A stretch of 64,000 bases of DNA, taken from Nitrososphaerota archaeon (GTDB lineage Archaea; Thermoproteota; Nitrososphaeria; Nitrososphaerales; Nitrosopumilaceae). Of the stretch, positions 1 to 64,000 are shown piece after piece (position 1 is the stretch's first letter; every line of letters starts with the position of its first letter). Under the pieces are notes generated by a model that ran no database searches, had not been told where the DNA came from, and saw only the letters and a list, made by a program, of their open reading frames with translations. A program made the translations under genes and the position numbers. The stretch spans positions 137,630 through 201,629 of the forward strand of contig JAGWGB010000001.1 of assembly GCA_028867595.1 (NCBI GenBank), in the 5' to 3' direction.

Positions 1-194
1 TTGATGTAAAAAAATTAGAAGAAAAAGAGACAATCCTTGAAAAGACCAGAGCAAATCTGAGAGACCTTGAAATAACATACGAGAAACTTGGAAAAGAGAT
101 CTCTAACAACCATTCTCAAAGCGATGCTGCAAAATCAGAGTTGGAAAAAAGCCTAACCTTCCTAAACAAAGGTAAAGTGATAGTCAAAATCTAA
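1..194 (+). CDS. C-terminal end of a coiled-coil protein (truncated by window edge)
   Basis: An open frame enters from the left edge (first whole codon at position 3) and stops with TAA at 192-194. The 63 visible residues are rich in Glu, Lys and Leu with heptad-like spacing (for example KLEEKETILEKTR), as in a long coiled coil, and end in a short hydrophobic tail (KVIVKI). The start and any N-terminal domain lie outside the window, so no function can be given. The coiled-coil protein at 39658-40473 has a similar composition, but relatedness cannot be judged from this fragment. Confidence 0.7.
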   Translation, partial: DVKKLEEKETILEKTRANLRDLEITYEKLGKEISNNHSQSDAAKSELEKSLTFLNKGKVIVKI

Positions 195-242
195 AGTAGA
201 CAATACCCAATTCTAAGGTTAATTAGTTTCCAAAGAAAGTAC

Positions 243-665
243 ATGTTGTTGATCTTCTTCAAAAAGGCTGAACGGCCACAGCGAACCGTCACCATGACAA
301 AACAGGCGCGTGATGGCATTCTCAGTTATTGTAAAATACACCATCCCAACGAAGGAATTCTCATATTGCGTGGCAAGTACAAGAAAGGGCTTATCCTCGT
401 AGATGGTCTCGTAATACCGCCGTTTTCCCACACAGGGCCTACATTTGCAGGTTTTCCGCATACATTTTTGCCCCTTGACCCAAGTTATGTAGGAACAGTT
501 CATTCTCATCCTACAGGCATTGCAAAACCATCTGTTACCGATTTGCATAACTTTTTTGGGTTTGTCTCAATAATTGTGCAATCTCCCTACGAAGACAATG
601 ACATGTTTGCATATGATCGTGATGGAAACCTACTTGATTTGACAGTGATTCTGGATGAAATCTAA
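243..665 (+). CDS. JAMM/MPN+ domain metalloprotease
   Basis: A 140-residue single-domain protein with the complete JAMM zinc signature: Glu37 (HHPNEG), His87 and His89 (HSHPTG), Ser97 and Asp100 (PSVTD). In archaea, stand-alone JAMM proteins remove ubiquitin-like SAMP modifiers from target proteins (HvJAMM1 type); a Rad25-like or other isopeptidase role is also possible. The ATG at 243 lies about 22-26 nt after a TATA-like ggttaatta (about 215-223), consistent with a leaderless transcript. The next gene begins 33 nt downstream with its own TATA-like box. The family is clear from the intact metal ligands; the substrate is inferred. Confidence 0.88.
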   Translation: MLLIFFKKAERPQRTVTMTKQARDGILSYCKIHHPNEGILILRGKYKKGLILVDGLVIPPFSHTGPTFAGFPHTFLPLDPSYVGTVHSHPTGIAKPSVTDLHNFFGFVSIIVQSPYEDNDMFAYDRDGNLLDLTVILDEI

Positions 666-698
666 CAAAAATTTATAAGCTTTTTGCTGTAACCTGTA

Positions 699-1013
699 TT
701 GTTGATAAATTATAAAACATATCTCATTTTCCTTTTTGGATCACTTGCGGTTAGTATTGGATTACAGATGCTCTTACCGTGGCCGTATGGACTTATAGCA
801 GCACTTGCTATTTTCATAGTATTCCCATTATTCATGAGAAATAGGGCTCTCAAAAGAATGGGAGGTTTTGGCACAGATACCGGTGCAGGAAGTGGAGGCG
901 GATTTTTTGGCCAAGGTCAGGGAGTCAGATACATCTGTCTTGCATGCAACAATAGATTCAAAGGCGGTATGTGTCCAAGATGCGGCTCTAAGATGAAAAG
1001 GGCAGACTTTTAG
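699..1013 (+). CDS. small membrane protein with C-terminal zinc ribbon
   Basis: A 104-residue protein. Two hydrophobic segments at about residues 8-25 and 27-45 form a membrane hairpin, followed by a Gly-rich linker (about 55-75) and a C-terminal zinc ribbon with two CxxC knuckles (CLAC and CPRC). The start is TTG at 699, about 24 nt after the TATA-like tttataag (671-678), supporting a leaderless start. The design resembles the 85-residue protein at 20520-20777 (membrane segments then a ribbon). Function unknown; the cytosolic ribbon may bind nucleic acid or protein. Confidence 0.75.
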   Translation: MLINYKTYLIFLFGSLAVSIGLQMLLPWPYGLIAALAIFIVFPLFMRNRALKRMGGFGTDTGAGSGGGFFGQGQGVRYICLACNNRFKGGMCPRCGSKMKRADF

Positions 1014-1022
1014 AAAAAAGAA

Positions 1023-1352
1023 ATGACTCTTGAGGAATTAAGAAGTAAAGCATTATTCCAAAATACGATAGATACTTGGATAATGCTTTGTGAAGAAAAT
1101 AGTGCAGATTGGTACTTGCCAGAAAATTATAAAAAATTCATAGCACATCTATTTCAAAAAGGACTCAAGCTTCAGAAATTTCCTTTATGCATAAAAGAAT
1201 CAGGCGGAATGTATCAAAGAGGAAAGGACAAGACACAGTTTGCAGAAACTCTTGCCCAGTCTACAGATCCTAACGCTGCAGCATATACAGTCAGGCTTAG
1301 TGACGAAACAATAAAGATAATTCGCCAGTTCAATCCTAGCGCCGTAGCTTAG
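1023..1352 (+). CDS. conserved hypothetical protein, 109 aa
   Basis: I do not recognise this protein. It starts with ATG 9 nt after the stop of the zinc-ribbon membrane protein, so the two are probably cotranscribed. It is soluble and mixed alpha/beta, with no signal peptide or membrane segment; aromatic residues cluster at 18-45 (TWIMLCEENSADWYLPENYKKF). Its 3' end overlaps the convergent ABC permease gene by 17 nt. The normal codon use and tight packing support a real gene. Confidence 0.65.
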   Translation: MTLEELRSKALFQNTIDTWIMLCEENSADWYLPENYKKFIAHLFQKGLKLQKFPLCIKESGGMYQRGKDKTQFAETLAQSTDPNAAAYTVRLSDETIKIIRQFNPSAVA

Positions 1353-2694
1353 GATTAACTATTGAATCCATTGCGTGTCCAATAAAAACAAAGGCAAGGC
1401 CTGTTAGTGCAATCATTATTCCCGGCGGCAGTATCCACCACCATAAACCCCTATCTGCAGCCCCATAAACACTAGCATCATGCAATATCTGACCCCATGT
1501 AGGAAACGTTGGATCTCCCAGTCCCAGAAAGCTTAGTCCTGCCTCAGTAGTTATTGCAGCTGGAACTGAGATGGCAATGCTTGCAAATGCGTACGGAAGA
1601 AGCTGCGGCAGTATATGTTTGAATATTATCTTGAAATCTTTTTGCCCCATTAGTTTTGAAGCTTCGATATATTGTAGCGTCTTTATTTGCATCGACATAC
1701 TTCGCGATACCTTAGCTATTCCCACCCATCCAAACACGACCAAGAATCCCACAATGAGAAAGATGCTGTTTCCTATCGTTACGGCTAGAATTATCAAAAG
1801 CGGTAGTGCAGGCATTGCATATATGATGTCATTGAAACGCATCATAACCTCATCAGTTGTTTTTCCTTTGAATCCTGCAAATACGCCATAGAGCAATCCC
1901 AACACAACAGATCCTATAGAGACAGTTATTCCAATAAAGAGCGCAAGTGGAGTCCCCCACAAGATCCCAACTGCCAAGTCTCTTCTCAGCTCGTCGGTAC
2001 CCATAAGCCCGTATACCTTACCACCTAGAACAAATTTTGATTGATCAAATGTCATGTTTCCATTTACATCATACGATGTTACTTTGAATACATAGAGTCC
2101 TTTTAGAACGGTATTTTGGTCAAGGTTTGAGAAGACAAGGTCTTGTGAGGGAATAGAATCTACAGGAAAGAAAAATTGGAGTTTATTTTGCACGTTCTTT
2201 TTCATCGAATTATCTGTAGAAAACATCATTCCCTGAAATGTTGTATCTCCTGTTGAATACGGCAATGATGATGACATTAGTACAGAGCTTGCACCATCAG
2301 GCCGTGTTACCGATAGTTGTATTAGTGGAGAGCCGCTATATTTTGCGCTGTACTGATAGATAAAATCACTAGGAAATGAATCATACTTGTAATCTGTTAC
2401 AAATACATCAGTTACAACAGAAATTCCTCCAGATTCTTGACGATATTCTTGAGGTTTCAAGATCAAGTGTTCTGGAATCTTGTGTGGAACAAAATAGTTT
2501 ACCCATGCAGGCAGTGCAGACTTGGGGTACACAAGCCAGCTTGCCGGATCATTCCATTCCTTAAAAGTTTCTGCAGGTATTGTCACAAAGGCAACAAACG
2601 ACATGCAAAGTAATACAATTATAATTCCAATTCCAACTAGTGCTATTTTGCTTCTTGCAAATTCCTTCCAAATTTCTTTTGCAGAATAACTCAT
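1336..2694 (-). CDS. peptide/nickel ABC transporter permease, DppC/OppC type
   Basis: A 452-residue inner-membrane permease. An N-terminal transmembrane helix (about 17-37) is followed by an unusually long extracytoplasmic region (about 40-230), then the BPD_transp_1 domain with five hydrophobic helices. The EAA loop that contacts the ATPase is visible as EASKLMGQKDFKIIFKHILP. Bacterial DppC is about 300 residues; the extra length is the external insert. The start overlaps the stop of the DppB-like gene as ATGA (2691-2694), typical of translational coupling. With the two upstream genes it forms a peptide uptake cassette, but no DppD/DppF ATPase gene is nearby. Confidence 0.88.
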   Translation of the reverse strand: MSYSAKEIWKEFARSKIALVGIGIIIVLLCMSFVAFVTIPAETFKEWNDPASWLVYPKSALPAWVNYFVPHKIPEHLILKPQEYRQESGGISVVTDVFVTDYKYDSFPSDFIYQYSAKYSGSPLIQLSVTRPDGASSVLMSSSLPYSTGDTTFQGMMFSTDNSMKKNVQNKLQFFFPVDSIPSQDLVFSNLDQNTVLKGLYVFKVTSYDVNGNMTFDQSKFVLGGKVYGLMGTDELRRDLAVGILWGTPLALFIGITVSIGSVVLGLLYGVFAGFKGKTTDEVMMRFNDIIYAMPALPLLIILAVTIGNSIFLIVGFLVVFGWVGIAKVSRSMSMQIKTLQYIEASKLMGQKDFKIIFKHILPQLLPYAFASIAISVPAAITTEAGLSFLGLGDPTFPTWGQILHDASVYGAADRGLWWWILPPGIMIALTGLAFVFIGHAMDSIVNPKLRR

Positions 2695-3743
2695 TGTCTT
2701 CTCACTCTGGGATCAAAGTAAGCGTACAAAACATCTGCAAGAAATATACTAACAAGAAAGAATGCAGTCAGCACATATGTTGCTCCAATTATTACTGGAA
2801 GATCAAGAACACTGATTGCCTCATAATACAATCGCCCCATTCCTGGCCAGTCAAACACAGCCTCTGTAATTATTGCACCCCCAAGAGATCCTGAGAGACT
2901 TAGGGCAAGGACGGTGACTATGGGAGGAGCCGCGTTTTTCAGGGCATGACCGTATAGTATTTTTTTCTTGTCAATCCCTATAGTTCGCTTTGCCATGATG
3001 AAATCCTCCTGCAGAACTCCAACCAGAAAATTTCTTACAAGATAAGCCCATGAGCCAAATCCGATTAGGACAAGTGTGATCAACGGTAGTGCCATGTGAT
3101 ACAAAAGAGACAACAAGTATCCCGGATCTGTCACGGAAACGTCTGGAGTTGCCCTTGCAGGAAATATAGGATAGACAAAAGCAAACAAAAATATCATTAT
3201 CAATCCTACCCACCAAACAGGAAAGCTGCTACTCACTATCGCAAAACTTGAGGTTATTTTGTCAATTTTTGAATTAACCTTGTTTGCTGCTATAGCGCCA
3301 AGCAATATACCAAATAATGAAACTATTGCAGTCGCAGTAGTGAAAAGCAAGATTGTTCTTGGAAGTTTTTCAAGTATGATATCTTTTACATCAGAAGAGC
3401 CAGTATCGCTTGTTAGAAACTTGGCATGGCCAAAATCAAGTGTCATGATTTTATACATTGCCAGCCCAAGCCTTTGAGGCGTATACCATGGCTGATCAAG
3501 TCCAAGTGCAAGCATTCTTTGGTTTATCTGGTCATGTACATACAAGTCAAGTTGTTCAGGAGTCTTGAAGCTTGAGATAAGAGATTTATTGTTTGTTATC
3601 TGCTGTCTGATCTCAAGTGACACGCTTTGTTTCAGTATAGCGTCCATGTTGGAGCCCACTAGAGCAATCGTTATCAAAAGTGTGGCCATCAAAACCCCAA
3701 ACATAGTAATTGCACGTTTTGCAAGATATTTTTTAAACCCCAT
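2691..3743 (-). CDS. peptide/nickel ABC transporter permease, DppB/OppB type
   Basis: A 350-residue permease with an N-terminal helix (about 12-30), an extracytoplasmic loop of about 90 residues and a BPD_transp_1 domain with five further helices. The EAA-like loop reads MAKRTIGIDKKKILYGHALK. It would pair with the DppC-like protein to form the translocation pore. It shares 1 nt with the stop of the substrate-binding protein gene (3743) and overlaps the next permease by ATGA, so the three genes form one operon. Specificity for peptides rather than nickel or sugars is inferred from family 5 transporters. Confidence 0.88.
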   Translation of the reverse strand: MGFKKYLAKRAITMFGVLMATLLITIALVGSNMDAILKQSVSLEIRQQITNNKSLISSFKTPEQLDLYVHDQINQRMLALGLDQPWYTPQRLGLAMYKIMTLDFGHAKFLTSDTGSSDVKDIILEKLPRTILLFTTATAIVSLFGILLGAIAANKVNSKIDKITSSFAIVSSSFPVWWVGLIMIFLFAFVYPIFPARATPDVSVTDPGYLLSLLYHMALPLITLVLIGFGSWAYLVRNFLVGVLQEDFIMAKRTIGIDKKKILYGHALKNAAPPIVTVLALSLSGSLGGAIITEAVFDWPGMGRLYYEAISVLDLPVIIGATYVLTAFFLVSIFLADVLYAYFDPRVRRQ

Positions 3744-6214
3744 TATCTTGAGGCCTCCATTGGTTTCTTTCTTCTCATACGTGTAAAGACAAGTGCGATT
3801 ATAACACCTATCACTACAGGTAGAATTATGGCATTATAGTTCTGGTTGTCACTCAAACTTTGTTCTATAACGTTGACATTTCCAGATGGAACGTCATATC
3901 CGTCCTTTATTGCAAGAAAACTTGTGCTAAACGTATCAGGCCTATACGCATCGCTTGATACAGTAAAGATCTTGACGTCATTTGCTCCAACTGTGAACTG
4001 TGTAGTTTTTTCGGCTGGAACAGTTATGTTAAAAGTTCCATTACCTGAATTTTGCATTCCGTTGTATACAACTTGACCCTGTGAGTTGATAAAGTAATAA
4101 TACACATCAGAATTTGGAGTTACAATGGATTTGATATCCAAATCTTGTCCTATTTTTACAATTGCTGGCATGTTGATTTTTTCTATTTTTGGGAGCTGTA
4201 CCTGTTCGAACTTCTTCCAATATCCTATTCCAAACGGATATGTTTTGTCGTTAAACGATTTTAGCGATATTTTGCTTGCCTCAGGCAGATAGCTGTCAAG
4301 ATAGAATGGGCCGTTGCTTATCATTGCATTTTCATGGTTGTCTATCCAAGACATACTAGAATTGTACCTTAGGTCACAGTAGCTAGAATTTGCAAGCCCT
4401 TCCAATGCAACAGGAACTTGGTTTTCTGCTTCAAATTCTTCAAGGTTTGACCTCATCATCTGTGCGTCCTTTGGAACCAGAAGCGAGAGCCAATCTACAT
4501 TTTTGCTTACTGCGTCAGATCTTGAGAATGCAAGTTTTCCATCAGTTACAGATTTTTCCATTGCATACATAATCTCCCATGGTGTACTAGGCCAAACTTG
4601 AGCCGAATCTGCAATCTCATTTTTATCAAAATGCCAATAATCTTGATAAACTTCAATGGTATCAGCATCAACTACTCGCACTCCAATCAGTGTTTTGGCA
4701 GCTTGGTTTGCCTTTGGAGAATATTCAGAATCAAATGTCTTGGCCTGGGATGCTTGATCAGAGCCCCACTGGTAAAGAAAATAAATTCCATATAGAACAT
4801 CATTCATATCCATAGGTCTTCCGTCATGCCAATTGCTGAATTTCATGTGGAATGTGACTTTGCTTGTTGATTTGGTTCCCGGTCCTACTTGAACCCATTT
4901 TTGTTGCTGTGGATCCCATTTTATCGCATCACTTGGAACGTCAAGTTTTCCAGAAGGCCCGGCAGTCTCAACCTGCCAATCAGTTCTCACTGGGATTGTA
5001 AGTCCTGTATACGGATTTTTAAAATCTCCAGGATCAGTGATAGAGGAAGATATCTCTTGACTATACGAATCAGTAAACCCAGCTATTGGGTTCCATGCAC
5101 CTTGATAGATCTTTGCCACTCCAATTTTCAAAGTGTCAGACCCGTCTCTAGAGTTAATTGGCGTAAATCTGCTTGTTATGCCTGCACCGAAATCGTTGAT
5201 TATTCCCTGAACTTTTTTGTTGGCAACATATTGGTCTACCTGAGCGGCAAGAAAAATTCGTACAGATTCCTGAATACCGTCTACAACTCCTTCATTTAGC
5301 AATGCAGCTCGTGTTTGAGATGAAGTAAAATTTCCTACAAAAATTGCCTGTGATATTGAATCAAGTGTGGCATTGTTGTAATTCCAGTATTCAGGGTTAT
5401 TGAAACCTGGCATGTTTGAAAACCACGGTGCATACATTTGGGCGACAATTACAGAGTCGTATCTTACAAAGCCTCCAATGGTATACCCTTCGGTGTAAAT
5501 ATTCCACTGTGCATCCGCCGGGTTTGAACCATACACTACAGAGAACGCCTTGGATAGATCTCCATAATCAGTTTTTACAGTAAACCCTATCTTTTGTAAT
5601 TGAGAGGCGAGAACTTCGCCAATGGATTTTCTTACCTGATCGTCGTTTCTGATGAATATTGTTATCTCAATTGGTTTTGATTTATAGTACCATTTGCCAT
5701 CGATTTTTTCTGCACCGACCTTAGTGAGTGCATTGGAAATCATTTGTTCTGCAAATACAGGATCGTATCGAAAGTTAAATGATTGAAGTTTTCCCAGAAT
5801 TAATAGATAGTCAGGATCATAGGGTTTGTAGGCAGATATCATTTGAGATCCATAGCCGTTTAATATTTCATCTACAATCATGTTTCGATCTACAAGATAA
5901 TTCAATGCATAACGAACCTCTCGTATTGAAAACGGATTAAACTTTTCAGACGGAGCTGGGTTCACAAGTAGACTGTATTCTGTTCCAGTAGACTGGAACA
6001 CATTAAGATCTTGACGCAATTGTGAATCTATTCTGCTCGATGGTACTGCAGAATAATAAATATCCAAGTTTCCATTTTTTACTTCTTCTATTGCAGTATT
6101 TGGATCAGAGTATTGTGTAAATTCTACTTTATCGACATAAGTTCCCTTATCCCCAAATGAAACCTTTGATCCTAAAATGACAAGTGCTAGTATGACAACT
6201 AGCAATATTTTCAT
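3743..6214 (-). CDS. ABC transporter substrate-binding protein, family 5, membrane-anchored
   Basis: An 823-residue extracytoplasmic protein. An N-terminal hydrophobic segment (residues 1-20) acts as a signal peptide, without a bacterial lipobox Cys. SBP_bac_5-like sequence follows (for example SPFSIREVRYALNYLVDRNMIV). A C-terminal helix (IILPVVIGVIIALVF) with a basic tail anchors it on the outer face, a usual archaeal arrangement. It would capture oligopeptides for the two permeases downstream. At more than 800 residues it is longer than bacterial DppA (about 535), with an extra beta-rich C-terminal part. First gene of the operon, with its own TATA box at 6235-6243. Confidence 0.88.
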   Translation of the reverse strand: MKILLVVILALVILGSKVSFGDKGTYVDKVEFTQYSDPNTAIEEVKNGNLDIYYSAVPSSRIDSQLRQDLNVFQSTGTEYSLLVNPAPSEKFNPFSIREVRYALNYLVDRNMIVDEILNGYGSQMISAYKPYDPDYLLILGKLQSFNFRYDPVFAEQMISNALTKVGAEKIDGKWYYKSKPIEITIFIRNDDQVRKSIGEVLASQLQKIGFTVKTDYGDLSKAFSVVYGSNPADAQWNIYTEGYTIGGFVRYDSVIVAQMYAPWFSNMPGFNNPEYWNYNNATLDSISQAIFVGNFTSSQTRAALLNEGVVDGIQESVRIFLAAQVDQYVANKKVQGIINDFGAGITSRFTPINSRDGSDTLKIGVAKIYQGAWNPIAGFTDSYSQEISSSITDPGDFKNPYTGLTIPVRTDWQVETAGPSGKLDVPSDAIKWDPQQQKWVQVGPGTKSTSKVTFHMKFSNWHDGRPMDMNDVLYGIYFLYQWGSDQASQAKTFDSEYSPKANQAAKTLIGVRVVDADTIEVYQDYWHFDKNEIADSAQVWPSTPWEIMYAMEKSVTDGKLAFSRSDAVSKNVDWLSLLVPKDAQMMRSNLEEFEAENQVPVALEGLANSSYCDLRYNSSMSWIDNHENAMISNGPFYLDSYLPEASKISLKSFNDKTYPFGIGYWKKFEQVQLPKIEKINMPAIVKIGQDLDIKSIVTPNSDVYYYFINSQGQVVYNGMQNSGNGTFNITVPAEKTTQFTVGANDVKIFTVSSDAYRPDTFSTSFLAIKDGYDVPSGNVNVIEQSLSDNQNYNAIILPVVIGVIIALVFTRMRRKKPMEASR

Positions 6215-6234
6215 AAATTGTTTTGATTCGAACT

Positions 6235-6243
6235 CTATATAAC
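6235..6243 (-). promoter_or_regulatory. TATA box for the peptide ABC operon
   Basis: On the minus strand the sequence reads ttatatag, centred about 25 nt upstream of the ATG at 6214. This spacing matches archaeal TATA/TBP promoters of leaderless transcripts. Confidence 0.6.
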
Positions 6244-6360
6244 CATGGCCTATTCAAATTGCAAAACAAGAAAACAAAAATAAAAAATCATCAGATGCCA
6301 TTATAACCTGACATTTATGTTCAGTGTACCATTTTATAAACGAGAGATGAATATATCGTA

Positions 6361-6987
6361 TTGAATCTACATGCATTAGTAAAAAGCATACCAGGAATAA
6401 TTCCCGGAGGAATGTCAATAAAGGATTTTGCTGTAGCGACACAGACAAGTGAAGAAGTATCAATCAAAGCTTTAGACAATTTAATGCAAAATGGAATAGG
6501 CATATACGAAAATAATCTCATTCAGTTTGATGAAAATGACAGGCTTAAAACATGCATACTTGCAATCACCATGGGTGCTCCCATCGACGAAGTTTCCAGA
6601 TTTCTTAGCTGGCAGGATTTTGAATCCCTTGCGGCAGAGATATTAGAGTCAAGAGATTTTGAGACCACTCGTAATGTCGTGCTTACAAAGCCCAGAATGC
6701 AGATCGATGTAGTGGGAATCAAATCAGACATAGCAATTTTGATAGATTGCAAGCACTGGACCAAAATGAACCAGTCTGCTCTTGCAAAAGCAGTAAAAAA
6801 ACAGGTTGAGCGAACAAGACAATTTGTATCAAAAGAGAAGATACGTGGCGCAATACCCGCTATTGTTACATTGTATCAGCATGAGACCCAGTTCATAGAC
6901 AAGGTACCCATAATTCCAATACATCAACTGGACTCTTTCTGTGATGAATTTTATGGCAATATGGAAGATATTAGGCCTGAAACATAG
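6361..6987 (+). CDS. winged-helix plus Mrr-like PD-(D/E)xK nuclease-fold protein
   Basis: A 208-residue protein. Residues 1-60 look like a winged helix (PGGMSIKDFAVATQTSEEV). Residues 83-170 match the Mrr/restriction-endonuclease-like fold: Glu88 in the first helix, Asp116 (MQIDVVG), and Asp129-Cys-Lys131 (ILIDCKHW), which are the PD-(D/E)xK catalytic positions. Such archaeal proteins are thought to cut modified or branched DNA; no methylase partner is nearby, so a housekeeping repair role fits better than restriction. The TTG start at 6361 lies about 26 nt after ttttataaa (6331-6339), supporting a leaderless start. The 3' end overlaps the convergent DUF2070 gene by 17 nt. Confidence 0.75.
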   Translation: MNLHALVKSIPGIIPGGMSIKDFAVATQTSEEVSIKALDNLMQNGIGIYENNLIQFDENDRLKTCILAITMGAPIDEVSRFLSWQDFESLAAEILESRDFETTRNVVLTKPRMQIDVVGIKSDIAILIDCKHWTKMNQSALAKAVKKQVERTRQFVSKEKIRGAIPAIVTLYQHETQFIDKVPIIPIHQLDSFCDEFYGNMEDIRPET

Positions 6988-8710
6988 TATAGAAGAAAAA
7001 GGCAGTGGTTAGAACCAAGAACCCCTGAGTCATGCGCATGGCCCTGTCAAGAGCTTTCGAATAATCTTCAAACTGTTTTGTTCCCATCACTTTCACGCTA
7101 GTTTCTTGTGCCAACAACTCAAATGATGCTGCTGAGAGGTTTTGTTCGGCTTTTCTGGCAAGCTGTAAAAACCAGGATTTGGCATCATCAGCCTTTGCGA
7201 GGCTCCCAAATTCAAAATATCCATGTTTGTTTCTGGCATTTCTTGATTTGTAGTGAGTGTCTGAAGTACAGATCTCAAGTAGGTTACATCCATTTTTAGA
7301 GAAATAATTTGCAATCTCTTCTCTTAATCCATTCTGCATGTTGTTAGCATCGGCCCATCCTAGAAAGAATACCTCTCCTCCTATCTTCATACACAGTATT
7401 GCTATTTTTCCAGGTCCAAGATCATCGGTTTCTATTTTCGAATCTTCAGAGTTTGCAAACCCAATCTCCATTGGCATCGCGTCTTTTGTTATCAGAGTAT
7501 CAAGGTTGGATTTGGCGGCCTTTAGAAGATCATCTGCATCAAGGCTAGAAATTTCTTCACCCATTGCATTATGACTGTCAACAATCAACACTCTTTCAAA
7601 TCCTCGATTTTTACCGTATTGTTCAAGTTCAGTTTTGACAGATGTCGGAACATCTTCCATGCCATGTGGTGAAAGAGACAGTATGAGAACAGCCGTCTTA
7701 CCAAACAGTAATCCTACAGTCCTAGCTTTATTGACTTGAACGGTTACAGGCTTTGTACAAGTCAGTCCTTGCTGCACAGTTGAGCTCTTCTGCAAGCTCG
7801 CAAGGTATTGTTCTACTTGAGATTTCGAAGGGAGATTAAGAGAATGATCAGATACACTGTGCATGACCATTGCAGATGATTTTAGATTTTTGTAAATTAG
7901 GTATGTGATGTTACTTCCCCCTATTGGATGAAATGGTCCTGGATGAACATCAGGCAAAACAAGTCTACAATCATTATTTTTTGTTTTAAATAAAATCTGG
8001 AATGTGGAAACCTTGGATGGTTGAGAACGTTCTTCCATCATCGTTTCCATCTCAACCGGATCATTACGAGTTAACGCTGCCACATATGCTTGTAGAAAAG
8101 TGTGAGTTCGAGTGAGTTTTCCAGTTGCCCTATCAGTAAGTATTGTCCATGCTGTTCCAAGAAAGATGAAAACAAGACCAAACGTTATGCTTCTAGGATC
8201 TGACAATATAGGAAACCATTGTTCCACTGGCACAAACGTCAGGAACATTGCAAGAGGTTGTACTAGACATGTAGCTAACGCCGTCTTTACTTTAGTTCCA
8301 ATTACTGATGTGTATATGCCTATTCGAAAGCTTGCAAAAAGCAGCATGCCTTCAGCAATGTAAACTTCAGACAAACTAGATTTTGAAAATACATGTACAG
8401 ATAGCAGACCGCCAATTATTGTAACCAGCCAGAGAAGGTTTCCAAATGCAGATATGTGTAATGCTTTAGAATAGTCAGTTTTAAGCAGTTTAAAATCAGT
8501 AAACTGAGCTGCTACAAGTACAGCTATGGTTATCGGTATGCTGATGAGCAGGTTGTCAGTTGACTTGAAGTAATAAATCGACGATAATGAAACTATGGCG
8601 CATGCAATAGAAATAGAAATTGCAAGTGATGCATATTTTGAAGATGGAGTAAATGTTGTCAGAGTATACCGCTTGTGTATACGGGATACACTATCAGAGC
8701 TATCGGTCAT
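6971..8710 (-). CDS. DUF2070 family membrane protein
   Basis: An integral membrane protein with about seven N-terminal hydrophobic segments (residues 25-210), a large soluble domain and a final C-terminal helix (FLVLTTAFFFYTMF). The soluble part carries DUF2070 motifs, including DVHPGPFHPIGGSN, SDHSLNLPSKSQVEQY and DSHNAMGEE. These are His/Asp-rich and suggest metal binding, but the function is unknown. I prefer the ATG at 8710, giving 579 residues, because it overlaps the Sec61-beta stop as ATGA. A GTG at 8737 would add nine residues but overlap Sec61-beta by 31 nt. The Sec61-beta link suggests a role at the translocon or in membrane protein handling, which is inference. Confidence 0.85.
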   Translation of the reverse strand: MTDSSDSVSRIHKRYTLTTFTPSSKYASLAISISIACAIVSLSSIYYFKSTDNLLISIPITIAVLVAAQFTDFKLLKTDYSKALHISAFGNLLWLVTIIGGLLSVHVFSKSSLSEVYIAEGMLLFASFRIGIYTSVIGTKVKTALATCLVQPLAMFLTFVPVEQWFPILSDPRSITFGLVFIFLGTAWTILTDRATGKLTRTHTFLQAYVAALTRNDPVEMETMMEERSQPSKVSTFQILFKTKNNDCRLVLPDVHPGPFHPIGGSNITYLIYKNLKSSAMVMHSVSDHSLNLPSKSQVEQYLASLQKSSTVQQGLTCTKPVTVQVNKARTVGLLFGKTAVLILSLSPHGMEDVPTSVKTELEQYGKNRGFERVLIVDSHNAMGEEISSLDADDLLKAAKSNLDTLITKDAMPMEIGFANSEDSKIETDDLGPGKIAILCMKIGGEVFFLGWADANNMQNGLREEIANYFSKNGCNLLEICTSDTHYKSRNARNKHGYFEFGSLAKADDAKSWFLQLARKAEQNLSAASFELLAQETSVKVMGTKQFEDYSKALDRAMRMTQGFLVLTTAFFFYTMFQA

Positions 8711-8871
8711 GGTGTGAAAAATATTTTCAAGATCCACGATATTGCAATTAGTGCACTTGGAATAGCTACTACTATTTCTGGTTTTAGTTTGTATCCCTTT
8801 GTCTCATCTTCGAAGAATCTCAGAAGACCTGCGCTTGATGCCGGCAGTGGTGCAGATTTCTTACTACTCAT
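8707..8871 (-). CDS. preprotein translocase subunit Sec61-beta (SecG)
   Basis: A 54-residue gene, easily missed because of its size. It begins MSSKKSAPLPASSAGLLRFF, followed by an acidic stretch and LKPEIVVAIPSALIAIS within a single C-terminal transmembrane helix. Archaeal Sec61-beta shows the same order: basic Ser-rich N-terminus, PLPA.SAGLLRFFE, K.KPE.VV, then one tail anchor. It is the small non-essential subunit of the SecYE-beta channel. Its TGA overlaps the ATG of the DUF2070 gene (8707-8710), so the two are translationally coupled. Confidence 0.9.
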   Translation of the reverse strand: MSSKKSAPLPASSAGLLRFFEDETKGYKLKPEIVVAIPSALIAISWILKIFFTP

Positions 8872-8913
8872 GATACTACTTTTTCCTGCCTGTTTAAATA
8901 AATACCTTTGTGC

Positions 8914-9249
8914 TCACAGATTCTTGAGTTTCTCCTTAACCGCAATTATATCGTTGATAGACTTTAAGATCTGCTGCTGTTTTATATGATCTTTCTCCTT
9001 CTGCAACTCATCTGCTAGATCTTTTAGTTTTTGATCGAGTTTTTCAATTGGTGATGATTCTTTTGTTTCGTCTTTTGATTTTTTTGCATCATGCAAGACT
9101 TCTTCTTTGGCCTCTCTACCGCAATTTACACAAAATGCATTGCCATCACGCATTATCCTCACACCTTTACAATATGGACAAGGATCGCTTACTAGTGTGG
9201 CTCCCTTTAGAAGCATTTCTACAGCTTTTTTTGTAAGCTCTTTTGACAT
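8914..9249 (-). CDS. SSSCA1/UPF0148-like zinc-ribbon protein
   Basis: A 111-residue protein. The N-terminal half has the Sjogren/scleroderma autoantigen 1 (ZNRD2) arrangement: an amphipathic helix (KKAVEMLLKGATLVSDPCPYC) leading into a zinc ribbon with CPYC and CVNC knuckles. The C-terminal half (about 60-111) is a charged coiled coil. Archaeal members are common and of unknown function. It is divergent from the aIF1 gene, 78 nt away, so both promoters lie in that gap. Confidence 0.8.
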   Translation of the reverse strand: MSKELTKKAVEMLLKGATLVSDPCPYCKGVRIMRDGNAFCVNCGREAKEEVLHDAKKSKDETKESSPIEKLDQKLKDLADELQKEKDHIKQQQILKSINDIIAVKEKLKNL

Positions 9250-9327
9250 ATCTTAAATTACTTTATCTGCATAAAAAAGATACACTTGAACAAGGCTTAA
9301 TAGTAGGACTTCAGCTTTTTATTTCGA

Positions 9328-9636
9328 ATGGCGGTAATCTGCAATACTTGCGGACTTCCCAACGATTTATGTGCCTGCGGTGAACTTGAGAAAGATCAAA
9401 CTCAGATCGTAGTTCGAATTGAAGAACGACGTTTTAAAAAAAAAGGTACCATGATTGAAGGGATCAATCCGAAAATGAATGATCTTGGAAGAGTGGTTAG
9501 AGAATTGAAAGCAAGGTATGCTTGCGGTGGCACAGTTAAAGATGGATATATCTTTCTACAAGGAGATCACAGAGACACAATCAAGGGAACACTAGTAAAA
9601 CTGGGATTTCCAGAAGCAAGCATTGAAGTTCATTGA
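9328..9636 (+). CDS. translation initiation factor aIF1 (SUI1 family)
   Basis: A 102-residue protein. A short N-terminal zinc-knuckle-like part (CNTCGLPNDLCACG) precedes the SUI1 fold, with the typical basic loop (EERRFKKKGTMIEGI), LKARYACGGTVKDG and the closing IQGDHRDTIKGTL-like segment (here LQGDHRDTIKGTL). aIF1 binds the 30S subunit near the P site and secures start codon fidelity, which matters in a genome with many TTG and GTG starts. The CPBP protease gene starts 7 nt after its stop, so they are probably cotranscribed. Confidence 0.95.
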   Translation: MAVICNTCGLPNDLCACGELEKDQTQIVVRIEERRFKKKGTMIEGINPKMNDLGRVVRELKARYACGGTVKDGYIFLQGDHRDTIKGTLVKLGFPEASIEVH

Positions 9637-9643
9637 ATGAAAT

Positions 9644-10645
9644 TTGCTGCACATAAACAAAGTAATCAGAGTTTTATCCATTCCTTATTCTGCATTTGTA
9701 TCAGTAATTTTTGGAATAATGATCTTAGCATTCCCAATAGGAATCTACCTTGTCTTCAATTCAGAAATTGGAAATAACATAAACTTTCAATATCCAGTAG
9801 ATGCATTCAATTTCTTTATTGCAGGCATAGGTTACAAAATTCCAATCGCATTTCAACTAGGAGATGCGTTCATAATTGCATGGTCAATTTATGCCATATT
9901 GTTTTCCATCTCATTTGCAGGCCCTCTTGGCAGCTTAACAAAAACATTGACCAACGTCATATCAGAAGGGTGGCATGAATTGAGGGAGAATGGACTTGTC
10001 AATGCAATAACATGGTTTTCCATACTGATACTTGCTTCAGTTGTAATCGATTTCATACAGCAAAGTTTTGGAATAAAGATAGAACCTCCTCAATCTCAGA
10101 ATGGGTTAATCCAATTTTTCCAGATTACAACATCCCCATTGACAGAAGAACTTGGCTTTAGAATATTCCTTATAGGAATACCGCTCTTTCTCATCTTCTC
10201 ACATCATGCATCATGGAAACTTTTCTTCAAATCGCTTTGGAGACCTGCAGCGTACCTACACATAACTGACTACAAAAAAACTATTGCAATAATAATTACA
10301 GTCGGCATATTCTTTGGTGCGTCACACATAATCTCTGGAACTCCATGGAGTCCTGGAAAAATTACTCAAGCAGCAGTAGCAGGAATCATAATAGGATGGG
10401 TCTATGTCAGATACGGATTTGGTCCTGCCGTATTGATTCACTGGGGGACAAACTATTTCATATATTCTTATTTGTTTTTCATATCAACATTGGGTCAAGC
10501 TCCATTAGCTTCTGAAATTTCAAATCCCTTTTCCGATACGCTTGAGCAATTATTGTTAATTACAGGCGCAATAGCTATTTCGATCAAAATTCTTTCATAC
10601 ATAAAAATAAAGCGAGAAAAACTCCAGCCTCCAACAGGGATTTAA
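9644..10645 (+). CDS. CPBP family intramembrane metalloprotease (CAAX protease/Abi type)
   Basis: A 333-residue membrane protein with about eight hydrophobic segments. The CPBP signatures are present: the EE...R motif (TEELGFRIFLIGIP, about 171-184), a downstream His (GASHIISG) and a final His in HWGTNYFIYS. In eukaryotes this family trims prenylated proteins; in prokaryotes the substrates are mostly unknown. The start is TTG at 9644, since no upstream ATG is in frame and the next ATG lies inside the first helix. It directly abuts cofC on the other strand: its stop is at 10643-10645 and the cofC stop begins at 10646. Confidence 0.85.
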   Translation: MLHINKVIRVLSIPYSAFVSVIFGIMILAFPIGIYLVFNSEIGNNINFQYPVDAFNFFIAGIGYKIPIAFQLGDAFIIAWSIYAILFSISFAGPLGSLTKTLTNVISEGWHELRENGLVNAITWFSILILASVVIDFIQQSFGIKIEPPQSQNGLIQFFQITTSPLTEELGFRIFLIGIPLFLIFSHHASWKLFFKSLWRPAAYLHITDYKKTIAIIITVGIFFGASHIISGTPWSPGKITQAAVAGIIIGWVYVRYGFGPAVLIHWGTNYFIYSYLFFISTLGQAPLASEISNPFSDTLEQLLLITGAIAISIKILSYIKIKREKLQPPTGI

Positions 10646-11281
10646 TCAGGCAAATACACTACTAAGAGACCTTGATACAGGTAGATCATAATTCATTATT
10701 AGATTCAGGTCAGATTGATCATCCACATCCAACATTATTCTCCTAATAAGTACGAGTGCAGGTTTTGCGTTTCTTTTCTCGGCAGTGGTCAAGTGTATTT
10801 TGTAGCTATCCTCATCATAATGAGTTTCCATGACGTCAACTGGCGTTCTGAACAATGCGTTTGTTCCATCAAATTTTCGCGATGGAACCACAAGCACACA
10901 TCTATTTTGAACCTTCATGTCCAACAATGCTTGAACATCTTCTGCTTGAATTAGTGGAATGTCTTGAGGAAAGACAATGGTAGAATCGAACCCGTCTTTC
11001 AACAGATAGTCATCAGCAAGTTTTACAGCATTATTGACTCCAAGTTCGTCATGATCATAGATCTCCAGCGCACCGAATTTTTTTCCAATTCCAAAAGCAT
11101 CATCATCCTTGCTTACAATCACAATCTTTTCAATAATTTCAGACTTTGAAAGAGCTTCCAATACAGACTCTAACATTATTCTGCAGACTTTTTCTGTTTT
11201 TTCAGAAGATATGTTAAGACGAGTTTTTGCCCTTGAAAATGTTTTTACGGGCACTATGGCACCAATTCTAGACTTATACAT
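10646..11281 (-). CDS. cofC: 2-phospho-L-lactate guanylyltransferase CofC
   Basis: A 211-residue nucleotidyltransferase. It activates 2-phospholactate (or phosphoenolpyruvate in some lineages) with GTP for coenzyme F420 assembly. The N-terminal Rossmann signature AIVPVKTFSRAKTRL is the CofC GTP-binding loop, and VFPQDIPLIQAEDVQALL is the family's metal and product site. Its ATG overlaps the 3' end of cofD by 8 nt (11274-11281), so cofD-cofC are one operon. The product of CofC is the direct substrate of CofD, and the radical SAM genes cofG/cofH lie at 29-32 kb. Confidence 0.92.
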   Translation of the reverse strand: MYKSRIGAIVPVKTFSRAKTRLNISSEKTEKVCRIMLESVLEALSKSEIIEKIVIVSKDDDAFGIGKKFGALEIYDHDELGVNNAVKLADDYLLKDGFDSTIVFPQDIPLIQAEDVQALLDMKVQNRCVLVVPSRKFDGTNALFRTPVDVMETHYDEDSYKIHLTTAEKRNAKPALVLIRRIMLDVDDQSDLNLIMNYDLPVSRSLSSVFA

Positions 11282-12194
11282 GCATTTGTTTTAAAATGAA
11301 AGATGCAAGTGCTTCTTCATCTTTCTTTTCTTTCATTTTTATTTTTGTTTCGTATACTTTCATGTCTAAATTCTCAATCTTTCTTGTATGCAATTTATCT
11401 GAAGAATCAATTATCATGTGTGATGCAACTTCAGAATACATCTTGGCAAGACCATAGACAGAAACTTCAATTCCTGCAGCTTCCAAATATTTCGCAGCAG
11501 GTCCGCTTATTGCAGCACTTCCTATAAGTGGACTTACAACAACAACTTTTTTCTTTGACTTGGCTAATTCTTTTCGAATTCCTTTAATTGATAATATTGG
11601 CCCAATGCTGGTAAGTGGATTGCCTGGTGCAATGACCACTAATTTTGAGTCATGAATGGCATTCACCGCAGCTGGATTTGCCCTTGCCTTGTCTGCCCCA
11701 AGGTATTTGATACCTTCAACTTTATCTTGTCCCTTGTATTTTACCCAAAATTCCTGCAAATGGAGTTCACCCTTGTTTGTTACAATCCTAGTCTCAACGC
11801 TATTATCTGTCACAGGAATTATTTTTGTGTCAACTGCAAATTTTTGACACAGCCATTCAGTAATATCAGATAGATTTTTTCCGTTCTTCAACATGTTAGT
11901 TCTCATCAGATGGATGGCGGCATCTCTATCACCTATTTTGAACCAAGTTTCTTCTCCAAGCATTTCCATCTGGCGTAAGAATCCAAATGTATCTTTCTTT
12001 ATCCCCCATCCCTTATCAGTGTCAAGAATATCTGCAAGTCCGTAAAGCATCGTGTCAATGTCAGGACAAATGTAAAGACCATACAGCCAATAATTATCAC
12101 CAACATTAGAAATTACAGACAGGTCACGTGTTTGTGAGGCTATTCCTCTGACAAGTTTTACAGAACCTGTCCCACCTGCAAGAATTGTTATCAT
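11274..12194 (-). CDS. cofD: 2-phospho-L-lactate transferase CofD
   Basis: A 306-residue enzyme that transfers the lactyl phosphate moiety from its GDP- or GPP-activated form to Fo, giving F420-0. The N-terminal MITILAGGTGSVKLVRG is the typical CofD nucleotide-binding loop. VGDNYWLYGLYICPDIDTMLY and VIAPGNPLTSIGPIL are further family motifs. Length is as expected. It is the first gene of the cofD-cofC operon and faces the surface protein gene at 12281 across an 86-nt divergent promoter region. CofE (glutamyl ligase) is not in the window. Confidence 0.95.
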   Translation of the reverse strand: MITILAGGTGSVKLVRGIASQTRDLSVISNVGDNYWLYGLYICPDIDTMLYGLADILDTDKGWGIKKDTFGFLRQMEMLGEETWFKIGDRDAAIHLMRTNMLKNGKNLSDITEWLCQKFAVDTKIIPVTDNSVETRIVTNKGELHLQEFWVKYKGQDKVEGIKYLGADKARANPAAVNAIHDSKLVVIAPGNPLTSIGPILSIKGIRKELAKSKKKVVVVSPLIGSAAISGPAAKYLEAAGIEVSVYGLAKMYSEVASHMIIDSSDKLHTRKIENLDMKVYETKIKMKEKKDEEALASFILKQMHV

Positions 12195-12280
12195 TTTTTC
12201 AGATCCCTGAAAGTTACTAAGATGCCAAACATATTACTCTTGCCAATAAAAATTCAAAAAGTCATTTCCTGTAAAAAATA

Positions 12281-13534
12281 ATGCTAAGATTTATTAGCGA
12301 CTCAGAGAGTACTCGGAACGTGACTAGGAGACTCATAGTGGCCTCAGTGATAACAGGCTTGTTACTTTTTGGTACAGTTTCTCCAAGTTTTGCAACAGTT
12401 AATTTTAGTGCCACTCTACCTATGGCAGGCAATCCAATTAATCCTACCTATGATTTTGAAAAAAGTTTCTACATCAATTATCCAGCAGGAAGTAAACTGC
12501 AGAATATACTTCAGAACAAAAATGAAACCATAGTATTTTCTGATAATTCAACTAGTGATCCTGCACTTAAAACATTCATGCAGCAAATTAACACAGACAT
12601 AATTACAAATGAACACAGTACTGCTGTCATTACCGATTTAGTAGTCAATTATCAATTACTCATAAATGGTTATTCAGATCATGCATCTTTTGACTATAAA
12701 GTAGTGCTTACTCCAACAATTACTGGATATGTCTTGAACAAAGCCAGTGGTGACATACCTCAAACATTTGATGCATCATGGATGGCATTTAATGCCAGTT
12801 CCCCAGTCACCATAACTACAAGTCAGTATGGACCAATAGAGATTAACTACCCAATAGATGCAATCCAGAGTCAAGTACCAGATCTTTACAATGCACTCAA
12901 GGGCACAGATGCATTCAATGTCTTCAAAGCTCATAACTTACTTGATGCTACAGGACTATTCAGTCAACAGCCAGTAGACAAGTGGGATGCGCTCTTTGAT
13001 CCAGCATACACATTAACCGAGACAGCAGGATATGGATACCAAGGACAAAAAATTGCAGTTACCACATTTTCTTCAGGTCTTAGCAATGCATTCTCAGGAA
13101 CATTACATGTAAACAACATTGATGAAGACTTTACAGGCTCTGACGGTGTCAAATATCACATCTCCACAAAAGAACAGGCAAATGCAGGCACTATCAATAT
13201 AGAGGGACATGCAAATCCAAACAAAGTCCAAGGCGGATGGACGTTTGGGTCTACTGCCCAAGCTTCATCAACTTCAGGTACTACCACAGCAGGCGGAACC
13301 TCAACAATGATGGTATATGGCATGGCAGGATTTGCAGGAGTAATAGCAGTAGTAATATTCATCTGGAGCAACAAAAAAATGAAACAGACAATCACTGAAA
13401 TTGATACAGGTCCTGTAGAGTATGAAGAAAGAAAACACTGGGCAGACAAATTTGACGGAGAATCAAGCGGAGCAACAAGCTCAGGCAACCAACCAAGTAG
13501 CCCAGATGACAAGACAAAAAGATCAGCAATATAA
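12281..13534 (+). CDS. exported membrane-anchored protein of unknown function
   Basis: A 417-residue protein. An N-terminal signal or anchor segment (about 21-39, LIVASVITGLLLFGTVSP) ends at a probable cleavage site, SFA-TV. A long Thr/Ser/Asn-rich extracytoplasmic domain follows, and a C-terminal helix (about 345-363, YGMAGFAGVIAVVIFIWS) leads to a charged cytoplasmic tail. A Ser/Thr/Gly linker (SSTSGTTTAGGTST) precedes the anchor, as in glycosylated S-layer-associated proteins. I do not recognise the external domain. RNase P RNA ends 5 nt downstream on the opposite strand. Confidence 0.75.
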   Translation: MLRFISDSESTRNVTRRLIVASVITGLLLFGTVSPSFATVNFSATLPMAGNPINPTYDFEKSFYINYPAGSKLQNILQNKNETIVFSDNSTSDPALKTFMQQINTDIITNEHSTAVITDLVVNYQLLINGYSDHASFDYKVVLTPTITGYVLNKASGDIPQTFDASWMAFNASSPVTITTSQYGPIEINYPIDAIQSQVPDLYNALKGTDAFNVFKAHNLLDATGLFSQQPVDKWDALFDPAYTLTETAGYGYQGQKIAVTTFSSGLSNAFSGTLHVNNIDEDFTGSDGVKYHISTKEQANAGTINIEGHANPNKVQGGWTFGSTAQASSTSGTTTAGGTSTMMVYGMAGFAGVIAVVIFIWSNKKMKQTITEIDTGPVEYEERKHWADKFDGESSGATSSGNQPSSPDDKTKRSAI

Positions 13535-13538
13535 AAAA

Positions 13539-13855
13539 AATCACCCTATCAAATCAAGTGCGTGCCAGCAGTAACCCTCCTTCTGTTTTACGAGATTTCG
13601 CTATGCGGCCTACCTAAACAAAGTGCAGCGCTTACAGTTTGATTTGGCCTTTCTCCAAGTGGTGCAGACTTTTCATTCCTTGCTGGAAACCTCAGGCATA
13701 ACCATCACAGTACATTCCAGATCAGATAGTTTCTGTTCTGCTGCCAATCATCTCTGACTATCCGTCGCCGGATCACTTGCTGCATGGAGGGAGGAGTTTC
13801 CTCTGCCGTAGCAGCGCCTCATTCACTGGCTCGCACCTTTCAAAGTAGGGTGATT
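13539..13855 (-). ncRNA. rnpB: RNase P RNA
   Basis: This protein-free stretch carries an archaeal RNase P RNA on the minus strand. The ends pair as helix P1: AATCACCCTA at the 5' end (complement of 13846-13855) with TAGGGTGATT at the 3' end (complement of 13539-13548), a perfect 10-bp match. Conserved-region I appears as GAGGAAACTCC, the central region as AGAACAGAAAC, and the 3' conserved region as AAACAGAAGGAGGGTTACTG. The length, about 317 nt, suits archaeal type A RNAs. It processes the 5' ends of tRNAs together with Pop5, Rpp30 and partners. Assigned from motifs and P1 pairing; the internal helices were not folded by program. Confidence 0.87.
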
Positions 13856-13876
13856 CTATTTTAGCATTATCAATAA

Positions 13877-16207
13877 TTACATTTTTGGAGTAAAATAGTC
13901 CTCGTGAGGAGTAGTTCCTCTTCGTGATTTGACAAGTCCGTATACCATGTGATATACTTTGTAAACAAAACGATTTTCTCTAAGTCTAGGAGCAATCATA
14001 TTCCAAAAGTACCTAGCGCGTATATTAGAAAATCGTGAATCACGCACTACGAAAACACTGTATTTGGATTTTTCAACAATTGCTATTGTTTTTGGACTAA
14101 ATGCTTGTTCAGGCTGATTTCCAGCACCAACTATCACTATTTCAGGATCTTGATTTAGATTTTGTAATAGATCCTTTGTCACGTCCACACTTGTCGGATA
14201 GATTCTTTCAACAGGGATTTTTTTCAGATCAAGATCAAACATCTTCTCATTTATTCTGCTTAAGATGTCACGTTCTTCCTCAGGAGATTCAACTACGCCC
14301 CTTACTATTCGAATCTTACTATCCAATGATGTTGAGAAAGAATTTGCTATTTCAATACCAAGATCAGAGTGTCTTCCTTTATCATAAGCAACAACTACAC
14401 GTGAAAGTTCTTTTTCAAATTCTTTTTTAATACTAACTCCAATAATATCACAAGTCGTAAGAGACAACAATTTTCTATTATTCTTGAGATCATAGAAATC
14501 CATTACAAGAAGGTTTATGCCCTGTTCTTCAGCAGTAGCAAGAATTGCCTCTGTTGTATCATGTGATAGTCTTACAAGATATCTATATTCTGAAAAGCCT
14601 GGCCTTTTTTTGAGATCATCAAAGGATTTCATAACAGGTTCTGCAAATCCGTGTGCCATAGAGAGCGGTATCTGTATTGGGATTGTCGCCACATTCAACA
14701 AAGATATTTCACCATCTTTTGATTTTGCAATGGCTGAAGCAATTGTTACAAGTTTTTCAATAGTTTTTTTATTGAATACCACCATAATGCGATAATCTTT
14801 TCTTTGTTGTGGACCTATGTTTGCGACAAGAGGGGCGTAGTGTTCTATCTCTTTTTTGGCTATGTACAATTTGTAGATTGAAAATCCTATCAATATCCAA
14901 ACAATCGCAATTACCCAGCTTAGCGGATTATATATCAAAAGGAATATTGCAAGACCTGCTTTGGCAAATATCCCTATTATTGGCATGAGAGGAAACACAG
15001 GAATTTTGAATCCATAGTCAAGTTTGTGCCCGTAAAGTCGCCTAATGTTAATTCCTGCCCAGTTAACTTGGGTAAAAAGAAACAGAAACATGACACCTGC
15101 GACAAGTGCAATTTGTTCAAGAGGCAGCCAAGTAGCCATAACCAACATGATGAATCCGGATGCAATGATTGCAAAATGCGGGGTATGAAATTTCGGATGG
15201 ATGGAACTAAAAATATAGGGCAGATTATATTGCCTGCCCATAGCAAATGAAACTCTACTTGAAGAAAACGTAGTTGCGCTTAATGCGGCTATACTTGATA
15301 CGAGTCCTCCTACAAAGACCAAAATTGTTCCATAAGGTATCAGATATTGTGCCGCTTTTCCAATTCCCAGATCTTGATAACCTCCAATGTATTTCCACAC
15401 TTCATCACCTAACACAGAAGGTCTAAGTCCACCAACAAAAACAAACGTGAATATAATATAGAGTGCTGTTACTACTCCAAGCGCAATGAAAATTGCTTTT
15501 GGAATATTCTTTTTTGGATTTTTTACTTCTTCTCCTGCCTGTACAATTATTTCGTATCCTTCAAATGCAATGTAGGTTATGCCCATTGCTAAAATAAATC
15601 CAGTTATTCCCTTTGGAACAAAATTATGAAAGTTTTCTGCCCAATTATGGTTAACAAACCCTAGTGCAAATAGACCTGATGCTATGAGAACTACAATTAT
15701 TGCAAGCTGTAAAATTGTAAGTCCGTTTCCTACTCTTCCAGTAAGCGATACACCACGATAATTTACATATGTGAATATCACTATAGAGCATACCGCAATT
15801 ATCTTTCCCAGAGGAATTCCGCCGTATTCAGGTGCAACACCTAAGCTGGTGAGAAGGCTGCCAAAAAAATCTCCGATAGAAACAGCATACAAGCTTCCTG
15901 CAATCATGTGAGCAAACCAAGCAATCCATCCGCTGATGAATGCATTTGGCCTAGGAAGACCTTCCTTTACCCATCTATATCCTCCTCCTGCTTCTGGAAA
16001 AGCAGAACCCAGTTCGGCGTATGTGAGTGCGGTAAAAAAGCTCACGATTCCGCTTATTGCAAATACAATGACAAGAGACGGTCCTGACTCATTCATAGCT
16101 GGTCCAACAAGATTGAAGATGGCACCGCCTATCATAGCAGCAATTCCAATCATGGTAATATCCAACAAAGAGAGACTACGAACTAGCCCTGAATGTTCAG
16201 TTGTCAT
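13877..16207 (-). CDS. APC-family amino acid permease fused to two universal stress protein domains
   Basis: A 776-residue protein. Residues 1-450 form a 12-helix APC permease, with GIAAMIGGAIFNLVGPA in helix 1, the usual substrate-binding motif, and FPEAGGGYRWVKEG in the helix 2-3 loop. Residues 470-620 and 620-740 look like two USP/UspA-type modules: VVFNKKTIEKLVTIASAIAKSKDGEISLL and VVAYDKGRHSDLGIEIANSF open them, and VGAGNQPEQAFSP is a degenerate nucleotide loop. USP domains on permeases probably sense ATP or energy state and gate uptake; the substrate is unknown. The gene ends 22 nt before the RNase P RNA start, so rnpB must have its promoter inside this gene's 3' end or be cotranscribed. 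Confidence 0.87.
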   Translation of the reverse strand: MTTEHSGLVRSLSLLDITMIGIAAMIGGAIFNLVGPAMNESGPSLVIVFAISGIVSFFTALTYAELGSAFPEAGGGYRWVKEGLPRPNAFISGWIAWFAHMIAGSLYAVSIGDFFGSLLTSLGVAPEYGGIPLGKIIAVCSIVIFTYVNYRGVSLTGRVGNGLTILQLAIIVVLIASGLFALGFVNHNWAENFHNFVPKGITGFILAMGITYIAFEGYEIIVQAGEEVKNPKKNIPKAIFIALGVVTALYIIFTFVFVGGLRPSVLGDEVWKYIGGYQDLGIGKAAQYLIPYGTILVFVGGLVSSIAALSATTFSSSRVSFAMGRQYNLPYIFSSIHPKFHTPHFAIIASGFIMLVMATWLPLEQIALVAGVMFLFLFTQVNWAGINIRRLYGHKLDYGFKIPVFPLMPIIGIFAKAGLAIFLLIYNPLSWVIAIVWILIGFSIYKLYIAKKEIEHYAPLVANIGPQQRKDYRIMVVFNKKTIEKLVTIASAIAKSKDGEISLLNVATIPIQIPLSMAHGFAEPVMKSFDDLKKRPGFSEYRYLVRLSHDTTEAILATAEEQGINLLVMDFYDLKNNRKLLSLTTCDIIGVSIKKEFEKELSRVVVAYDKGRHSDLGIEIANSFSTSLDSKIRIVRGVVESPEEERDILSRINEKMFDLDLKKIPVERIYPTSVDVTKDLLQNLNQDPEIVIVGAGNQPEQAFSPKTIAIVEKSKYSVFVVRDSRFSNIRARYFWNMIAPRLRENRFVYKVYHMVYGLVKSRRGTTPHEDYFTPKM

Positions 16208-16343
16208 GCAAACCTATCCGTGTGGAAAAAACGCTCGCATAAATCTCTACCCGTGAACACCTAGTCATGAATGTGTCAGTTGGATCTCAAAACGAGGAAC
16301 GGTTTGATCGTGTTATTTTACGGTAAAGTAAGGGTATCTAGTC

Positions 16344-16844
16344 TTAGAAGACAGGCATAATGCCATAATCATGAGATATTTCAGATATGTTTTCTTCAGT
16401 TTCAGCACTAGAGTAGTCTTTTAGAAGATCTTGGTTGAGCTCGAAAAACGTATGACCCCATTTGAACTTGTTCAATATCTCTTGAGCTTGGTCATCAAGG
16501 CCCATGATAAAAAGCGTAGCTGCAATAGACTCGGCAGTTGTAAGCTTCCCAATCTTTGCGTAATTTACTGGGTTTCCGGCAAGTAATGGAGGCAGCTTGC
16601 GAGAAAACCCCAAGAAATTTCTGGCAAATACCTTTTGTGCCAATTCCCAAGAACAATCAACAGCAGTGATAGAATCAACAAGATCTTTGTCCTTTTTCAA
16701 CACTGTTTTTTCAGCAAAAGGGTGTAGAACCACTGTCGCGTGTATTGTTTTTCGCACTTGTGTTGCTAGCCCGAACTTGATCAGTTTTGCGGCGGTACAT
16801 TTTGTCGGATCATCCTGTTTCAGCATGAAGACTTGAACTTTCAC
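16344..16844 (-). CDS. tsr3: Tsr3, 16S rRNA aminocarboxypropyltransferase
   Basis: A 166-residue SPOUT-like enzyme. It transfers the aminocarboxypropyl group of SAM to a modified uridine in helix 31 of small-subunit rRNA, a late ribosome maturation step. The family motifs are intact: the N-terminal HPFAEKTVLKKDKDL, TAVDCSWE, RKLPPLLAGNPVNY, KLTTAESIAATLFIMG and KWGHTFFELNQDLLKDY. Length and motif order match archaeal DUF367/Tsr3. It stands alone between the permease and the large surface protein, all on the minus strand. Confidence 0.93.
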   Translation of the reverse strand: MKVQVFMLKQDDPTKCTAAKLIKFGLATQVRKTIHATVVLHPFAEKTVLKKDKDLVDSITAVDCSWELAQKVFARNFLGFSRKLPPLLAGNPVNYAKIGKLTTAESIAATLFIMGLDDQAQEILNKFKWGHTFFELNQDLLKDYSSAETEENISEISHDYGIMPVF

Positions 16845-16905
16845 AGTATCACTACGTTTAGAGAGGAATAAATTGCATGTTATTTGGATCCGGTTTAATC
16901 AAGCA

Positions 16906-19900
16906 TTATTTTGTGACATAAGTCACTTGATAGTAGAATCTAGACACTTGGTTGTTCTTGATTATATCCACATGCCACTGACCAATTGCAATAGAATCAT
17001 TTGCATTAGTTGGCAGTATACTAAATTGCTGGATTCTTTGATTTACTCCTGAATATCCCACTAAATAGCTCTCATTTCCTACATTTACATTCTTGTAACT
17101 TGAGCTTGATTGAAATGTAGACTGCGATATACTGCAGTCTGCGGTAGAACCAATTACGCATGTGCCATCAGGGGACATTATCTTCATGCTCACAGAGTTT
17201 TCATCTCCTGGATTTACACGTAATAATCCATCTATCTCTCGCGGATAATATGTCTGGTTGTTCGTATTCTTTTCGTTCAAGTTTACCGTGACAAGTGAAT
17301 CAGATATCATACCTTCTTTATCTACAATCGTTGATGGAGCAAAGATTTGATGTGTAGGTCCTACACTTGTAGGAATAATGGTTAATTCATGTACAGTTTG
17401 CGTTGCATTTACAGATGTCACCTGTGTAGCATTACTCTGAGTGACATTTCCTTCTTGAGGTATAGTTTCTACAGGTAGTTGTTTGACCACTTGATAATAT
17501 ACGTTAAAGTTTCCAAATGGTACTTGAGCTATTACAGTGTAATTTCCAACAGAGGTAGACTGTGGAATGGCATAATCATAGCTAAAGGATCCATACTGAT
17601 CGAAACGTGCAGTAGCATGTTGCAGCGTATAGCCTTTCTGGGACATAACTTGTCCTTCGTTTATTACAGTATCATTTGCAAGTCCGAATGTAAGATAAGC
17701 GTTATCAACCGATATGATGTAACTTGTTCTTCCAGTAATCAAGACAGTTTGTCCAGGAAGATATTGCTTATGATCTGTAATCATAAAGAGTTGGAGTTGT
17801 CCTGAGCTAATAGTATACGGATTTGTCACTTGAAAAGTTGATTGAGTATTGTATGTAAGGTACTGAGCATAAATCCTATAGTTTCCTGCAGGCCAGATTC
17901 CAGGCTGCAATGGCATTGACGTATGGAATTGCCCTCCTTGGTTTAGCGTGGCTGTATACCTATCAATTTCTTGTCCAGTCTGTGTATAAATTGAGATCTG
18001 GACCTGACTGTTGGAACTTTGCGCTGCAATATTTGACTGCGGCAATGCTTGCCCTGATATGTTTACCACATCACTATTGAGATAACTTGCCTTGTCAGTT
18101 TCAACAGTAAATGGAGAGATTGTAGTTTGATTTTGTGGGTTTTGAGATACTTGGAAGAACAATTGCATGTTTCCATAATCTGAGGTAATAGTCATTGCAT
18201 AAATTCCATATAGATTAGTTTGTGAAGTGGCGTTAAATGACGATGCCCTGTTAGTGTTGAATGTAGAGACGGTGTTAAACGCTGCTTGTGTAGGAATTGT
18301 CCAGTCCCACGAGAAAAGCCCGTTATTCAGCGGCAGAATAGCAGTAATTAGACTCCCGTCTGGTTTTAAGAGTGTCACTGTATGTATCGAAGTTCCCGCA
18401 GAGCTTGACAATTTTCCTGTAAGATGCACTGTTTCTCCAATTCCATATACCTGCTTGTCAAGACTTGCTACAATAGGTCCCTGGTTACCAGTACTAAGTG
18501 GATTATACACTGAGAATGTGGTGGATGCTTTCAAATTTCCATATGAAGCTTTTAAGGTATACATGCCTTCTGTGAACATGTTAGGAGTAATGGACTGTTT
18601 AACAAGATAATTCCCGCTAGCATCAGGGTATGCAAAGAAGGTCAGTGGCGTTGACTGGCTAATAGCAGAACCGCTGATAAAGGTAGTTTGAGAATATAAC
18701 TGTCCTCCTGTAGAATTGAAAACTGAGATTTGAATTTGCGAGCCTTGAATCATCATGTTTGCTTGGATCTGCCCTGAAATAACAATTGGATCTCCATATG
18801 CATATAGAATCTTGTCAGTGACCATTGTAAAGGGTCCTGTTTGTGTAGTTGGCTGATAAGTATTCGGGTTTTGAACAACCACGAAATCAGCTTCAGATTT
18901 TGCAGACAATGATGATATTATGGCTCTATAATTTCCAAGTCGGACAGAATCACTCGGGATTGTAAAGTCATAAGTAAAGGTATTGTCAGACTTGACATTA
19001 ACAAATGTTTTAATGTCAAGAGTTTGTGGCACTGTTCCTCGTATTGTGGCTGCTGCAGAGGATTGCACTATTTCCAAGGTGGGAGAAAGTCCAGAATTCT
19101 GCAGACCAGATAGTTGAGTGCTTCCACTTATGTGTACGGTATCTCCAAGTCCATACGCTTGTTTATCAGTCGATATTACTAATGGAGCAGTTTGTGTTTG
19201 TTGAGATGCCAGTGTAAATGAAGTCGTGGCTTTTGCTGTATCATAGGTAGCAGTGATAGTATACTTTCCAAAAATTGGATTTATGTTATTTATTATAATT
19301 CCAGATGCACTGGAATGCGATTGATATGGACTGTATGTTGTAAAATGACCCTGAGAGTCAGGATAGAGATTTCCCTGATATATCATGCTACCATTTGGTT
19401 CATAGACTTTGTAGACTACGGGGGTCAGAGGAATAACCTGAGAAACGTTTCCGTTAAGTGTAATGGGTTGCAATATAGTGTAAATCGATTGATCTGTAGA
19501 TATCGACATTATGGGTGCAGCAGTTTGTGTAGGCGGAACAAATGCAGTAGCACCAAGCATGAAACTGGTTGACGCCTTAACTGTTCCATATGATGCAGAA
19601 ATGGTGTAGTTTCCCTCTGGAAATCCTGTGACTTGGCTAGTTTTCATTGAAGTGCTAAATTTCAGGTTATTGTCAGGATACATGGTGAACGTTTTCTGAA
19701 AGCCGGCAGGTCCTGACACCAGTAAATTAATAGATAACGGATAACCTAAAACGGGATCGTTTAGAAATTTTGAGACGGTGCCGCTTATTGTTACAGTGTC
19801 ACCAAAAATGTAACTTTGTTTATCTGCTTCAACAGTCATTGTATTGGCAGAAGATACAGTTGTAGTAGCAAGCTGTCCATTAGATGATCCAGGTGTAGCT

Positions 19901-20373
19901 GTTTTGTAGACCCAATCACTTGAGGAACCAGTATCATATCCATCATAGATCCTTTGCCATGAGCTGCCCCCTCCTTGAAAATCACTTAGAGATGGAGTTT
20001 GATCAACTATTGTACCGTTGTTATTTTTTAGTTGAATGGTTGCACCTGCATGTGGAAACCATAGTGGACCTGATGTAAGAACCAAAAATTGTTTGCTTTG
20101 AATCATCATATTACTTGGCATAGTATAGATTTGTTTAAGACCAGTTGTAGCACCAACTGTCCAGCCACCAATGTTAACGGCAGAATTTGTTGGATTGTAA
20201 AGCTCTACCCAATCTATCGGGTATTTTGTGTCATCACCTACAGGATTAATGTCAGCTTCGTTTATGACCACATGGTTTGCTATGGAAGCTGTTTGTCCTA
20301 AAGCAGAGTAAGTTTGCCCAATTAAAACTAGAATTAAGAAGCTGACAATAATGTAGGGTCTCAAGTATCTCAT
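16906..20373 (-). CDS. large secreted surface protein with lamin-tail domain and Ig-like repeats
   Basis: A 1155-residue exported protein. A signal peptide (residues 1-27, cleavage near SALG-QT) precedes a lamin-tail (LTD) domain at about 32-165 (HVVINEADINP, DWVELYNPTNSAVNIGGW). At least seven Ig/MG2-like repeats follow, each about 110-120 residues, opening with DxxxY...(G/S)D.V.I(S/T)G: DKQSY, DQSIY, DKQAY, DKILY, DKQVY, DKASY and DHKQY. The C-terminal 190 residues are different and end without a membrane anchor. It is Ser/Thr/Asn-rich with many N-glycosylation sequons. Probably an S-layer-associated adhesin or scaffold; how it is held on the cell is not visible. Confidence 0.82.
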   Translation of the reverse strand: MRYLRPYIIVSFLILVLIGQTYSALGQTASIANHVVINEADINPVGDDTKYPIDWVELYNPTNSAVNIGGWTVGATTGLKQIYTMPSNMMIQSKQFLVLTSGPLWFPHAGATIQLKNNNGTIVDQTPSLSDFQGGGSSWQRIYDGYDTGSSSDWVYKTATPGSSNGQLATTTVSSANTMTVEADKQSYIFGDTVTISGTVSKFLNDPVLGYPLSINLLVSGPAGFQKTFTMYPDNNLKFSTSMKTSQVTGFPEGNYTISASYGTVKASTSFMLGATAFVPPTQTAAPIMSISTDQSIYTILQPITLNGNVSQVIPLTPVVYKVYEPNGSMIYQGNLYPDSQGHFTTYSPYQSHSSASGIIINNINPIFGKYTITATYDTAKATTSFTLASQQTQTAPLVISTDKQAYGLGDTVHISGSTQLSGLQNSGLSPTLEIVQSSAAATIRGTVPQTLDIKTFVNVKSDNTFTYDFTIPSDSVRLGNYRAIISSLSAKSEADFVVVQNPNTYQPTTQTGPFTMVTDKILYAYGDPIVISGQIQANMMIQGSQIQISVFNSTGGQLYSQTTFISGSAISQSTPLTFFAYPDASGNYLVKQSITPNMFTEGMYTLKASYGNLKASTTFSVYNPLSTGNQGPIVASLDKQVYGIGETVHLTGKLSSSAGTSIHTVTLLKPDGSLITAILPLNNGLFSWDWTIPTQAAFNTVSTFNTNRASSFNATSQTNLYGIYAMTITSDYGNMQLFFQVSQNPQNQTTISPFTVETDKASYLNSDVVNISGQALPQSNIAAQSSNSQVQISIYTQTGQEIDRYTATLNQGGQFHTSMPLQPGIWPAGNYRIYAQYLTYNTQSTFQVTNPYTISSGQLQLFMITDHKQYLPGQTVLITGRTSYIISVDNAYLTFGLANDTVINEGQVMSQKGYTLQHATARFDQYGSFSYDYAIPQSTSVGNYTVIAQVPFGNFNVYYQVVKQLPVETIPQEGNVTQSNATQVTSVNATQTVHELTIIPTSVGPTHQIFAPSTIVDKEGMISDSLVTVNLNEKNTNNQTYYPREIDGLLRVNPGDENSVSMKIMSPDGTCVIGSTADCSISQSTFQSSSSYKNVNVGNESYLVGYSGVNQRIQQFSILPTNANDSIAIGQWHVDIIKNNQVSRFYYQVTYVTK

Positions 20374-20519
20374 CTGTACTACTATTTCATCATAGAGATT
20401 ACAATTTTAGGTGTTGATGGTGGAAAAGTTGAGCTAGTTGTTAATCCCCAATATGTCGACAATGTCATGGGTAAACATAGTCTTAGATTCATTATAAGCT
20501 GTGCGCACAATTCATCTCA

Positions 20520-20777
20520 TTAGATCTTTGAGCCGTCATACGTATTGTCACAGTTTGGGCACTTGCCATGACTTATCTTAGCGCCGCAGACAGCACATAT
20601 GCCTTCCCCCATGGCATTTTGGATTTGCTGTTTTCTTTTTTTAACAAATACCCGTATTCCAAAGTACGCTACAACCGCAATTATTATTGCATAGACAGGA
20701 GCTAGAAAGGGCATCAGACCTAGCATCAAAAATAAAACTCCTAGGATTAGCAAAATTTCTCGCTTTTCAAATCCCAA
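20520..20777 (-). CDS. small membrane protein with C-terminal zinc ribbon
   Basis: An 85-residue protein. A hydrophobic stretch at about residues 9-47 can form two helices; a basic linker (KKRKQQ) follows, then a zinc ribbon with CAVC and CPNC knuckles. The organisation repeats that of 699-1013 (membrane hairpin then ribbon), although the sequences differ. It lies 146 nt downstream of the large surface protein start, and that gap holds nothing I recognise. Function unknown. Confidence 0.7.
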   Translation of the reverse strand: MGFEKREILLILGVLFLMLGLMPFLAPVYAIIIAVVAYFGIRVFVKKRKQQIQNAMGEGICAVCGAKISHGKCPNCDNTYDGSKI

Positions 20778-20944
20778 GACGCTCTATGAAGAAAAAATTT
20801 CAATAAATAGGTATGCCAGGCTCCGAGTCACTGAATTAGCATTCATCTTTTGATCATGTCTCTAACTCTTCTTCATCGCCTGACTTGACAGAGTTTACAA
20901 ATGTCAGATAAGAATCAATGGAAAAAAGATATTATAAAATACAG

Positions 20945-21018
20945 TGGGATCGGCCGGATTTGAACCGACGACCTCAGGTACCCAAAACCCGAATCATGCC
21001 AAGCTAGACCACGATCCC
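20945..21018 (-). tRNA. tRNA-Pro (anticodon UGG)
   Basis: A 74-nt cloverleaf on the minus strand. The acceptor stem GGGATCG pairs with CGATCCC and the discriminator is A (20945). The T arm is GTCGG-TTCAAAT-CCGGC. The anticodon stem CGGGT/ACCTG closes a 7-nt loop TTTGGGT, giving anticodon TGG for proline. No intron and no encoded CCA. The 167-nt gap between it and the zinc-ribbon gene downstream shows no convincing gene. Confidence 0.95.
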
Positions 21019-21105
21019 GATGTTGAATGCACCGAAAAGTCCCCAATTTAAGCTTCTCATATGGTATGATTATTTTAAATAAGAAATACATTCAACCATA
21101 AACCT

Positions 21106-21996
21106 ATGCAGATTCAAGATTATATCAATGCGGGAAAAATTGCATCAGAAGTAAGAGAAAATGCAAGAAAAAAATATCATGTAGGTTCAACACTGCTTGA
21201 AATTTGCGAATCAATTGAAAAAGAAATAGAGAGCAAGGGAGGCAAATGCGCTTTTCCTGTAAATGCTAGTTTGAATGAGATTGCTGCACATTACACTGCT
21301 GAACCAAATGACTCGACCGTAGTCAAAGAAGCAGATCTCTTGAAAATCGATTTAGGAGTTCAGATAAACGGATACATCGCAGATACGGCAGTAACGGTAT
21401 GCTATGATCCAAATTACGATTATTTAGTTCAAGCTGCAGAGTCCGCATTAAAGGATGCAATGTCCATCATGCGTGTCGGTACAAAGTCAAGCGATGTTGG
21501 AAAGACAATTGAGTCCACGGTAAAACAGATGGGTGGGATACCTATTGCAAATCTGAGTGGTCATTCTCTTGAGCAATATACAATACATGCAGGCAAGTCA
21601 GTTCCAAACATATGGTCCATAGGATCATTTTCATTCCAATCAACTGAAGCATATGCATGTGAACCGTTTGTCACTACACGTGAAGGTTTAGGATTTGTGC
21701 GTGAGGGCAAGACCAGAAATATATTTTCTCTTGCCACAAGAAAACGCTCAAAAGATGATGATGCGAACAAGCTAATTGATTTTATATGGCACAAATTCAA
21801 TATGTTGCCGTTCGCGCTAAGATGGATTCTACACGAATGGGATGAAAAGACAGCAAGACTTCTTTTAGATAAACTCATTCAAAACAAGATAGTCAGATCA
21901 TATCCCATTCTGGTGGAAGCAAATAACCAAAGAGTGGCACAAGCAGAACATACATTCATACCACAAGAAAACGGAGTCACTATCACTACTATTTGA
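21106..21996 (+). CDS. map: methionine aminopeptidase, type II
   Basis: A 296-residue archaeal methionine aminopeptidase, removing the initiator methionine from nascent chains. The pita-bread metal ligands are present: LLKIDLGVQINGYIADTAVTV (two Asp ligands), LSGHSLEQYTIHAGKSVP (His ligand), TEAYACEPFVTT (Glu ligand) and AEHTFI (final Glu). The type II insert of about 60 residues lies between the last two Glu. The ATG at 21106 is preceded by attttaaataag at about 21073, in the divergent promoter shared with tRNA-Pro. The 3' end overlaps the convergent zinc-ribbon gene by 8 nt. Confidence 0.96.
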   Translation: MQIQDYINAGKIASEVRENARKKYHVGSTLLEICESIEKEIESKGGKCAFPVNASLNEIAAHYTAEPNDSTVVKEADLLKIDLGVQINGYIADTAVTVCYDPNYDYLVQAAESALKDAMSIMRVGTKSSDVGKTIESTVKQMGGIPIANLSGHSLEQYTIHAGKSVPNIWSIGSFSFQSTEAYACEPFVTTREGLGFVREGKTRNIFSLATRKRSKDDDANKLIDFIWHKFNMLPFALRWILHEWDEKTARLLLDKLIQNKIVRSYPILVEANNQRVAQAEHTFIPQENGVTITTI

Positions 21997-22177
21997 CAGA
22001 TTCACCGTAGATTTTTGATATCATTATTTGTCCATTGTTGCAAGATGTACATTTACCAGTTATTTTAAAAACATAATCGCCGTCAGCAAACTTTCTTTTT
22101 TTTGTTGCATTACATGAAGAACATTGTTCAATAGCATACGGATCTATGACTTCCTGTTTTTTTCTTAAAAATGTCAT
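21989..22177 (-). CDS. small zinc-ribbon protein, 62 aa
   Basis: A 62-residue protein with two CxxC knuckles (CSSC and CTSC) about 21 residues apart, a single zinc ribbon. Its ATG overlaps the stop of the DUF1512 gene as ATGA (22174-22177), so it is translated with it. Function unknown; it may be an accessory subunit of the DUF1512 protein. Confidence 0.75.
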   Translation of the reverse strand: MTFLRKKQEVIDPYAIEQCSSCNATKKRKFADGDYVFKITGKCTSCNNGQIMISKIYGESVK

Positions 22178-23295
22178 TGTGATACACCTATTGTGTTTCC
22201 TACACCGATTAGCAATATTGTCTGACCTGGCTTTGTGTTATCTCTTATCATTTCATATATCTGCAACGTCGTTTTTTCTGCAGTGTCAGCAATCTCCTTT
22301 TTCATTAGTGTTATAGCTTCCTTAATTGATTGTTTTATCACAATTGCATAAAGCGGCACGTTGTGTTTTGTAGATACTTCTTCAATCTGAAACCTTTCCG
22401 TACCTATCCCCCCTATTGCAGCACCAAATCCTTGCGCTATAGATCCTGTTTCTTCCCCTTCCAATTTCAAAGCTGCATCCACCATTATGATGATATCAGG
22501 TTTTTTCTCTAACATGATTTTTTCTACAGCCTCGCCTGGCCTGCCCACTGTTCCCGCGGGACCTTCCGCTTTCAATAATAAGAGATTTCTCCCCTCAAAA
22601 TCTTTTTCACTCCAAACTGTTTCTTGTGCAGCTTGTGACTTTTTTGTATCAAGCATCATTTTACCTACAATCATAGGGCCAATTCCATCTCCAATTGGCT
22701 GTCCCTGCTTGAATGCAGATACCGCTGTTTTGAGGGCTTCAGCTTCCTCCATGATGAATGGAATCATCATTTGTAAGGGCAATATGAGTGGAAAATTATT
22801 TTGTTTTTTTGCAGTTAGGAACATGTGTCTGACACTCTTGTAAAGAAGATGTATTGTTGTCACAACTTCAAGAATGTTGATTATCTTGCTTGTTTCCATT
22901 GCATTCAGATCAGGAGCAAATGCCTTGACCTGAGTTTTTGTAAACTCTTCCCTGCTTCTCATCATATGCATTATTTTAGGAACGATTCCGTTCGGGTCCA
23001 TATCGACCGGCATTATTGTAAAGTACTCAAAATATCTATCAAGCCTAGATGAGACATCCCAGTTTGGTTTTAGCGTAGTTTTGATGTAATCGGCAAGATC
23101 TTTTCGCGTGTCATCCCGATATGTTTTTAGTTTTTCAACAGACTTGTTGATTTCAGAAGAGGTGACTTGAAGTTGAATCTTTTGCCCGTAAAGCATGAAG
23201 ACAAAAATTGGAACAATCCATACAAGCCACATCAACGGATTAGAATTATCGTTAGAGTTGAAGAGTTTATCAATATTCGTACCTAGAAAATCCAA
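22174..23295 (-). CDS. DUF1512 family protein
   Basis: A 373-residue archaeal protein. An N-terminal transmembrane helix (about 20-38, PLMWLVWIVPIFVFMLYG) precedes a long soluble region. This contains a helical stretch (about 40-110) and an alpha/beta domain with MIVGKMML, LLLKAEGPAGTVGRPGEAVE and IIIMVDAALKLEGEETGSIAQG, highly conserved in DUF1512. The glycine-rich loop suggests nucleotide or metabolite binding, but no activity is known to me. It is the first gene of a two-gene operon with the zinc-ribbon protein. Confidence 0.85.
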   Translation of the reverse strand: MDFLGTNIDKLFNSNDNSNPLMWLVWIVPIFVFMLYGQKIQLQVTSSEINKSVEKLKTYRDDTRKDLADYIKTTLKPNWDVSSRLDRYFEYFTIMPVDMDPNGIVPKIMHMMRSREEFTKTQVKAFAPDLNAMETSKIINILEVVTTIHLLYKSVRHMFLTAKKQNNFPLILPLQMMIPFIMEEAEALKTAVSAFKQGQPIGDGIGPMIVGKMMLDTKKSQAAQETVWSEKDFEGRNLLLLKAEGPAGTVGRPGEAVEKIMLEKKPDIIIMVDAALKLEGEETGSIAQGFGAAIGGIGTERFQIEEVSTKHNVPLYAIVIKQSIKEAITLMKKEIADTAEKTTLQIYEMIRDNTKPGQTILLIGVGNTIGVSQ

Positions 23296-23375
23296 TATGG
23301 AAAAAGCTGGCTCGATCTAAATTAAATCTTTGTAAGAAATTAAATTGTTTTTAACTAAAGACTCTAAGAAATAAT

Positions 23376-24791
23376 ATGCCAGTTCAGATAGGTGCAAAAC
23401 TCGCAAAAAAAACAACCTGCGAGATATCAATTGATTGTAATATGCTTGATGCGTATTCTAAGGATGCTAGTTCTTATACAATAAAACCTGTCGCAGTAGC
23501 TTTTCCTAAAAATGAAAGAGACATAACAAGAATACTTAGATTTGCAACTCAACATAAGATTCCCGTCATTCCAAGGGGAGGTGGCACAGGATTAGTTGGA
23601 GGCGCTCTTGGAAAAGGAATCATCCTAGACATGAGATATTTTAATTCCGTTAAGGTTGGAAAGAGAGTCGTACTGGTAGGAAGCGGCGTGTTCAAAGGAG
23701 AACTTGATAAGACATTAAAAAAGCACAGAATGTTTCTTGGTCCAAACCCATCAATTGGTCCATTTTGTACCATCGGTGGGATGATAGGGACGAATGCTAG
23801 TGGAAGCCATTCATTAAAGTATGGTAGTGTTATAGACAACCTTCTTCAGGTAAAAATTATCACGTCAAAAGGAAATCTTGTCGTTCTTCCAAAAAAAGAC
23901 AATACCATGAAAAATATACTTCAAGACGTAAATCCAAAAATCCAAAAACATTTTCCAAAAGTATCAAAAAATTCTTGTGGGTACAGAATTGATAAAATAA
24001 CAAAAAGATCAGACATGCAGAAGATTATTGCAGGCTCCGAAGGAACACTTGGTGTAATCATTTCTGCCAAGCTAAAGACCATCCCACTTCCAAAACAAAC
24101 TGTCTTGATCATAGTGTCATATGATACGCTCAAAGAAGCGGTCTATGATGTGCCAGATATCCTGAAACTTGGGCCTTCAGCAGTTGAGATAATAGACAAT
24201 AACATTGTAGAGCACATTACCATCAGATTACCAAGAAGAACAAAGTGCTTGCTTTTTGTAGAATTTGATGACCATGTATCAAAAAAGCGAGCGACGGTCA
24301 AACATGTGTTGTCTGGCAAGGTAATTGCATCTACGTCTAATGCCAAACAGATCATGCAATGGTGGGCATATAGAAACTCAGCCTTGTCGTACACCTTGAG
24401 AATGATCTCAAAGCAAGAGATTGTTTCTTCGTTGATAGAAGATGCTACTGTTCCAGTTCACAGACTGCCCCTTTTGCTAGACTTGGTGGAATATTTGACG
24501 TCCAAATACCCCATGAGAGTAATTACGTATGGTCATGCAGGAAATGGCAATCTGCACATAAGACCAATTATGAAGAAAAAAGACATGCGTCTAATTAGAA
24601 ATATAGCAAAAGAGTTTTTTTCAGGTGTCATAAGCATAGGCGGTTCCATAACGGGAGAGCATGGAGATGGCCTGGCAAGATCGGAATATGTAAAATTACA
24701 ATATGGAAGCAAAACCTATGCAGTTTTTAAAAAAATCAAGAAATTTTTTGATCCAACCAATACTCTCAATCCAGGCAAGATAGTTGTTTGA
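23376..24791 (+). CDS. FAD-linked oxidase, GlcD / D-lactate dehydrogenase family
   Basis: A 471-residue flavoprotein with an N-terminal FAD_binding_4 domain. PRGGGTGLVGGALGKGIIL holds the pyrophosphate loop and GPNPSIGPFCTIGGMIGTNASG the isoalloxazine site; SLKYGSVIDNL follows. The C-terminal FAD-oxidase_C domain carries the metal/substrate histidines in VITYGHAGNGNLHIRP and GSITGEHGDGLAR. These enzymes oxidise 2-hydroxy acids such as glycolate or D-lactate. No GlcE/GlcF partner is adjacent, so a single-subunit enzyme is likely; the substrate is not determined. TATA-like tttttaac at about 23348 supports the ATG at 23376. Confidence 0.9.
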   Translation: MPVQIGAKLAKKTTCEISIDCNMLDAYSKDASSYTIKPVAVAFPKNERDITRILRFATQHKIPVIPRGGGTGLVGGALGKGIILDMRYFNSVKVGKRVVLVGSGVFKGELDKTLKKHRMFLGPNPSIGPFCTIGGMIGTNASGSHSLKYGSVIDNLLQVKIITSKGNLVVLPKKDNTMKNILQDVNPKIQKHFPKVSKNSCGYRIDKITKRSDMQKIIAGSEGTLGVIISAKLKTIPLPKQTVLIIVSYDTLKEAVYDVPDILKLGPSAVEIIDNNIVEHITIRLPRRTKCLLFVEFDDHVSKKRATVKHVLSGKVIASTSNAKQIMQWWAYRNSALSYTLRMISKQEIVSSLIEDATVPVHRLPLLLDLVEYLTSKYPMRVITYGHAGNGNLHIRPIMKKKDMRLIRNIAKEFFSGVISIGGSITGEHGDGLARSEYVKLQYGSKTYAVFKKIKKFFDPTNTLNPGKIVV

Positions 24792-24842
24792 GTTTTGCAA
24801 CAAATGATAGAAATGATTTTGAATTAACAGTGTATTTTTGAC

Positions 24843-25169
24843 TTACTTTATCTTGGTTCCAAGCGGAACATCTTCGTTTACAGTAAGCCAAAAAGGCTTG
24901 TCATTCAAGTCAGCAGCCAAAAGCATTGCATTAGATTCCACACCAGCAATCTTTCTTGATTCAAGATTTGCCAATACTATGACTTTTTTGTTCACCAATT
25001 CTTCAGGTTGATAATATTCAGCTCCCCCTATTATCACCTGTCTTTTTTCTTCACCTAAATCTATAATGCCCTTTATGATTTTTGATTTTCCTGGGATTTT
25101 TTCAACTTCCACTATTTTTGCTACACGGATTTCCAATTTGGCAAAATCATCGTATGTTATTGGATCCAC
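24843..25169 (-). CDS. tRNA-binding OB-fold protein (MetRS beta-subunit like)
   Basis: A 108-residue protein that is one tRNA-binding OB fold: KLEIRVAKIVEVEKIPGKSKI, LGEEKRQVIIGGAEYY and KVIVLANLESRKIAGVESNAMLLAA. This matches the C-terminal tRNA-binding domain of methionyl-tRNA synthetase found separately as MetG beta in many archaea, and also CsaA/Arc1p-type proteins. It would help dock tRNA on MetRS, whose catalytic subunit is not in the window. Monocistronic on the minus strand. Confidence 0.88.
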   Translation of the reverse strand: MDPITYDDFAKLEIRVAKIVEVEKIPGKSKIIKGIIDLGEEKRQVIIGGAEYYQPEELVNKKVIVLANLESRKIAGVESNAMLLAADLNDKPFWLTVNEDVPLGTKIK

Positions 25170-25290
25170 AGAAAACCTTTTTTTGACTCATTAAAATTGA
25201 TTTCGAAAATAACAAGTATTTTCACCCTTCCATAGTTAATTGCGTTACAATCAACTGATAAGATAAATAGGAATAAGAATTCTTCAAGGC

Positions 25291-25707
25291 ATGGCTCAAA
25301 TTCAAGCATCAGTTGAGGTAAACGCTCCTTTAGACAAGGTTTGGAATGTTGTATCAGATTTGGATTCAGAGCCGAGATTTTGGAAAGGGACAAAGAGCGT
25401 GCACAACATATCAAAAGATGGAAATACAATAACCCGAGAGATAACAATTGCCTTTAAGGATTCAAAATGTATGCAGATAGTTACTCTTCATCCCAAGGAG
25501 AAAATCCATGCGCAATTTACCAAGGGCATCATAGATGGGGCAAAAACGATCTTGCTAACACCTCAAGGTGAAAAGACAAGAATTGAAGCCATGTGGGATA
25601 TCAAACTTACTGGTATGATGGGAATGTTTACTGGAATGGTCAAAAAACACATTCAAAGCGGTACTGAACAAGCACTACAAAGCATCAAAGAAGAAATAGA
25701 GCGATAA
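25291..25707 (+). CDS. SRPBCC (START-like) ligand-binding protein
   Basis: A 138-residue SRPBCC/polyketide-cyclase-like protein. It has the usual opening strand (ASVEVNAPLDKVWNVVSDLDSEPRFWKG) and the closing amphipathic helix. Such helix-grip folds bind hydrophobic ligands. The glycosyltransferase gene starts 5 nt after its stop, so the two form an operon, suggesting a lipid or isoprenoid ligand (inference). A second copy with clear similarity (DAPRELVWDVISDIDNDSYFWRG) lies at 44155-44613. TATA-like gataaatag at about 25263 supports the ATG. Confidence 0.82.
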   Translation: MAQIQASVEVNAPLDKVWNVVSDLDSEPRFWKGTKSVHNISKDGNTITREITIAFKDSKCMQIVTLHPKEKIHAQFTKGIIDGAKTILLTPQGEKTRIEAMWDIKLTGMMGMFTGMVKKHIQSGTEQALQSIKEEIER

Positions 25708-25712
25708 TCCTC

Positions 25713-26921
25713 ATGAATATCGTTTTAGACGTATTCAATTACACATTAGCTGCAATACTGATTGCGGTGGCATTAACATGGATTCTCTTAATCAGATCAA
25801 TGTGGATAACTTTTCGAGATTCACCTTTCTTAGACAAGTTTGATGCAAAGCCTCACAAAAACCCGAAGGTCTCCATAATTTTACCCGCAAGAAACGAAGA
25901 AGATTTCATTGCCAAATGTTTGAATTCCTTGATTGAGCAGGATTATGCAAATTACGAAATAATCGCAATAGATGACAGATCAGATGACAAAACCGGGGAA
26001 ATAATAAAAGAAATTTCTCAGGATAATCCCAAAGTAAAGTACGTGCTTGCATCACCCAAACCTGAAAAATGGATTGGAAAGAACTGGGCTTGTGTAGAGG
26101 GGTTTAAGAAATCTACAGGAGAACTCTTGCTTTTTACAGATGCAGATACGGCACACTCTAGAAAAACCATCTCTCTTGCAGTTTCACATCTACTAAGCGA
26201 AAATCTTGATGCCTTGACAGTAATTCCAAAGATGCGTTGCTTGGACATTTGGACAAAGATTGCACTCCCAGTGCTTTCTACATTTTTGCATACACGATTT
26301 TCTGCCCTTCGAGTAAACGATGCTTCAAAAAAGACAGGCTACTTCTTTGGCAGTTTCTTTATCATAAAACGAGAAACATATGCCAGCGTTGGCACTCATG
26401 AGAGCGTTAAAGGCGAGATTGTGGAGGACGGTGCACTTGGCAAAAAGGTAAAAGAATCAGGATTTAGCATGAAAATGGTTCGAGGCGAACATCTTGTAGA
26501 AGCTGTTTGGGCAAGAGATTGGCCTACACTTTGGCACGCATTAAAACGATTGATGGTTCCATTATATTTCCAGTCAAAAGGAATTGCGATGGGAATCTTT
26601 GTTGCAGTGTTATTTTTATTGTTCATGCCGTTTCCAACAATTGTTTATGCTGCAATTTTCGAACCTCAGTCATCATCGTTTGCAGTTTTACTTGCAGCAT
26701 CTCTGACTGCAGCTGGATTTGTGTATTTTGCAAGCATTATAGATGCAACAAAAGGACTCGGACTTGCTATAAAATACGGACTGTGCGCGCCTCTTGGAAG
26801 TGCCATAATCGTAGCTGGGTTTGCAAGTGGGATCCTAAATGCAAAGAGCAACAGGGCAGTAACATGGAGAGGTAGGACGTATTCAATGGCGAATACTGTT
26901 CAAAACTCAATTAGCATATAG
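25713..26921 (+). CDS. membrane glycosyltransferase, family 2
   Basis: A 402-residue GT2 enzyme. An N-terminal helix (about 10-28) is followed by the GT-A domain: VSIILPARNEEDFIAKCLNS, IIAIDDRSDDKT and LLFTDADTAHS (the DxD metal site). The C-terminal part has EDGALGKKVKESG and three to four hydrophobic segments. The layout resembles carotenoid/hopanoid-type glycosyltransferases (CrtQ, HpnB). The acceptor is probably a membrane lipid or isoprenoid, but this is inferred. Cotranscribed with the SRPBCC gene just upstream. Confidence 0.85.
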   Translation: MNIVLDVFNYTLAAILIAVALTWILLIRSMWITFRDSPFLDKFDAKPHKNPKVSIILPARNEEDFIAKCLNSLIEQDYANYEIIAIDDRSDDKTGEIIKEISQDNPKVKYVLASPKPEKWIGKNWACVEGFKKSTGELLLFTDADTAHSRKTISLAVSHLLSENLDALTVIPKMRCLDIWTKIALPVLSTFLHTRFSALRVNDASKKTGYFFGSFFIIKRETYASVGTHESVKGEIVEDGALGKKVKESGFSMKMVRGEHLVEAVWARDWPTLWHALKRLMVPLYFQSKGIAMGIFVAVLFLLFMPFPTIVYAAIFEPQSSSFAVLLAASLTAAGFVYFASIIDATKGLGLAIKYGLCAPLGSAIIVAGFASGILNAKSNRAVTWRGRTYSMANTVQNSISI

Positions 26922-26977
26922 TTTAGAAAATTTTTCATATAGAAAAAAGTTTTAGACAGCATCAGGTTTTCACATTA

Positions 26978-27886
26978 TTGATTCAGATAAACCAAAAATC
27001 GATCAGAGTAGGATATACGTCTGCCATATTATGTGCAATCCTAGTTGGATCAATATCAACGGCTTCTAAACCCGTGCTTGTAAATACAAACCCGATAATG
27101 TATGGAGCATTAGTATACCTGCTTGCCGCCCTTTCTTCTGTTCCTTTATCATACAAGGTAAAAGGATTTCAGGTAAAGGCAAGAGATTGGCCACTAGTGC
27201 TTGCAATAACCATATCAGGTTCCATACTTGCTCCAACTCTTTTTTTTACAGGATTAGAGCAGACGACTGCGTCGGATACTGCAATCCTGTCCAACTCTGA
27301 GATGATATTTACAGTTCTTTTTGCATTGATTTTTTTCAAAGAAAAACTTAAACTGCGTGGCTATCTAGCTGTGGTACTAGTTTTAACAGGCGTTTTTATT
27401 GTAACAACAAACTTGCAATTTTCGGATTTTCTCGATCTGAAAAAACAGGGAAATCTTTTGATAATACTTTCAATGGCTCTTTGGGCATTAGACAATAACA
27501 TAAGCAAGATTGCTGCGCATCGCGTTGACATATCTAGGCTTGTACAGCTTAAAGGACTGATAGGCGGTTCAGTACTTCTTATTTTTGCATTAGCCATAAA
27601 GATTCCATTAGGCATAACAGAATGGGAAATTCCGAATTTACTTTTAGTTGGACTCGTGGGCTTTGGCATAGCGTTATACTTGTTTTTACATAGCCTCAGG
27701 AGAATAGGAACTGTAAAAACTATGCTTATCTATTCCACAGGCACGGTTTTTGGCCTACTTTTTGCATCCATATTTTTGCACGAAAAGATTGGTACGTATC
27801 AGATTCCAGCGATTGCATTAATGTTAACAGGCATCTATCTCGTAACAAAAGAAAACCACACTGTTGAAAAAGTACACCAAGACTAG
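26978..27886 (+). CDS. EamA/DMT-family transporter
   Basis: A 302-residue membrane protein with about ten hydrophobic helices arranged as two EamA repeats; the second starts near LLIILSMALWALDNNISK. TASDTAILSNSEMIFTVLFALIFFKEKL is the typical end of the first repeat. The DMT superfamily exports metabolites such as amino acids and nucleotides; the substrate is unknown. TTG start at 26978, with a TATA-like gttttagac 27 nt upstream. The 185-nt gap after it shows only the promoter of the next gene. Confidence 0.85.
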   Translation: MIQINQKSIRVGYTSAILCAILVGSISTASKPVLVNTNPIMYGALVYLLAALSSVPLSYKVKGFQVKARDWPLVLAITISGSILAPTLFFTGLEQTTASDTAILSNSEMIFTVLFALIFFKEKLKLRGYLAVVLVLTGVFIVTTNLQFSDFLDLKKQGNLLIILSMALWALDNNISKIAAHRVDISRLVQLKGLIGGSVLLIFALAIKIPLGITEWEIPNLLLVGLVGFGIALYLFLHSLRRIGTVKTMLIYSTGTVFGLLFASIFLHEKIGTYQIPAIALMLTGIYLVTKENHTVEKVHQD

Positions 27887-28071
27887 TACGATCAAGAAAG
27901 TTAATTGAAGCCATGACATCCAGAAGAGTGCTATATCTGCTAAAATCACTTAACAATGACTTTTTTACATGTTTATGATCTGAATCATTTTTTGATGAAC
28001 TCAGTACAGTATTTTTGACTTTAAGTGGAATGAAACAAAATATTATATGACTACATCTATAACGTTCAGCC

Positions 28072-29199
28072 TTGGATAAGACCAATGCCATTTTAGGCGG
28101 AACGTATTGTGTGGTAGTACTTGCTTTGATATCTGTTTTTATCATATCGCCAACCAAAACAGATGTTTCAAATCAACTAACTCAGGTGAATCCTTTTGAT
28201 CAAGCAATTATGAAAAATACTCAGCTTAGTGTAGCAGATCTTTTTGCCAAATCTGATCAGGGGGTGGTGCAGATAATTGTTAGCAAGGCAAACGATTCCA
28301 GTGTCGAAAGAGACATTGGATCTGGAATCGTATATGATACAAGCGGTCACATAATAACAAACAATCATGTGGTCGAAGACGGTTTTAAAATAACAGTTGT
28401 TTTTCATGACGGGCAGTCATTACCAGCCAAAGTAGTCGGCACTGACCCATATTCTGACCTAGCAGTCATCAAAGTAGAGCCTAATTCTTATGTTTTGTAT
28501 CCTTTACAGCTTGGAGACTCGTCTGAGGTCAGAATCGGAGATGAAGTAGCTGCAATAGGAAATCCTTTCGGGCTTACAGGTTCATTGACTTCAGGCATAG
28601 TAAGCCAGTTAGGTAGGCTACTTGATCCACCTAACAGTTCCTTTTCAATACCAAATGTGATTCAAACTGATACTCCAATAAATCCTGGAAATTCCGGCGG
28701 CCCATTACTCAACATGCAGGGTGACGTGATAGGGATAAACACTGCAATTCAATCGCAGACAGGAGAATTTTCTGGAGTAGGTTTCGCGATTCCATCTAAC
28801 ACAATGAAAAGAATAGTACCAGTACTCATAAAGACAGGGCATTATGATCATCCATGGCTTGGCATAACTGGCATAAGCGTGGATCCTGATTTGTCAAGTA
28901 CTTTGAAGTTGCCCGTATCATTTGGGTTTCTAATCAATACGGTGGTTCCAAACAGTTCAGCATCTCAAGCTGGAATTCACGGATATAAAGAGACAAAGAC
29001 CATCAATGGGACCCAATACAAGATAGGAGGAGACATTATTGTTGCAGCAGATGGATATCCAATCAAGAAAATAAACGACTTGCTCAATTATCTACAGGAT
29101 CAAAAATCAGTAGGAGACAAGATGGTATTGACAATAATTCGAGACGGTAAAACCATGCAGGTTACACTCACTCTCCAGCAGAGGCCAAACCAATTCTAG
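28072..29199 (+). CDS. HtrA/DegP-like serine protease with PDZ domain
   Basis: A 375-residue protease. An N-terminal signal anchor (about 7-26) precedes a chymotrypsin fold with the full triad: His99 (TNNHVV), Asp129 (YSDLAV) and Ser208 (NPGNSGGPLL). One C-terminal PDZ domain covers about 275-370 (FGFLINTVVPNSSASQAG, IIVAADGYPIKKINDLLNYL). It probably degrades or refolds damaged proteins at the outer face of the membrane. The TTG start at 28072 follows tattatat (28041-28048) by 27 nt, supporting a leaderless start. Confidence 0.93.
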   Translation: MDKTNAILGGTYCVVVLALISVFIISPTKTDVSNQLTQVNPFDQAIMKNTQLSVADLFAKSDQGVVQIIVSKANDSSVERDIGSGIVYDTSGHIITNNHVVEDGFKITVVFHDGQSLPAKVVGTDPYSDLAVIKVEPNSYVLYPLQLGDSSEVRIGDEVAAIGNPFGLTGSLTSGIVSQLGRLLDPPNSSFSIPNVIQTDTPINPGNSGGPLLNMQGDVIGINTAIQSQTGEFSGVGFAIPSNTMKRIVPVLIKTGHYDHPWLGITGISVDPDLSSTLKLPVSFGFLINTVVPNSSASQAGIHGYKETKTINGTQYKIGGDIIVAADGYPIKKINDLLNYLQDQKSVGDKMVLTIIRDGKTMQVTLTLQQRPNQF

Positions 29200-29205
29200 C
29201 ACAAG

Positions 29206-29214
29206 CATAAATAC
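29206..29214 (+). promoter_or_regulatory. TATA box of the cofG-cofH operon
   Basis: The sequence cataaatac is centred 28 nt upstream of the TTG start of cofG at 29238, the standard distance for a leaderless archaeal transcript. Confidence 0.55.
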
Positions 29215-29237
29215 AACTCCCTAAGCTACAAAACTAG

Positions 29238-30407
29238 TTGAGCAAAATAATTCTAAATTCTGAATTATTAAACAAGGCATTTGATGGAAGGCAGATTGGA
29301 CGTAACGATGCATATCAGATTTATCAAGAGGCTGAAAACAATCCGTTTGAGCTTTACAAAGCAGCCGAAATTCTTAGAAACAAAAACAAGGGAAGTGTAG
29401 TCACTTATTCAAGAAAAGTTTTTTTCAATTTGATAAATCTCTGCAGAGATACATGCTCTTACTGTACATACAAGGCAGAACCTGGAGATGCCAAGATTTC
29501 AATGATGTCAAAGCAAGACATTGCAAATCTTGTTTTAGTTGGTAAGAACTACAAATGTACTGAGGCGTTATTTGTCACAGGCGAAAGACCGGAGCAAAAA
29601 TATACGGAGGCAAAAATATGGCTTGGAAAAAATGGCTTTGCAAGTACTGCAGAATACCTAATCCACGCATCCGAAATGGCGTTAGATGCAGGTTTATTTC
29701 CCCACACCAATGCCGGAAACCTTACAAAATCTGAGATGAACCAGCTGAGAAAAACCAATGCGAGCCTAGGCGTGATGCTCGAAAATGCAAGCGAGAGACT
29801 TGTTGGAAAAGATATGCCACATGAGTTTGCTCCAAGTAAAAATCCCAAAGCAAGAATTCGTGTTCTAGAAAATGCCGGGGAATTATCCATACCAATGACA
29901 ACAGGGCTCTTGATAGGAATAGGTGAAAGTCCTTTTGAATTAATTGATTCCATCTTTGCAATAAAATCCATACATCAAAAATATGGTCATATTCAAGAGA
30001 TAATTCTACAAAACTTTCAACCAAAACCTGACACAGTTATGCGTGATGCACCAAGACCAGAAGAGAAATATTTCAAGATTTTAGTTGCATTAACAAGACT
30101 AATTATGCCAGAGATGAACATACAGATTCCACCAAACTTGTCTCCTAATTCTTATTCTGAATTTCTTCAAACAGGAATAAATGATTGGGGAGGAATATCA
30201 CCTATTACCCCAGATTATGTCAACCCAGAATTTTCTTGGCCGTCAATTGACACTGTAGAAAAAAATTGTAGAAATTCAGGATTTGAGCTTAGAGCGAGGT
30301 TTCCGGTGTATCCAGAATTCTTTCACATGATTGATCCTAGCCTAAAGTCTAAGATGTTTGAAATATCAGACTCGCAGGGACTAGTAAGTAAGGAGTATCT
30401 AACATGA
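29238..30407 (+). CDS. cofG: 7,8-didemethyl-8-hydroxy-5-deazariboflavin synthase subunit CofG
   Basis: A 389-residue radical SAM protein. Cys69, Cys73 and Cys76 (CRDTCSYC) bind the 4Fe-4S cluster that cleaves SAM. CofG closes the deazaflavin ring of Fo from the tyrosine adduct made by CofH. Family motifs include EALFVTGERPEQKY, PHTNAGNL and QNFQPKPDTVM. The stop overlaps the ATG of cofH as ATGA (30404-30407). With cofC and cofD at 10-12 kb, most of the F420 route is in this window. Confidence 0.96.
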   Translation: MSKIILNSELLNKAFDGRQIGRNDAYQIYQEAENNPFELYKAAEILRNKNKGSVVTYSRKVFFNLINLCRDTCSYCTYKAEPGDAKISMMSKQDIANLVLVGKNYKCTEALFVTGERPEQKYTEAKIWLGKNGFASTAEYLIHASEMALDAGLFPHTNAGNLTKSEMNQLRKTNASLGVMLENASERLVGKDMPHEFAPSKNPKARIRVLENAGELSIPMTTGLLIGIGESPFELIDSIFAIKSIHQKYGHIQEIILQNFQPKPDTVMRDAPRPEEKYFKILVALTRLIMPEMNIQIPPNLSPNSYSEFLQTGINDWGGISPITPDYVNPEFSWPSIDTVEKNCRNSGFELRARFPVYPEFFHMIDPSLKSKMFEISDSQGLVSKEYLT

Positions 30408-31666
30408 CGCATGTTTCCCTAGTTGACTCACTTCTCAAATATGCGGATCCACTCATCGCAGACGCCCTTGATAGAGCATTGTCTGAAAAAGAGATATCAA
30501 CTGCCGAAGCTACAAGGTTGTTTTCTGCTACAGGACTTGATTTTCATCTTGTAGCAATGGTTGCAGATGAGCTACGAAGAAGAAGAGTAGGAGACATTGT
30601 GACATATGTCATCAATAGAAACATCAATTTTACTAATGTATGCATAAAACAATGTGGGTTTTGTGCATTTAGTAGAGATTTTCGTGAAGAGGAAGGATAT
30701 TTCTTACCAATTGAAGAGATAGTGAAGAGGGCAAGAGAGGCAAGAACTTTTGGCGCAACGGAAGTGTGTGTCCAGGCAGGACTCCCGCCAGACATGGATG
30801 GTCATACCTACGAAAATATTTGCAGAGCAATAAAAAAAGAAATTTCGGACATCCACATACATGGGTTTTCGCCAGAGGAGGTGCTATATGGCGCAACAAG
30901 ATCTAACACTTCAATTGAAGACTATCTTCACAGGTTAAAGGAGGCAGGAGTAAACTCACTTCCAGGTACTGCAGCAGAAATTTTAGATCAGCCATTGCGT
31001 GATAAAATTTCGCCTGGAAGAATCACTGTGAAAAAATGGATCGAAGTGATAAAGACTGCACACAAGATTGGAATCCCATCTACATCCACCATGATGTTTG
31101 GTCATCTTGAAACTCCAGAAGATAGGTCAAGACACATAGGAATCATACGAGATATACAAAAAGAGACTGGCGGTTTTACAGAGTTTGTTCCACTAAACTT
31201 TATTCACAGTGAGGCCCCGATGTTTAAGGAAAAACTGCATAATGGGTTGAAAGACGGTGCGGATGGAAAAGATGTCATACTGACACATGCAGTTTCTCGT
31301 ATCATGCTAAACAATTACATTAACAACATCCAAACGTCGTGGGTTAAAGAAGGAACCAACATGTCACAGTTGTTGCTCACAAGTGGGGCAAATGACTTTG
31401 GGGGCACGTTGATCAATGAAAGCATTTCCACTGCAGCAGGAGCAAAATACGGTCAATTGATAAGACCTGGCGAGATAAGACGACTTGTAAGGCAAATAGG
31501 GAGAATTCCAGCCCAAAGAACAACCAGCTACAAAATAATCGAGATGTTTGATTCCAATGAAAAGGAAGACGTTTTAGACACAGTAGAAGATGCAGGCCGT
31601 TTTGGATCATATCAGGAATTAATAAAACTGGACAAGTACCGATTCAAGAGCAATAGGCGAGATTAG
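30404..31666 (+). CDS. cofH: 5-amino-6-(D-ribitylamino)uracil-L-tyrosine 4-hydroxyphenyl transferase CofH
   Basis: A 420-residue radical SAM enzyme with the cluster ligands Cys80, Cys84 and Cys87 (CIKQCGFC). It joins the hydroxybenzyl part of tyrosine to 5-amino-6-ribitylaminouracil, giving the CofG substrate. HGFSPEEVLYGATRSN, LPGTAAEILDQPLRDKI and LTSGANDFGGTL are family motifs. Translationally coupled to cofG; the TldE-like gene begins at the very next base after its stop, so three genes are probably cotranscribed. Confidence 0.96.
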   Translation: MTHVSLVDSLLKYADPLIADALDRALSEKEISTAEATRLFSATGLDFHLVAMVADELRRRRVGDIVTYVINRNINFTNVCIKQCGFCAFSRDFREEEGYFLPIEEIVKRAREARTFGATEVCVQAGLPPDMDGHTYENICRAIKKEISDIHIHGFSPEEVLYGATRSNTSIEDYLHRLKEAGVNSLPGTAAEILDQPLRDKISPGRITVKKWIEVIKTAHKIGIPSTSTMMFGHLETPEDRSRHIGIIRDIQKETGGFTEFVPLNFIHSEAPMFKEKLHNGLKDGADGKDVILTHAVSRIMLNNYINNIQTSWVKEGTNMSQLLLTSGANDFGGTLINESISTAAGAKYGQLIRPGEIRRLVRQIGRIPAQRTTSYKIIEMFDSNEKEDVLDTVEDAGRFGSYQELIKLDKYRFKSNRRD

Positions 31667-33025
31667 TTGTCAAATTGCGAGCAGTTTCTTCGCAAGGCAA
31701 TAACACTACATGTTGATGAATGTGAGACAACATACATCAAGAAGAAAATAACAACAATCAGAATAACAGATTCGGAAATAGCAGAGATAAAACAAAACTA
31801 TGACCAAGGCGTTGGCATTCGATTAATAACTGAGAAAAAGATTTTGTCTGCCTTTTCAACAAATATTGAAGAGAAAGACTTGGTGGAAAGAGCATTACAA
31901 ACAAAGTCTTTTCTCCAACCAAAAACTTTCTGGAAGTCTCTTCCCCATCCTTCACAAGCTTCAAAAATTGAAAAAACGTATGATAAAAAATTAGAAGAAA
32001 TTACAGGAAAGGAAGCAATTGAAATCGCAAACGTCATGATAGATTCGGCATTACATCAAAAAATAAATAGAATTTCAGGATCATTAAACATCGTATCTGA
32101 AAATTTTGAGATTGCAAATACAAACGGGGTGAATTTCTCAGACAAAGCTACATACATTGCTGGAACTATAAACACCGATTCTGATTGTGGAAGTATCCCA
32201 GTCAGTGGCATTGGAGCAATGTCTTGCAGGACAAGAGATTCCTTTTCTCCCAGTCAGGTAGGAACAGAATCCAGAGAAATGTGTGTAAACTCGATTAACC
32301 TGCAAAGCTGCGAGTCTGACACTTATTCAATAATTTTTGAACCATATGCAATAGGCGAGATGCTTGCATTTGTTTTTGCTTCAAACTTTAATTTAAAAAC
32401 ATATTCTGAAAAAAGGAGTTGTTTTGCAGATAAACTGGGCAAAGAAATCGCAGTAGAACAGTTTTCCTTGACTGACAACCCACATCATCCTGACGGAATA
32501 GGAAGCAAATCATTTGATGACGAGGGCGTTCCTACAAAAACACGGCATCTGGTAAAGGAGGGAGTTTTTTCAAACATCTATTCAGACTCTTTTTATGCAT
32601 TCAAGGAAGGCTTGGAGACAACAGGCAATGCATCCAGGATGGGCATCCCCATGGGTAGAACAGCAGAACCCATCCCAATCCCGACTCCCCACAATCTAAC
32701 GATAGAAAATGGCAGCATGGAAAGAGACGAGATGATAAGCAACACCAGAAAAGGATTGCTTGTAGGTAGACTATGGTATACTTACTCTGTGAATCCAGAA
32801 CGCGGAGATTTTTCATGCACGGCAAGAAGCGGGGTGAGAATAATAGAAAACGGCAATATAGTAAACGCGGGAAAACCAGTTAGAATAATACACAGTCTAC
32901 CCATGCTTCTTCAAAACATATCAGGCATAGGAAAAGATTCCAGAAATGTACTTCAATGGAGTGCACTCCCTTGCGTTACGCCTTCGGTCAAAGCAGATGG
33001 AATAAGGGCAACGTCCATTCAATGA
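31667..33025 (+). CDS. TldD/PmbA family protein, TldE-like
   Basis: A 452-residue member of the TldD/TldE(PmbA) family. TldD/TldE act as a heterodimeric metalloprotease on peptides. This copy lacks the HExxxH zinc motif, which places it with the catalytically inactive TldE/PmbA partner; GLLVGRLWYTYSVNPERGDFSCTARSGVRI is the typical C-terminal region. No TldD copy is in the window. It starts (TTG) at the base after the cofH stop and ends with a 7-nt overlap with the convergent exchanger gene. The cof operon position suggests F420-linked expression, not a proven role. Confidence 0.85.
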   Translation: MSNCEQFLRKAITLHVDECETTYIKKKITTIRITDSEIAEIKQNYDQGVGIRLITEKKILSAFSTNIEEKDLVERALQTKSFLQPKTFWKSLPHPSQASKIEKTYDKKLEEITGKEAIEIANVMIDSALHQKINRISGSLNIVSENFEIANTNGVNFSDKATYIAGTINTDSDCGSIPVSGIGAMSCRTRDSFSPSQVGTESREMCVNSINLQSCESDTYSIIFEPYAIGEMLAFVFASNFNLKTYSEKRSCFADKLGKEIAVEQFSLTDNPHHPDGIGSKSFDDEGVPTKTRHLVKEGVFSNIYSDSFYAFKEGLETTGNASRMGIPMGRTAEPIPIPTPHNLTIENGSMERDEMISNTRKGLLVGRLWYTYSVNPERGDFSCTARSGVRIIENGNIVNAGKPVRIIHSLPMLLQNISGIGKDSRNVLQWSALPCVTPSVKADGIRATSIQ

Positions 33026-34023
33026 TCCATAACAAACTGAAATCCGATTCCTACTGCATATAGTACCAACAACATTATTCCAGAACGAAGATCCAGTTTA
33101 TTTCTAAACATAGGTACGAGTGCAACAATAGTTATGATAGTGACAAGTATCATTTGGTTTTCTAATAGTGTCGTATTTTGAATTACTGCCCCGAATCCTT
33201 TGTAAGCCATTGCAGCAAAGATGGCCACAGCAAGCAACAATGTGTTATTAACAATCTTGGAACCAAGTACGTTAGCTACTGCAATTGACGCGCCCTTGTT
33301 TCCTTTTCTTGCCAACAATATCATCGATATCTTCTCGGGCATTTCCCCTGCAATTGGGCTCACTATTATAGCAAGCATTACAACAGATACTCCCAAATCG
33401 ACTGCAACTCCTTGCAATGAATAAACAAAAGGTTCTGCACCAAAAAAGATTCCAATTGTTCCTGCTGCAAAGAGAACCATTGAACGGATAAAGTGCTTTT
33501 TCGATGTCTTTTGTACAGCATCTTCATGGAGTTGAGATTCCAGCCTCTCTTGCTTTTTCTCTTTTTTCATTTCTTTGTATGCAAGATAGAGATATGCCCC
33601 AAAGAGACCGGAGAACAATATTGCATCACTCACATCATATCCATTTACAAATGTGACAGCTCCTATGACGGCGGTTATTACTAGAAGTATTTTGTCCAGC
33701 TTGAATTCTTTGACATCAATGAATTTTTGTGGAGATTTTGATAGTCTAGTGGTTGCAATTATCAACATGACTGCCAATCCTAACGTCATCATGAATAAGT
33801 TGCTTCCAAGTGCAGAACCAATAGCTGTATCATATGATCCGGTCTTTGCAGCAGCAACTACAATTCCAATTTCAGGCAAAGTGGTAGCGATACTAAGCAA
33901 TGTTCTTCCCACAAATCTTCCCCCCCATCTCTCAGACAGGTGTTCTGCACCTTCAGAGAGCAACCAGCTTGATACAAGTAATTCTCCTAGCCATACTAGC
34001 AGAATGGCAAAGTTACCAGCCAA
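33019..34023 (-). CDS. CaCA-family sodium/calcium exchanger
   Basis: A 334-residue membrane antiporter with about ten helices in two inverted halves. The alpha repeats are clear: GRTLLSIATTLPEIG with GSALGSNLFMM in the first, and SPIAGEMPEKIS with ANVLGSKIVNNTLLL in the second. The acidic residues in LPEI and EMPEK are the usual cation ligands. A charged loop (about 150-175) separates the halves. It exports Ca2+ or another cation against Na+ or H+. Family assignment is firm, ion specificity is not. Confidence 0.9.
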   Translation of the reverse strand: MAGNFAILLVWLGELLVSSWLLSEGAEHLSERWGGRFVGRTLLSIATTLPEIGIVVAAAKTGSYDTAIGSALGSNLFMMTLGLAVMLIIATTRLSKSPQKFIDVKEFKLDKILLVITAVIGAVTFVNGYDVSDAILFSGLFGAYLYLAYKEMKKEKKQERLESQLHEDAVQKTSKKHFIRSMVLFAAGTIGIFFGAEPFVYSLQGVAVDLGVSVVMLAIIVSPIAGEMPEKISMILLARKGNKGASIAVANVLGSKIVNNTLLLAVAIFAAMAYKGFGAVIQNTTLLENQMILVTIITIVALVPMFRNKLDLRSGIMLLVLYAVGIGFQFVMDH

Positions 34024-34072
34024 CCCATCATTCTTCCTTTGTCGCTTTTATTAAACGGTAGAAAGACAAAAT

Positions 34073-34309
34073 TTACTGATCTTTAACGATTATCATCGTA
34101 AGTGTGGATTTTATGCCATCTAACTTCCTAATCTTTGAAGTGATGGTTTCACGCAATGCCTCCATAGAGTCTGATTCGATTACCATCAAGACATCATATA
34201 CACCGTAGACAGGATACACTTCTTTGACATTGGTGATTTTTTTAATCTCGTTAACTATGTGATTTTCTTTTCCAAGTTCAGCATTCATGAGAACAAATGC
34301 GCTATGCAT
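34073..34309 (-). CDS. Lrp/AsnC-type RAM (ligand-binding) domain protein without HTH
   Basis: A 78-residue stand-alone RAM domain (HSAFVLMNAELGKENHIV, VYPVYGVYDVLMVIES). It lacks the DNA-binding half of Lrp regulators and probably senses amino acids or forms mixed oligomers with full-length Lrp proteins. An ATG further upstream (34351) is possible, but I chose 34309: the TATA-like gtttttatc lies about 27 nt before it and the family usually begins MxxAFVLxN. A second RAM-only gene is at 35907-36131. Confidence 0.82.
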   Translation of the reverse strand: MHSAFVLMNAELGKENHIVNEIKKITNVKEVYPVYGVYDVLMVIESDSMEALRETITSKIRKLDGIKSTLTMIIVKDQ

Positions 34310-34453
34310 GTTGAATTTTAACACATCTGAGATAAAAACAAATTGTATCAAGAAAATACCTGTTGTGATAGAACTTTTGTTCGTAACTTGCAGTGTCTAT
34401 GGTTCAAAAAATCTATGGAACAGCTCAAAAAATCCACCAGCTAGATTAATAAA

Positions 34454-34478
34454 GTACATTACCGTACCACTACCGTAC
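34454..34478 (+). promoter_or_regulatory. GTAC repeats directly upstream of a winged-helix gene
   Basis: Three GTAC cores lie at 34454-34457, 34464-34467 and 34475-34478, spaced 10 and 11 bp, one turn of the helix. The last two sit in an exact repeat ACCGTAC (34461-34467 and 34472-34478). The block lies between a TATA-like gattaataaag (about 34443) and the ATG at 34479. It looks like an operator at the transcription start, possibly for autoregulation. Confidence 0.45.
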
Positions 34479-34823
34479 ATGAGAACAAGAATGACATACA
34501 TACCAGTAGAAGTAGCCGATCAATTCTCAGACTTTATAATAAAAAGAGATGAGCAGGTGTTAGACGCAGTAAAGGCAAGGGCACGCGATTTTAGCACAAT
34601 ATCCATTCTCAAATTGCTATATCAGCTAAGGTATAGTCCAATGACGTTTTCGGATCTTTATGTAAAATCAAACATTAGAATGAAAAGGTCTTTTCTGAAT
34701 TATCTTCATCTTTGTATGGCATACAGTTTCATACGAAAAGAACCTCTTGGTGCAAATATGGTGTATTTCATAACAGACAAGGGAAGAATCATGCTTGATC
34801 TGTTTACTCAAAAATCCAATTAG
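34479..34823 (+). CDS. winged-helix DNA-binding protein
   Basis: A 114-residue protein with helices that suit a winged helix-turn-helix: STISILKLLYQLRYSPMTFSDLY, then a probable recognition helix (NIRMKRSFLNYLHLCMAYSFI) and wing (MVYFITDKGRIML). The frame is open back to 34287, but that part is not helical and lies over the divergent RAM gene's start, so I place the start at ATG 34479 (ATG 34491 is also possible). Likely a transcription regulator; target unknown. No close family name recognised. Confidence 0.7.
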   Translation: MRTRMTYIPVEVADQFSDFIIKRDEQVLDAVKARARDFSTISILKLLYQLRYSPMTFSDLYVKSNIRMKRSFLNYLHLCMAYSFIRKEPLGANMVYFITDKGRIMLDLFTQKSN

Positions 34824-34882
34824 GTCATTGCCCTACAACATAATGCAAAATTCTTTTATCCCAAGCAACAGGAGCAGATGCA

Positions 34883-35905
34883 TTGGTAGTAACATACAAA
34901 GATGCAGGGGTAGACATCAACAAGATAAAGAAGAGCCAGGCAGACATTGGTAGGCTAATCTCATCTACTCACAAACTGCAAAAAGGAATAAAGACAATGT
35001 CAGGGTTTGGACATTATGCCGGAATTGTAGAGATTCCAGGTGGAAAACTTTTGGCTACACATACGGACGGAGTAGGCACCAAAGTAATAATCGCACAAAT
35101 GATGAGAAAATACGACACCATAGGCATAGACTGTGTCGCCATGAATGTAAATGACATCATATGCACTGGCGCTGTACCAATTTCCTTTGTTGATTATATT
35201 GCGGCAAACAGAAATGATCAAAAGATCTTCAAAGAGATTGTTCGCGGCCTGGTCACAGGTGCTAAAAAATCCAAGGTTCCAATAGTTGGAGGGGAGACTG
35301 CCATATTGCCAGATCTCATAGCAGGAAAAAACTTTTCGTTTGATTTGGCAGGAATGGTGGTAGGCATTCTCAATAAACAAAACATGATTCTGGGCGATAG
35401 GATAAATTCTGGCGACATAATAATTGGAGTAAAAAGCAGCGGATTGCATTCCAACGGATACTCTCTTGCAAGAAAGGTCTTGCTTTCAAAATATTCTTTG
35501 AAAGACAAGATAAGAGGATTAGGAATTTTAGGCGATGTGCTTTTAGAGCCAACCGAGATTTATGTTCAGCCTGTGCTTGAAGCAATAAGAGAATGCAACA
35601 TAAATGGACTTGCACACATAACAGGAGGGTCTTTTACCAAACTTTTACGCCTGAAAAAAATTGGGTATGTTATAGACAGTCTTCCTGAACCGCCAGAGAT
35701 ATTTCAGATCATAGAAAACCAAGATGTTGAAAAAGAAGAAATGTACAAGACATTCAACATGGGGATTGGTTTTTGCCTAATTGCACCAGAAGAGGAAGAA
35801 GAAAGCATCAACACAATATTCAAAAAACATGGCCTTCACAGTAGGCAGATTGGCGAGATCAAGGATAGAAAAGGCGTATTTGTCGATTCTCTGAAAATAG
35901 CGTAA
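34883..35905 (+). CDS. purM: phosphoribosylformylglycinamidine cyclo-ligase PurM
   Basis: A 340-residue AIR synthetase, the fifth step of purine synthesis: it closes the imidazole ring of FGAM using ATP. TDGVGTKVIIAQMM, DCVAMNVNDIICTGAVPISFVDY and VGGETAILPDLI are the PurM dimer and nucleotide motifs; the second half is the AIRS_C domain (ITGGSFTKLLRL). TTG start at 34883, about 26 nt after cttttatc (34853-34860). Followed within 1 nt by the convergent RAM gene. Confidence 0.95.
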   Translation: MVVTYKDAGVDINKIKKSQADIGRLISSTHKLQKGIKTMSGFGHYAGIVEIPGGKLLATHTDGVGTKVIIAQMMRKYDTIGIDCVAMNVNDIICTGAVPISFVDYIAANRNDQKIFKEIVRGLVTGAKKSKVPIVGGETAILPDLIAGKNFSFDLAGMVVGILNKQNMILGDRINSGDIIIGVKSSGLHSNGYSLARKVLLSKYSLKDKIRGLGILGDVLLEPTEIYVQPVLEAIRECNINGLAHITGGSFTKLLRLKKIGYVIDSLPEPPEIFQIIENQDVEKEEMYKTFNMGIGFCLIAPEEEEESINTIFKKHGLHSRQIGEIKDRKGVFVDSLKIA

Positions 35906-35906
35906 A

Positions 35907-36131
35907 TCACAATACTAACAGGGTCATAGTGGTCAACACGTGTGGAATTTTTCTTATTTGCATGACCGTGCTTTCTAGCTCCTTTGTTGTATTGGCTTCT
36001 ATTTTGCACACTATGTCATAGAGTCCCATCACAATGCTTGCTTCTCTAACATGAGGCGTGGTCACTATACGTTCGTATGTTTGCACCTCTCTTCCCACAT
36101 CACAATGTATCGCCACATATCCAATTGTCAT
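35907..36131 (-). CDS. Lrp/AsnC-type RAM domain protein without HTH
   Basis: A 74-residue stand-alone RAM domain (GYVAIHCDVGREVQTYERI, ASIVMGLYDIVCKIEA), the same class as 34073-34309. It would form oligomers and bind a small effector. It abuts purM on the opposite strand. The divergent elp3 gene is 82 nt upstream. Confidence 0.82.
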   Translation of the reverse strand: MTIGYVAIHCDVGREVQTYERIVTTPHVREASIVMGLYDIVCKIEANTTKELESTVMQIRKIPHVLTTMTLLVL

Positions 36132-36213
36132 TTCTTGTCTAGGTGTTAGATTCGTCGTAATTACCCAAAAGGGTTTTGTTTTAAGCGCCTCGGATTAGAT
36201 TTAATATCCAAAC

Positions 36214-37815
36214 TTGTCCAAACATGGCGTGCAGCAGATAGGAGTAAGCTTTGAAGATGCATGTAGTGAGATTTCGCATAATCTACTTGCCATAGCAGAG
36301 CCTACAAGCAAGGATGTCAAGCGTGAAGTTAAGCGAATCTGTATCAAGTATTCCCTAGAGAGAATACCAAGAAATTATGAAATTCTTGCATCGGTTGGAG
36401 GACAGGATTTTATCAAGCTGCAAAAAGCGTTAGTAAGAAAGCCTGTAAAGACTGCATCTGGAGTGGCTGTGATTGCACTCATGCCAAAACCATATGCTTG
36501 TCCACATGGTAGGTGTACATACTGTCCAGGAGGAATTGAATTTAACACTCCTAATAGCTATACAGGACGCGAGCCTTCCACACAGAATGCCATATTGAAT
36601 AGTTACGATCCAAAGAAACAAGTTCTTGACAAACTAGAACATTTGATTAGCTATGGGCATGACAGTACAAAACTCGAACTAGTAATTGTAGGTGGAACGT
36701 TTCTTTTCATGCCGCAAGATTATCAGATATCTTTCATTAAATCATGTTTTGACGCACTAAACGGGTTTGACTCTGAGGATTTAGAATCAGCCAAGAAAAA
36801 TAATGAGAATGCAAACATTAGAAATGTTGGATTTACTATTGAGACAAAGCCAGACTATTGCAAATCCAAACATGTAGACTGGATGCTTGATTACGGCATA
36901 ACAAGAGTAGAGATTGGAGTACAGAGTCTTCATGACAAAGTATATCAAATTGTTAACAGGGGACACACATTCCGCGATGTGGTAGAATCGTTTCAGATTT
37001 CAAAAGATGCAGGATACAAGATTGTAGCACATATGATGCCTGGCCTTCCAACCATGACACCCGAAGAAGACATTGAAGATTTCAAAAAGATGTTCTCAGA
37101 TCCTGCCCTAAAGCCAGACATGCTAAAGATTTACCCAACGCTTGTGCTTGAGAACACTCCACTATACGAGTCTTACAAGAAAGGCGAGTTTTCTACATAT
37201 TCACAAGATGACATGATCAAGGTTCTAACAGAGATGAAAAAAATCATACCTAGATGGGCAAGGATAATGCGCATGCAACGAGAGATCTCATCAGACCAAA
37301 TTATTGCAGGTCCCAATCTTGGCAACTTGCGTCAGATAGTTCAGCAAAATCTCAAGAAACAGAATCTTTCTTGCAAATGCATCAGATGTAGAGAAGCCGG
37401 TCTGTCTGATGATTTGATCAACATCGATGACATTAAAATGAATAGAGAGAACTATGAATCTTCAGGAGGGCATGAGGTGTTTTTGTCGTATGACGATTCA
37501 AATGATAAAATATTTGGATTTTTGAGACTGCGAAAGCCAAGTGCGATGGCACACAGGCCAGAGACAACTCAAAACACATGCATAGTAAGGGAGCTTCATG
37601 TGTATGGCAAATCCCTCAAACTTGGTAAACGCGACAAAGACAGCATACAGCATCTGGGTCTTGGAAAAAACTTGGTGAGGGAGGCAGAAAGAATTTCAAA
37701 AGAGGAATTTGACGCAAAGAATCTTTTGGTGATCAGTGCAGTAGGCACAAGAGAATACTACAGAAAACTTGGTTATTCTCTTTGCGGTCCATACATGTCA
37801 AAGGAATTGGTATAA
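36214..37815 (+). CDS. elp3: Elp3, tRNA uridine-34 acetyltransferase
   Basis: A 533-residue single-subunit archaeal Elp3, making 5-carboxymethyl-type uridine at the tRNA wobble position. The radical SAM domain has the Elp3 cluster CPHGRCTYC (Cys96, Cys101, Cys104), followed by GIEFNTPNSYTGREPS and ETKPDYCKSKHVDWML. A zinc site (CKCIRCRE) and a C-terminal GNAT acetyl-CoA domain (HLGLGKNLVREAERISKEE) complete the enzyme. TTG at 36214 is given as the start, but a GTG at 36229 lies about 26 nt after tttaatatcc and is a good alternative. The stop overlaps the lysS start (TAATG). Confidence 0.93.
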   Translation: MSKHGVQQIGVSFEDACSEISHNLLAIAEPTSKDVKREVKRICIKYSLERIPRNYEILASVGGQDFIKLQKALVRKPVKTASGVAVIALMPKPYACPHGRCTYCPGGIEFNTPNSYTGREPSTQNAILNSYDPKKQVLDKLEHLISYGHDSTKLELVIVGGTFLFMPQDYQISFIKSCFDALNGFDSEDLESAKKNNENANIRNVGFTIETKPDYCKSKHVDWMLDYGITRVEIGVQSLHDKVYQIVNRGHTFRDVVESFQISKDAGYKIVAHMMPGLPTMTPEEDIEDFKKMFSDPALKPDMLKIYPTLVLENTPLYESYKKGEFSTYSQDDMIKVLTEMKKIIPRWARIMRMQREISSDQIIAGPNLGNLRQIVQQNLKKQNLSCKCIRCREAGLSDDLINIDDIKMNRENYESSGGHEVFLSYDDSNDKIFGFLRLRKPSAMAHRPETTQNTCIVRELHVYGKSLKLGKRDKDSIQHLGLGKNLVREAERISKEEFDAKNLLVISAVGTREYYRKLGYSLCGPYMSKELV

Positions 37816-39401
37816 TGGAAGAGCAGAAAATAATTGGAAAGGGAACTTGGATAGACAAGCTTGCAGATGAGCTTTTAGAGAGAGAGAAATCTCTTGGAAG
37901 AAGCACCAGCATGATTAGAGTTGAGAGCGGTCTTGGTGCGTCTGGCATCCCACACATTGGAAGTCTTGGAGACGCAGTTAGGGCCTATGGTGTAAAACTT
38001 GCGCTTGAAAATTTCGGGTACAAGTCAGAGCTTGTTGCATATTCAGATGATCTTGACGGCCTCAGAAAGATACCAGAAGGACTACCTGACTGGCTAAAAG
38101 ATCACATTGCAAAACCTGTTTCGTTCATCCCAGATCCGTTCGGATGTCACGATTCGTATGGATTACACATGAGCAGTTTGCTGCTTGATGGACTTGACAA
38201 GATGGGAATCAAGTACAAGTTTCAGCGAGGAGTCGATACATACAGAAACGGGCTGCTAAAAGATCAGATTCATACAATACTCACAAACAGCAAAAAGATA
38301 GGAGAGAAGATTGCAGAGCTTGTGGGCCAAGAAAAATATCAAGAATCATTACCTTATTTCCCTGTTTGTGCAAATTGCGGCAGGCTGTACACTGCAGTTG
38401 CTTACGAATATCTGCCAGATGAGAAAAAGATCAAGTACAAGTGCAGCAGGACCACAATTGGCTCCAAGGTTCTCGAAGGGTGCGGTCACGACGGAATTGC
38501 CGATATCACAAAGGATCTAGGAAAGCTTGCATGGAAGGTAGAGTTTGCAGCAAGATGGCAAGCATTTGACATTAGGTTTGAAGCATATGGAAAAGACATT
38601 ATGGATTCTGTTAGAGTTAATGATTGGGTTGCAGATGAAATACTTGGATTCCAACACCCCACGCATGTGAAATATGAGATGTTCCTTGACAAGGGGGGTA
38701 AAAAAATATCCAAGTCTCTTGGAAATGTTGTAACATCGCAGGCGTGGCTAAGATACGGAACACCCAAGTCAATTTTGCTTCTGTTATACAAGAGGATCAC
38801 TGGTACCCGCGAAGTTGGCTTTGAAGACATACCGGCACTAATGGATGAATACCATGAACTTGAAAATATTTACTTTGGAAAAATAAAACTCGACAATGAA
38901 GCAAAGACTACAAAGACAAAAGGACTGTATGAATACGTAAACTTGCTAAACCCGCCCAAAGGCCAGTTACCATATGTGAATTATAGGCTCTTGGTTCAGT
39001 TGTGCAAGATATTCAGAGAGGACAGGGTGGCAAGAGTCTCAAAGAAGCTCATAGAATATGGGACAATAAAGGAAGCATCTGCCAACATTGACGAACTGAT
39101 AACATTGGCCGGAAATTATGCTGACGATTTTGATAGACCAACCAAGGTCGAAGTTCAAATAGATGATACAGGAAAAAAGGCATTATCGGAACTTGCAAAT
39201 ATTTTGTCTGTTGACAATGAGCCTTCTGATCTGCAAAACGACATTTACCAGATTGCAAAAAACAATGGAGTCCAGCCCAAAGACTTTTTCAAGATCTTAT
39301 ACCAGATAATACTGGCTGCTGACCGAGGGCCCAAGCTTGGTCCGTTCATACTGGACATAGGAAGAAAGAAAGTGGCTACCACTATCTCTGAATATCTATA
39401 A
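37815..39401 (+). CDS. lysS: lysyl-tRNA synthetase, class I
   Basis: A 528-residue class I LysRS. The HIGH motif reads PHIG (in SGIPHIGSLGD) and the KMSKS motif reads KKISKSLGN; a zinc-binding insert contains CANCGRLY and CGHD. The ATG at 37815 shares one base with the elp3 stop and matches the family N-terminus, so I use it rather than an in-frame ATG at 37782 inside elp3. Class I LysRS is the usual archaeal form. A small membrane protein gene begins 1 nt after its stop. Confidence 0.96.
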   Translation: MEEQKIIGKGTWIDKLADELLEREKSLGRSTSMIRVESGLGASGIPHIGSLGDAVRAYGVKLALENFGYKSELVAYSDDLDGLRKIPEGLPDWLKDHIAKPVSFIPDPFGCHDSYGLHMSSLLLDGLDKMGIKYKFQRGVDTYRNGLLKDQIHTILTNSKKIGEKIAELVGQEKYQESLPYFPVCANCGRLYTAVAYEYLPDEKKIKYKCSRTTIGSKVLEGCGHDGIADITKDLGKLAWKVEFAARWQAFDIRFEAYGKDIMDSVRVNDWVADEILGFQHPTHVKYEMFLDKGGKKISKSLGNVVTSQAWLRYGTPKSILLLLYKRITGTREVGFEDIPALMDEYHELENIYFGKIKLDNEAKTTKTKGLYEYVNLLNPPKGQLPYVNYRLLVQLCKIFREDRVARVSKKLIEYGTIKEASANIDELITLAGNYADDFDRPTKVEVQIDDTGKKALSELANILSVDNEPSDLQNDIYQIAKNNGVQPKDFFKILYQIILAADRGPKLGPFILDIGRKKVATTISEYL

Positions 39402-39402
39402 C

Positions 39403-39597
39403 ATGGCACACAGCGAACATAACAGACCCAAAGGAAGCGGCATGGTCTTGATTGCAATTGGAATACTGATCTTTGTGTTTGCTCCAGGTTACTTTAAAAA
39501 TGACTTTATTGGTGGAATGTCCATAATCATATTTGGGTTTGCCATCGGCGGACTTGGGTTTTACATAAGTTTCTTCAAGAAGAAGAAAAAACCTTAG
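39403..39597 (+). CDS. small membrane protein, 64 aa
   Basis: A 64-residue protein with two hydrophobic segments (about 14-28 and 36-55) and a strongly basic C-terminal tail (KKKKKP). It starts 1 nt after lysS, so it is translated from the same mRNA. Function unknown. Confidence 0.7.
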   Translation: MAHSEHNRPKGSGMVLIAIGILIFVFAPGYFKNDFIGGMSIIIFGFAIGGLGFYISFFKKKKKP

Positions 39598-39657
39598 CAG
39601 ATGTAGCGTTTCCAGAAAAGAGAATACTTTTCTTACCATAACAAACATGTCCTATTA

Positions 39658-40473
39658 ATGGGGCTATTTGGCCGCTCAAAGAAAGGAACTGAAAAGGAAG
39701 AATCTGAAGATATTTCATCTGTACGCGATACAGAACAAAAAGAACACCCTCAGAATGAACTTGACCAGATTAAAAGCGAGATACAGGAAAGCGCCCTCAT
39801 GCTTGACTCATATGCAAGAAAACTTGATGGTGCAAAGTCTGAGCTTGATGCAATTACAAAAGAATGCGATACGGCAAGAAAAGAGCGAGACTTGTTAAAC
39901 TCAGAGATTTCTTCAACTAGAGCAGAACTAGAGTCAACGTTGAACCAGATCAAGACTGCCAAATCTGAGCTTGAGATGGTAAAATCTCAATACAGTCAGA
40001 ATGAGGCCAATACAATAAGGCAGCAGATTCAGCACATAAAAGACGAAATGTCTACAATAGAATCTCAAAAAGAGGGCAAAGCAAGCGAACTTGAAGGCGT
40101 CCAGTCAAAAATAGTCACATCCAAAAGGGAACTTGAAGAAGCAAACACACTAGTGCAAAAAGCAAGAGATGAGATAGAATCTCTCAAGTCTCAGCAAGAA
40201 CTCAAGAAAAAAGAAATACTAATAGTCAAAAATGAGCTGGAATTCATCGAAAAAGAACTTGCGTCAGTTGGAAAAAAAGATGATACTAAGAAAATAGTAG
40301 AAGCTGCAGGAGCAATAACAGCTGCACTCAATTCAAAGTATGAAGCAGTAAAAAAAGAACTTGACATTGTCAAGACAGCACTAGCTAGAACAAGAGAAGA
40401 ATACGAATCAATCAAAAATGAAAACAGCTTGCTTAAGAGTAAACTTGAAGAGGGTTTAGACGAGAAGACCTGA
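39658..40473 (+). CDS. long coiled-coil protein
   Basis: A 271-residue protein, almost entirely coiled coil from about residue 35 to the end (repeats such as LDQIKSEIQESALML and SELDAITKECDTARKERDLL). The N-terminus (MGLFGRSKKG) is short and basic. Similar SMC/tropomyosin-like proteins occur widely in archaea and may scaffold membrane or DNA assemblies. A TATA-like box is not obvious; it follows the small membrane gene by 60 nt. Specific function unknown. Confidence 0.75.
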   Translation: MGLFGRSKKGTEKEESEDISSVRDTEQKEHPQNELDQIKSEIQESALMLDSYARKLDGAKSELDAITKECDTARKERDLLNSEISSTRAELESTLNQIKTAKSELEMVKSQYSQNEANTIRQQIQHIKDEMSTIESQKEGKASELEGVQSKIVTSKRELEEANTLVQKARDEIESLKSQQELKKKEILIVKNELEFIEKELASVGKKDDTKKIVEAAGAITAALNSKYEAVKKELDIVKTALARTREEYESIKNENSLLKSKLEEGLDEKT

Positions 40474-40476
40474 AGA

Positions 40477-41961
40477 TCATTTAGTGTGAACCAATGTTTT
40501 AGAAACAGATCTTCTCAGGAATACCGCAAGACCGATTGATGCAAGAGAGATGGCCAAGGCACAGAGAAATATCAGACTATAAGAATCCGGAGTTGGAAAA
40601 GTTCCTGTCACGCCAGGCACCGATGCCTTGTGAGTCTGCATGAACATACCTGCCATTGCAGGCCCTATAGACGCTCCAATTATCCTAATGAGTGTGCTCA
40701 TACCAAGCGATACCCCAACGTTTTGTTTTGGTGTTGCAAGCATGATTACGTTCATTGCTCCCACATTGATAAGTGACAGACCTGTAGACAAAATTGCAAG
40801 GCTCACTGAGATCATAAATTCCGTGGAATGATACATCAAGAGACTGGCAAAGCCAGCAGCTCCAATTATGCTACCTGCAATTATTGGTTTTGTAGAACCA
40901 AGCTTTGATATGATAAAGCCTGATGTTGGTCCAAAGATAAGCAGAACGAGAGCAAACGGTAGCTGTACATTTGCAGTAGACACGGGGTCTTCGCCAAAGC
41001 CTAGTGGGATTGGACTTCGAATCAGCACAGGGATTGTCTGAAATACCATAAACATGGACATGCCGACAACCATTATCATGATATTTGCTGGAAGTATAGT
41101 CTTGTTAAGCAGCACCTTGAGATCAATCAGTGGGGAGCTTGACCTCTGTTCAATTATCACAAAGAAAATCATATAGACAATTCCAATTGCGGTCAAGCCA
41201 AGCATTGTAGTTGATGACACTGCATCGCCTGTCTCAACAAAAGTAAGAGCCAACAAAAATGCAGTTACAGATACAGCAAGAACTACCGCACCTTGAATAT
41301 CTATACTGGCTTTTATATTGCGAGTAGGTGGGTTTTGCTCTTCTGTTTTCCAGTGAGGATGAGTCTCCTTTACGTGTATGAATCTCTGCACTACAACTAT
41401 TAGCGTAAGCACAATAGGAATTATTGAGAAGAAAGTGGCCTGCCAACCATAGTTTTGGATCAAATGGCCTCCTGCAACCAATCCTATTACTGCACCCGCT
41501 GCAAACATCGAAGATATCACTCCTTGCCCTATGGCCAGTTTTTTCAATGGAAATTGTTCGCGTATTAGCCCAAAAGCTATTGGGAACATTGACATTCCAA
41601 TTCCCTGAATTACTCTAACTGTCAGCATCTCATAGATATTTGTGACAAAGCCTCCAAGTGACACTCCCACTGCATAAATTAGTATGATGACAAGCAGCAT
41701 CTTTTTCTTTCCATAGATATCAGACAGTTTTCCTGCAATTGGTGTCATGATTGCTCCCGCTACAAGATAGGTTGTAAGAATCCATGATGAGATGCTATAA
41801 GATATGTGAAAGTCTTTGATAAGATCTGGAATTGCCGGAACAAGCATTGTTTCAGCATACATCACCATTGTTGCAAGAAGACTTAGGATCACAAGCGTTT
41901 TCCATGCAGTTTTGGAGATTTTATCAAGGGAGGCGTCTTCAGGGATCTTTGACATTACCAT
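40477..41961 (-). CDS. MFS drug-efflux-type transporter (DHA2 family)
   Basis: A 494-residue transporter with 14 predicted hydrophobic segments. GKLSDIYGKKKMLLV is the MFS motif A between helices 2 and 3; GIGMSMFPIAFGLIREQFP is the typical following region. The 14-helix layout is that of EmrB/QacA proton-coupled exporters. The MarR gene lies 12 nt upstream in the same direction, so this is a repressor-exporter operon controlled by the operator at 42459-42485. The exported compound is unknown. Confidence 0.9.
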   Translation of the reverse strand: MVMSKIPEDASLDKISKTAWKTLVILSLLATMVMYAETMLVPAIPDLIKDFHISYSISSWILTTYLVAGAIMTPIAGKLSDIYGKKKMLLVIILIYAVGVSLGGFVTNIYEMLTVRVIQGIGMSMFPIAFGLIREQFPLKKLAIGQGVISSMFAAGAVIGLVAGGHLIQNYGWQATFFSIIPIVLTLIVVVQRFIHVKETHPHWKTEEQNPPTRNIKASIDIQGAVVLAVSVTAFLLALTFVETGDAVSSTTMLGLTAIGIVYMIFFVIIEQRSSSPLIDLKVLLNKTILPANIMIMVVGMSMFMVFQTIPVLIRSPIPLGFGEDPVSTANVQLPFALVLLIFGPTSGFIISKLGSTKPIIAGSIIGAAGFASLLMYHSTEFMISVSLAILSTGLSLINVGAMNVIMLATPKQNVGVSLGMSTLIRIIGASIGPAMAGMFMQTHKASVPGVTGTFPTPDSYSLIFLCALAISLASIGLAVFLRRSVSKTLVHTK

Positions 41962-41973
41962 TTATTTCATCCC

Positions 41974-42453
41974 TCAGAGTTTTTTTCTTGGTACGGCCAC
42001 CGCAGTATCAACTTCAGAATATGCATACAGATTTTTTGATATCTTTTTTAATGTGTTCAAAGTGGTTTGAATCTCTTCATCGGATACATCTTTTGTAGAA
42101 ACTTTACGGATGTGAAGGACACATTCCATCATAGAATTCCACAAAGAATCTGCCTTTGGTGTTAGGTAAATTCGGTTTACCCGCCTGTCTTTTGAGTCTG
42201 GTTTTCTTTTGAGCAACCCCTCTTCCTCCATTTTATCTATAGCTGGCACAAGTGTTGCTCCTTCAACTCCAACTTTATCTGCAATTTCTTTTTGGGTTGA
42301 ACCTGGATACTGAATAAGAGTTACAACTACTCTAAACTGGCTAATTGTTACACCTGCTTTTTTTCTAAGTTCCAAATCCAAAGTTTTCTGAAAAGCTTTT
42401 GCTGTACTATTTACTAAAAATCCCACGCTGTTTTCGAAATCATATTTTGACAT
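41974..42453 (-). CDS. MarR-family transcriptional regulator
   Basis: A 159-residue winged helix regulator. The recognition region reads TQKEIADKVGVEGATLVPAIDKM and the wing DSKDRRVNRIYLT contains the family DxRDRR-like motif. An ATG at 42474 would add seven residues, but it falls inside the 27-bp palindrome and upstream of the expected transcription start (TATA-like gcttaaaatag at about 42488-42497), so I prefer the ATG at 42453. Probably represses itself and the MFS exporter and is released by a small phenolic or toxic ligand (family knowledge). Confidence 0.9.
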   Translation of the reverse strand: MSKYDFENSVGFLVNSTAKAFQKTLDLELRKKAGVTISQFRVVVTLIQYPGSTQKEIADKVGVEGATLVPAIDKMEEEGLLKRKPDSKDRRVNRIYLTPKADSLWNSMMECVLHIRKVSTKDVSDEEIQTTLNTLKKISKNLYAYSEVDTAVAVPRKKL

Positions 42454-42458
42454 ATCAC

Positions 42459-42485
42459 TTAGATGGCTAATCATTAGTCATCTAA
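42459..42485. promoter_or_regulatory. MarR operator palindrome
   Basis: A 27-bp palindrome with 12 of 13 base pairs symmetric about position 42472; arms start TTAGATG and end CATCTAA. It covers the expected transcription start of the MarR-MFS operon, just after its TATA-like box. Its position and symmetry fit autorepression by the MarR protein. Confidence 0.7.
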
Positions 42486-42510
42486 CTATTTTAAGCCTTG
42501 CAATAAAAGA

Positions 42511-42528
42511 ACGATCTCTTTATATCGT
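42511..42528. promoter_or_regulatory. inverted repeat around the TATA box of the ferritin-like gene
   Basis: ACGAT (42511-42515) and ATCGT (42524-42528) flank the TATA box ctttatatc (42518-42526) that lies 29 nt before the GTG start at 42551. A regulator bound here would block TBP. Confidence 0.4.
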
Positions 42529-42550
42529 CCAGCAATCCTGAATCGTATCT

Positions 42551-43129
42551 GTGACCAAGAAGGAACCTACCGTTATTGGAGTAAAGGTGCTAGAACAAAA
42601 TGGCATCAACATAAAGGAATTGATTAATGCCTTGGTTTACAATGCATCGGTAGAGTTTACAGCTTATTACTATTTTACAAACCTCAGAGCTCATTGCACA
42701 GGAATGGATGGAGAATCTGTAAAAGGAGTAATCGAAGACGCAAGACTTGAAGACCTGAGTCACTTTGAATCATGCCTTTCAAGAATTTATGAGCTTGGTG
42801 GCAAGTTGCCACTTGATGCGCAGACATTTATCAAAATGTCTGGCTGTGAGTTCTTGCAGTTGCCTACAAATCCAACTGACACCAAAGCGATACTTGAAAA
42901 ATGTCTAAAAGCTGAGCAGGGAGCGATTGTAAACTGGAATAAGGTATGCAAGATGACACAGGGCAAAGATCCAGCCACATATGATGTGGCAAAAGACATA
43001 CTCAGAGAAGAGATAGAGCACGAAGCGTGGTTCTTGGAATTATTGTATGGAAGGCCTTCTGGACACATGAGAAGAAAATATCCTGGAGAAAGACCGCATA
43101 CACAGAAACATTCAAGATCACTAGGTTAG
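42551..43129 (+). CDS. ferritin-like / Dps-type protein
   Basis: A 192-residue four-helix bundle protein. Helix 1 has VYNASVEFTAYYYFTNLRAHCTG, helix 2 EDARLEDLSHFESCLSRIYELGGKLP, and the C-terminal helix EEIEHEAWFLELLYG, with Glu and His residues in the spacing of a di-iron ferroxidase centre (E, ExxxH, EEIEHE). It resembles the Dps-like/bacterioferritin-related proteins of archaea that store iron and detoxify peroxide. GTG start with a good TATA box 29 nt upstream. Short basic C-terminal tail (RRKYPGERPHTQKHSR). Confidence 0.82.
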   Translation: MTKKEPTVIGVKVLEQNGINIKELINALVYNASVEFTAYYYFTNLRAHCTGMDGESVKGVIEDARLEDLSHFESCLSRIYELGGKLPLDAQTFIKMSGCEFLQLPTNPTDTKAILEKCLKAEQGAIVNWNKVCKMTQGKDPATYDVAKDILREEIEHEAWFLELLYGRPSGHMRRKYPGERPHTQKHSRSLG

Positions 43130-43132
43130 AAG

Positions 43133-43182
43133 AAAATTAAAAAAACAGTCGCATTTTACAATCAGTCTGGCTTTTTATTTGA
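43133..43182. terminator. convergent T-rich terminators
   Basis: Between the ferritin-like gene and tfb, the minus strand carries a T-tract (complement of 43138-43147) ending tfb transcription. The plus strand carries ggctttttatttg (about 43169-43181) for the ferritin-like gene. Archaeal terminators are often simple T-tracts. Confidence 0.45.
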
Positions 43183-44167
43183 CTTTGATCTCTTTTTTTA
43201 GCGCAGTGTAGCGGTTTCGTATAGTCACAGAGGTTATTCCAGAGGCCTTGGCTATCTCAAACTGTGTCTTTTTTTCGCCATTTAGAACGCATGAAAAGTA
43301 TAGCGTAGCGGCAGCAAGAGCCATTGGGTTTTTGCCCGCCGTTGTGCCTTTTTCCGTCAGTTGCAAAATAATTTTCAGTGCATCTCTTTGTGTTTTTTCG
43401 CTGATATTTGCTTCATGGGCTATCTTTGTCACAAATTCGGCAGGGTTTGAAGGATCTAGTGACATCTCAAGCTTTTCAATTAGATTCCTGCATGCACGGC
43501 TGATCTCCTTTTTGTTTACGTTAGCTGCATGCGATATGTCGACAAGGGAGCGCGGGATATCAGTCTGCCTGCATGCCAAATAGATAGAGGCGCACATTAT
43601 TCCTTTTGCACTTCGTCCTATAGTGATTCTCTTTTGCATTGCTTTTCGATAAAGGTATGCAGAACTTTCCACTGCAGAGTCAGGCAACCCCAGTTTTGTC
43701 TTTAATGAATAGAGAAGTAAGAGTGCGGATCTTAAAGTGCGGTTAGACGATGTGGTCCTGCTTCTGCTGTTGAGCACTTTGAGTCTGCCAAATGTATTTT
43801 TCATATAGCTAGACAAAGAACGCCCCATTGCATCCTTGTCTGAGATTACAGTCATCATACCCATGTCATACATGGCAAGTGATTGTTCCGGCCCGGTTCT
43901 TGCTTTTGTTACAAACTCTGTTGCATCTGAAATACGCTCAGGGTTTTGGTCAACTGATCTTTCAAGGAGTACAAATCCACATGAACCGCAAATTATTTCT
44001 CCAGATGAGGTATCTGTAATAATTGGTGCACCTTTACATCCGGCGGTAGGGCATTTCGGGGTTGCCGCGTCAGCAGTTTCCATCCTTTCAGGTTTACCGT
44101 GTGCGTCATGGTAATCATCAAAAAGAACTTGTTTTGCTTTATGATTTTTTGTCATCAATTCACCCAT
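43175..44167 (-). CDS. tfb: transcription initiation factor TFB
   Basis: A 330-residue TFIIB homologue. The N-terminal zinc ribbon has CPTAGCKG and CGSCG; the B-finger/linker follows (SDATEFVTKARTGPEQSL). Two cyclin-like repeats hold the TBP-DNA contacts (for example SAKGIMCASIYLACRQTDIPR and KNPMALAAATLYFSCVLNG). The HTH ending KASGITSVTIRNRY reads the BRE. Archaea often have several TFBs; this may be one of a set. Its start overlaps the 3' end of the SRPBCC gene by 13 nt (an ATG at 44155 is an alternative). Confidence 0.95.
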   Translation of the reverse strand: MGELMTKNHKAKQVLFDDYHDAHGKPERMETADAATPKCPTAGCKGAPIITDTSSGEIICGSCGFVLLERSVDQNPERISDATEFVTKARTGPEQSLAMYDMGMMTVISDKDAMGRSLSSYMKNTFGRLKVLNSRSRTTSSNRTLRSALLLLYSLKTKLGLPDSAVESSAYLYRKAMQKRITIGRSAKGIMCASIYLACRQTDIPRSLVDISHAANVNKKEISRACRNLIEKLEMSLDPSNPAEFVTKIAHEANISEKTQRDALKIILQLTEKGTTAGKNPMALAAATLYFSCVLNGEKKTQFEIAKASGITSVTIRNRYTALKKEIKVK

Positions 44168-44613
44168 AATTTTTCTGCAAATGGAGAAAGGTAGTATTCA
44201 TATCCTTCAGACCTTCTTTTTATCAGATCAACTGCCAGTTCGGCTTCATTTTGGAATAATTTTGTCAGTCTTTTGGAATCTTGCCTTCCTATTCCAGGAA
44301 AATCATAATTCATTTGGATCTCAAGAAGTGTAGCATTGTTCAGCGGAAATAACAAAATGTCTTTTGTTCCAGATATTACTCCGCTTACCCATTGTGTTTG
44401 GATTCTTTCTAAAGTATGAGTTTTTAGCACTTGGATGCAAACGTTATCCTTTCCAAGCACTACCTCCCGTGTGGTTATGTTTCTGTTTTTAGAAAGATTT
44501 CTAATGGATGTGATTCCTCTCCAGAAATACGAGTCATTATCGATATCAGATATTACATCCCAAACTAGTTCTCGTGGGGCGTCAATCCGTAGTCTTAGTT
44601 TGATTTTGACCAT
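44155..44613 (-). CDS. SRPBCC (START-like) ligand-binding protein
   Basis: A 152-residue SRPBCC protein, clearly similar to 25291-25707 (DAPRELVWDVISDI against NAPLDKVWNVVSDL, then the FWRG/FWKG and ITTREV/ITREI positions). I use the ATG at 44613 rather than one four codons upstream because the family begins near MVKIKL. It is upstream of tfb and overlaps it by 13 nt, so the two are coupled. Binds a hydrophobic ligand, identity unknown. Confidence 0.82.
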   Translation of the reverse strand: MVKIKLRLRIDAPRELVWDVISDIDNDSYFWRGITSIRNLSKNRNITTREVVLGKDNVCIQVLKTHTLERIQTQWVSGVISGTKDILLFPLNNATLLEIQMNYDFPGIGRQDSKRLTKLFQNEAELAVDLIKRRSEGYEYYLSPFAEKLWVN

Positions 44614-44769
44614 GTACCATATCAATCAAAGTTAGCATAAATCTTGGTTAGTATACACTGCAACACACCCTTTTCTAGCAGCATTTCTCCCAGAGATATC
44701 TTGTCATAGCTGTTTGTTTCCAAAAATTGATTTTGTGTACCTATAAGATGGCAAATCTATTTTTGTCAG

Positions 44770-45351
44770 ATGACCCATGATGCCAAGCCCAGCCTTGCTG
44801 ATATCATTTACAATCAGAAAGAAAAGGCAATTCCGGACAAACGTAGAGCAAAACACATCAAGGACGAATTGGATGAACCAAAACACAAAATATCAAATCC
44901 AGCATTATTTGTGAAAACAAGAGAAGTTCTTGGCAACATAATATCAAAACGCATGAAGACATCAGGTGGTACAGATATTGACTGGTTGATTGAGCACAAT
45001 GGAGGGTTTATGATTTTTGAGCTTAAGATATTTCATGACGACAGGATACTTGTTTCAAAGGCTCAGATGATTGCTTATGAAAAACTATACGAGAACCTTC
45101 CCAAGTGCCATGTGCTTTTCATAGGCCATGACGACATAAATTTTTCAGATTTGAACGATCCTGTGTGGTTATTTGAAATGAGAGAATGGAAGACAAGGGC
45201 CATACCGCATGTTGAAGGCAGCTTGGTTGATCCATCATATAGCGAAAATGAAGTTACAGGGTACAGAATAGAAAGAGACTTTATGGAAAAAATTGATGTA
45301 AAGGAGCTCAGGGACAGAATAGATTCTATTTGGAATGAATTTGAGAGATAA
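44770..45351 (+). CDS. PD-(D/E)xK-like protein of unknown function
   Basis: A 193-residue protein. Asp71 (DIDWLIEH) followed by Glu84-Leu-Lys86 (FMIFELKIFH) gives the D...ExK pattern of the PD-(D/E)xK nuclease fold, with a helix before (REVLGNIISKRM) and a strand after (CHVLFIGHDD). A nuclease function is inferred from this pattern only. TATA-like cctataaga at about 44736-44744 supports the ATG. No restriction or toxin partner is next to it. Confidence 0.65.
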   Translation: MTHDAKPSLADIIYNQKEKAIPDKRRAKHIKDELDEPKHKISNPALFVKTREVLGNIISKRMKTSGGTDIDWLIEHNGGFMIFELKIFHDDRILVSKAQMIAYEKLYENLPKCHVLFIGHDDINFSDLNDPVWLFEMREWKTRAIPHVEGSLVDPSYSENEVTGYRIERDFMEKIDVKELRDRIDSIWNEFER

Positions 45352-45363
45352 ACAGTTAGAAAG

Positions 45364-45480
45364 TCATGACTCTGGCCAGTCAGCTCCACATTTATGGCAT
45401 GAACCGCGAAATCCCTTGTATTTATCGTTATAATGTATCGCTGCCTCGGTAGAGCCGCAACACATGCATTCTATTTCCAT
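45364..45480 (-). CDS. zinc-knuckle mini-protein, 38 aa
   Basis: A 38-residue reading frame with two CxxC pairs (CMCCGS at the start, CHKCG near the end), enough for one zinc ribbon. It starts MEIECMCCGSTEA and ends ADWPES. It lies in a gap of about 200 nt between larger genes with no overlapping alternative on the other strand. Small single-ribbon proteins of this kind are frequent in this window. Confidence 0.6.
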   Translation of the reverse strand: MEIECMCCGSTEAAIHYNDKYKGFRGSCHKCGADWPES

Positions 45481-45587
45481 AGCATATAGGTAGCGTTCCT
45501 GACATATGATACGTTTTCAACATGGTAGCTTACAAATAAGAAACCTAGCTGAATACAACCTATCTAGTTTTTTCCATATTATAATAC

Positions 45588-45737
45588 ATGCAAAATAAAC
45601 TTGAATCAAAAAAGCCCAGCGTATGGAAGATGCAAGTCCACGCTTCATTTAAGAAAGTGATCGCCTTTGACCTTTTGTTTCTCGGTCTTGGAGCACTGAT
45701 TGGAGCAGGCATCTTAGCGGCAATCCTACATTTGTAG
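45588..45737 (+). CDS. small membrane protein, 49 aa
   Basis: A 49-residue protein. A basic N-terminal half (MQNKLESKKPSVWKMQVHAS) precedes one C-terminal transmembrane helix (LLFLGLGALIGAGILAAIL). The stop codon lies inside a perfect hairpin (45721-45742). I prefer it to a longer minus-strand frame over the same bases, which lacks any recognisable pattern. Function unknown. Confidence 0.6.
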   Translation: MQNKLESKKPSVWKMQVHASFKKVIAFDLLFLGLGALIGAGILAAILHL

Positions 45738-45742
45738 GATTG
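45721..45742 (+). terminator. hairpin covering the stop codon, followed by a T-rich stretch
   Basis: CAATCCTACA pairs perfectly with TGTAGGATTG across a 2-nt loop (10 bp), then tccaaatttattttt. The TAG stop of the 49-residue gene (45735-45737) is inside the right arm. It may end transcription or block ribosomes. Confidence 0.5.
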
Positions 45743-45825
45743 TCCAAATTTATTTTTGAAAAAATTGTAACCGGTGTAAATTATCTCGTATCTTAATATA
45801 ATGTTCGTCAAAATCAAAAGACCGG

Positions 45826-46104
45826 TTGGATACTAGACAGAAAAAAAGAATAAACATGTTTGCCATATTGGTTGTTCTGATGATAGCGGTACCAGAACTT
45901 GTAGCGCATTTCTATTTTGACACGCAGAAACACCCAGTGACTTCCTCTGTAGATACCGCCCTTTCGCTAACCAACAAGCAACACGGCATGTATGTAAACG
46001 ACAGTACAAAGTGTCACCTGGTTCTCAAAAATGATACATCTGCCACAAATGTCAGCAGAGCGGCAGGGATACAGGGGCAGTATGCAGTGTATTCGTGTAC
46101 CTAG
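45826..46104 (+). CDS. small exported protein, three-copy family member 1
   Basis: A 92-residue protein. A basic start (MDTRQKKRIN) precedes one hydrophobic helix (about 12-28, FAILVVLMIAVPELVAH). A short external domain follows, with SSVDTALSLTNK, a Cys (CHLVLKNDTSATN) and a final Cys (YSC). It matches the proteins at 49358 and 59433 over its whole length, including the two Cys, which may form a disulfide. TTG start at 45826, 28 nt after ttaatata (45793-45800). Function unknown. Confidence 0.75.
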   Translation: MDTRQKKRINMFAILVVLMIAVPELVAHFYFDTQKHPVTSSVDTALSLTNKQHGMYVNDSTKCHLVLKNDTSATNVSRAAGIQGQYAVYSCT

Positions 46105-46140
46105 AACAGTGCGGCTTTGACGTCATCATTGAAAATGATA

Positions 46141-46272
46141 TCATGGTAACTCTGTAGAGTCTGGGGCGCAGTGTTTGTGTACCCATTTTCCCGAGGAAGT
46201 TTTTACGATTTCTGCCCCTACACTGATTTCTGCTCTACATTCAGAGCATGTTGTCTTGAACTTTGCTTTCAT
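46141..46272 (-). CDS. zinc-finger mini-protein, 43 aa
   Basis: A 43-residue frame: MKAKFKTTCSECRAEISVG, then a Lys/Ser/Gly linker and WVHKHCAPD. The CSEC...HKHC ligands would hold one zinc, as in small treble-clef or PARP-like fingers. A plus-strand frame over the same bases has no such pattern and I regard it as antisense. Function unknown. Confidence 0.65.
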   Translation of the reverse strand: MKAKFKTTCSECRAEISVGAEIVKTSSGKWVHKHCAPDSTELP

Positions 46273-46389
46273 AATATTCTAAAGTTACCATGGGTAGATA
46301 AGCATACAAAGAATACATGGAACGTGTTTCTTTGTTCAGGATACCGCCAATAGAAATTTTGAATATATGGCACAATTCATATCAAAAGA

Positions 46390-47313
46390 GTGAAAGTATC
46401 CGAGTTTGCAAGATGTTGCTCTTTGATCCTTTTTTCATCAGTCTTATTCATGTCGGCCCATGCAACTCAAAACAACATCATAGATCCTAACATACAGTTA
46501 AACCTAAACTATCCTGACATAGTGGTGCAAGGCAAGCAGTTTGTCTTGTCTTCGGTTGTCAAGGCCACTGCTGACCAAGTATCAAATATTACAGTTACAA
46601 TAACATGTCCTGAGCTTGACATACAGCAAAACAGCTTTCATCTTGACAAGCTTGCAAAAGACTCTACCTTGGGAAATGATTTCAATACTACAGTGAAAAG
46701 TAGCGTGCCAGATGGAAACTTTGTTGCCAATGTAGAGATTGATTATTTTATCAAGGGCTTTTTTGATGCACAGCCAGTAAAGCACACCATAACGCAAACA
46801 ACCCAGTTTCTTGCAGCGTCAGAGCCTTCCTTATCACTCAACCTTCAAACTCCAAGCGATGTATTTGCAGGCGAGCCGTTTTCCATAAAAGGCACCATAG
46901 TAAACCAAGGCTCCGATGCACATGATGTAGAGCTCTCAGCATACTCGTCAGAACTTCAGATTTCTGGAAAAAAATCTCTTGCAGTGACTGACTTGAACGC
47001 TGGCAGATCTGCTGATTTTGAATTTGTAGTGCAATCTCAAAAAAATCTAGACCCCACCCATGCCACAATTCATGTGAACGGGACTTATTTGGATGATGAC
47101 GGCAAGATTCATTCCATAGATAATTCATTTAGTGTTTTTGCAAGGCAGAGGGGATTGCTCGAGATAGGGGATGCAAATGGGATATGGGTTGGACAGTTTT
47201 TCATTGCTCCAGTTGTTGGGATTGGAACCATTGTATCAAGTGTCATAGGCTTTATGATATTTTTATGGCATTACAGAAACAAGAAAAAGAAACGTAGAGC
47301 AAAGAAATCATGA
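46390..47313 (+). CDS. exported membrane-anchored protein with COG1361-like beta domains
   Basis: A 307-residue protein. A signal segment (about 7-24, CCSLILFSSVLFMSAHA) precedes two beta-rich modules: PDIVVQGKQFVLSSVVKATADQVS... and PSDVFAGEPFSIKGTIVNQGSDAH, the latter typical of CARDB/COG1361-type adhesion domains. A C-terminal helix (IGTIVSSVIGFMIFLW) and basic tail anchor it. GTG start at 46390, about 28 nt after tttgaatata (46356-46365). Probably a surface protein; partner unknown. Confidence 0.75.
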   Translation: MKVSEFARCCSLILFSSVLFMSAHATQNNIIDPNIQLNLNYPDIVVQGKQFVLSSVVKATADQVSNITVTITCPELDIQQNSFHLDKLAKDSTLGNDFNTTVKSSVPDGNFVANVEIDYFIKGFFDAQPVKHTITQTTQFLAASEPSLSLNLQTPSDVFAGEPFSIKGTIVNQGSDAHDVELSAYSSELQISGKKSLAVTDLNAGRSADFEFVVQSQKNLDPTHATIHVNGTYLDDDGKIHSIDNSFSVFARQRGLLEIGDANGIWVGQFFIAPVVGIGTIVSSVIGFMIFLWHYRNKKKKRRAKKS

Positions 47314-47384
47314 CCTTGTCAGAAATCATTCATCCGTAGATTATCATATGATACTTTTTATTTTGGCTGTTTAAACGATAAAAA

Positions 47385-47480
47385 ATGAAAAAATGTTCAA
47401 AATGCAATGGTCCTTTTTTTGACATTGGAAAGAAATTTGTATGTACTAGATGCGGGCATGAGAAGCTGACTAGGAAATAG
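47385..47480 (+). CDS. zinc-ribbon mini-protein, 31 aa
   Basis: A 31-residue frame beginning MKKCSKCNGPFFDIG and ending CTRCGHEKLTRK, a complete zinc ribbon with two CxxC knuckles and almost nothing else. A TATA-like ctttttatttt lies about 28 nt before the ATG and a T-tract terminator follows within 20 nt, so it has its own transcription unit. Confidence 0.65.
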   Translation: MKKCSKCNGPFFDIGKKFVCTRCGHEKLTRK

Positions 47481-47483
47481 TCA

Positions 47484-47498
47484 GTTTTTCTATTTTTT
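47484..47498 (+). terminator. T-tract terminator of the 31-aa zinc-ribbon gene
   Basis: tttttctatttttt immediately after the stop at 47480, consistent with archaeal intrinsic termination at T-runs. Confidence 0.4.
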
Positions 47499-47530
47499 GA
47501 ATAACGTAGTGTGCTTAATGGGGTATACTA

Positions 47531-48091
47531 TCAGAGACCTTCAGGAAATTGGTAGAATGAAGGTATGTTTGGAGGTGTTTGCCCGTACACAATTGTGACT
47601 TCATCATGTGGACCAAGATCAGTGTCAGACAGTTTTGTAGATACCTCTTGTCCGTTGATGAATATTATTGGCTCACCGCTTGGTGGTGCACCGGTACTAG
47701 TTGTTCTCCACACATCAATGAATTGATTCAGAGTAAAGTTTTGTTGCAGTGGAGATTCGATGTGCATTATTCCTGTAGTGTCATGAGTATGAAGCCAGTA
47801 GAGACATTTGCTGTCCATAATTCCAACGTATTGTGGTACAGTGACATGTTGACCGTCGACAAAGACATCAAGGTGTGCATGTATGTGATAGGTAGAGTAT
47901 TCTTGGGTCTCACAGGGAATTCCATCTATTGCAGCATATGCAGAGTCTACAGTATTATCAGATTTGTGGAGAAAGTACACACCTCCAGCAATTATTGCCG
48001 CAATTATTCCAATTACAATCAGTTTATTTTTACTCTTTGATGGCGACTTGGTAGGTATCTTTTTGTCTGTGTTTTTTGGTTTTTTATCCAT
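47531..48091 (-). CDS. membrane-anchored His-rich extracytoplasmic protein
   Basis: A 186-residue protein. A Lys-rich cytoplasmic start (1-22) and one helix (about 24-41, LIVIGIIAAIIAGGVYFL) are followed by an external domain with a striking His pattern: YHIHAHLDVFVDG, LYWLHTHDTTGIMHIESP, plus two Cys (IPCETQ, SKCLYW). The His cluster suggests copper or iron binding on the cell surface; that is inference. FTLNQFIDVWRTTSTGAPP and the final IVYGQ are other likely conserved parts. Divergent from 48178. Confidence 0.75.
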   Translation of the reverse strand: MDKKPKNTDKKIPTKSPSKSKNKLIVIGIIAAIIAGGVYFLHKSDNTVDSAYAAIDGIPCETQEYSTYHIHAHLDVFVDGQHVTVPQYVGIMDSKCLYWLHTHDTTGIMHIESPLQQNFTLNQFIDVWRTTSTGAPPSGEPIIFINGQEVSTKLSDTDLGPHDEVTIVYGQTPPNIPSFYQFPEGL

Positions 48092-48177
48092 CTTTCAAGT
48101 CTCTAGTCGCTATGCTTTCGGTCCATATTTTAACCCACGTGTAAGAATATACAACAAGAAGACGCATCACATGATAG

Positions 48178-48696
48178 TTGAAATTAAATAATTGTGTGAA
48201 GGATCTTAATCCAATGCAAAAACAAGCATTAAAGGTGGTTTTTTCAAATGGTAGCTATACAGCATTAGCAGTTGGCGTATTTTGTGGGCTCTTTGTTTTA
48301 CTGTCCTACATGTCACAGTTCATCTTCTTTGCGCCTCTATTTTCTTTTTACATACCACAGAGCGAGGTTCTGAATTTTTCCTTGATAGTCATAGTTGCGT
48401 CACTTTCAGGCGTTGTCGCAAGCCTCAGCATATACAGAATTCGCCTTCTTGGAGAAAGCGTTAAAAAAACAGGAGGAGGATTTTTGGGAACTTTGATTGG
48501 AGCTGGTGCAGGGGCATGCAGTTGCAGCTCGTTAGGATTTGCCACAGCCTCTGCATTAGGATCAGTTGGAGGTACGGCTACTGCATTTCTTACGCAGTAC
48601 GACATACCGCTAAGACTAGTCTCGATTGCAATTCTTGGCTATACGTATTATCTTGCAGTAAGAGGAATCTCCGGCAAGTGCAATATAACAAAATAG
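48178..48696 (+). CDS. membrane protein with GAGACSCSSLG motif
   Basis: A 172-residue protein with four hydrophobic segments: about 28-50, 62-85, 100-125 and 145-160. The third begins GTLIGAGAGACSCSS, with Cys-Ser-Cys in a glycine-rich helix, a possible metal or thiol site in the membrane. TTG start at 48178, about 28 nt after agaatatac, in the 86-nt gap shared with the His-rich gene, whose function may be related. Family not recognised. Confidence 0.7.
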   Translation: MKLNNCVKDLNPMQKQALKVVFSNGSYTALAVGVFCGLFVLLSYMSQFIFFAPLFSFYIPQSEVLNFSLIVIVASLSGVVASLSIYRIRLLGESVKKTGGGFLGTLIGAGAGACSCSSLGFATASALGSVGGTATAFLTQYDIPLRLVSIAILGYTYYLAVRGISGKCNITK

Positions 48697-48735
48697 GAAA
48701 GAATCGTATTTTTAGGAATTCTCTATATACGCTTC

Positions 48736-48822
48736 CTATTGACTTTGTATGTTTGTGTATTCCTCAGGGTCTTCTTCCTTTAGCCTTTGGTAGTAGATTT
48801 CGTCGTATGGCATTTCAAACAT
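48736..48822 (-). CDS. possible mini-protein, 28 aa
   Basis: A 28-residue acidic, Tyr-rich frame (MFEMPYDEIYYQRLKEEDPE...). It is the only patterned frame in the 257-nt gap between 48696 and 48954. Composition looks protein-like, but the size makes this tentative. Confidence 0.35.
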   Translation of the reverse strand: MFEMPYDEIYYQRLKEEDPEEYTNIQSQ

Positions 48823-48953
48823 TGCTCTAAGATTTACTATTTAAGCGGCAAATTGTATAATAGTATTCTTCAGGTCAAAAAAAGCAAATTTGTAGTTCTT
48901 TTTCTGCATCCCAGAATCAAAAGATAAGAACCTGTCAATAGGTTTGATTCAGC

Positions 48954-49292
48954 ATGGACTGCGAAGACGAATACAATACTCTTACCAAGTCAACAGAGAA
49001 GCTTCATGAGTTGTACTATCAGCAAGAAAATGCCAATTTTGCATTCTCCAATGCTCTTTCAAGTGCGCAGAACTACCTCATCACTACTGGTCTTGTCAGG
49101 CTTGTTACTGCCAGTCCAGCAGAAATAGTAAATACGCTAGAAGACAGAAACCAAGAAGGGTTCACCGAGTTGCATGATGCAGCAACAAGCAAAGTTCAGG
49201 TAGACTCTGCAGTAGCCGCAGCAGAAGAATCATACCGTGATGCCACCAAAAGATACGAGGAATGCATCAAGAAACATTCAGGTAACAAGTAG
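48954..49292 (+). CDS. helical hypothetical protein, 112 aa
   Basis: A 112-residue soluble protein predicted as two long helices (TEKLHELYYQQENANFAFSN and VDSAVAAAEESYRDATKRYE) around a short middle section. It has Cys3 near the N-terminus and Cys104 near the C-terminus. No family recognised. It has no signal peptide. Confidence 0.6.
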   Translation: MDCEDEYNTLTKSTEKLHELYYQQENANFAFSNALSSAQNYLITTGLVRLVTASPAEIVNTLEDRNQEGFTELHDAATSKVQVDSAVAAAEESYRDATKRYEECIKKHSGNK

Positions 49293-49331
49293 ACACATTG
49301 TCAGAAATTGAGAATCATAATTTGTTTAATA

Positions 49332-49347
49332 TACGATAGACATCGTA
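49332..49347. promoter_or_regulatory. inverted repeat between TATA box and start of family member 2
   Basis: TACGAT and ATCGTA, 4 nt apart, form a perfect 6-bp inverted repeat directly after the TATA box tttaatata (49325-49333) and before the TTG at 49358. The position suits a repressor site. Confidence 0.45.
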
Positions 49348-49357
49348 CGTACTTGGT

Positions 49358-49639
49358 TTGAATCAAAATCGAAAAAAAACCATCAATAAATTTGCCATCT
49401 TGATTGTGCTTTTGATATTGATACCCGAACTTGTCGGGCATGCTTTTTTTGACAAGCCTCACTCTGCAAACTCGTCTGTTAATGTTGCAGTTTCTTTAAC
49501 CAACAAGATGAACAAGGGATACCCTATTGCAAACTTTGGTTGCCACTTGGCAATTCAAGATGATCCCTCGTCTGCAAATATTACAAGAGCTGCAGGACTG
49601 GAGGGAAAATATGGAAAATACGATTGCAGTACGGGTTAA
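49358..49639 (+). CDS. small exported protein, three-copy family member 2
   Basis: A 93-residue protein with the same plan as 45826-46104: a basic start (NQNRKKTINK), one helix ending PELVGHAFFDK, then SSVNVAVSLTNK, CHLAIQDDPSSANITRAAG and a final Cys (YDC). Of the three copies, it is closest to 59433-59696 in the C-terminal half (AAGLEGKYG shared exactly). TTG start with TATA box about 28 nt upstream. Its stop is 2 nt from the convergent gene. Confidence 0.78.
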   Translation: MNQNRKKTINKFAILIVLLILIPELVGHAFFDKPHSANSSVNVAVSLTNKMNKGYPIANFGCHLAIQDDPSSANITRAAGLEGKYGKYDCSTG

Positions 49640-49641
49640 AG

Positions 49642-50202
49642 TTACCCATATGGTGTTCGGTAACTTGATGTTGACGAATGTGGTGTTGACGAATGCGTAG
49701 AATCAACCGAGAACTTGTGACCTATAGACCACAACAAAAAGAGCGATGCAAACTTTACTCTCTTTAGATGTTCCATGAATTCTCCTCTTTTGATTCCTTC
49801 TTCATAAACGGTATCTCTTATTATCATGCGTTCAGGCAAAAGTTTGTTTGGGTGAAATTCGTGATCAACCCTGAATTTTAGCAATTCCCTTTGCAGATCA
49901 TTGAAAAAATCTAGCCTTTCCTTTTCTGCAATTGTTGAAAGCATCTGCATAAACTCAGGTGGGTTTTGTAGTGCACTGCCAAGTATGATAAAGTCTTTGT
50001 TTTTTAGTTTGACAATATCTGCAAATGTTCCCTTGCCATGAAGATTGGATATTACTAGGTGAAAGTCTGATACGGACTCATCTCTTTCAGAGACGGCATA
50101 GTCTTCATTTTCAAGCCATTTCTTTATTGTGTCCTTTAGTGTACTTGAGCTCAATGTTGGATGTGGGCATATCCTGCCATTTAACGGATTCCCTGCAGGC
50201 AT
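49642..50202 (-). CDS. hypothetical protein with Ser/Thr/His-rich tail, possibly DUF2299-like
   Basis: A 186-residue soluble protein. The central part (TLKDTIKKWLENEDYAVSERDE, VISNLHGKGTFADIVK) looks like the chaperone-like fold of DUF2299, but I am not certain. The C-terminus is low complexity (STHSSTPHSSTSS) and is encoded by a 15-bp near-perfect tandem repeat at about 49669-49698. A 45-residue membrane protein gene lies 9 nt upstream in the same direction. Confidence 0.6.
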   Translation of the reverse strand: MPAGNPLNGRICPHPTLSSSTLKDTIKKWLENEDYAVSERDESVSDFHLVISNLHGKGTFADIVKLKNKDFIILGSALQNPPEFMQMLSTIAEKERLDFFNDLQRELLKFRVDHEFHPNKLLPERMIIRDTVYEEGIKRGEFMEHLKRVKFASLFLLWSIGHKFSVDSTHSSTPHSSTSSYRTPYG

Positions 50203-50211
50203 CTGGTCTGT

Positions 50212-50349
50212 TTAGCTAGGAGGTATATTTCTTGCAAAGATGAGAATCATGCTCAGTCCCACAAATATCCCTGATGCGATTTCAAACCAATATGGGATCA
50301 GAACTTTCCTGGCAAAAGACTCGCCATAACGTGATCTTATGTTGGTCAT
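50212..50349 (-). CDS. small membrane protein, 45 aa
   Basis: A 45-residue frame, MTNIRSRYGESFARKVLIPY then WFEIASGIFVGLSMILIFAR, with one transmembrane helix. It ends 9 nt before the start of 49642-50202 and is probably cotranscribed. Function unknown. Confidence 0.55.
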   Translation of the reverse strand: MTNIRSRYGESFARKVLIPYWFEIASGIFVGLSMILIFARNIPPS

Positions 50350-50440
50350 GTCAAAGCGTTTTTTATTCCAAGTGATAGACATTCATCAGCTTTTGTTATT
50401 ACAATTCATCAAACCAGCTGATTTTGTAGATCAGGAAAAT

Positions 50441-51118
50441 CTAGTCTAGGTTTGCAGAAGTCTTTGTTACCCGCATTATTATTCCACTTACAGAAATGGA
50501 CGAAAGGAAATACCAGCCCCAGAAATACATGTCATTTTCGTGTGTGCAGTGGCTTTTTTGTGCATTTTTGACATCATCTGCAGAACATGTAAGGTGGAAA
50601 AAGTTTCCTGGAAACACATTGAGTGGAATTGGGGACTCGACAACAGTATACGCAAACATGTGTGGCAATACAAAATAGAAAATTAGCAAAAATGGTACAA
50701 ACGTCAGAGCCATTGGTCGCATATTCATCTGCATTATTTCCATGTTTAGCTTGTTCATGTATGCAGATTTTTTATTGATCTGATCAATCTTCTCTTGTTC
50801 CTTTGCTCTAAAGGCAGCCATCCTTTCTTTCTGCCACGCCCTTGTCTCTTTCATTAGTCTTCTCAGCTTATCTTGATCCACCATCTTTTTCCTAATTCCA
50901 GCATTGAGCAAGTTCAACATGATTGATATTCCAATGATTCCAAATGCAGAAGGAATCGGGCCCTTTATCCACGGATTGAGGCTGCCAAGTTGGCTTTGCC
51001 CCACGCCTGGGATCTGAAGATATATGGAATTTAGAAATCCAAGAATTATAGGCTCCATCTTTACTGTCTTTGTCTTGTATCGAGGTATTTTAAAAGTTGA
51101 TGCGTTGCCTTCAGCCAT
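50441..51118 (-). CDS. DUF106 / EMC3-TMCO1-like membrane insertase
   Basis: A 225-residue archaeal member of the Oxa1 superfamily (Ylp1-like). A first helix (about 52-70, IPSAFGIIGISIMLNLLN) is followed by a long charged coiled coil (RKKMVDQDKLRRLMKETRAW...), then two helices (MALTFVPFLLIFYFVLPHMFAY and MYFWGWYFLSSISVSGIIMR). The arrangement is that of YidC-type insertases that help small membrane proteins into the bilayer. A loop with two Cys (TCSADD, SHCTHE) precedes the last helix. Many tiny membrane proteins nearby may be its clients (inference). Confidence 0.85.
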   Translation of the reverse strand: MAEGNASTFKIPRYKTKTVKMEPIILGFLNSIYLQIPGVGQSQLGSLNPWIKGPIPSAFGIIGISIMLNLLNAGIRKKMVDQDKLRRLMKETRAWQKERMAAFRAKEQEKIDQINKKSAYMNKLNMEIMQMNMRPMALTFVPFLLIFYFVLPHMFAYTVVESPIPLNVFPGNFFHLTCSADDVKNAQKSHCTHENDMYFWGWYFLSSISVSGIIMRVTKTSANLD

Positions 51119-51167
51119 GGCATTAAGATATCATTGCTTTTATGGAACTGGTAATGATTGACAAGGC

Positions 51168-51473
51168 ATGGCGCTCAAAGACAAAGACAAAACAGTACTC
51201 AAGACCATGATAGATGACGAGATCTCAAAAATCCCAGGACTTGTCAGAAATCTTCGCCTGCCAGAATTTAGCAGTGTCTTTCAGATAAAAGACGAGTCAG
51301 AATATGTTTATGGGTACACACATGGCTCCATAATTGGCAAATTTGAAACGTATTATTTTGTTGCACATGGAGGCAAAAAGCCGAGCGGTGCAGAGATAGA
51401 TGACATTGCCAAGACAATCTTTAAGCGAACTTCAGAGATAAGAGACGCCATCATAAAATCAGTAGGACAGTAA
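51168..51473 (+). CDS. hypothetical protein, 101 aa
   Basis: A 101-residue soluble protein, helical at both ends with a beta hairpin in the middle (EYVYGYTHGSIIGKFETYYFV). No family recognised. Divergent from the EMC3-like gene and 2 nt from the convergent TPR gene. Confidence 0.65.
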   Translation: MALKDKDKTVLKTMIDDEISKIPGLVRNLRLPEFSSVFQIKDESEYVYGYTHGSIIGKFETYYFVAHGGKKPSGAEIDDIAKTIFKRTSEIRDAIIKSVGQ

Positions 51474-51475
51474 AA

Positions 51476-51865
51476 CTAGGGTTTTTGCCTGGAAAGAATC
51501 TCGCCCTTGTTGTAGCATTCATTTGCGGAATCAAAGATTGAAAGAGATTGGTTGATCAACTTTGCTGCTGCTACTCTATCTTCATTTGCCTTGTCAAGAA
51601 ATGTCTGCCCAAGCCCCCTTAGCGCCTTTGCCTTGTTGTACCATGCATTTGCATGATTTGGGTTTAGCTCAAGAGCCTTGTCATAACAATCTATAGCATC
51701 CTGATATCGCTTGAGTCTGAACAATGCTATTCCTTTGTTGTTCCAGGCACTCACAAGAGTGGGATCAAGTTCTGTGGCCTTGTCATATGCAGTTACTGCA
51801 TCTTCAGTTTTTTCCTGCATCATCATATCATTACCTTGCTTGTACCACGAGTCGGCATCATTCAT
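51476..51865 (-). CDS. TPR repeat protein
   Basis: A 129-residue protein made of about three tetratricopeptide repeats: AVTAYDKATELDPTLVSAWNNKG, DAIDCYDKALELNPNHANAWYNKAK and a degenerate third. TPRs mediate protein-protein contacts; no partner can be named. Confidence 0.88.
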   Translation of the reverse strand: MNDADSWYKQGNDMMMQEKTEDAVTAYDKATELDPTLVSAWNNKGIALFRLKRYQDAIDCYDKALELNPNHANAWYNKAKALRGLGQTFLDKANEDRVAAAKLINQSLSIFDSANECYNKGEILSRQKP

Positions 51866-51929
51866 GGTGTGATAAATATGGTGGTACTATTTTAATGCCA
51901 AGAAAATCCATGTTTAGCTGAGCGTAAAG

Positions 51930-53171
51930 TTAGCTTTTAGGCTCTATTCTATCAGTTGGTTGATGCTCACTGTTTCTGTTTTTTCTTGTAATTATGATAG
52001 TCCCTACAGTTGTGACAATGTTTGTAAGTATGATAACATAGACTGCAAGACTTACAAATGTATTTGCAAGCGGTATGCCCTCACCCAATGCTGCAACGGA
52101 AAGGGTAGCAGGAACCACGCCCTGTGCACAGATGAGAAATATTATATGCCTGTCATTATACAGCGCAGAATTTTTTGTAGATATTTTTGTAGCTATAAAC
52201 CTGAATGCCAGAAGAATTCCCAAAATTAATACGCCCAGCATCAAGTTTGAAAGAATTTCAGAGGGCTTTATTACAAAGACTAGGCCCAAAAATACAAAGA
52301 AGAAGGTCTCCATGAGAAAAGATATCTCGCCTTGGAATTTGTGGAATTGATCCTTTAGATCTGAGATATCAAATCTCTGCCTTAGGCGAGACAGTACAGA
52401 TTTTGAGCTTCCTAGAAACAATCCAAATATGAGCACGGCCACAAGTCCACTTCCGTGCAAGACCTCGGTTACTGCATATGTGGTAAGCAACAACCCAAGC
52501 GTAAGAACATACGTATACTTGAAATCATGAAAAACTTTTAGCAAGAACATCCATGCGATAGAAAGTATAACTCCAAGTGTTATTCCAATTGCAAAATTCA
52601 TTCCAATTGTTGTGAGCGGTGTAATCCAGCTTGAAGTTCCTGTTTTGTAAAGCCCTACAAAAGCAGTGTAGAATACAATAGAGTAGATTGAATTCAGTAT
52701 GGATTCCAGAGTTAGGAACGTTATGGTGTTTTGTCCAAGTTTCAATGATCTTGAAAGCGGTATCACTACAACAGATGCAGTCTCACCCCCTACCATCGAG
52801 CCAAATATCAGAGACTGGACTATATCCCACCCCAAAATGAAGTGCAGTGAGATGCCAATTATGAATATGCTTGATACAACATAGACGGTAACCTGAACTA
52901 TTGTTCTTGGACTTCCTTTGACAACTTCCCTTATTTTCATGTCCATGCCACTGTAAAACAAGATCATGATCAAGGTGAATGATGAAAATATTCCAAGTAC
53001 AGGTACAAGCGGCTGTCTTGGAAAAATAGCAAGAACTGGTCCCAATACAACGCCAATCAGAATAAGAAAGAGATAGTATGAGATTCCTGTCCTTTTGAAG
53101 AAAATCTCGCCTCCAAACCCAAAAAAGATTATTCCCGCGATCACTGAAAAAAGCAGTAATTCATTTACCAA
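51930..53171 (-). CDS. CPA-family Na+(K+)/H+ antiporter
   Basis: A 413-residue membrane antiporter with about 12 hydrophobic segments, of the Na+/H+ exchanger domain type. GSMVGGETASVVVIPLSRSL in the fifth helix region and LRQRFDISDLKDQFHKFQGEISFLMETFFFVFLGLVF are typical of this superfamily. It lacks a C-terminal TrkA/RCK domain. It regulates pH and monovalent cations. The 404-nt upstream gap holds the ncRNA candidate at 53431. Confidence 0.9.
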   Translation of the reverse strand: MVNELLLFSVIAGIIFFGFGGEIFFKRTGISYYLFLILIGVVLGPVLAIFPRQPLVPVLGIFSSFTLIMILFYSGMDMKIREVVKGSPRTIVQVTVYVVSSIFIIGISLHFILGWDIVQSLIFGSMVGGETASVVVIPLSRSLKLGQNTITFLTLESILNSIYSIVFYTAFVGLYKTGTSSWITPLTTIGMNFAIGITLGVILSIAWMFLLKVFHDFKYTYVLTLGLLLTTYAVTEVLHGSGLVAVLIFGLFLGSSKSVLSRLRQRFDISDLKDQFHKFQGEISFLMETFFFVFLGLVFVIKPSEILSNLMLGVLILGILLAFRFIATKISTKNSALYNDRHIIFLICAQGVVPATLSVAALGEGIPLANTFVSLAVYVIILTNIVTTVGTIIITRKNRNSEHQPTDRIEPKS

Positions 53172-53375
53172 GTTATTCCCTCACATAATTTTGCGGTTCT
53201 AATAATATCATCTTATCAGCTTATGACATTATAACTCAGCTAATATGTAGAATTAATGATCGTTTTCAAGCAATCAATTGCAATCAAACCATGGTAAAAT
53301 TTCAGATTCAAATCCATCTGGAAAGCAATTTAGACAAATTTTTGCGTGATTTTCTAAACTATACCAACCGAAAAC

Positions 53376-53391
53376 ATTGTTCATGAACAAT
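53376..53391. promoter_or_regulatory. 16-bp perfect palindrome
   Basis: ATTGTTCATGAACAAT is perfectly symmetric and lies about 11 bp upstream of the TATA-like box of the stem element. It looks like a dimeric regulator site. RHH proteins bind such palindromes, and two RHH genes are next to it. Confidence 0.5.
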
Positions 53392-53401
53392 AGTACGCAA
53401 G

Positions 53402-53409
53402 TATTATTT
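53402..53409 (+). promoter_or_regulatory. TATA-like box of the ncRNA candidate
   Basis: tattattt is centred about 25 nt before the first base of the 74-nt stem element at 53431, the normal archaeal TATA-to-start distance. Confidence 0.4.
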
Positions 53410-53430
53410 GGTTTAGAACTTACTTTTGCG

Positions 53431-53504
53431 ATGGAAACTGTAGGTGCCATGGCACCTTAGGGAAATGTGCCCTTCCCAGACTCTCCTTGCCCTACAGTTT
53501 CCAT
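53431..53504 (+). ncRNA. candidate structured small RNA (inverted-repeat element)
   Basis: ATGGAAACTGTAGG (53431-53444) pairs perfectly over 14 bp with CCTACAGTTTCCAT (53491-53504). Inside lie a palindrome AGGTGCCATGGCACCT (53442-53457, which competes with the inner three pairs of the stem) and a second small hairpin GGGAA/TTCCC (53460-53476). The plus strand has a TATA-like box about 25 nt upstream and a T-rich tail (tttgttggttttggcttt) after the stem, so I assign the plus strand. It matches no RNA family I know. Alternatives are a 9-codon leaderless mini-ORF (MET VGA MAP), a MITE-like element or a two-way terminator. Confidence 0.5.
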
Positions 53505-53575
53505 TTTGTTGGTTTTGGCTTTAATTAGCACTGGAACATATTGTATGCGTGACACAATGCGAAAAACTTTTTGTT

Positions 53576-54151
53576 TTACTTGGAGAGATATCTCTTCGGG
53601 ATTTTAATTACTAGCGTGTTTTCCGAAATCTGAAATGTTGCATCACATCCAAGATCCTTGAATGCCTGTTCATAAAACAACTTGGAATGTAACGAATATT
53701 TTTCTCCCATATCATGACGCATAACAAATACAGATTCATTTTCATCATGTATGGCAGTAAGATCAAAACCTGCTACAAATGATTTTATTTTCATCATATC
53801 AATCCATTCGCTTATTCCATAGTTTCCTCGCATTGAGAGGCACAGATCTCGTGGCAATGTCTTGCCTTCCTTCTGAGCTACCTGTACAATTTCCTTGTCA
53901 TCCAATTTTTCCAAAATTAATTTTATGACCTTGTCTTCTATAGGAACCCAGCTTGATTTTGCTGCAACTACATCCCATTCGATTGCCTGCAAAAGCAACT
54001 TATTTACAAGTGCATTTACTGTTGATTTTTCATACTGTGCATGAGTTTTTAACTTTGCAAGTACTTTTGAGTCCAGCCTAAAGGTTACAGTTCCAGTGGA
54101 CTCTTTGTATTTTTGAGAATCAGTTTGCGTTTTCATCATCTGCAAATGCAA
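53576..54151 (-). CDS. RHH-domain DNA-binding protein (tandem copy 2)
   Basis: A 191-residue protein. The N-terminal ribbon-helix-helix (GTVTFRLDSKVLAKLKTHAQ, then STVNALVNKLLLQAIEWD) is followed by a C-terminal alpha/beta domain of about 130 residues (MRHDMGEKYSLHSKLFYEQAF). It is a paralogue of the gene at 54120-54674 over its whole length. Its start overlaps that gene's end by 32 nt (ATGs at 54139 and 54136 are alternatives). Likely a regulator whose large C-terminal domain senses a signal; ligand unknown. Confidence 0.8.
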   Translation of the reverse strand: MHLQMMKTQTDSQKYKESTGTVTFRLDSKVLAKLKTHAQYEKSTVNALVNKLLLQAIEWDVVAAKSSWVPIEDKVIKLILEKLDDKEIVQVAQKEGKTLPRDLCLSMRGNYGISEWIDMMKIKSFVAGFDLTAIHDENESVFVMRHDMGEKYSLHSKLFYEQAFKDLGCDATFQISENTLVIKIPKRYLSK

Positions 54152-54674
54152 TCCTTATTGTGTTATTATCATACTCTAACTCTATGCTCTTGTGCAATAC
54201 TTCTTTGAATACAAGCTCAAGTATTGTCTTTTGGTAGAGGGCCCATTTCTTTCCAAGATCATGCTTTAGGACTATACTATGAACTCCATCATCGATGAGA
54301 TGGCTTGTTTGCACCGAAGAATTCAGCATCATAGTTTCATACCATGAAAGAAATGATCTGAGGTCTACCTTTCCGCGCATAAATAACACAATGTCTTCGA
54401 TCTCTTCCTTTCCCATCGTCGATGCTAGCTCGACTATGAATTTCTCGTCTAGCCCGTCAAGTATTTTTTTCAATACTGGTCTTGTCAGGATAACGAATCC
54501 TGACCTTGGGAGATAAACATCCCAATCGATGAATCTACGCAACGCTTGATTCACAAGTGTATTTGTGCTGACTTCTTGTACGCGTGACAAGTTGCGTAGT
54601 TTGTTTATGGTGCTGTCATCGAGTCGAAACGTTATGGTAGACGTCTTTTTAGACCCTGAGACCATGTTCATCAT
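54120..54674 (-). CDS. RHH-domain DNA-binding protein (tandem copy 1)
   Basis: A 184-residue protein with the same layout: RHH at about 12-55 (STITFRLDDSTINKLRNLSR, then NTLVNQALRRFIDWD), then DIVLFMRGKVDLRSFLSWYE and VLKHDLGKKWALYQKTILE, matching MRGNYGISEWIDMM and VMRHDMGEKYSLHSKLF of copy 2. The pair arose by tandem duplication and they may form a heterodimer. Start at 54674, with a second ATG next to it. Confidence 0.8.
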   Translation of the reverse strand: MMNMVSGSKKTSTITFRLDDSTINKLRNLSRVQEVSTNTLVNQALRRFIDWDVYLPRSGFVILTRPVLKKILDGLDEKFIVELASTMGKEEIEDIVLFMRGKVDLRSFLSWYETMMLNSSVQTSHLIDDGVHSIVLKHDLGKKWALYQKTILELVFKEVLHKSIELEYDNNTIRIAFADDENAN

Positions 54675-54781
54675 GTATTTATTGTCAGCCCAGGGTATTT
54701 ATGAAATGACGAACCTTGTTCACTAATACTGTTAAACCCCTACAGATTTGTTCTTGATTTGTACCACAAGTTTTAAGGCAG

Positions 54782-54967
54782 TCACCTTTTGTGAGACAAG
54801 AAAGGATCAAGTATTTTTTGCGGAAGTTTCCTCCTGTTTCTTCGTAGTATGACATAGCAGGTTATTATTTCACGTATCTTCTCCTCAGGAGTCATGTTTT
54901 CCATGTTGCATTCGGCAAGGAAATCAGAATAATCATTGTTGTTAATGTTGATTGTTATTTTTGGCAT
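54782..54967 (-). CDS. small protein, 61 aa, possibly RHH-like
   Basis: A 61-residue protein. An N-terminal strand (PKITININ) and two helices (DYSDFLAECN and PEEKIREIITCYVILRR) could form a small RHH, but this is weak. A basic C-terminus (RRNRRKLPQK) suits DNA binding. Next to the RHH pair on the same strand, 107 nt upstream. Confidence 0.5.
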   Translation of the reverse strand: MPKITININNNDYSDFLAECNMENMTPEEKIREIITCYVILRRNRRKLPQKILDPFLSHKR

Positions 54968-55119
54968 ATCGTTGCATACAGGATTGTTTCTAGTTTTGAT
55001 TTAACATCTGTGATCGAATAAGAGCTAGCTTGGAATTGAATAATCATTTAAAATTTTAACATATGACTGAAATCCTTCTTACCATGTTGGGTAAAAAGAC
55101 TAGATGATAAGAACACACA

Positions 55120-55305
55120 GTGATAGTCAAGATAATAATCATATGCGCAATTGCGCTCTTTCTGATTGCGTACTTTCATTTTACGCAGGCAGGAGTTGTC
55201 TTTGACAAGGTGGTGCAGGTAAGAAATACGGTTCAGAACGCAACTGACCCAATCATAAAAAATGTCTTGCAAAAGGCTGCAAGCTATAACCTGACAAAAC
55301 ACTAG
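55120..55305 (+). CDS. small exported or membrane protein, 61 aa
   Basis: A 61-residue protein. One N-terminal hydrophobic segment (IVKIIIICAIALFLIAYFHF) is followed by a hydrophilic helix (VVQVRNTVQNATDPIIKNVL). GTG start at 55120 about 28 nt after gggtaaaaag. A minus-strand frame over the same bases has no protein-like pattern. Function unknown. Confidence 0.55.
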   Translation: MIVKIIIICAIALFLIAYFHFTQAGVVFDKVVQVRNTVQNATDPIIKNVLQKAASYNLTKH

Positions 55306-55392
55306 CATGCATCTAAAAATGCAAGCAGTTTAGATTGGAAAAATAGAATAAAAATATGAAAAATTTAGATTTTTTTCAAGTAACTGAACTTC

Positions 55393-55674
55393 CTAAGAAG
55401 CAGCTTCTACTATTTCAGCAATAGCGAATCGCTGGCCTACTTCGGTAACTTTTACTTTTGCGTTTTGACCAGCTTTGCCGTTCTTAACAAATATCACAAA
55501 GCCTTCGACTCTTGCGATACCGTCTCCTTTTCTACTGATCTCTGTAATAGATACGTCGTATTCCTTTCCAGTTTCTACTGGTTTTGGTCTATCATCAAAC
55601 TGTCTATTACCGCCAAATCTTCGTCCTCCGCCGTAGCCTCTAGATTGACCATAACCGCCTTCGTTGTAACCCAT
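55393..55674 (-). CDS. TRAM-domain RNA-binding protein
   Basis: A 93-residue protein. A Gly/Arg/Tyr-rich start (about 1-27, GYGQSRGYGGGRRFGGNR) precedes a single TRAM domain (GKEYDVSITEISRKGDGIARVE, then VFVKNGKAGQNAKVKVTEV). Stand-alone archaeal TRAM proteins bind RNA and act like cold-shock RNA chaperones. The Gly/Arg-rich N-terminus recalls RGG boxes and may add RNA affinity. Confidence 0.92.
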   Translation of the reverse strand: MGYNEGGYGQSRGYGGGRRFGGNRQFDDRPKPVETGKEYDVSITEISRKGDGIARVEGFVIFVKNGKAGQNAKVKVTEVGQRFAIAEIVEAAS

Positions 55675-55831
55675 TCATTGCACCTCCCTTTGTTGCTTTA
55701 CGATGCATCTGACATCTATAAGAATGGATGCATTACCAATTTTCATTGAAAATATACTGTTTCATATCAAATTGTATACACCATATTCTATAGGAACAAG
55801 ACACTAAGCCAATGAGGTAGTTTTGTTATGC

Positions 55832-55942
55832 ATGGCTTCAGAGTCGGACAAAGAACTAGAATCTGCATCCAGTACTGAAACGATTACAGAAGAGGTCGAG
55901 GAAATGGATGCAGAAGAGGATCCAAAAGTAGAGATTGACTAG
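55832..55942 (+). CDS. acidic mini-protein, 36 aa
   Basis: A 36-residue frame, very acidic (MASESDKELESASSTET, then EEVEEMDAEEDPKVEID). It fills much of the gap between the TRAM gene and 56034. Composition is biased and likely disordered; the size makes this a moderate call. Confidence 0.45.
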   Translation: MASESDKELESASSTETITEEVEEMDAEEDPKVEID

Positions 55943-56033
55943 AATACTGGTCACTCTACCTATTTTATTAATAAAAAATATTACTGAATAATGTTAATCC
56001 AGTTTTTTATTTGATCAAGACCTAAAGATACAT

Positions 56034-56249
56034 GTGAAAAACCTAAAAAATTCCAAACAGTTTGGCGTTTTGCTTGGAATTTTGGTGTTAGTTGCTGTTT
56101 CAGCAATACTTCCAAATGCTTTTGCACAAGTAACGTATACTGACTCTGACAATCCTCACGGTCCACTTCAAATGTACGGTTGGACTATTGGGATGGCAGT
56201 AGCTGCAGCATTGGCTGGCATTGGAGTATGGACCACAATCAAGCGCTAA
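56034..56249 (+). CDS. small exported membrane protein, 71 aa
   Basis: A 71-residue protein. A signal-like segment (about 10-31, FGVLLGILVLVAVSAILPNAFA) may be cut after AFA. A short external loop (QVTYTDSDNPHGPLQMYGW) and a C-terminal helix (TIGMAVAAALAGIGVWTT) follow, with a basic tail. GTG start, about 28 nt after ttttttatt. Function unknown. Confidence 0.65.
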   Translation: MKNLKNSKQFGVLLGILVLVAVSAILPNAFAQVTYTDSDNPHGPLQMYGWTIGMAVAAALAGIGVWTTIKR

Positions 56250-56278
56250 GATTTAATTTCAGATATAATTTTTTTGCA

Positions 56279-56527
56279 TTAATTCTTCTTTTTGGAAGGT
56301 TCTCGAAAGTTAAACTCGTCATGAAATGTTCCGCACTGTGAACAAAAGCTATAGACCCTTGACACCTTAGAACCACACTTGCCGCAAAAATTTATCGAGT
56401 CATAATCTTCTTTAGTATATTCTTTTTTGGACCTATACTCACGCTTTACATATTGGATTTTTTGTTCTAGCATTCCGATGTATTTTTCATTTGTGTTATG
56501 CTCTGTTAGTTTTTTATCCATGGTCAC
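56279..56527 (-). CDS. zinc-ribbon protein, 82 aa
   Basis: An 82-residue protein. A charged helical part (about 14-45, EKYIGMLEQKIQYVKREYRSKKE) precedes a zinc ribbon with CGKC and CSQC knuckles. Probably a nucleic acid or protein adaptor. A second in-frame ATG at 56521 is equally good as a start. Confidence 0.7.
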   Translation of the reverse strand: MTMDKKLTEHNTNEKYIGMLEQKIQYVKREYRSKKEYTKEDYDSINFCGKCGSKVSRVYSFCSQCGTFHDEFNFREPSKKKN

Positions 56528-56565
56528 AATCGATAAATCTTGGGTTCAATTAAAATGGATTGTTC

Positions 56566-56835
56566 TTATCCCAGAGAATCGCTTTGGGCGTCTTTCATAC
56601 CAGGCTTGTTGCGCGGCTTTGAGCGCACCATGCAGTTGCAGCAGTTGCAGTATATGCCGACAGAGTCTGAGGTTGCAGGCTTGTCATCTCTGTCATGGCA
56701 TCCTTCTCGTCCCATGAAAATTCCGCAAATCTGACACCTTACTTGGTCTGACAGATAACGGCTGGTTCCGTCTCTTGGCTTTCTGGCCTTGTATTGTTTA
56801 CAGATGCCTTTGCAGACACCTCTGTCTTTATGCAT
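56566..56835 (-). CDS. Cys-rich zinc-binding protein, 89 aa
   Basis: An 89-residue protein with eight or more Cys/His: CKGICKQY, RCQICGIFM, a CHDRDD segment and YCNCCNCMVRSKPRN. It resembles a thaumarchaeal family with the pattern KDRGVCK...ARKP...RYxxxQxRCQIC...KPRN, which is known to me only as uncharacterised. A plus-strand frame over the same bases lacks this pattern. Likely binds two zinc ions. Confidence 0.75.
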   Translation of the reverse strand: MHKDRGVCKGICKQYKARKPRDGTSRYLSDQVRCQICGIFMGREGCHDRDDKPATSDSVGIYCNCCNCMVRSKPRNKPGMKDAQSDSLG

Positions 56836-56875
56836 CTGTAACCTGATACAGAGGAGAAATAAATCTCCAGTGATG

Positions 56876-57949
56876 TCATGTGCTGCCTAGGTTTGGGTTC
56901 TTCACCATGTCAGTTCTCAGCTGCCCGCATGCAGCCGAGATCTCCGAACCTTTTTCCACTCTAACAGTACAGTTTACACCAGCCTCTTTCAATACTCGTT
57001 CAAACTCTGTGATACGCTTCCATCTCGGGCGCTGAAAACCTCCAGCGGTGGGGTTTACAGGAATCAAGTTTACGTGAACTCCGTTTCCTTTCAATAATGC
57101 TGCAAGCTCTTCTGCAATCTCTTTTGAATCATTGATGCCGTCTAGCAATGCATACTCTAGTGAAACACGTCGACCTGTTTTTTTGAAATAGCTTCGCGTA
57201 ACAGAAATTAAATCTTCAACGGAATGTGGTCCCGCAGTCGGTACAAGTTTTTGCCTTAGGTCGTCATTTGGAGCATGAAGTGATATCGCAAGCCCGATTT
57301 GGAGATCTTCTTCTGCTAGACGTTCTATTCCCTGCATGACACCAACTGTTGAAATTGTAATGTGCCTCTGCCCCAATCCAAATGCTCGTGCATGTGTTAA
57401 CAGTTTGACAGATCGTATAGTTTCAGCATAATTTGCAAGAGGCTCTCCCATTCCCATAAAGACAAGATTTGTTATGTGTTCTCCTCGTTCATGCAACATT
57501 GAAGCAAAGTGTAACACCTGAGTAACAATCTCTTCTGCCTTGAGGTTTCGCTCAAAACCCATCTGCCCTGTGGCACAAAACTTGCAACCCATTGCGCAAC
57601 CAACCTGTGTAGAGACACAGACAGTTGATCTTGGATGTTCTTTGTCCTTTTTGTGATACTGCATGAGTACAGTCTCAATTAGGGTTCCATCACCAAGCTT
57701 GAGTAGAAGTTTTGTAGTCTCACCATCTTCGCTTACTACGCGGTGTACCTCATTTGCAGAACCAACGGCATGCCCTGCCAAAGTCAGCTTGGAACGCATC
57801 TCAGCAGGTAGTTGTTTTATGGAAGATACATCTTTTGGAAACTCGTTATACAGTGCTTGGAGTAACTGATCTGCGCGATAACGTGGTTCACCTAGTAGTT
57901 TTACAAGATCGTCGATTTCCTCAGGTAACATTCTGTAAAGATCAGTCAT
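56876..57949 (-). CDS. rlmN: RlmN-type radical SAM rRNA/tRNA adenine C2-methyltransferase
   Basis: A 357-residue enzyme that methylates C2 of adenosine (A2503 of 23S rRNA, A37 of some tRNAs in bacteria). The radical SAM cluster is Cys118, Cys122, Cys125 (CAMGCKFC, in CVSTQVGCAMGC). The methyl-accepting Cys near the end is visible in ISAACGQLR. NLVFMGMGEPLANY and RVSLEYALLDGINDS are family signatures. RlmN is chiefly bacterial, and this copy is complete and bacterial in style, so horizontal gain is likely. A Cfr-like activity cannot be excluded from motifs alone. Confidence 0.92.
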   Translation of the reverse strand: MTDLYRMLPEEIDDLVKLLGEPRYRADQLLQALYNEFPKDVSSIKQLPAEMRSKLTLAGHAVGSANEVHRVVSEDGETTKLLLKLGDGTLIETVLMQYHKKDKEHPRSTVCVSTQVGCAMGCKFCATGQMGFERNLKAEEIVTQVLHFASMLHERGEHITNLVFMGMGEPLANYAETIRSVKLLTHARAFGLGQRHITISTVGVMQGIERLAEEDLQIGLAISLHAPNDDLRQKLVPTAGPHSVEDLISVTRSYFKKTGRRVSLEYALLDGINDSKEIAEELAALLKGNGVHVNLIPVNPTAGGFQRPRWKRITEFERVLKEAGVNCTVRVEKGSEISAACGQLRTDMVKNPNLGST

Positions 57950-58114
57950 GCAATATCACTAGTTTGACATGCGTTAAACACGCCTTTTATTGGATCTAAC
58001 CCCATTAGTATTTTTTGCAATTGCGACTTTGTTTTAGGTCAAATTTTAGTTGATTTGCTGCTGTAATAATTTGGATTGAACCTTTAAAGTTGGTTGGCTC
58101 ATCTTTAGGGACAA

Positions 58115-58210
58115 GTGTCAGAGCTTACTCCTGAGCGATTGCAGACTCTAGCCCAACTTTATCGGCTAAACAATATCATCGCTACTCTATGTTTATCATT
58201 TCATAGATAA
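58115..58210 (+). CDS. possible mini-protein, 31 aa
   Basis: A 31-residue frame with a protein-like sequence (SELTPERLQTLAQLYRLNN, then IIATLCLSFHR). GTG start about 28 nt after ctttaaag (58082-58089). It is the only coding-like segment in the 337-nt gap between rlmN and the GAF regulator. Tentative because of its size. Confidence 0.35.
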   Translation: MSELTPERLQTLAQLYRLNNIIATLCLSFHR

Positions 58211-58286
58211 CCATAGAGACATTATTTTTTGACTTGAATTCATAACCTACGGTGTATAGCTAGACAGTTTTCTGTTTTACACTGCT

Positions 58287-59291
58287 TTAGGTAACAAGAA
58301 AATCCTTGGTCTCAAAAAAGCCAGAAAGCTCCTTGGACAACTGGTCTGAGAACATGCCCAAAATCTCAAAATCGCTCGGCGAGAGAGTTTTTTGGCTAAA
58401 CATCCCTAAAACTGCTACAAGATCTCCTTTGTACAGTATCGGATAGCCTGCAAAAGATCGAAGTTTTTCTTTTTTTGCCCAGTCATGATATTTTATTCTT
58501 GGATCGTGGAAAACATCGTTTGAAACTACAGGTTTTTTTGTTTTGGCTACGGCGCCAATCTTAAGCGAATTTAACGGTATCTTTGAAAATTCACCGTTTA
58601 TGTTTTTGTACTTGCCTGCACTGTACTTTAGAATCAGTGTTTTTGATTTTTTGTCATAGAACCAGATTCTTGCGAACTTGGCATCAAAATACTTTACAAG
58701 GGATTCTGCTATGGCATTCAATCGGTCATTGAGGTTGTCATGTTTTTTTATGGAATTTAGTATGGTGTGTACCTGAATCTTTTTTTCATGGCTTTCATAT
58801 TCGTCAAATAAGACATAGGGAGATGATTTTGTTGCTTTTGACTCATATGAGCGAAAATCTGCTATCAGGTCTGCAAATCTGTTAAGGAAGTTGTTTGTCT
58901 CAAGGTCATACTGCTCTACTGAAGAAAATACAAAATGGCATACCCAGTCAAAATCTCCGCTCAGTCTTGCAGCATAGATACAAAATGGTGACTCGTTCAC
59001 ATATCTTGTCAGTCGTTCAATTGCCTCGGAAAGAGTTTTTGAATATTTGAACTTGACAAGTATTGTGCGGTTTACCTTTTCTGACACTAAGTTGGGATTG
59101 AGTATTGCCGCATAGCCCACGATGACTTTGTTTTTTTGCAATCTTTCAAGTCTTTGTCTTACTGCCCTGTCAGTGATTGTAAAGCTCATTCCTTGCAGAA
59201 TCTTGGCTATATCCTGCGAGGAAGTCCTGGCATTTCGTCCAAGATGATATAAGATGACCTTGTCAATTGCATCCATATTGCGTATTTGCAT
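58287..59291 (-). CDS. Lrp/AsnC-type regulator fused to a GAF domain
   Basis: A 334-residue protein. An Lrp-like HTH (about 6-60, DAIDKVILYHLGRNARTSS, TDRAVRQRLERLQKNKVI) is followed by a RAM-like region (about 65-150, SEKVNRTILVKFKYSKTLSE) and a C-terminal GAF domain (about 185-325, ARIWFYDKKSKTLILKYSAG, VFHDPRIKYHDWAKKEKLRS, GYPILYKGDLVAVLGMFS). GAF domains bind small molecules or haem. Together this is a one-component transcription regulator. An alternative ATG at 59276 is possible. Operator-like sites lie just upstream (59309-59396), facing the small exported protein gene. Confidence 0.82.
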   Translation of the reverse strand: MQIRNMDAIDKVILYHLGRNARTSSQDIAKILQGMSFTITDRAVRQRLERLQKNKVIVGYAAILNPNLVSEKVNRTILVKFKYSKTLSEAIERLTRYVNESPFCIYAARLSGDFDWVCHFVFSSVEQYDLETNNFLNRFADLIADFRSYESKATKSSPYVLFDEYESHEKKIQVHTILNSIKKHDNLNDRLNAIAESLVKYFDAKFARIWFYDKKSKTLILKYSAGKYKNINGEFSKIPLNSLKIGAVAKTKKPVVSNDVFHDPRIKYHDWAKKEKLRSFAGYPILYKGDLVAVLGMFSQKTLSPSDFEILGMFSDQLSKELSGFFETKDFLVT

Positions 59292-59308
59292 AGGCTGCTA
59301 ATATCGAT

Positions 59309-59396
59309 TTCCGAACTGGAAATTATTTGGAAAACAGCGATATCTATTGAATTGATTTTCTTCCGGTTCGGAAATATTTGGGACGGAATTTCTTCC
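59309..59396. promoter_or_regulatory. duplicated operator-like sites in a divergent promoter
   Basis: Two similar elements, TTCCG-n4-GGAAATTATTTGG (59309-59330) and TTCCG-n4-GGAAATATTTGG (59361-59381), lie 52 bp apart in the same orientation (about five helical turns). Each is an imperfect inverted repeat (TTCC...GGAA). A third GGAA-n4-TTCC symmetric site is at 59385-59396. The first overlaps the likely TATA of the GAF-regulator gene; the others precede the promoter of the small exported protein. Confidence 0.55.
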
Positions 59397-59432
59397 AGTC
59401 TGCATATCAATTCTGGTTGTTACTGTATTACC

Positions 59433-59696
59433 ATGAAAGGAAAAACAATCAACACGTTTGCCATACTGGTAATACTTTTGATAGCAGCACCAGAGGCAGT
59501 TGGCCATTCGCTTTTTGACAAACCTCATCCCACAAGTTCGTCTGTAACTAGCGCCATATCATTGACAGACAAGATAAGCAAGGATCCAAAGTATGGTCTA
59601 AACTGCAACCTTGCTCTGGAAAACGATCCATCAGGAGCAAACATCTCACGAGCTGCAGGCTTGGAAGGAAAGTATGGAAGTTATTCGTGTGTGTAA
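59433..59696 (+). CDS. small exported protein, three-copy family member 3
   Basis: An 87-residue protein with the same design as 45826 and 49358: MKGKTINTFAILVILLI with the helix ending PEAVGHSLFDK, then SSVTSAISLTDK, CNLALENDPSGANISRAAG and a final Cys (YSC). The frame is open upstream to 59286, but the ATG at 59433 fits the family N-terminus. Likely controlled by the divergent GAF regulator, whose operator-like sites lie between the two genes. Confidence 0.8.
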   Translation: MKGKTINTFAILVILLIAAPEAVGHSLFDKPHPTSSSVTSAISLTDKISKDPKYGLNCNLALENDPSGANISRAAGLEGKYGSYSCV

Positions 59697-59811
59697 GGCA
59701 CGGATAGTTTCATGTCACAATTACATCGAACATGATTTTCTATGAAATTATGTAATCCTAATAATTGTCTGGCAAAACAGTTAAAATCTTTGCCGCCATA
59801 CAATTCACTAC

Positions 59812-60294
59812 TTGACAAAGCCCATTCCAGATGGATACAATTCTGTGACAACAAGCCTGACTGTACGTGGGGCTTCAGACGCAATTGAGTTTTATAAAAA
59901 AGCATTTGGTGCACAGGAAATAATGAGATTTCCAGGGCCTGACGGAAAATCAATCATGCATGCTGAAATGAAGATAGGAGACTCACGAATTATGCTAATG
60001 GATGAGTTTCCCCACATGAAATGCCTGTCACCTCAATCAGTAGGAAATGCAACGAGCGGAATCTTTCTTTATGTTGAGAACTCTGATGATGTGTTCAACA
60101 AAGCTGTCTCAGCAGGAGGCAAGATAATTATGCCGATCATGGATGCGTTTTGGGGAGACAGATGCGGCTCGATTGAGGATCCGTTCGGGCACAAATGGAC
60201 CATATCTACACATAAAAAAGACATGTCTCGAGAAGAAATGGCCAAGGCCGGCGAGGAATTTATGAAATCAATGAAAGACTCGTGCAAGACATAG
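59812..60294 (+). CDS. VOC-family (glyoxalase/PhnB-like) protein
   Basis: A 160-residue vicinal-oxygen-chelate protein. SLTVRGASDAIEFYKKAFGAQEIMRFPGPDG opens the fold, HAEMKIGDSRIMLMDEF gives a possible His/Glu metal pair, and DRCGSIEDPFGHKWTIS the second half. PhnB-type members have no proven enzyme activity. The C-terminus is an extra helix (KKDMSREEMAKAGEEFMKSM). TTG start at 59812 after gttaaaatc (about 59783). Confidence 0.9.
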   Translation: MTKPIPDGYNSVTTSLTVRGASDAIEFYKKAFGAQEIMRFPGPDGKSIMHAEMKIGDSRIMLMDEFPHMKCLSPQSVGNATSGIFLYVENSDDVFNKAVSAGGKIIMPIMDAFWGDRCGSIEDPFGHKWTISTHKKDMSREEMAKAGEEFMKSMKDSCKT

Positions 60295-60361
60295 ACAGTT
60301 CAGTTTAGAAAATTTAGGTTTTATTTTGAAACATACTTGCATAAACTAGAAAATAAAAAAA

Positions 60362-61060
60362 TCAGATGCGTGGGATTGGCCTTATCCTTCCAAGTACAAC
60401 TACCGCTCCAACCATGACGGCTACAATTATCCCTATGGCAGCAATTGGAAATTCCGGTATTGCTGGTGCTTGTAATGTGTTTGCAATCTGCAAATTGCCA
60501 ACTGCACTGTCAAATGTTGCCACTTGTGAGTCATAGTTCGATGTAGAGTTGGCACGATAGCTAACTATAATATACGATGAGCTTGTCTGCGCTACATCAT
60601 ATTTTGATTTTATCATAAATTGGCCAGTACAGTCCATTACGAGCTCCGATAGGTTTACTCCATTTACAGTCTTGTTTGCAGTGGAATCGTTTGTGCATGT
60701 CTCGTTTTGCATCATGCGTTGTGACATGAATTGTGGTGTCGGCATTACGCTTTTTGGCACCATTGTTATCATCATTGATACCGGAGGACGATGTCCTTGC
60801 ATGAATTGGTATCCACCTGGCGCTGCAATTACCGAAGTTGTTCCCGAAGAGCGCTTTATTTCAAAACCACTCCATCCGTCCGGAAGCGTGATTTGTACAC
60901 CATAGTTTGAATTGGTATAAGTTCCATTTACCGGCGTACGTTGCATATTTGACATTCCTGACGGTGGCTGGTATTGTTGAGCACTAGCATAGCTTGCAAA
61001 TACTGAACTTGCAAGAGTTACTAGGACAACAAATCCTAGAAGTTTTACAATTCTCATCAT
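60362..61060 (-). CDS. secreted protein with C-terminal PEF-type anchor
   Basis: A 232-residue exported protein. A signal peptide (MMRIVKLLGFVVLVTLASSV..., cleavage near SYASA-QQ) is followed by a beta-rich domain (YGVQITLPDGWSGFEIKRSS) and a C-terminal IPEFPIAAIGIIVAVMV helix with a basic tail, resembling archaeosortase-type PEF-CTERM sorting signals. I use the ATG at 61060 because gataaata lies about 28 nt upstream and it begins the signal peptide. The external domain is not recognised; two Cys (NETCTN, LVMDCTG) may form a disulfide. Confidence 0.75.
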   Translation of the reverse strand: MMRIVKLLGFVVLVTLASSVFASYASAQQYQPPSGMSNMQRTPVNGTYTNSNYGVQITLPDGWSGFEIKRSSGTTSVIAAPGGYQFMQGHRPPVSMMITMVPKSVMPTPQFMSQRMMQNETCTNDSTANKTVNGVNLSELVMDCTGQFMIKSKYDVAQTSSSYIIVSYRANSTSNYDSQVATFDSAVGNLQIANTLQAPAIPEFPIAAIGIIVAVMVGAVVVLGRIRPIPRI

Positions 61061-61166
61061 AGAGAAGATTTTTTTCGGGTATTTATCAATTGGAGAACTT
61101 TGTTCCTGAATATGCCATATTGTGGAGTGCTGTTTCAAACAGGCCAAAAGCAGTATGTTGGGTTGG

Positions 61167-62033
61167 TCATCTAAATTTCAGTTGAGCCAACTCTGACTCT
61201 ATCTTTTCTGTTTGGGTTACGATCTCCCCACTTAGAACAAAATATTTGTCATAAAACTTGACAAAGTCAGCCTCATTTGCAGAATGAAAGAATTTGTTTA
61301 TTACAAGTTTTGACTTGTTAAGCAAGTTTTCTATAGATTTCAGTTTCTGTATTGTTTTATCTCCGTCTTTGTAAAAAATTGCAAGGTATGAATAGAGTCG
61401 ATTTCTAGCATGATTCGTTCTGTCCAATTCCAAAACAAATTCCTTATACTCTTCAATGAATCGGTTTGATGGTTGCTCATCTTTGTTTGTTGGAAATTTT
61501 AAAAATCCCCTAATGTTCTGAATCTCATCAGTGTAATCTTTCATCATGATAAGATTAGACGTAGTGTCTTGTTCAAATATGATATATGCATCAAAGGTTC
61601 TTTTGACAAATCCATCTAGCAACGTGCTGCTACGCTTAAACGATTGCAGATAGTCCTCAATAACTTGGTTTTTGCTTGCTATTTTTGACTTTTTTTCCTG
61701 CCAATATCTCATTGCTTTATGCCCTACCGCAGCACCGACCACTATAGGAATTATTGATTCTGCCAAGGAAACTGCTAGCGATAAAAACAGGCTAGTATTA
61801 CTTGTTTGTTGAATTTCGTTTAGATTCAAGCTTCCAGACAAATTCATGCTTTCACTCAATGCAAACTGAGGGGCAGATAATGCCATGATGATCAGGATAC
61901 AAAATAAGATTGCTATTCTTTGCTTCAAGACAAGTATTATGCCTGCTGCATGATAAAAAAATCTCACTATCAATTTATCAGAAGTAACTTTTTGCATGTC
62001 ATGACATTTTTGCAATTTCATTTGTCTATGCAT
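61167..62033 (-). CDS. membrane protein with long cytoplasmic helical domain
   Basis: A 288-residue protein. A hydrophobic segment (about 39-57, RIAILFCILIIMALSAPQFA) and a second one (about 83-104, LFLSLAVSLAESIIPIVVGAAVG) are followed by a long helical domain of about 180 residues (KRSSTLLDGFVKRTFDAYIIF, TIQKLKSIENLLNKSKLVI). Several ATG codons near the start make the exact N-terminus unsure. Function unknown. It follows the S53 peptidase on the same strand. Confidence 0.6.
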   Translation of the reverse strand: MHRQMKLQKCHDMQKVTSDKLIVRFFYHAAGIILVLKQRIAILFCILIIMALSAPQFALSESMNLSGSLNLNEIQQTSNTSLFLSLAVSLAESIIPIVVGAAVGHKAMRYWQEKKSKIASKNQVIEDYLQSFKRSSTLLDGFVKRTFDAYIIFEQDTTSNLIMMKDYTDEIQNIRGFLKFPTNKDEQPSNRFIEEYKEFVLELDRTNHARNRLYSYLAIFYKDGDKTIQKLKSIENLLNKSKLVINKFFHSANEADFVKFYDKYFVLSGEIVTQTEKIESELAQLKFR

Positions 62034-62060
62034 ATTTTCACATAATTTTCTTCCACAGGG

Positions 62061-63650
62061 TCAGTTCGCTTTTAATGCGTTGAAAAGTTTTGTTCCATCT
62101 ATTCGCCCCAAACCAGTACAAGCATCCCAACCCTTGCCAGCCTTGTAAGACCCGTTGTTTCCATCAATGATATCTGTAAAAATTGAACTAGGCACTTTAG
62201 TGTAAAGTAATGGATTAAGATACCCCACCTGATGGCCAAGGCCTTGATTGATAATTGCTACAAGCCCTGCATAAAGCGGTGCAACGGCACTTGTTCCACC
62301 AATGACCGAATTTTTTCCATCTACAAGTACATCATATCCTGTTATAGGATCTGCATCTCCTGCTACATCGGGGACTCCGCGCCCCTTGTGACCTCCAGGG
62401 TTTGATGACGGAGGTACGTTGGCACCACTTTGCCAGACAGGAGGATCAAATACATCGCTTATGCCCCCACCAGTTGCACCTCCGAATGGAAGATCATTCC
62501 AGACAACCTCGTTTACAATTTTGCCATGTGATGAATTCAAGCGAGTTCCTCCGCATCCTAATACGTACGGGCTGGAGGCAGGAAAATCTACATGAGCGTG
62601 GCCGTCACTGACGCCATCAGATGAGCCGTTATCACCTGCAGCTGCGCAGACTGTGATGCCAAGTGCGGATGCATTTTGAAAAACCTGATTGAAGGCATTT
62701 TGTGCCTGAGTTGTCCAACTTGATTCGTCACTTCCCCAACTAATTGAGATGACAGATGGCTTGTTGGCAGTGTCATGTATTGCAGTGTTGATTGCATCTA
62801 GAAACCCAATGTCTGTATTTGGCGCAAAGTATACAATGATGTTTGCCCGAGGTGCAACCGACCCAGCTACCTCGATGTCAAGCATTACCTCGCCGTCAGG
62901 ACCATCTGGGCTTCCAGTTGGATTATTACGTGCATTGTCAACTGACACTGCCAATACTTTGGGCATGCCAATTCCAAGCTTTTCAAAATATGCTTGCAGA
63001 TCCGCCGTACTATATCCCCCACCAAGCTCTATAATAGCAACAGATTGACCTGAGCCGTCAAGTCCTCTTGGAAAATCGTACAGAGTGGCAAGTTCATTTG
63101 GCTCATACGACACATGTGAGGAGGATTTTTTGGATTCCTTTTCTTTGAGGCGGCGGAAGTGAGGTCTAGTTTGTGGCCTGTTATCCAGTCCAAAAACTCC
63201 CTGCACTATTTGTGACAATTCTGGCGGTATGTGTACAGGCCCTGTCCTGCCGCGATAAGTGCCTTCAGGATGCCTATACAGCGCCAATTTGATATCAAAT
63301 GCCTTGCAAAATGAATCAACAGTACCTGAAAGAACTACGGTACAGTGCAGTGCGTTCTTTTTTACAACTTTAAGATTGTGTTTGTGAGCAAATGCTTCTA
63401 TCTTTGCAAGGTCTTCAGTTGAACATCCGTATTTTGAGCTAAATTCCTCTCGAGTTAGATGACGACGATTACTTGGAAATTGGCGGGAATTTTGTTCAAC
63501 CCTATCTGTTATTTCCTGTGACGACATACGTCGAACGAGAACAGTTACCTCAATTTGCTCATTTGGCTCGGGGCTGCCAATGAGGCTAGAGCCTGAGAGC
63601 AGAGAACGCTCGCTTCCGGCAAGTGGAATTTTTTGCATTGATGATGACAT
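62061..63650 (-). CDS. S53 serine-carboxyl peptidase (sedolisin/kumamolisin type)
   Basis: A 529-residue enzyme. The pro-kumamolisin activation domain (about 31-160, ending VQGVFGLDNRPQ) is followed by the catalytic domain with the complete triad and oxyanion residue: Glu254 and Asp258 (GEVMLDIE), Asp340 (CAAAGDNGSSDG) and Ser454 (GGTSAVAPLY). The calcium site is at the C-terminus (FTDIIDGNNGSYKAG, GWDACTGLGRIDG). These enzymes cleave proteins at acid pH. No signal peptide is visible at the N-terminus, so the secretion route is unclear. A second S53 gene begins to the right. Confidence 0.92.
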   Translation of the reverse strand: MSSSMQKIPLAGSERSLLSGSSLIGSPEPNEQIEVTVLVRRMSSQEITDRVEQNSRQFPSNRRHLTREEFSSKYGCSTEDLAKIEAFAHKHNLKVVKKNALHCTVVLSGTVDSFCKAFDIKLALYRHPEGTYRGRTGPVHIPPELSQIVQGVFGLDNRPQTRPHFRRLKEKESKKSSSHVSYEPNELATLYDFPRGLDGSGQSVAIIELGGGYSTADLQAYFEKLGIGMPKVLAVSVDNARNNPTGSPDGPDGEVMLDIEVAGSVAPRANIIVYFAPNTDIGFLDAINTAIHDTANKPSVISISWGSDESSWTTQAQNAFNQVFQNASALGITVCAAAGDNGSSDGVSDGHAHVDFPASSPYVLGCGGTRLNSSHGKIVNEVVWNDLPFGGATGGGISDVFDPPVWQSGANVPPSSNPGGHKGRGVPDVAGDADPITGYDVLVDGKNSVIGGTSAVAPLYAGLVAIINQGLGHQVGYLNPLLYTKVPSSIFTDIIDGNNGSYKAGKGWDACTGLGRIDGTKLFNALKAN

Positions 63651-63736
63651 ACTGATCTTTTTTCACCGTACCTTAAAAAAATCGCGTAGCTTTCTTCTAG
63701 TTTTCAAAAATTATAGAAATTACAAGCTGCCGCATT

Positions 63737-64000
63737 CTAATTTTGTTTCAGTGATTTTATGCGGTACAATAGAACCAATAATGCAACAGACAAAGAAAAC
63801 GCTATTTGTGCAAAGGGAAATTCTGGAGCAGAAATACACGGCATTCCTTTGCTAAGAGCAAAAGTAAGGTTGTTTCCCACGGGGCTTCCAAGCCCGCTTA
63901 CCGGATCCCAGCCACGCGTTGCAAGATACCCGGATTGTAGTCCACCTCCATTCATGATGTTATTTCCAGTGGTGATATCATGAAAGGAACATGAATACGT
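63737..64000 (-). CDS. C-terminal part of a second S53 peptidase with membrane anchor (truncated)
   Basis: The frame is open to the right edge and ends at 63737. The 87 visible residues are the end of another sedolisin: FHDITTGNNIMNGGGLQ and GYLATRGWDPVSGLGSPVGN are the calcium-site motifs, then APEFPFAQIAFSLSVALLVL with a basic tail (RIKSLKQN). So it is a PEF-type C-terminally anchored peptidase, unlike the soluble copy at 62061. The catalytic domain lies beyond the window. The two peptidases are probably a duplicated pair. Confidence 0.85.
   Translation of the reverse strand, partial: TYSCSFHDITTGNNIMNGGGLQSGYLATRGWDPVSGLGSPVGNNLTFALSKGMPCISAPEFPFAQIAFSLSVALLVLLYRIKSLKQN

Follow-up and report, generated by a model that had tools for sequence, protein, structure and literature searches.

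A previously unlisted family of putative small-RNA genes with a constant stem and C-rich loops in acid-soil ammonia-oxidizing archaea

The window analyzed here (a stretch of archaeal DNA of 64,000 nt) contains an inverted repeat at positions 53431-53504, and the question raised by this locus is whether the repeat delimits a gene for a small RNA, as an earlier note made from the sequence alone had proposed, or whether a terminator, a mobile element or a short reading frame would explain it. From the comparisons described below we conclude that a genuine small-RNA gene, its transcription being inferred, is almost certainly present here, and that the element is one of a family not listed before, whose members occur in ammonia-oxidizing archaea of acid soils (Nitrosotalea and a sister genus). 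The repeat is perfect over 14 bp (arms 53431-53444 and 53491-53504; 46 nt spacer), exactly as first described, and is the only perfect inverted repeat of at least 14 bp with a spacer of at most 80 nt in the window; sequences simulated from it with a first-order Markov model have 0.03 on average. The minimum free energy (MFE) of 53431-53504 is -31.4 kcal/mol, compared with -17.4 ± 3.1 for shuffled sequences (z = -4.6; 0 of 200 as good). The surrounding gap of 404 nt (53172-53575) is indeed the longest stretch of the window without an ORF of at least 60 aa. Elsewhere in the window an archaeal RNase P was located (13560-13834). The element itself, for which the earlier note could name no RNA family, found no Rfam match at the gathering or a permissive threshold (best score 12.3 bits vs. 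a threshold of 55).

Within the structured body of the putative RNA (53431-53504, plus strand), which is supported by the repeat, the fold, orthologues, covariation and model matches, the following parts were distinguished, all on the plus strand: (i) the 5' arm of a constant stem (53431-53444, with the core GAAACTGTAGG at 53434-53444), showing A to G changes that keep G-U pairs and, in diverged members of the family, compensatory changes; (ii) an apical hairpin GGGAA-AUGUGCCC-UUCCC (53460-53477; 53460-53464 paired with 53473-53477), which displays a C-rich loop and is predicted in 7/7 orthologues; (iii) a segment AGACUCUCCUUG (53478-53489), predicted to be single-stranded and mostly kept among orthologues; and (iv) the 3' arm of the constant stem (CCTACAGTTTCCAT; 53491-53504), whose core is identical in all members of the window element's group (group A) and in the first 27 members of the family. 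Two smaller hairpins had been seen inside the repeat at the outset; the GGGAA/UUCCC hairpin is one of them, while the other, a GGTGCC-AT-GGCACC palindrome, would pair at the expense of the long stem and is not kept in the orthologues.

When the 37 genomes of the genus were searched at the nucleotide level, orthologues were identified in six Nitrosotalea genomes besides that of the window, in a similar genomic setting; one of these orthologues (L069) is from 'Ca. Nitrosotalea sp. TS'. The palindromic arms led BLAST to report the wrong strand for four of these matches, which were turned before alignment. An upstream block, GAAAACATTGTTCAYGAACAAWAGTACRCAAGTATTATTT, is conserved across all seven aligned orthologues, and pairwise identity within group A is 93% in the operator and promoter, 89% in the 5' arm, 72% in the loop and 100% in the 3' arm, with 37-40% in the flanks. 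The locus usually adjoins, in convergent orientation, the same pair of ribbon-helix-helix (RHH)-like genes, which in the window lie on the minus strand (53576-54151 and 54120-54674) and which adjoin the small RNA in most group A relatives. The products of both genes are related to each other, have N-termini that look ribbon-helix-helix and lack a Pfam match. The alignment also bears on a leaderless short ORF of 9 codons (METVGAMAP), which had been put forward as a leader-peptide alternative, and on the related reading of a cis leader of a downstream gene. The frame is present in the window, but its start codon is missing or the frame is broken in the orthologues, and the adjacent downstream gene lies on the opposite strand, so that such a reading is barely credible.

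Signals for transcription were found at fixed distances from the stem. The TATA box TATTATTT (53402-53409, plus strand) has its centre about 25 nt before 53431, as already noticed, and the transcription start is predicted, without transcript data, at about 53428-53431. When 47 elements of the family are anchored on the GAAAC arm, a TATA box appears at -29 to -24 and an AACAATT-like motif near -47 to -42; neither is seen at equal distances downstream. This promoter motif was already apparent in the set retrieved by pattern only, before the promoter entered any model. Further upstream lies a palindrome, ATTGTTCATGAACAAT (53376-53391, not assigned to a strand), marked out by its conservation and its recurrence in the genus, whose right half, AACAAT (53386-53391), is the -47 motif common to the paralogous small-RNA loci. 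The sequence TTGTTCAYGAACAA is invariant in 7/7 orthologues, and in 1.2 Mb of the relative G031 it was found only at the small RNA, as were the palindrome and the complete promoter motif. In congeners (L028, L031, L032, L037 and L040) the palindrome ACATTGTTCATGAACAATGT, or one very like it, is also found ahead of secreted-protein-like genes, and it is therefore inferred to be probably an operator of an unidentified thaumarchaeal transcription factor. On the other side of the element, the T-rich run reported past the last arm is present (53504-53507, plus strand) and is a probable termination signal, in line with a T-rich downstream bias in the family: the 12 nt past the 3' arm are T-rich in 29/47 elements, those on the other side in 7/47. 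The inferred transcript probably ends near 53510.

What the earlier note had overlooked is that the element is a member of a multi-locus family. Searches with a covariance model (R1) and then with an arms-only pattern revealed the same arms at other loci with wholly different loops, and two further models built on the stem and promoter (R2 and R3) extended the family to about 65 loci in 26 genomes, comprising 23 of the 37 Nitrosotalea genomes and 3 of the 5 genomes of the sister genus; the other 14 of the 37 congeners gave no match. No match was obtained in other genomes of the archaeal family, nor elsewhere in a 400-genome sample of the class, in which only 2 of 82 genera contain members. The genomes searched were mostly metagenome-assembled (MAGs). 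In one genome (G012) five members were retrieved by the pattern and seven by the model, and the closed genome G002 has a diverged member at C1:1441452-1441566. The window's own genome has two members, and a BLAST-like search found no second copy by sequence, near-identical or otherwise; the second member (L129; G000:C115:45150-45265) was detected only by the stem-and-promoter model. L129 has the loop CAACCCCAUCC and is flanked by one gene on its own strand and one convergent gene. The aligned elements were sorted by eye according to locus and loop, which gave about 16 groups, and the gene neighborhood is mostly kept across species within a group and different between groups. The first 27 members came from the arm pattern and the later ones from models trained on them, and the conservation of arms and promoter is thus partly ascertained by the search design; this bias weighs less on the covariation, the excess of G-U over A-C cells, the lack of members in other genera and the statistics of the loops. 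The covariance models were calibrated only briefly, which leaves their E-values rough, and two of the weakest matches (L185 and L186), whose stems pair poorly, may be chance matches.

The strongest evidence for an RNA comes from the stem common to the family (11-14 bp; GAAACUGUAGG/CCUACAGUUUC). In the first 27 elements, retrieved with a strand-symmetric pattern, all changes in the core arms are A to G on the 5' arm with the G-U pair kept, except at one end pair. Across 46 elements 98.8% of the stem cells are paired (34-51% in slid controls), and the compensatory changes for which relatives were to be searched were found: both sides have changed at 5/11 pairs, in 15 cells compared with 2.5 in shuffles, and only 0-1 of 500 shuffles attain the observed measures. 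Compensated stems are exemplified by L133 and L143 (GAAACCGUGGGG/CCCCACGGUUUC) and by L144 (CUGUGGUC/GACCACAG). Three later members included in no model (L183, L189 and L190) again have compensated stems, with the caveat that a covariance model favors paired matches. G-U cells number 40 across the stem and A-C cells 2; since these 40 cells would be mismatches on the opposite strand, the RNA strand is the plus strand, which agrees with the side of the TATA box. We therefore hold with high confidence that 53431-53504 is a selected, structured RNA gene; the compensatory changes and the shared promoter thus support the original proposal of a small RNA, although transcription remains inferred in the absence of transcript data. 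As judged from sequence comparison, it would be a stand-alone plus-strand gene of a family confined, among the genomes searched, to Nitrosotalea and its sister genus.

The same observations weigh on two other explanations of the repeat. The element lies just downstream of the stop codon of the leftward RHH-like gene (53576-54151, minus strand), about 70 nt away, and several paralogues are likewise near a convergent gene end, as would be expected of an intrinsic terminator or a bidirectional 3' hairpin of that gene. A terminator, however, would account neither for a conserved TATA box and -47 motif at a fixed distance on the opposite side, nor for a G-U bias that fixes the RNA as the plus strand, nor for loops conserved among orthologues, and many loci of the family are away from convergent gene ends; we consider it highly improbable. 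Multi-copy terminal inverted repeats with a variable interior would also suit a non-autonomous mobile element (MITE) or an inverted-repeat site acting at the DNA level. The copies at other loci are, however, not near-identical, the parts they share being only the arms and the promoter at its fixed distance; their loops differ, synteny is mostly kept within groups (target-site duplications were outside the base-level comparison), and the prevalence of G-U over A-C changes points to selection on RNA pairing. The near-identical copies that would have spoken for a MITE and against an RNA gene were thus not encountered, and very little room is left for this reading. A viral origin was also considered; a pattern scan of viral contigs gave a single match, without a thaumarchaeal promoter, and provided no evidence for it.

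In the loops, read on the RNA strand, C is more frequent than G (29% vs. 15%), ACCCC occurs in 42% of 16 groups compared with 7.6% in shuffles, and CCCC in 60% compared with 18%. The loops vary between loci and are conserved among orthologues; unpaired CCC is absent from 3 of the 16 loop groups (I, K and L). The C-rich segment is exposed by different means: in group B a second stem puts CAACCCCAUCC in the apical loop, and in group A the GGGAA-AUGUGCCC-UUCCC hairpin does so. Comparison of the loci thus shows putative RNA genes that form a family: their stem is constant, they have a promoter of their own, and their C-rich loops are specific to the locus.

Taken together with the inferred promoter, this architecture suggests how such an RNA might work. 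Transcription would begin at the base of the stem, with expression presumably set by a transcription factor on the palindromic site; the constant stem may protect the RNA and/or serve as a handle for a dedicated RNA-binding protein, and the exposed C-rich loop would be the acting part; it would work in trans and most likely base-pair with G-rich segments of mRNAs, the address differing from locus to locus. We favor, with some reservation, the interpretation of the family as multi-locus, trans-acting small RNAs with a stem handle and a C-rich loop that are mainly base-pairing regulators, both transcription and action in trans being inferred. Base-pairing targets were sought and not found, so pairing is the weakest mechanistic link of this interpretation and protein titration its main rival. 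In 1.2 Mb of one relative, with heuristic gene starts, complements of the loop motif near gene starts were not enriched beyond the start-codon ATG, and the neighboring genes showed no complementarity beyond overlaps, the top scores being trivial overlaps. Pairing in trans to start regions is consequently unproven and may be wrong.

The rival reading is of a protein-binding RNA with a constant handle, which titrates or docks a single protein through its stem or its C-rich loop and does not pair with mRNAs. Such an RNA could be a decoy of the CsrB or 6S type, or else a ligand of a ribosomal protein that looks like a portion of 5S rRNA. The stem is near-invariant at unrelated loci beyond what pairing needs, which argues for a sequence-specific partner that would read it, as protein recognition predicts, and the loops have a short motif that recurs, not one specific to a target. 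The loops of group C (CCCCAUCCGAAC and CCCCAUCCGAACUC; L050, L056, L058, L130 and L136) moreover resemble loop C/helix III of 5S rRNA, the loop C counterpart in the same organisms being CCCAUUCCGAAC, and it is possible that the group C RNAs are ligands of a ribosomal protein. The window element nevertheless lacks this likeness, which no group but C shows, and each locus retains its own loop among orthologues (in group A 72% identity, flanks 37-40%), which exceeds the need of a generic decoy. Protein binding alone thus remains a possible but doubtful substitute for the preferred base-pairing regulators. More speculative still is a programmable system, in which a dedicated Nitrosotalea protein would read the constant stem and interchangeable loops would be RNA or DNA target addresses renewed by duplication and loop replacement.

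Among known systems, the LhrC RNAs are a precedent for multicopy, co-regulated small RNAs with C-rich loops (PMC4132741). LhrC/Rli22 of Listeria and the UCCC-motif small RNAs of Firmicutes (RsaE, SprD and FsrA) share with the present family several loci, a common regulator, small structured RNAs and a C-rich loop motif (PMC4132741), and the present family, like LhrC, has multiple loci that share a promoter element and expose a C-rich loop. The LhrC copies are nearly identical, whereas the Nitrosotalea family is archaeal and has differing loops on a constant stem; no sequence relation was seen, and pairing to ribosome-binding sites, a criterion for the LhrC-like class, is not supported by the 1.2 Mb of one genome with heuristic gene starts. 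By analogy only, the LhrC family would be the closest functional precedent. In archaea, sRNA162 of Methanosarcina mazei pairs with mRNAs (PMC3510493) and, as an intergenic trans-acting small RNA, is likewise a stand-alone archaeal RNA gene (PMC3510493; reviewed in PMC5867862); those sources describe no multi-locus family with a constant stem for RNAs of this type. The 2018 review of archaeal small RNAs leaves the Thaumarchaeota unmentioned (PMC5867862). Searches of the open-access literature, preprints excluded, found no description of a small-RNA family from Nitrosotalea or from any other ammonia oxidizer among the archaea.

In archaeal C/D and H/ACA guide RNAs, as in the present family, an invariant scaffold is combined with parts that vary, there the guides. 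The elements of the present family lack the C (RUGAUGA) and D (CUGA) boxes (0/47), however, and an ANA box within 3 nt of the stem, the only H/ACA criterion applied, is present in just 3/47; both identities were rejected. Mimicry of 5S rRNA has a known form, the 5S-mimic element P5SM of plants. The group C loops carry a CCCAUNCCGAAC-like sequence, the likeness to loop C/helix III is partial and the window loop does not match, and the family was not identified as a 5S rRNA mimic.

Ammonia-oxidizing archaea perform much of soil and ocean nitrification, and a multi-locus, co-varying family with its own promoter and operator, apparently limited to an acid-soil lineage, suggests a lineage-specific system of RNA regulation. 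Its approximately 65 genes provide a concrete set for studying RNA regulation in these archaea, binders of the stem and the recognition of C-rich loops.

A genome-wide pattern scan also returned palindromes in Desulfamplus, Oscillospiraceae, Opitutia, Pelagicoccus and Lacunisphaera, which are GC-rich and promoterless and were judged unrelated. The Desulfamplus MAG contains several palindromic repeats (L043, L044, L052, L053 and L062) with the same arm sequence, GC-rich interiors and no TATA promoter, judged to be an unrelated repeat family. Within the family, the diverged subfamilies L133, L143, L141, L144, L147, L146, L183, L189 and L190 have interiors that are larger, less C-rich or differently structured (e.g., CUGUCAAGCCAGACCAU), and these subfamilies may have a different function.
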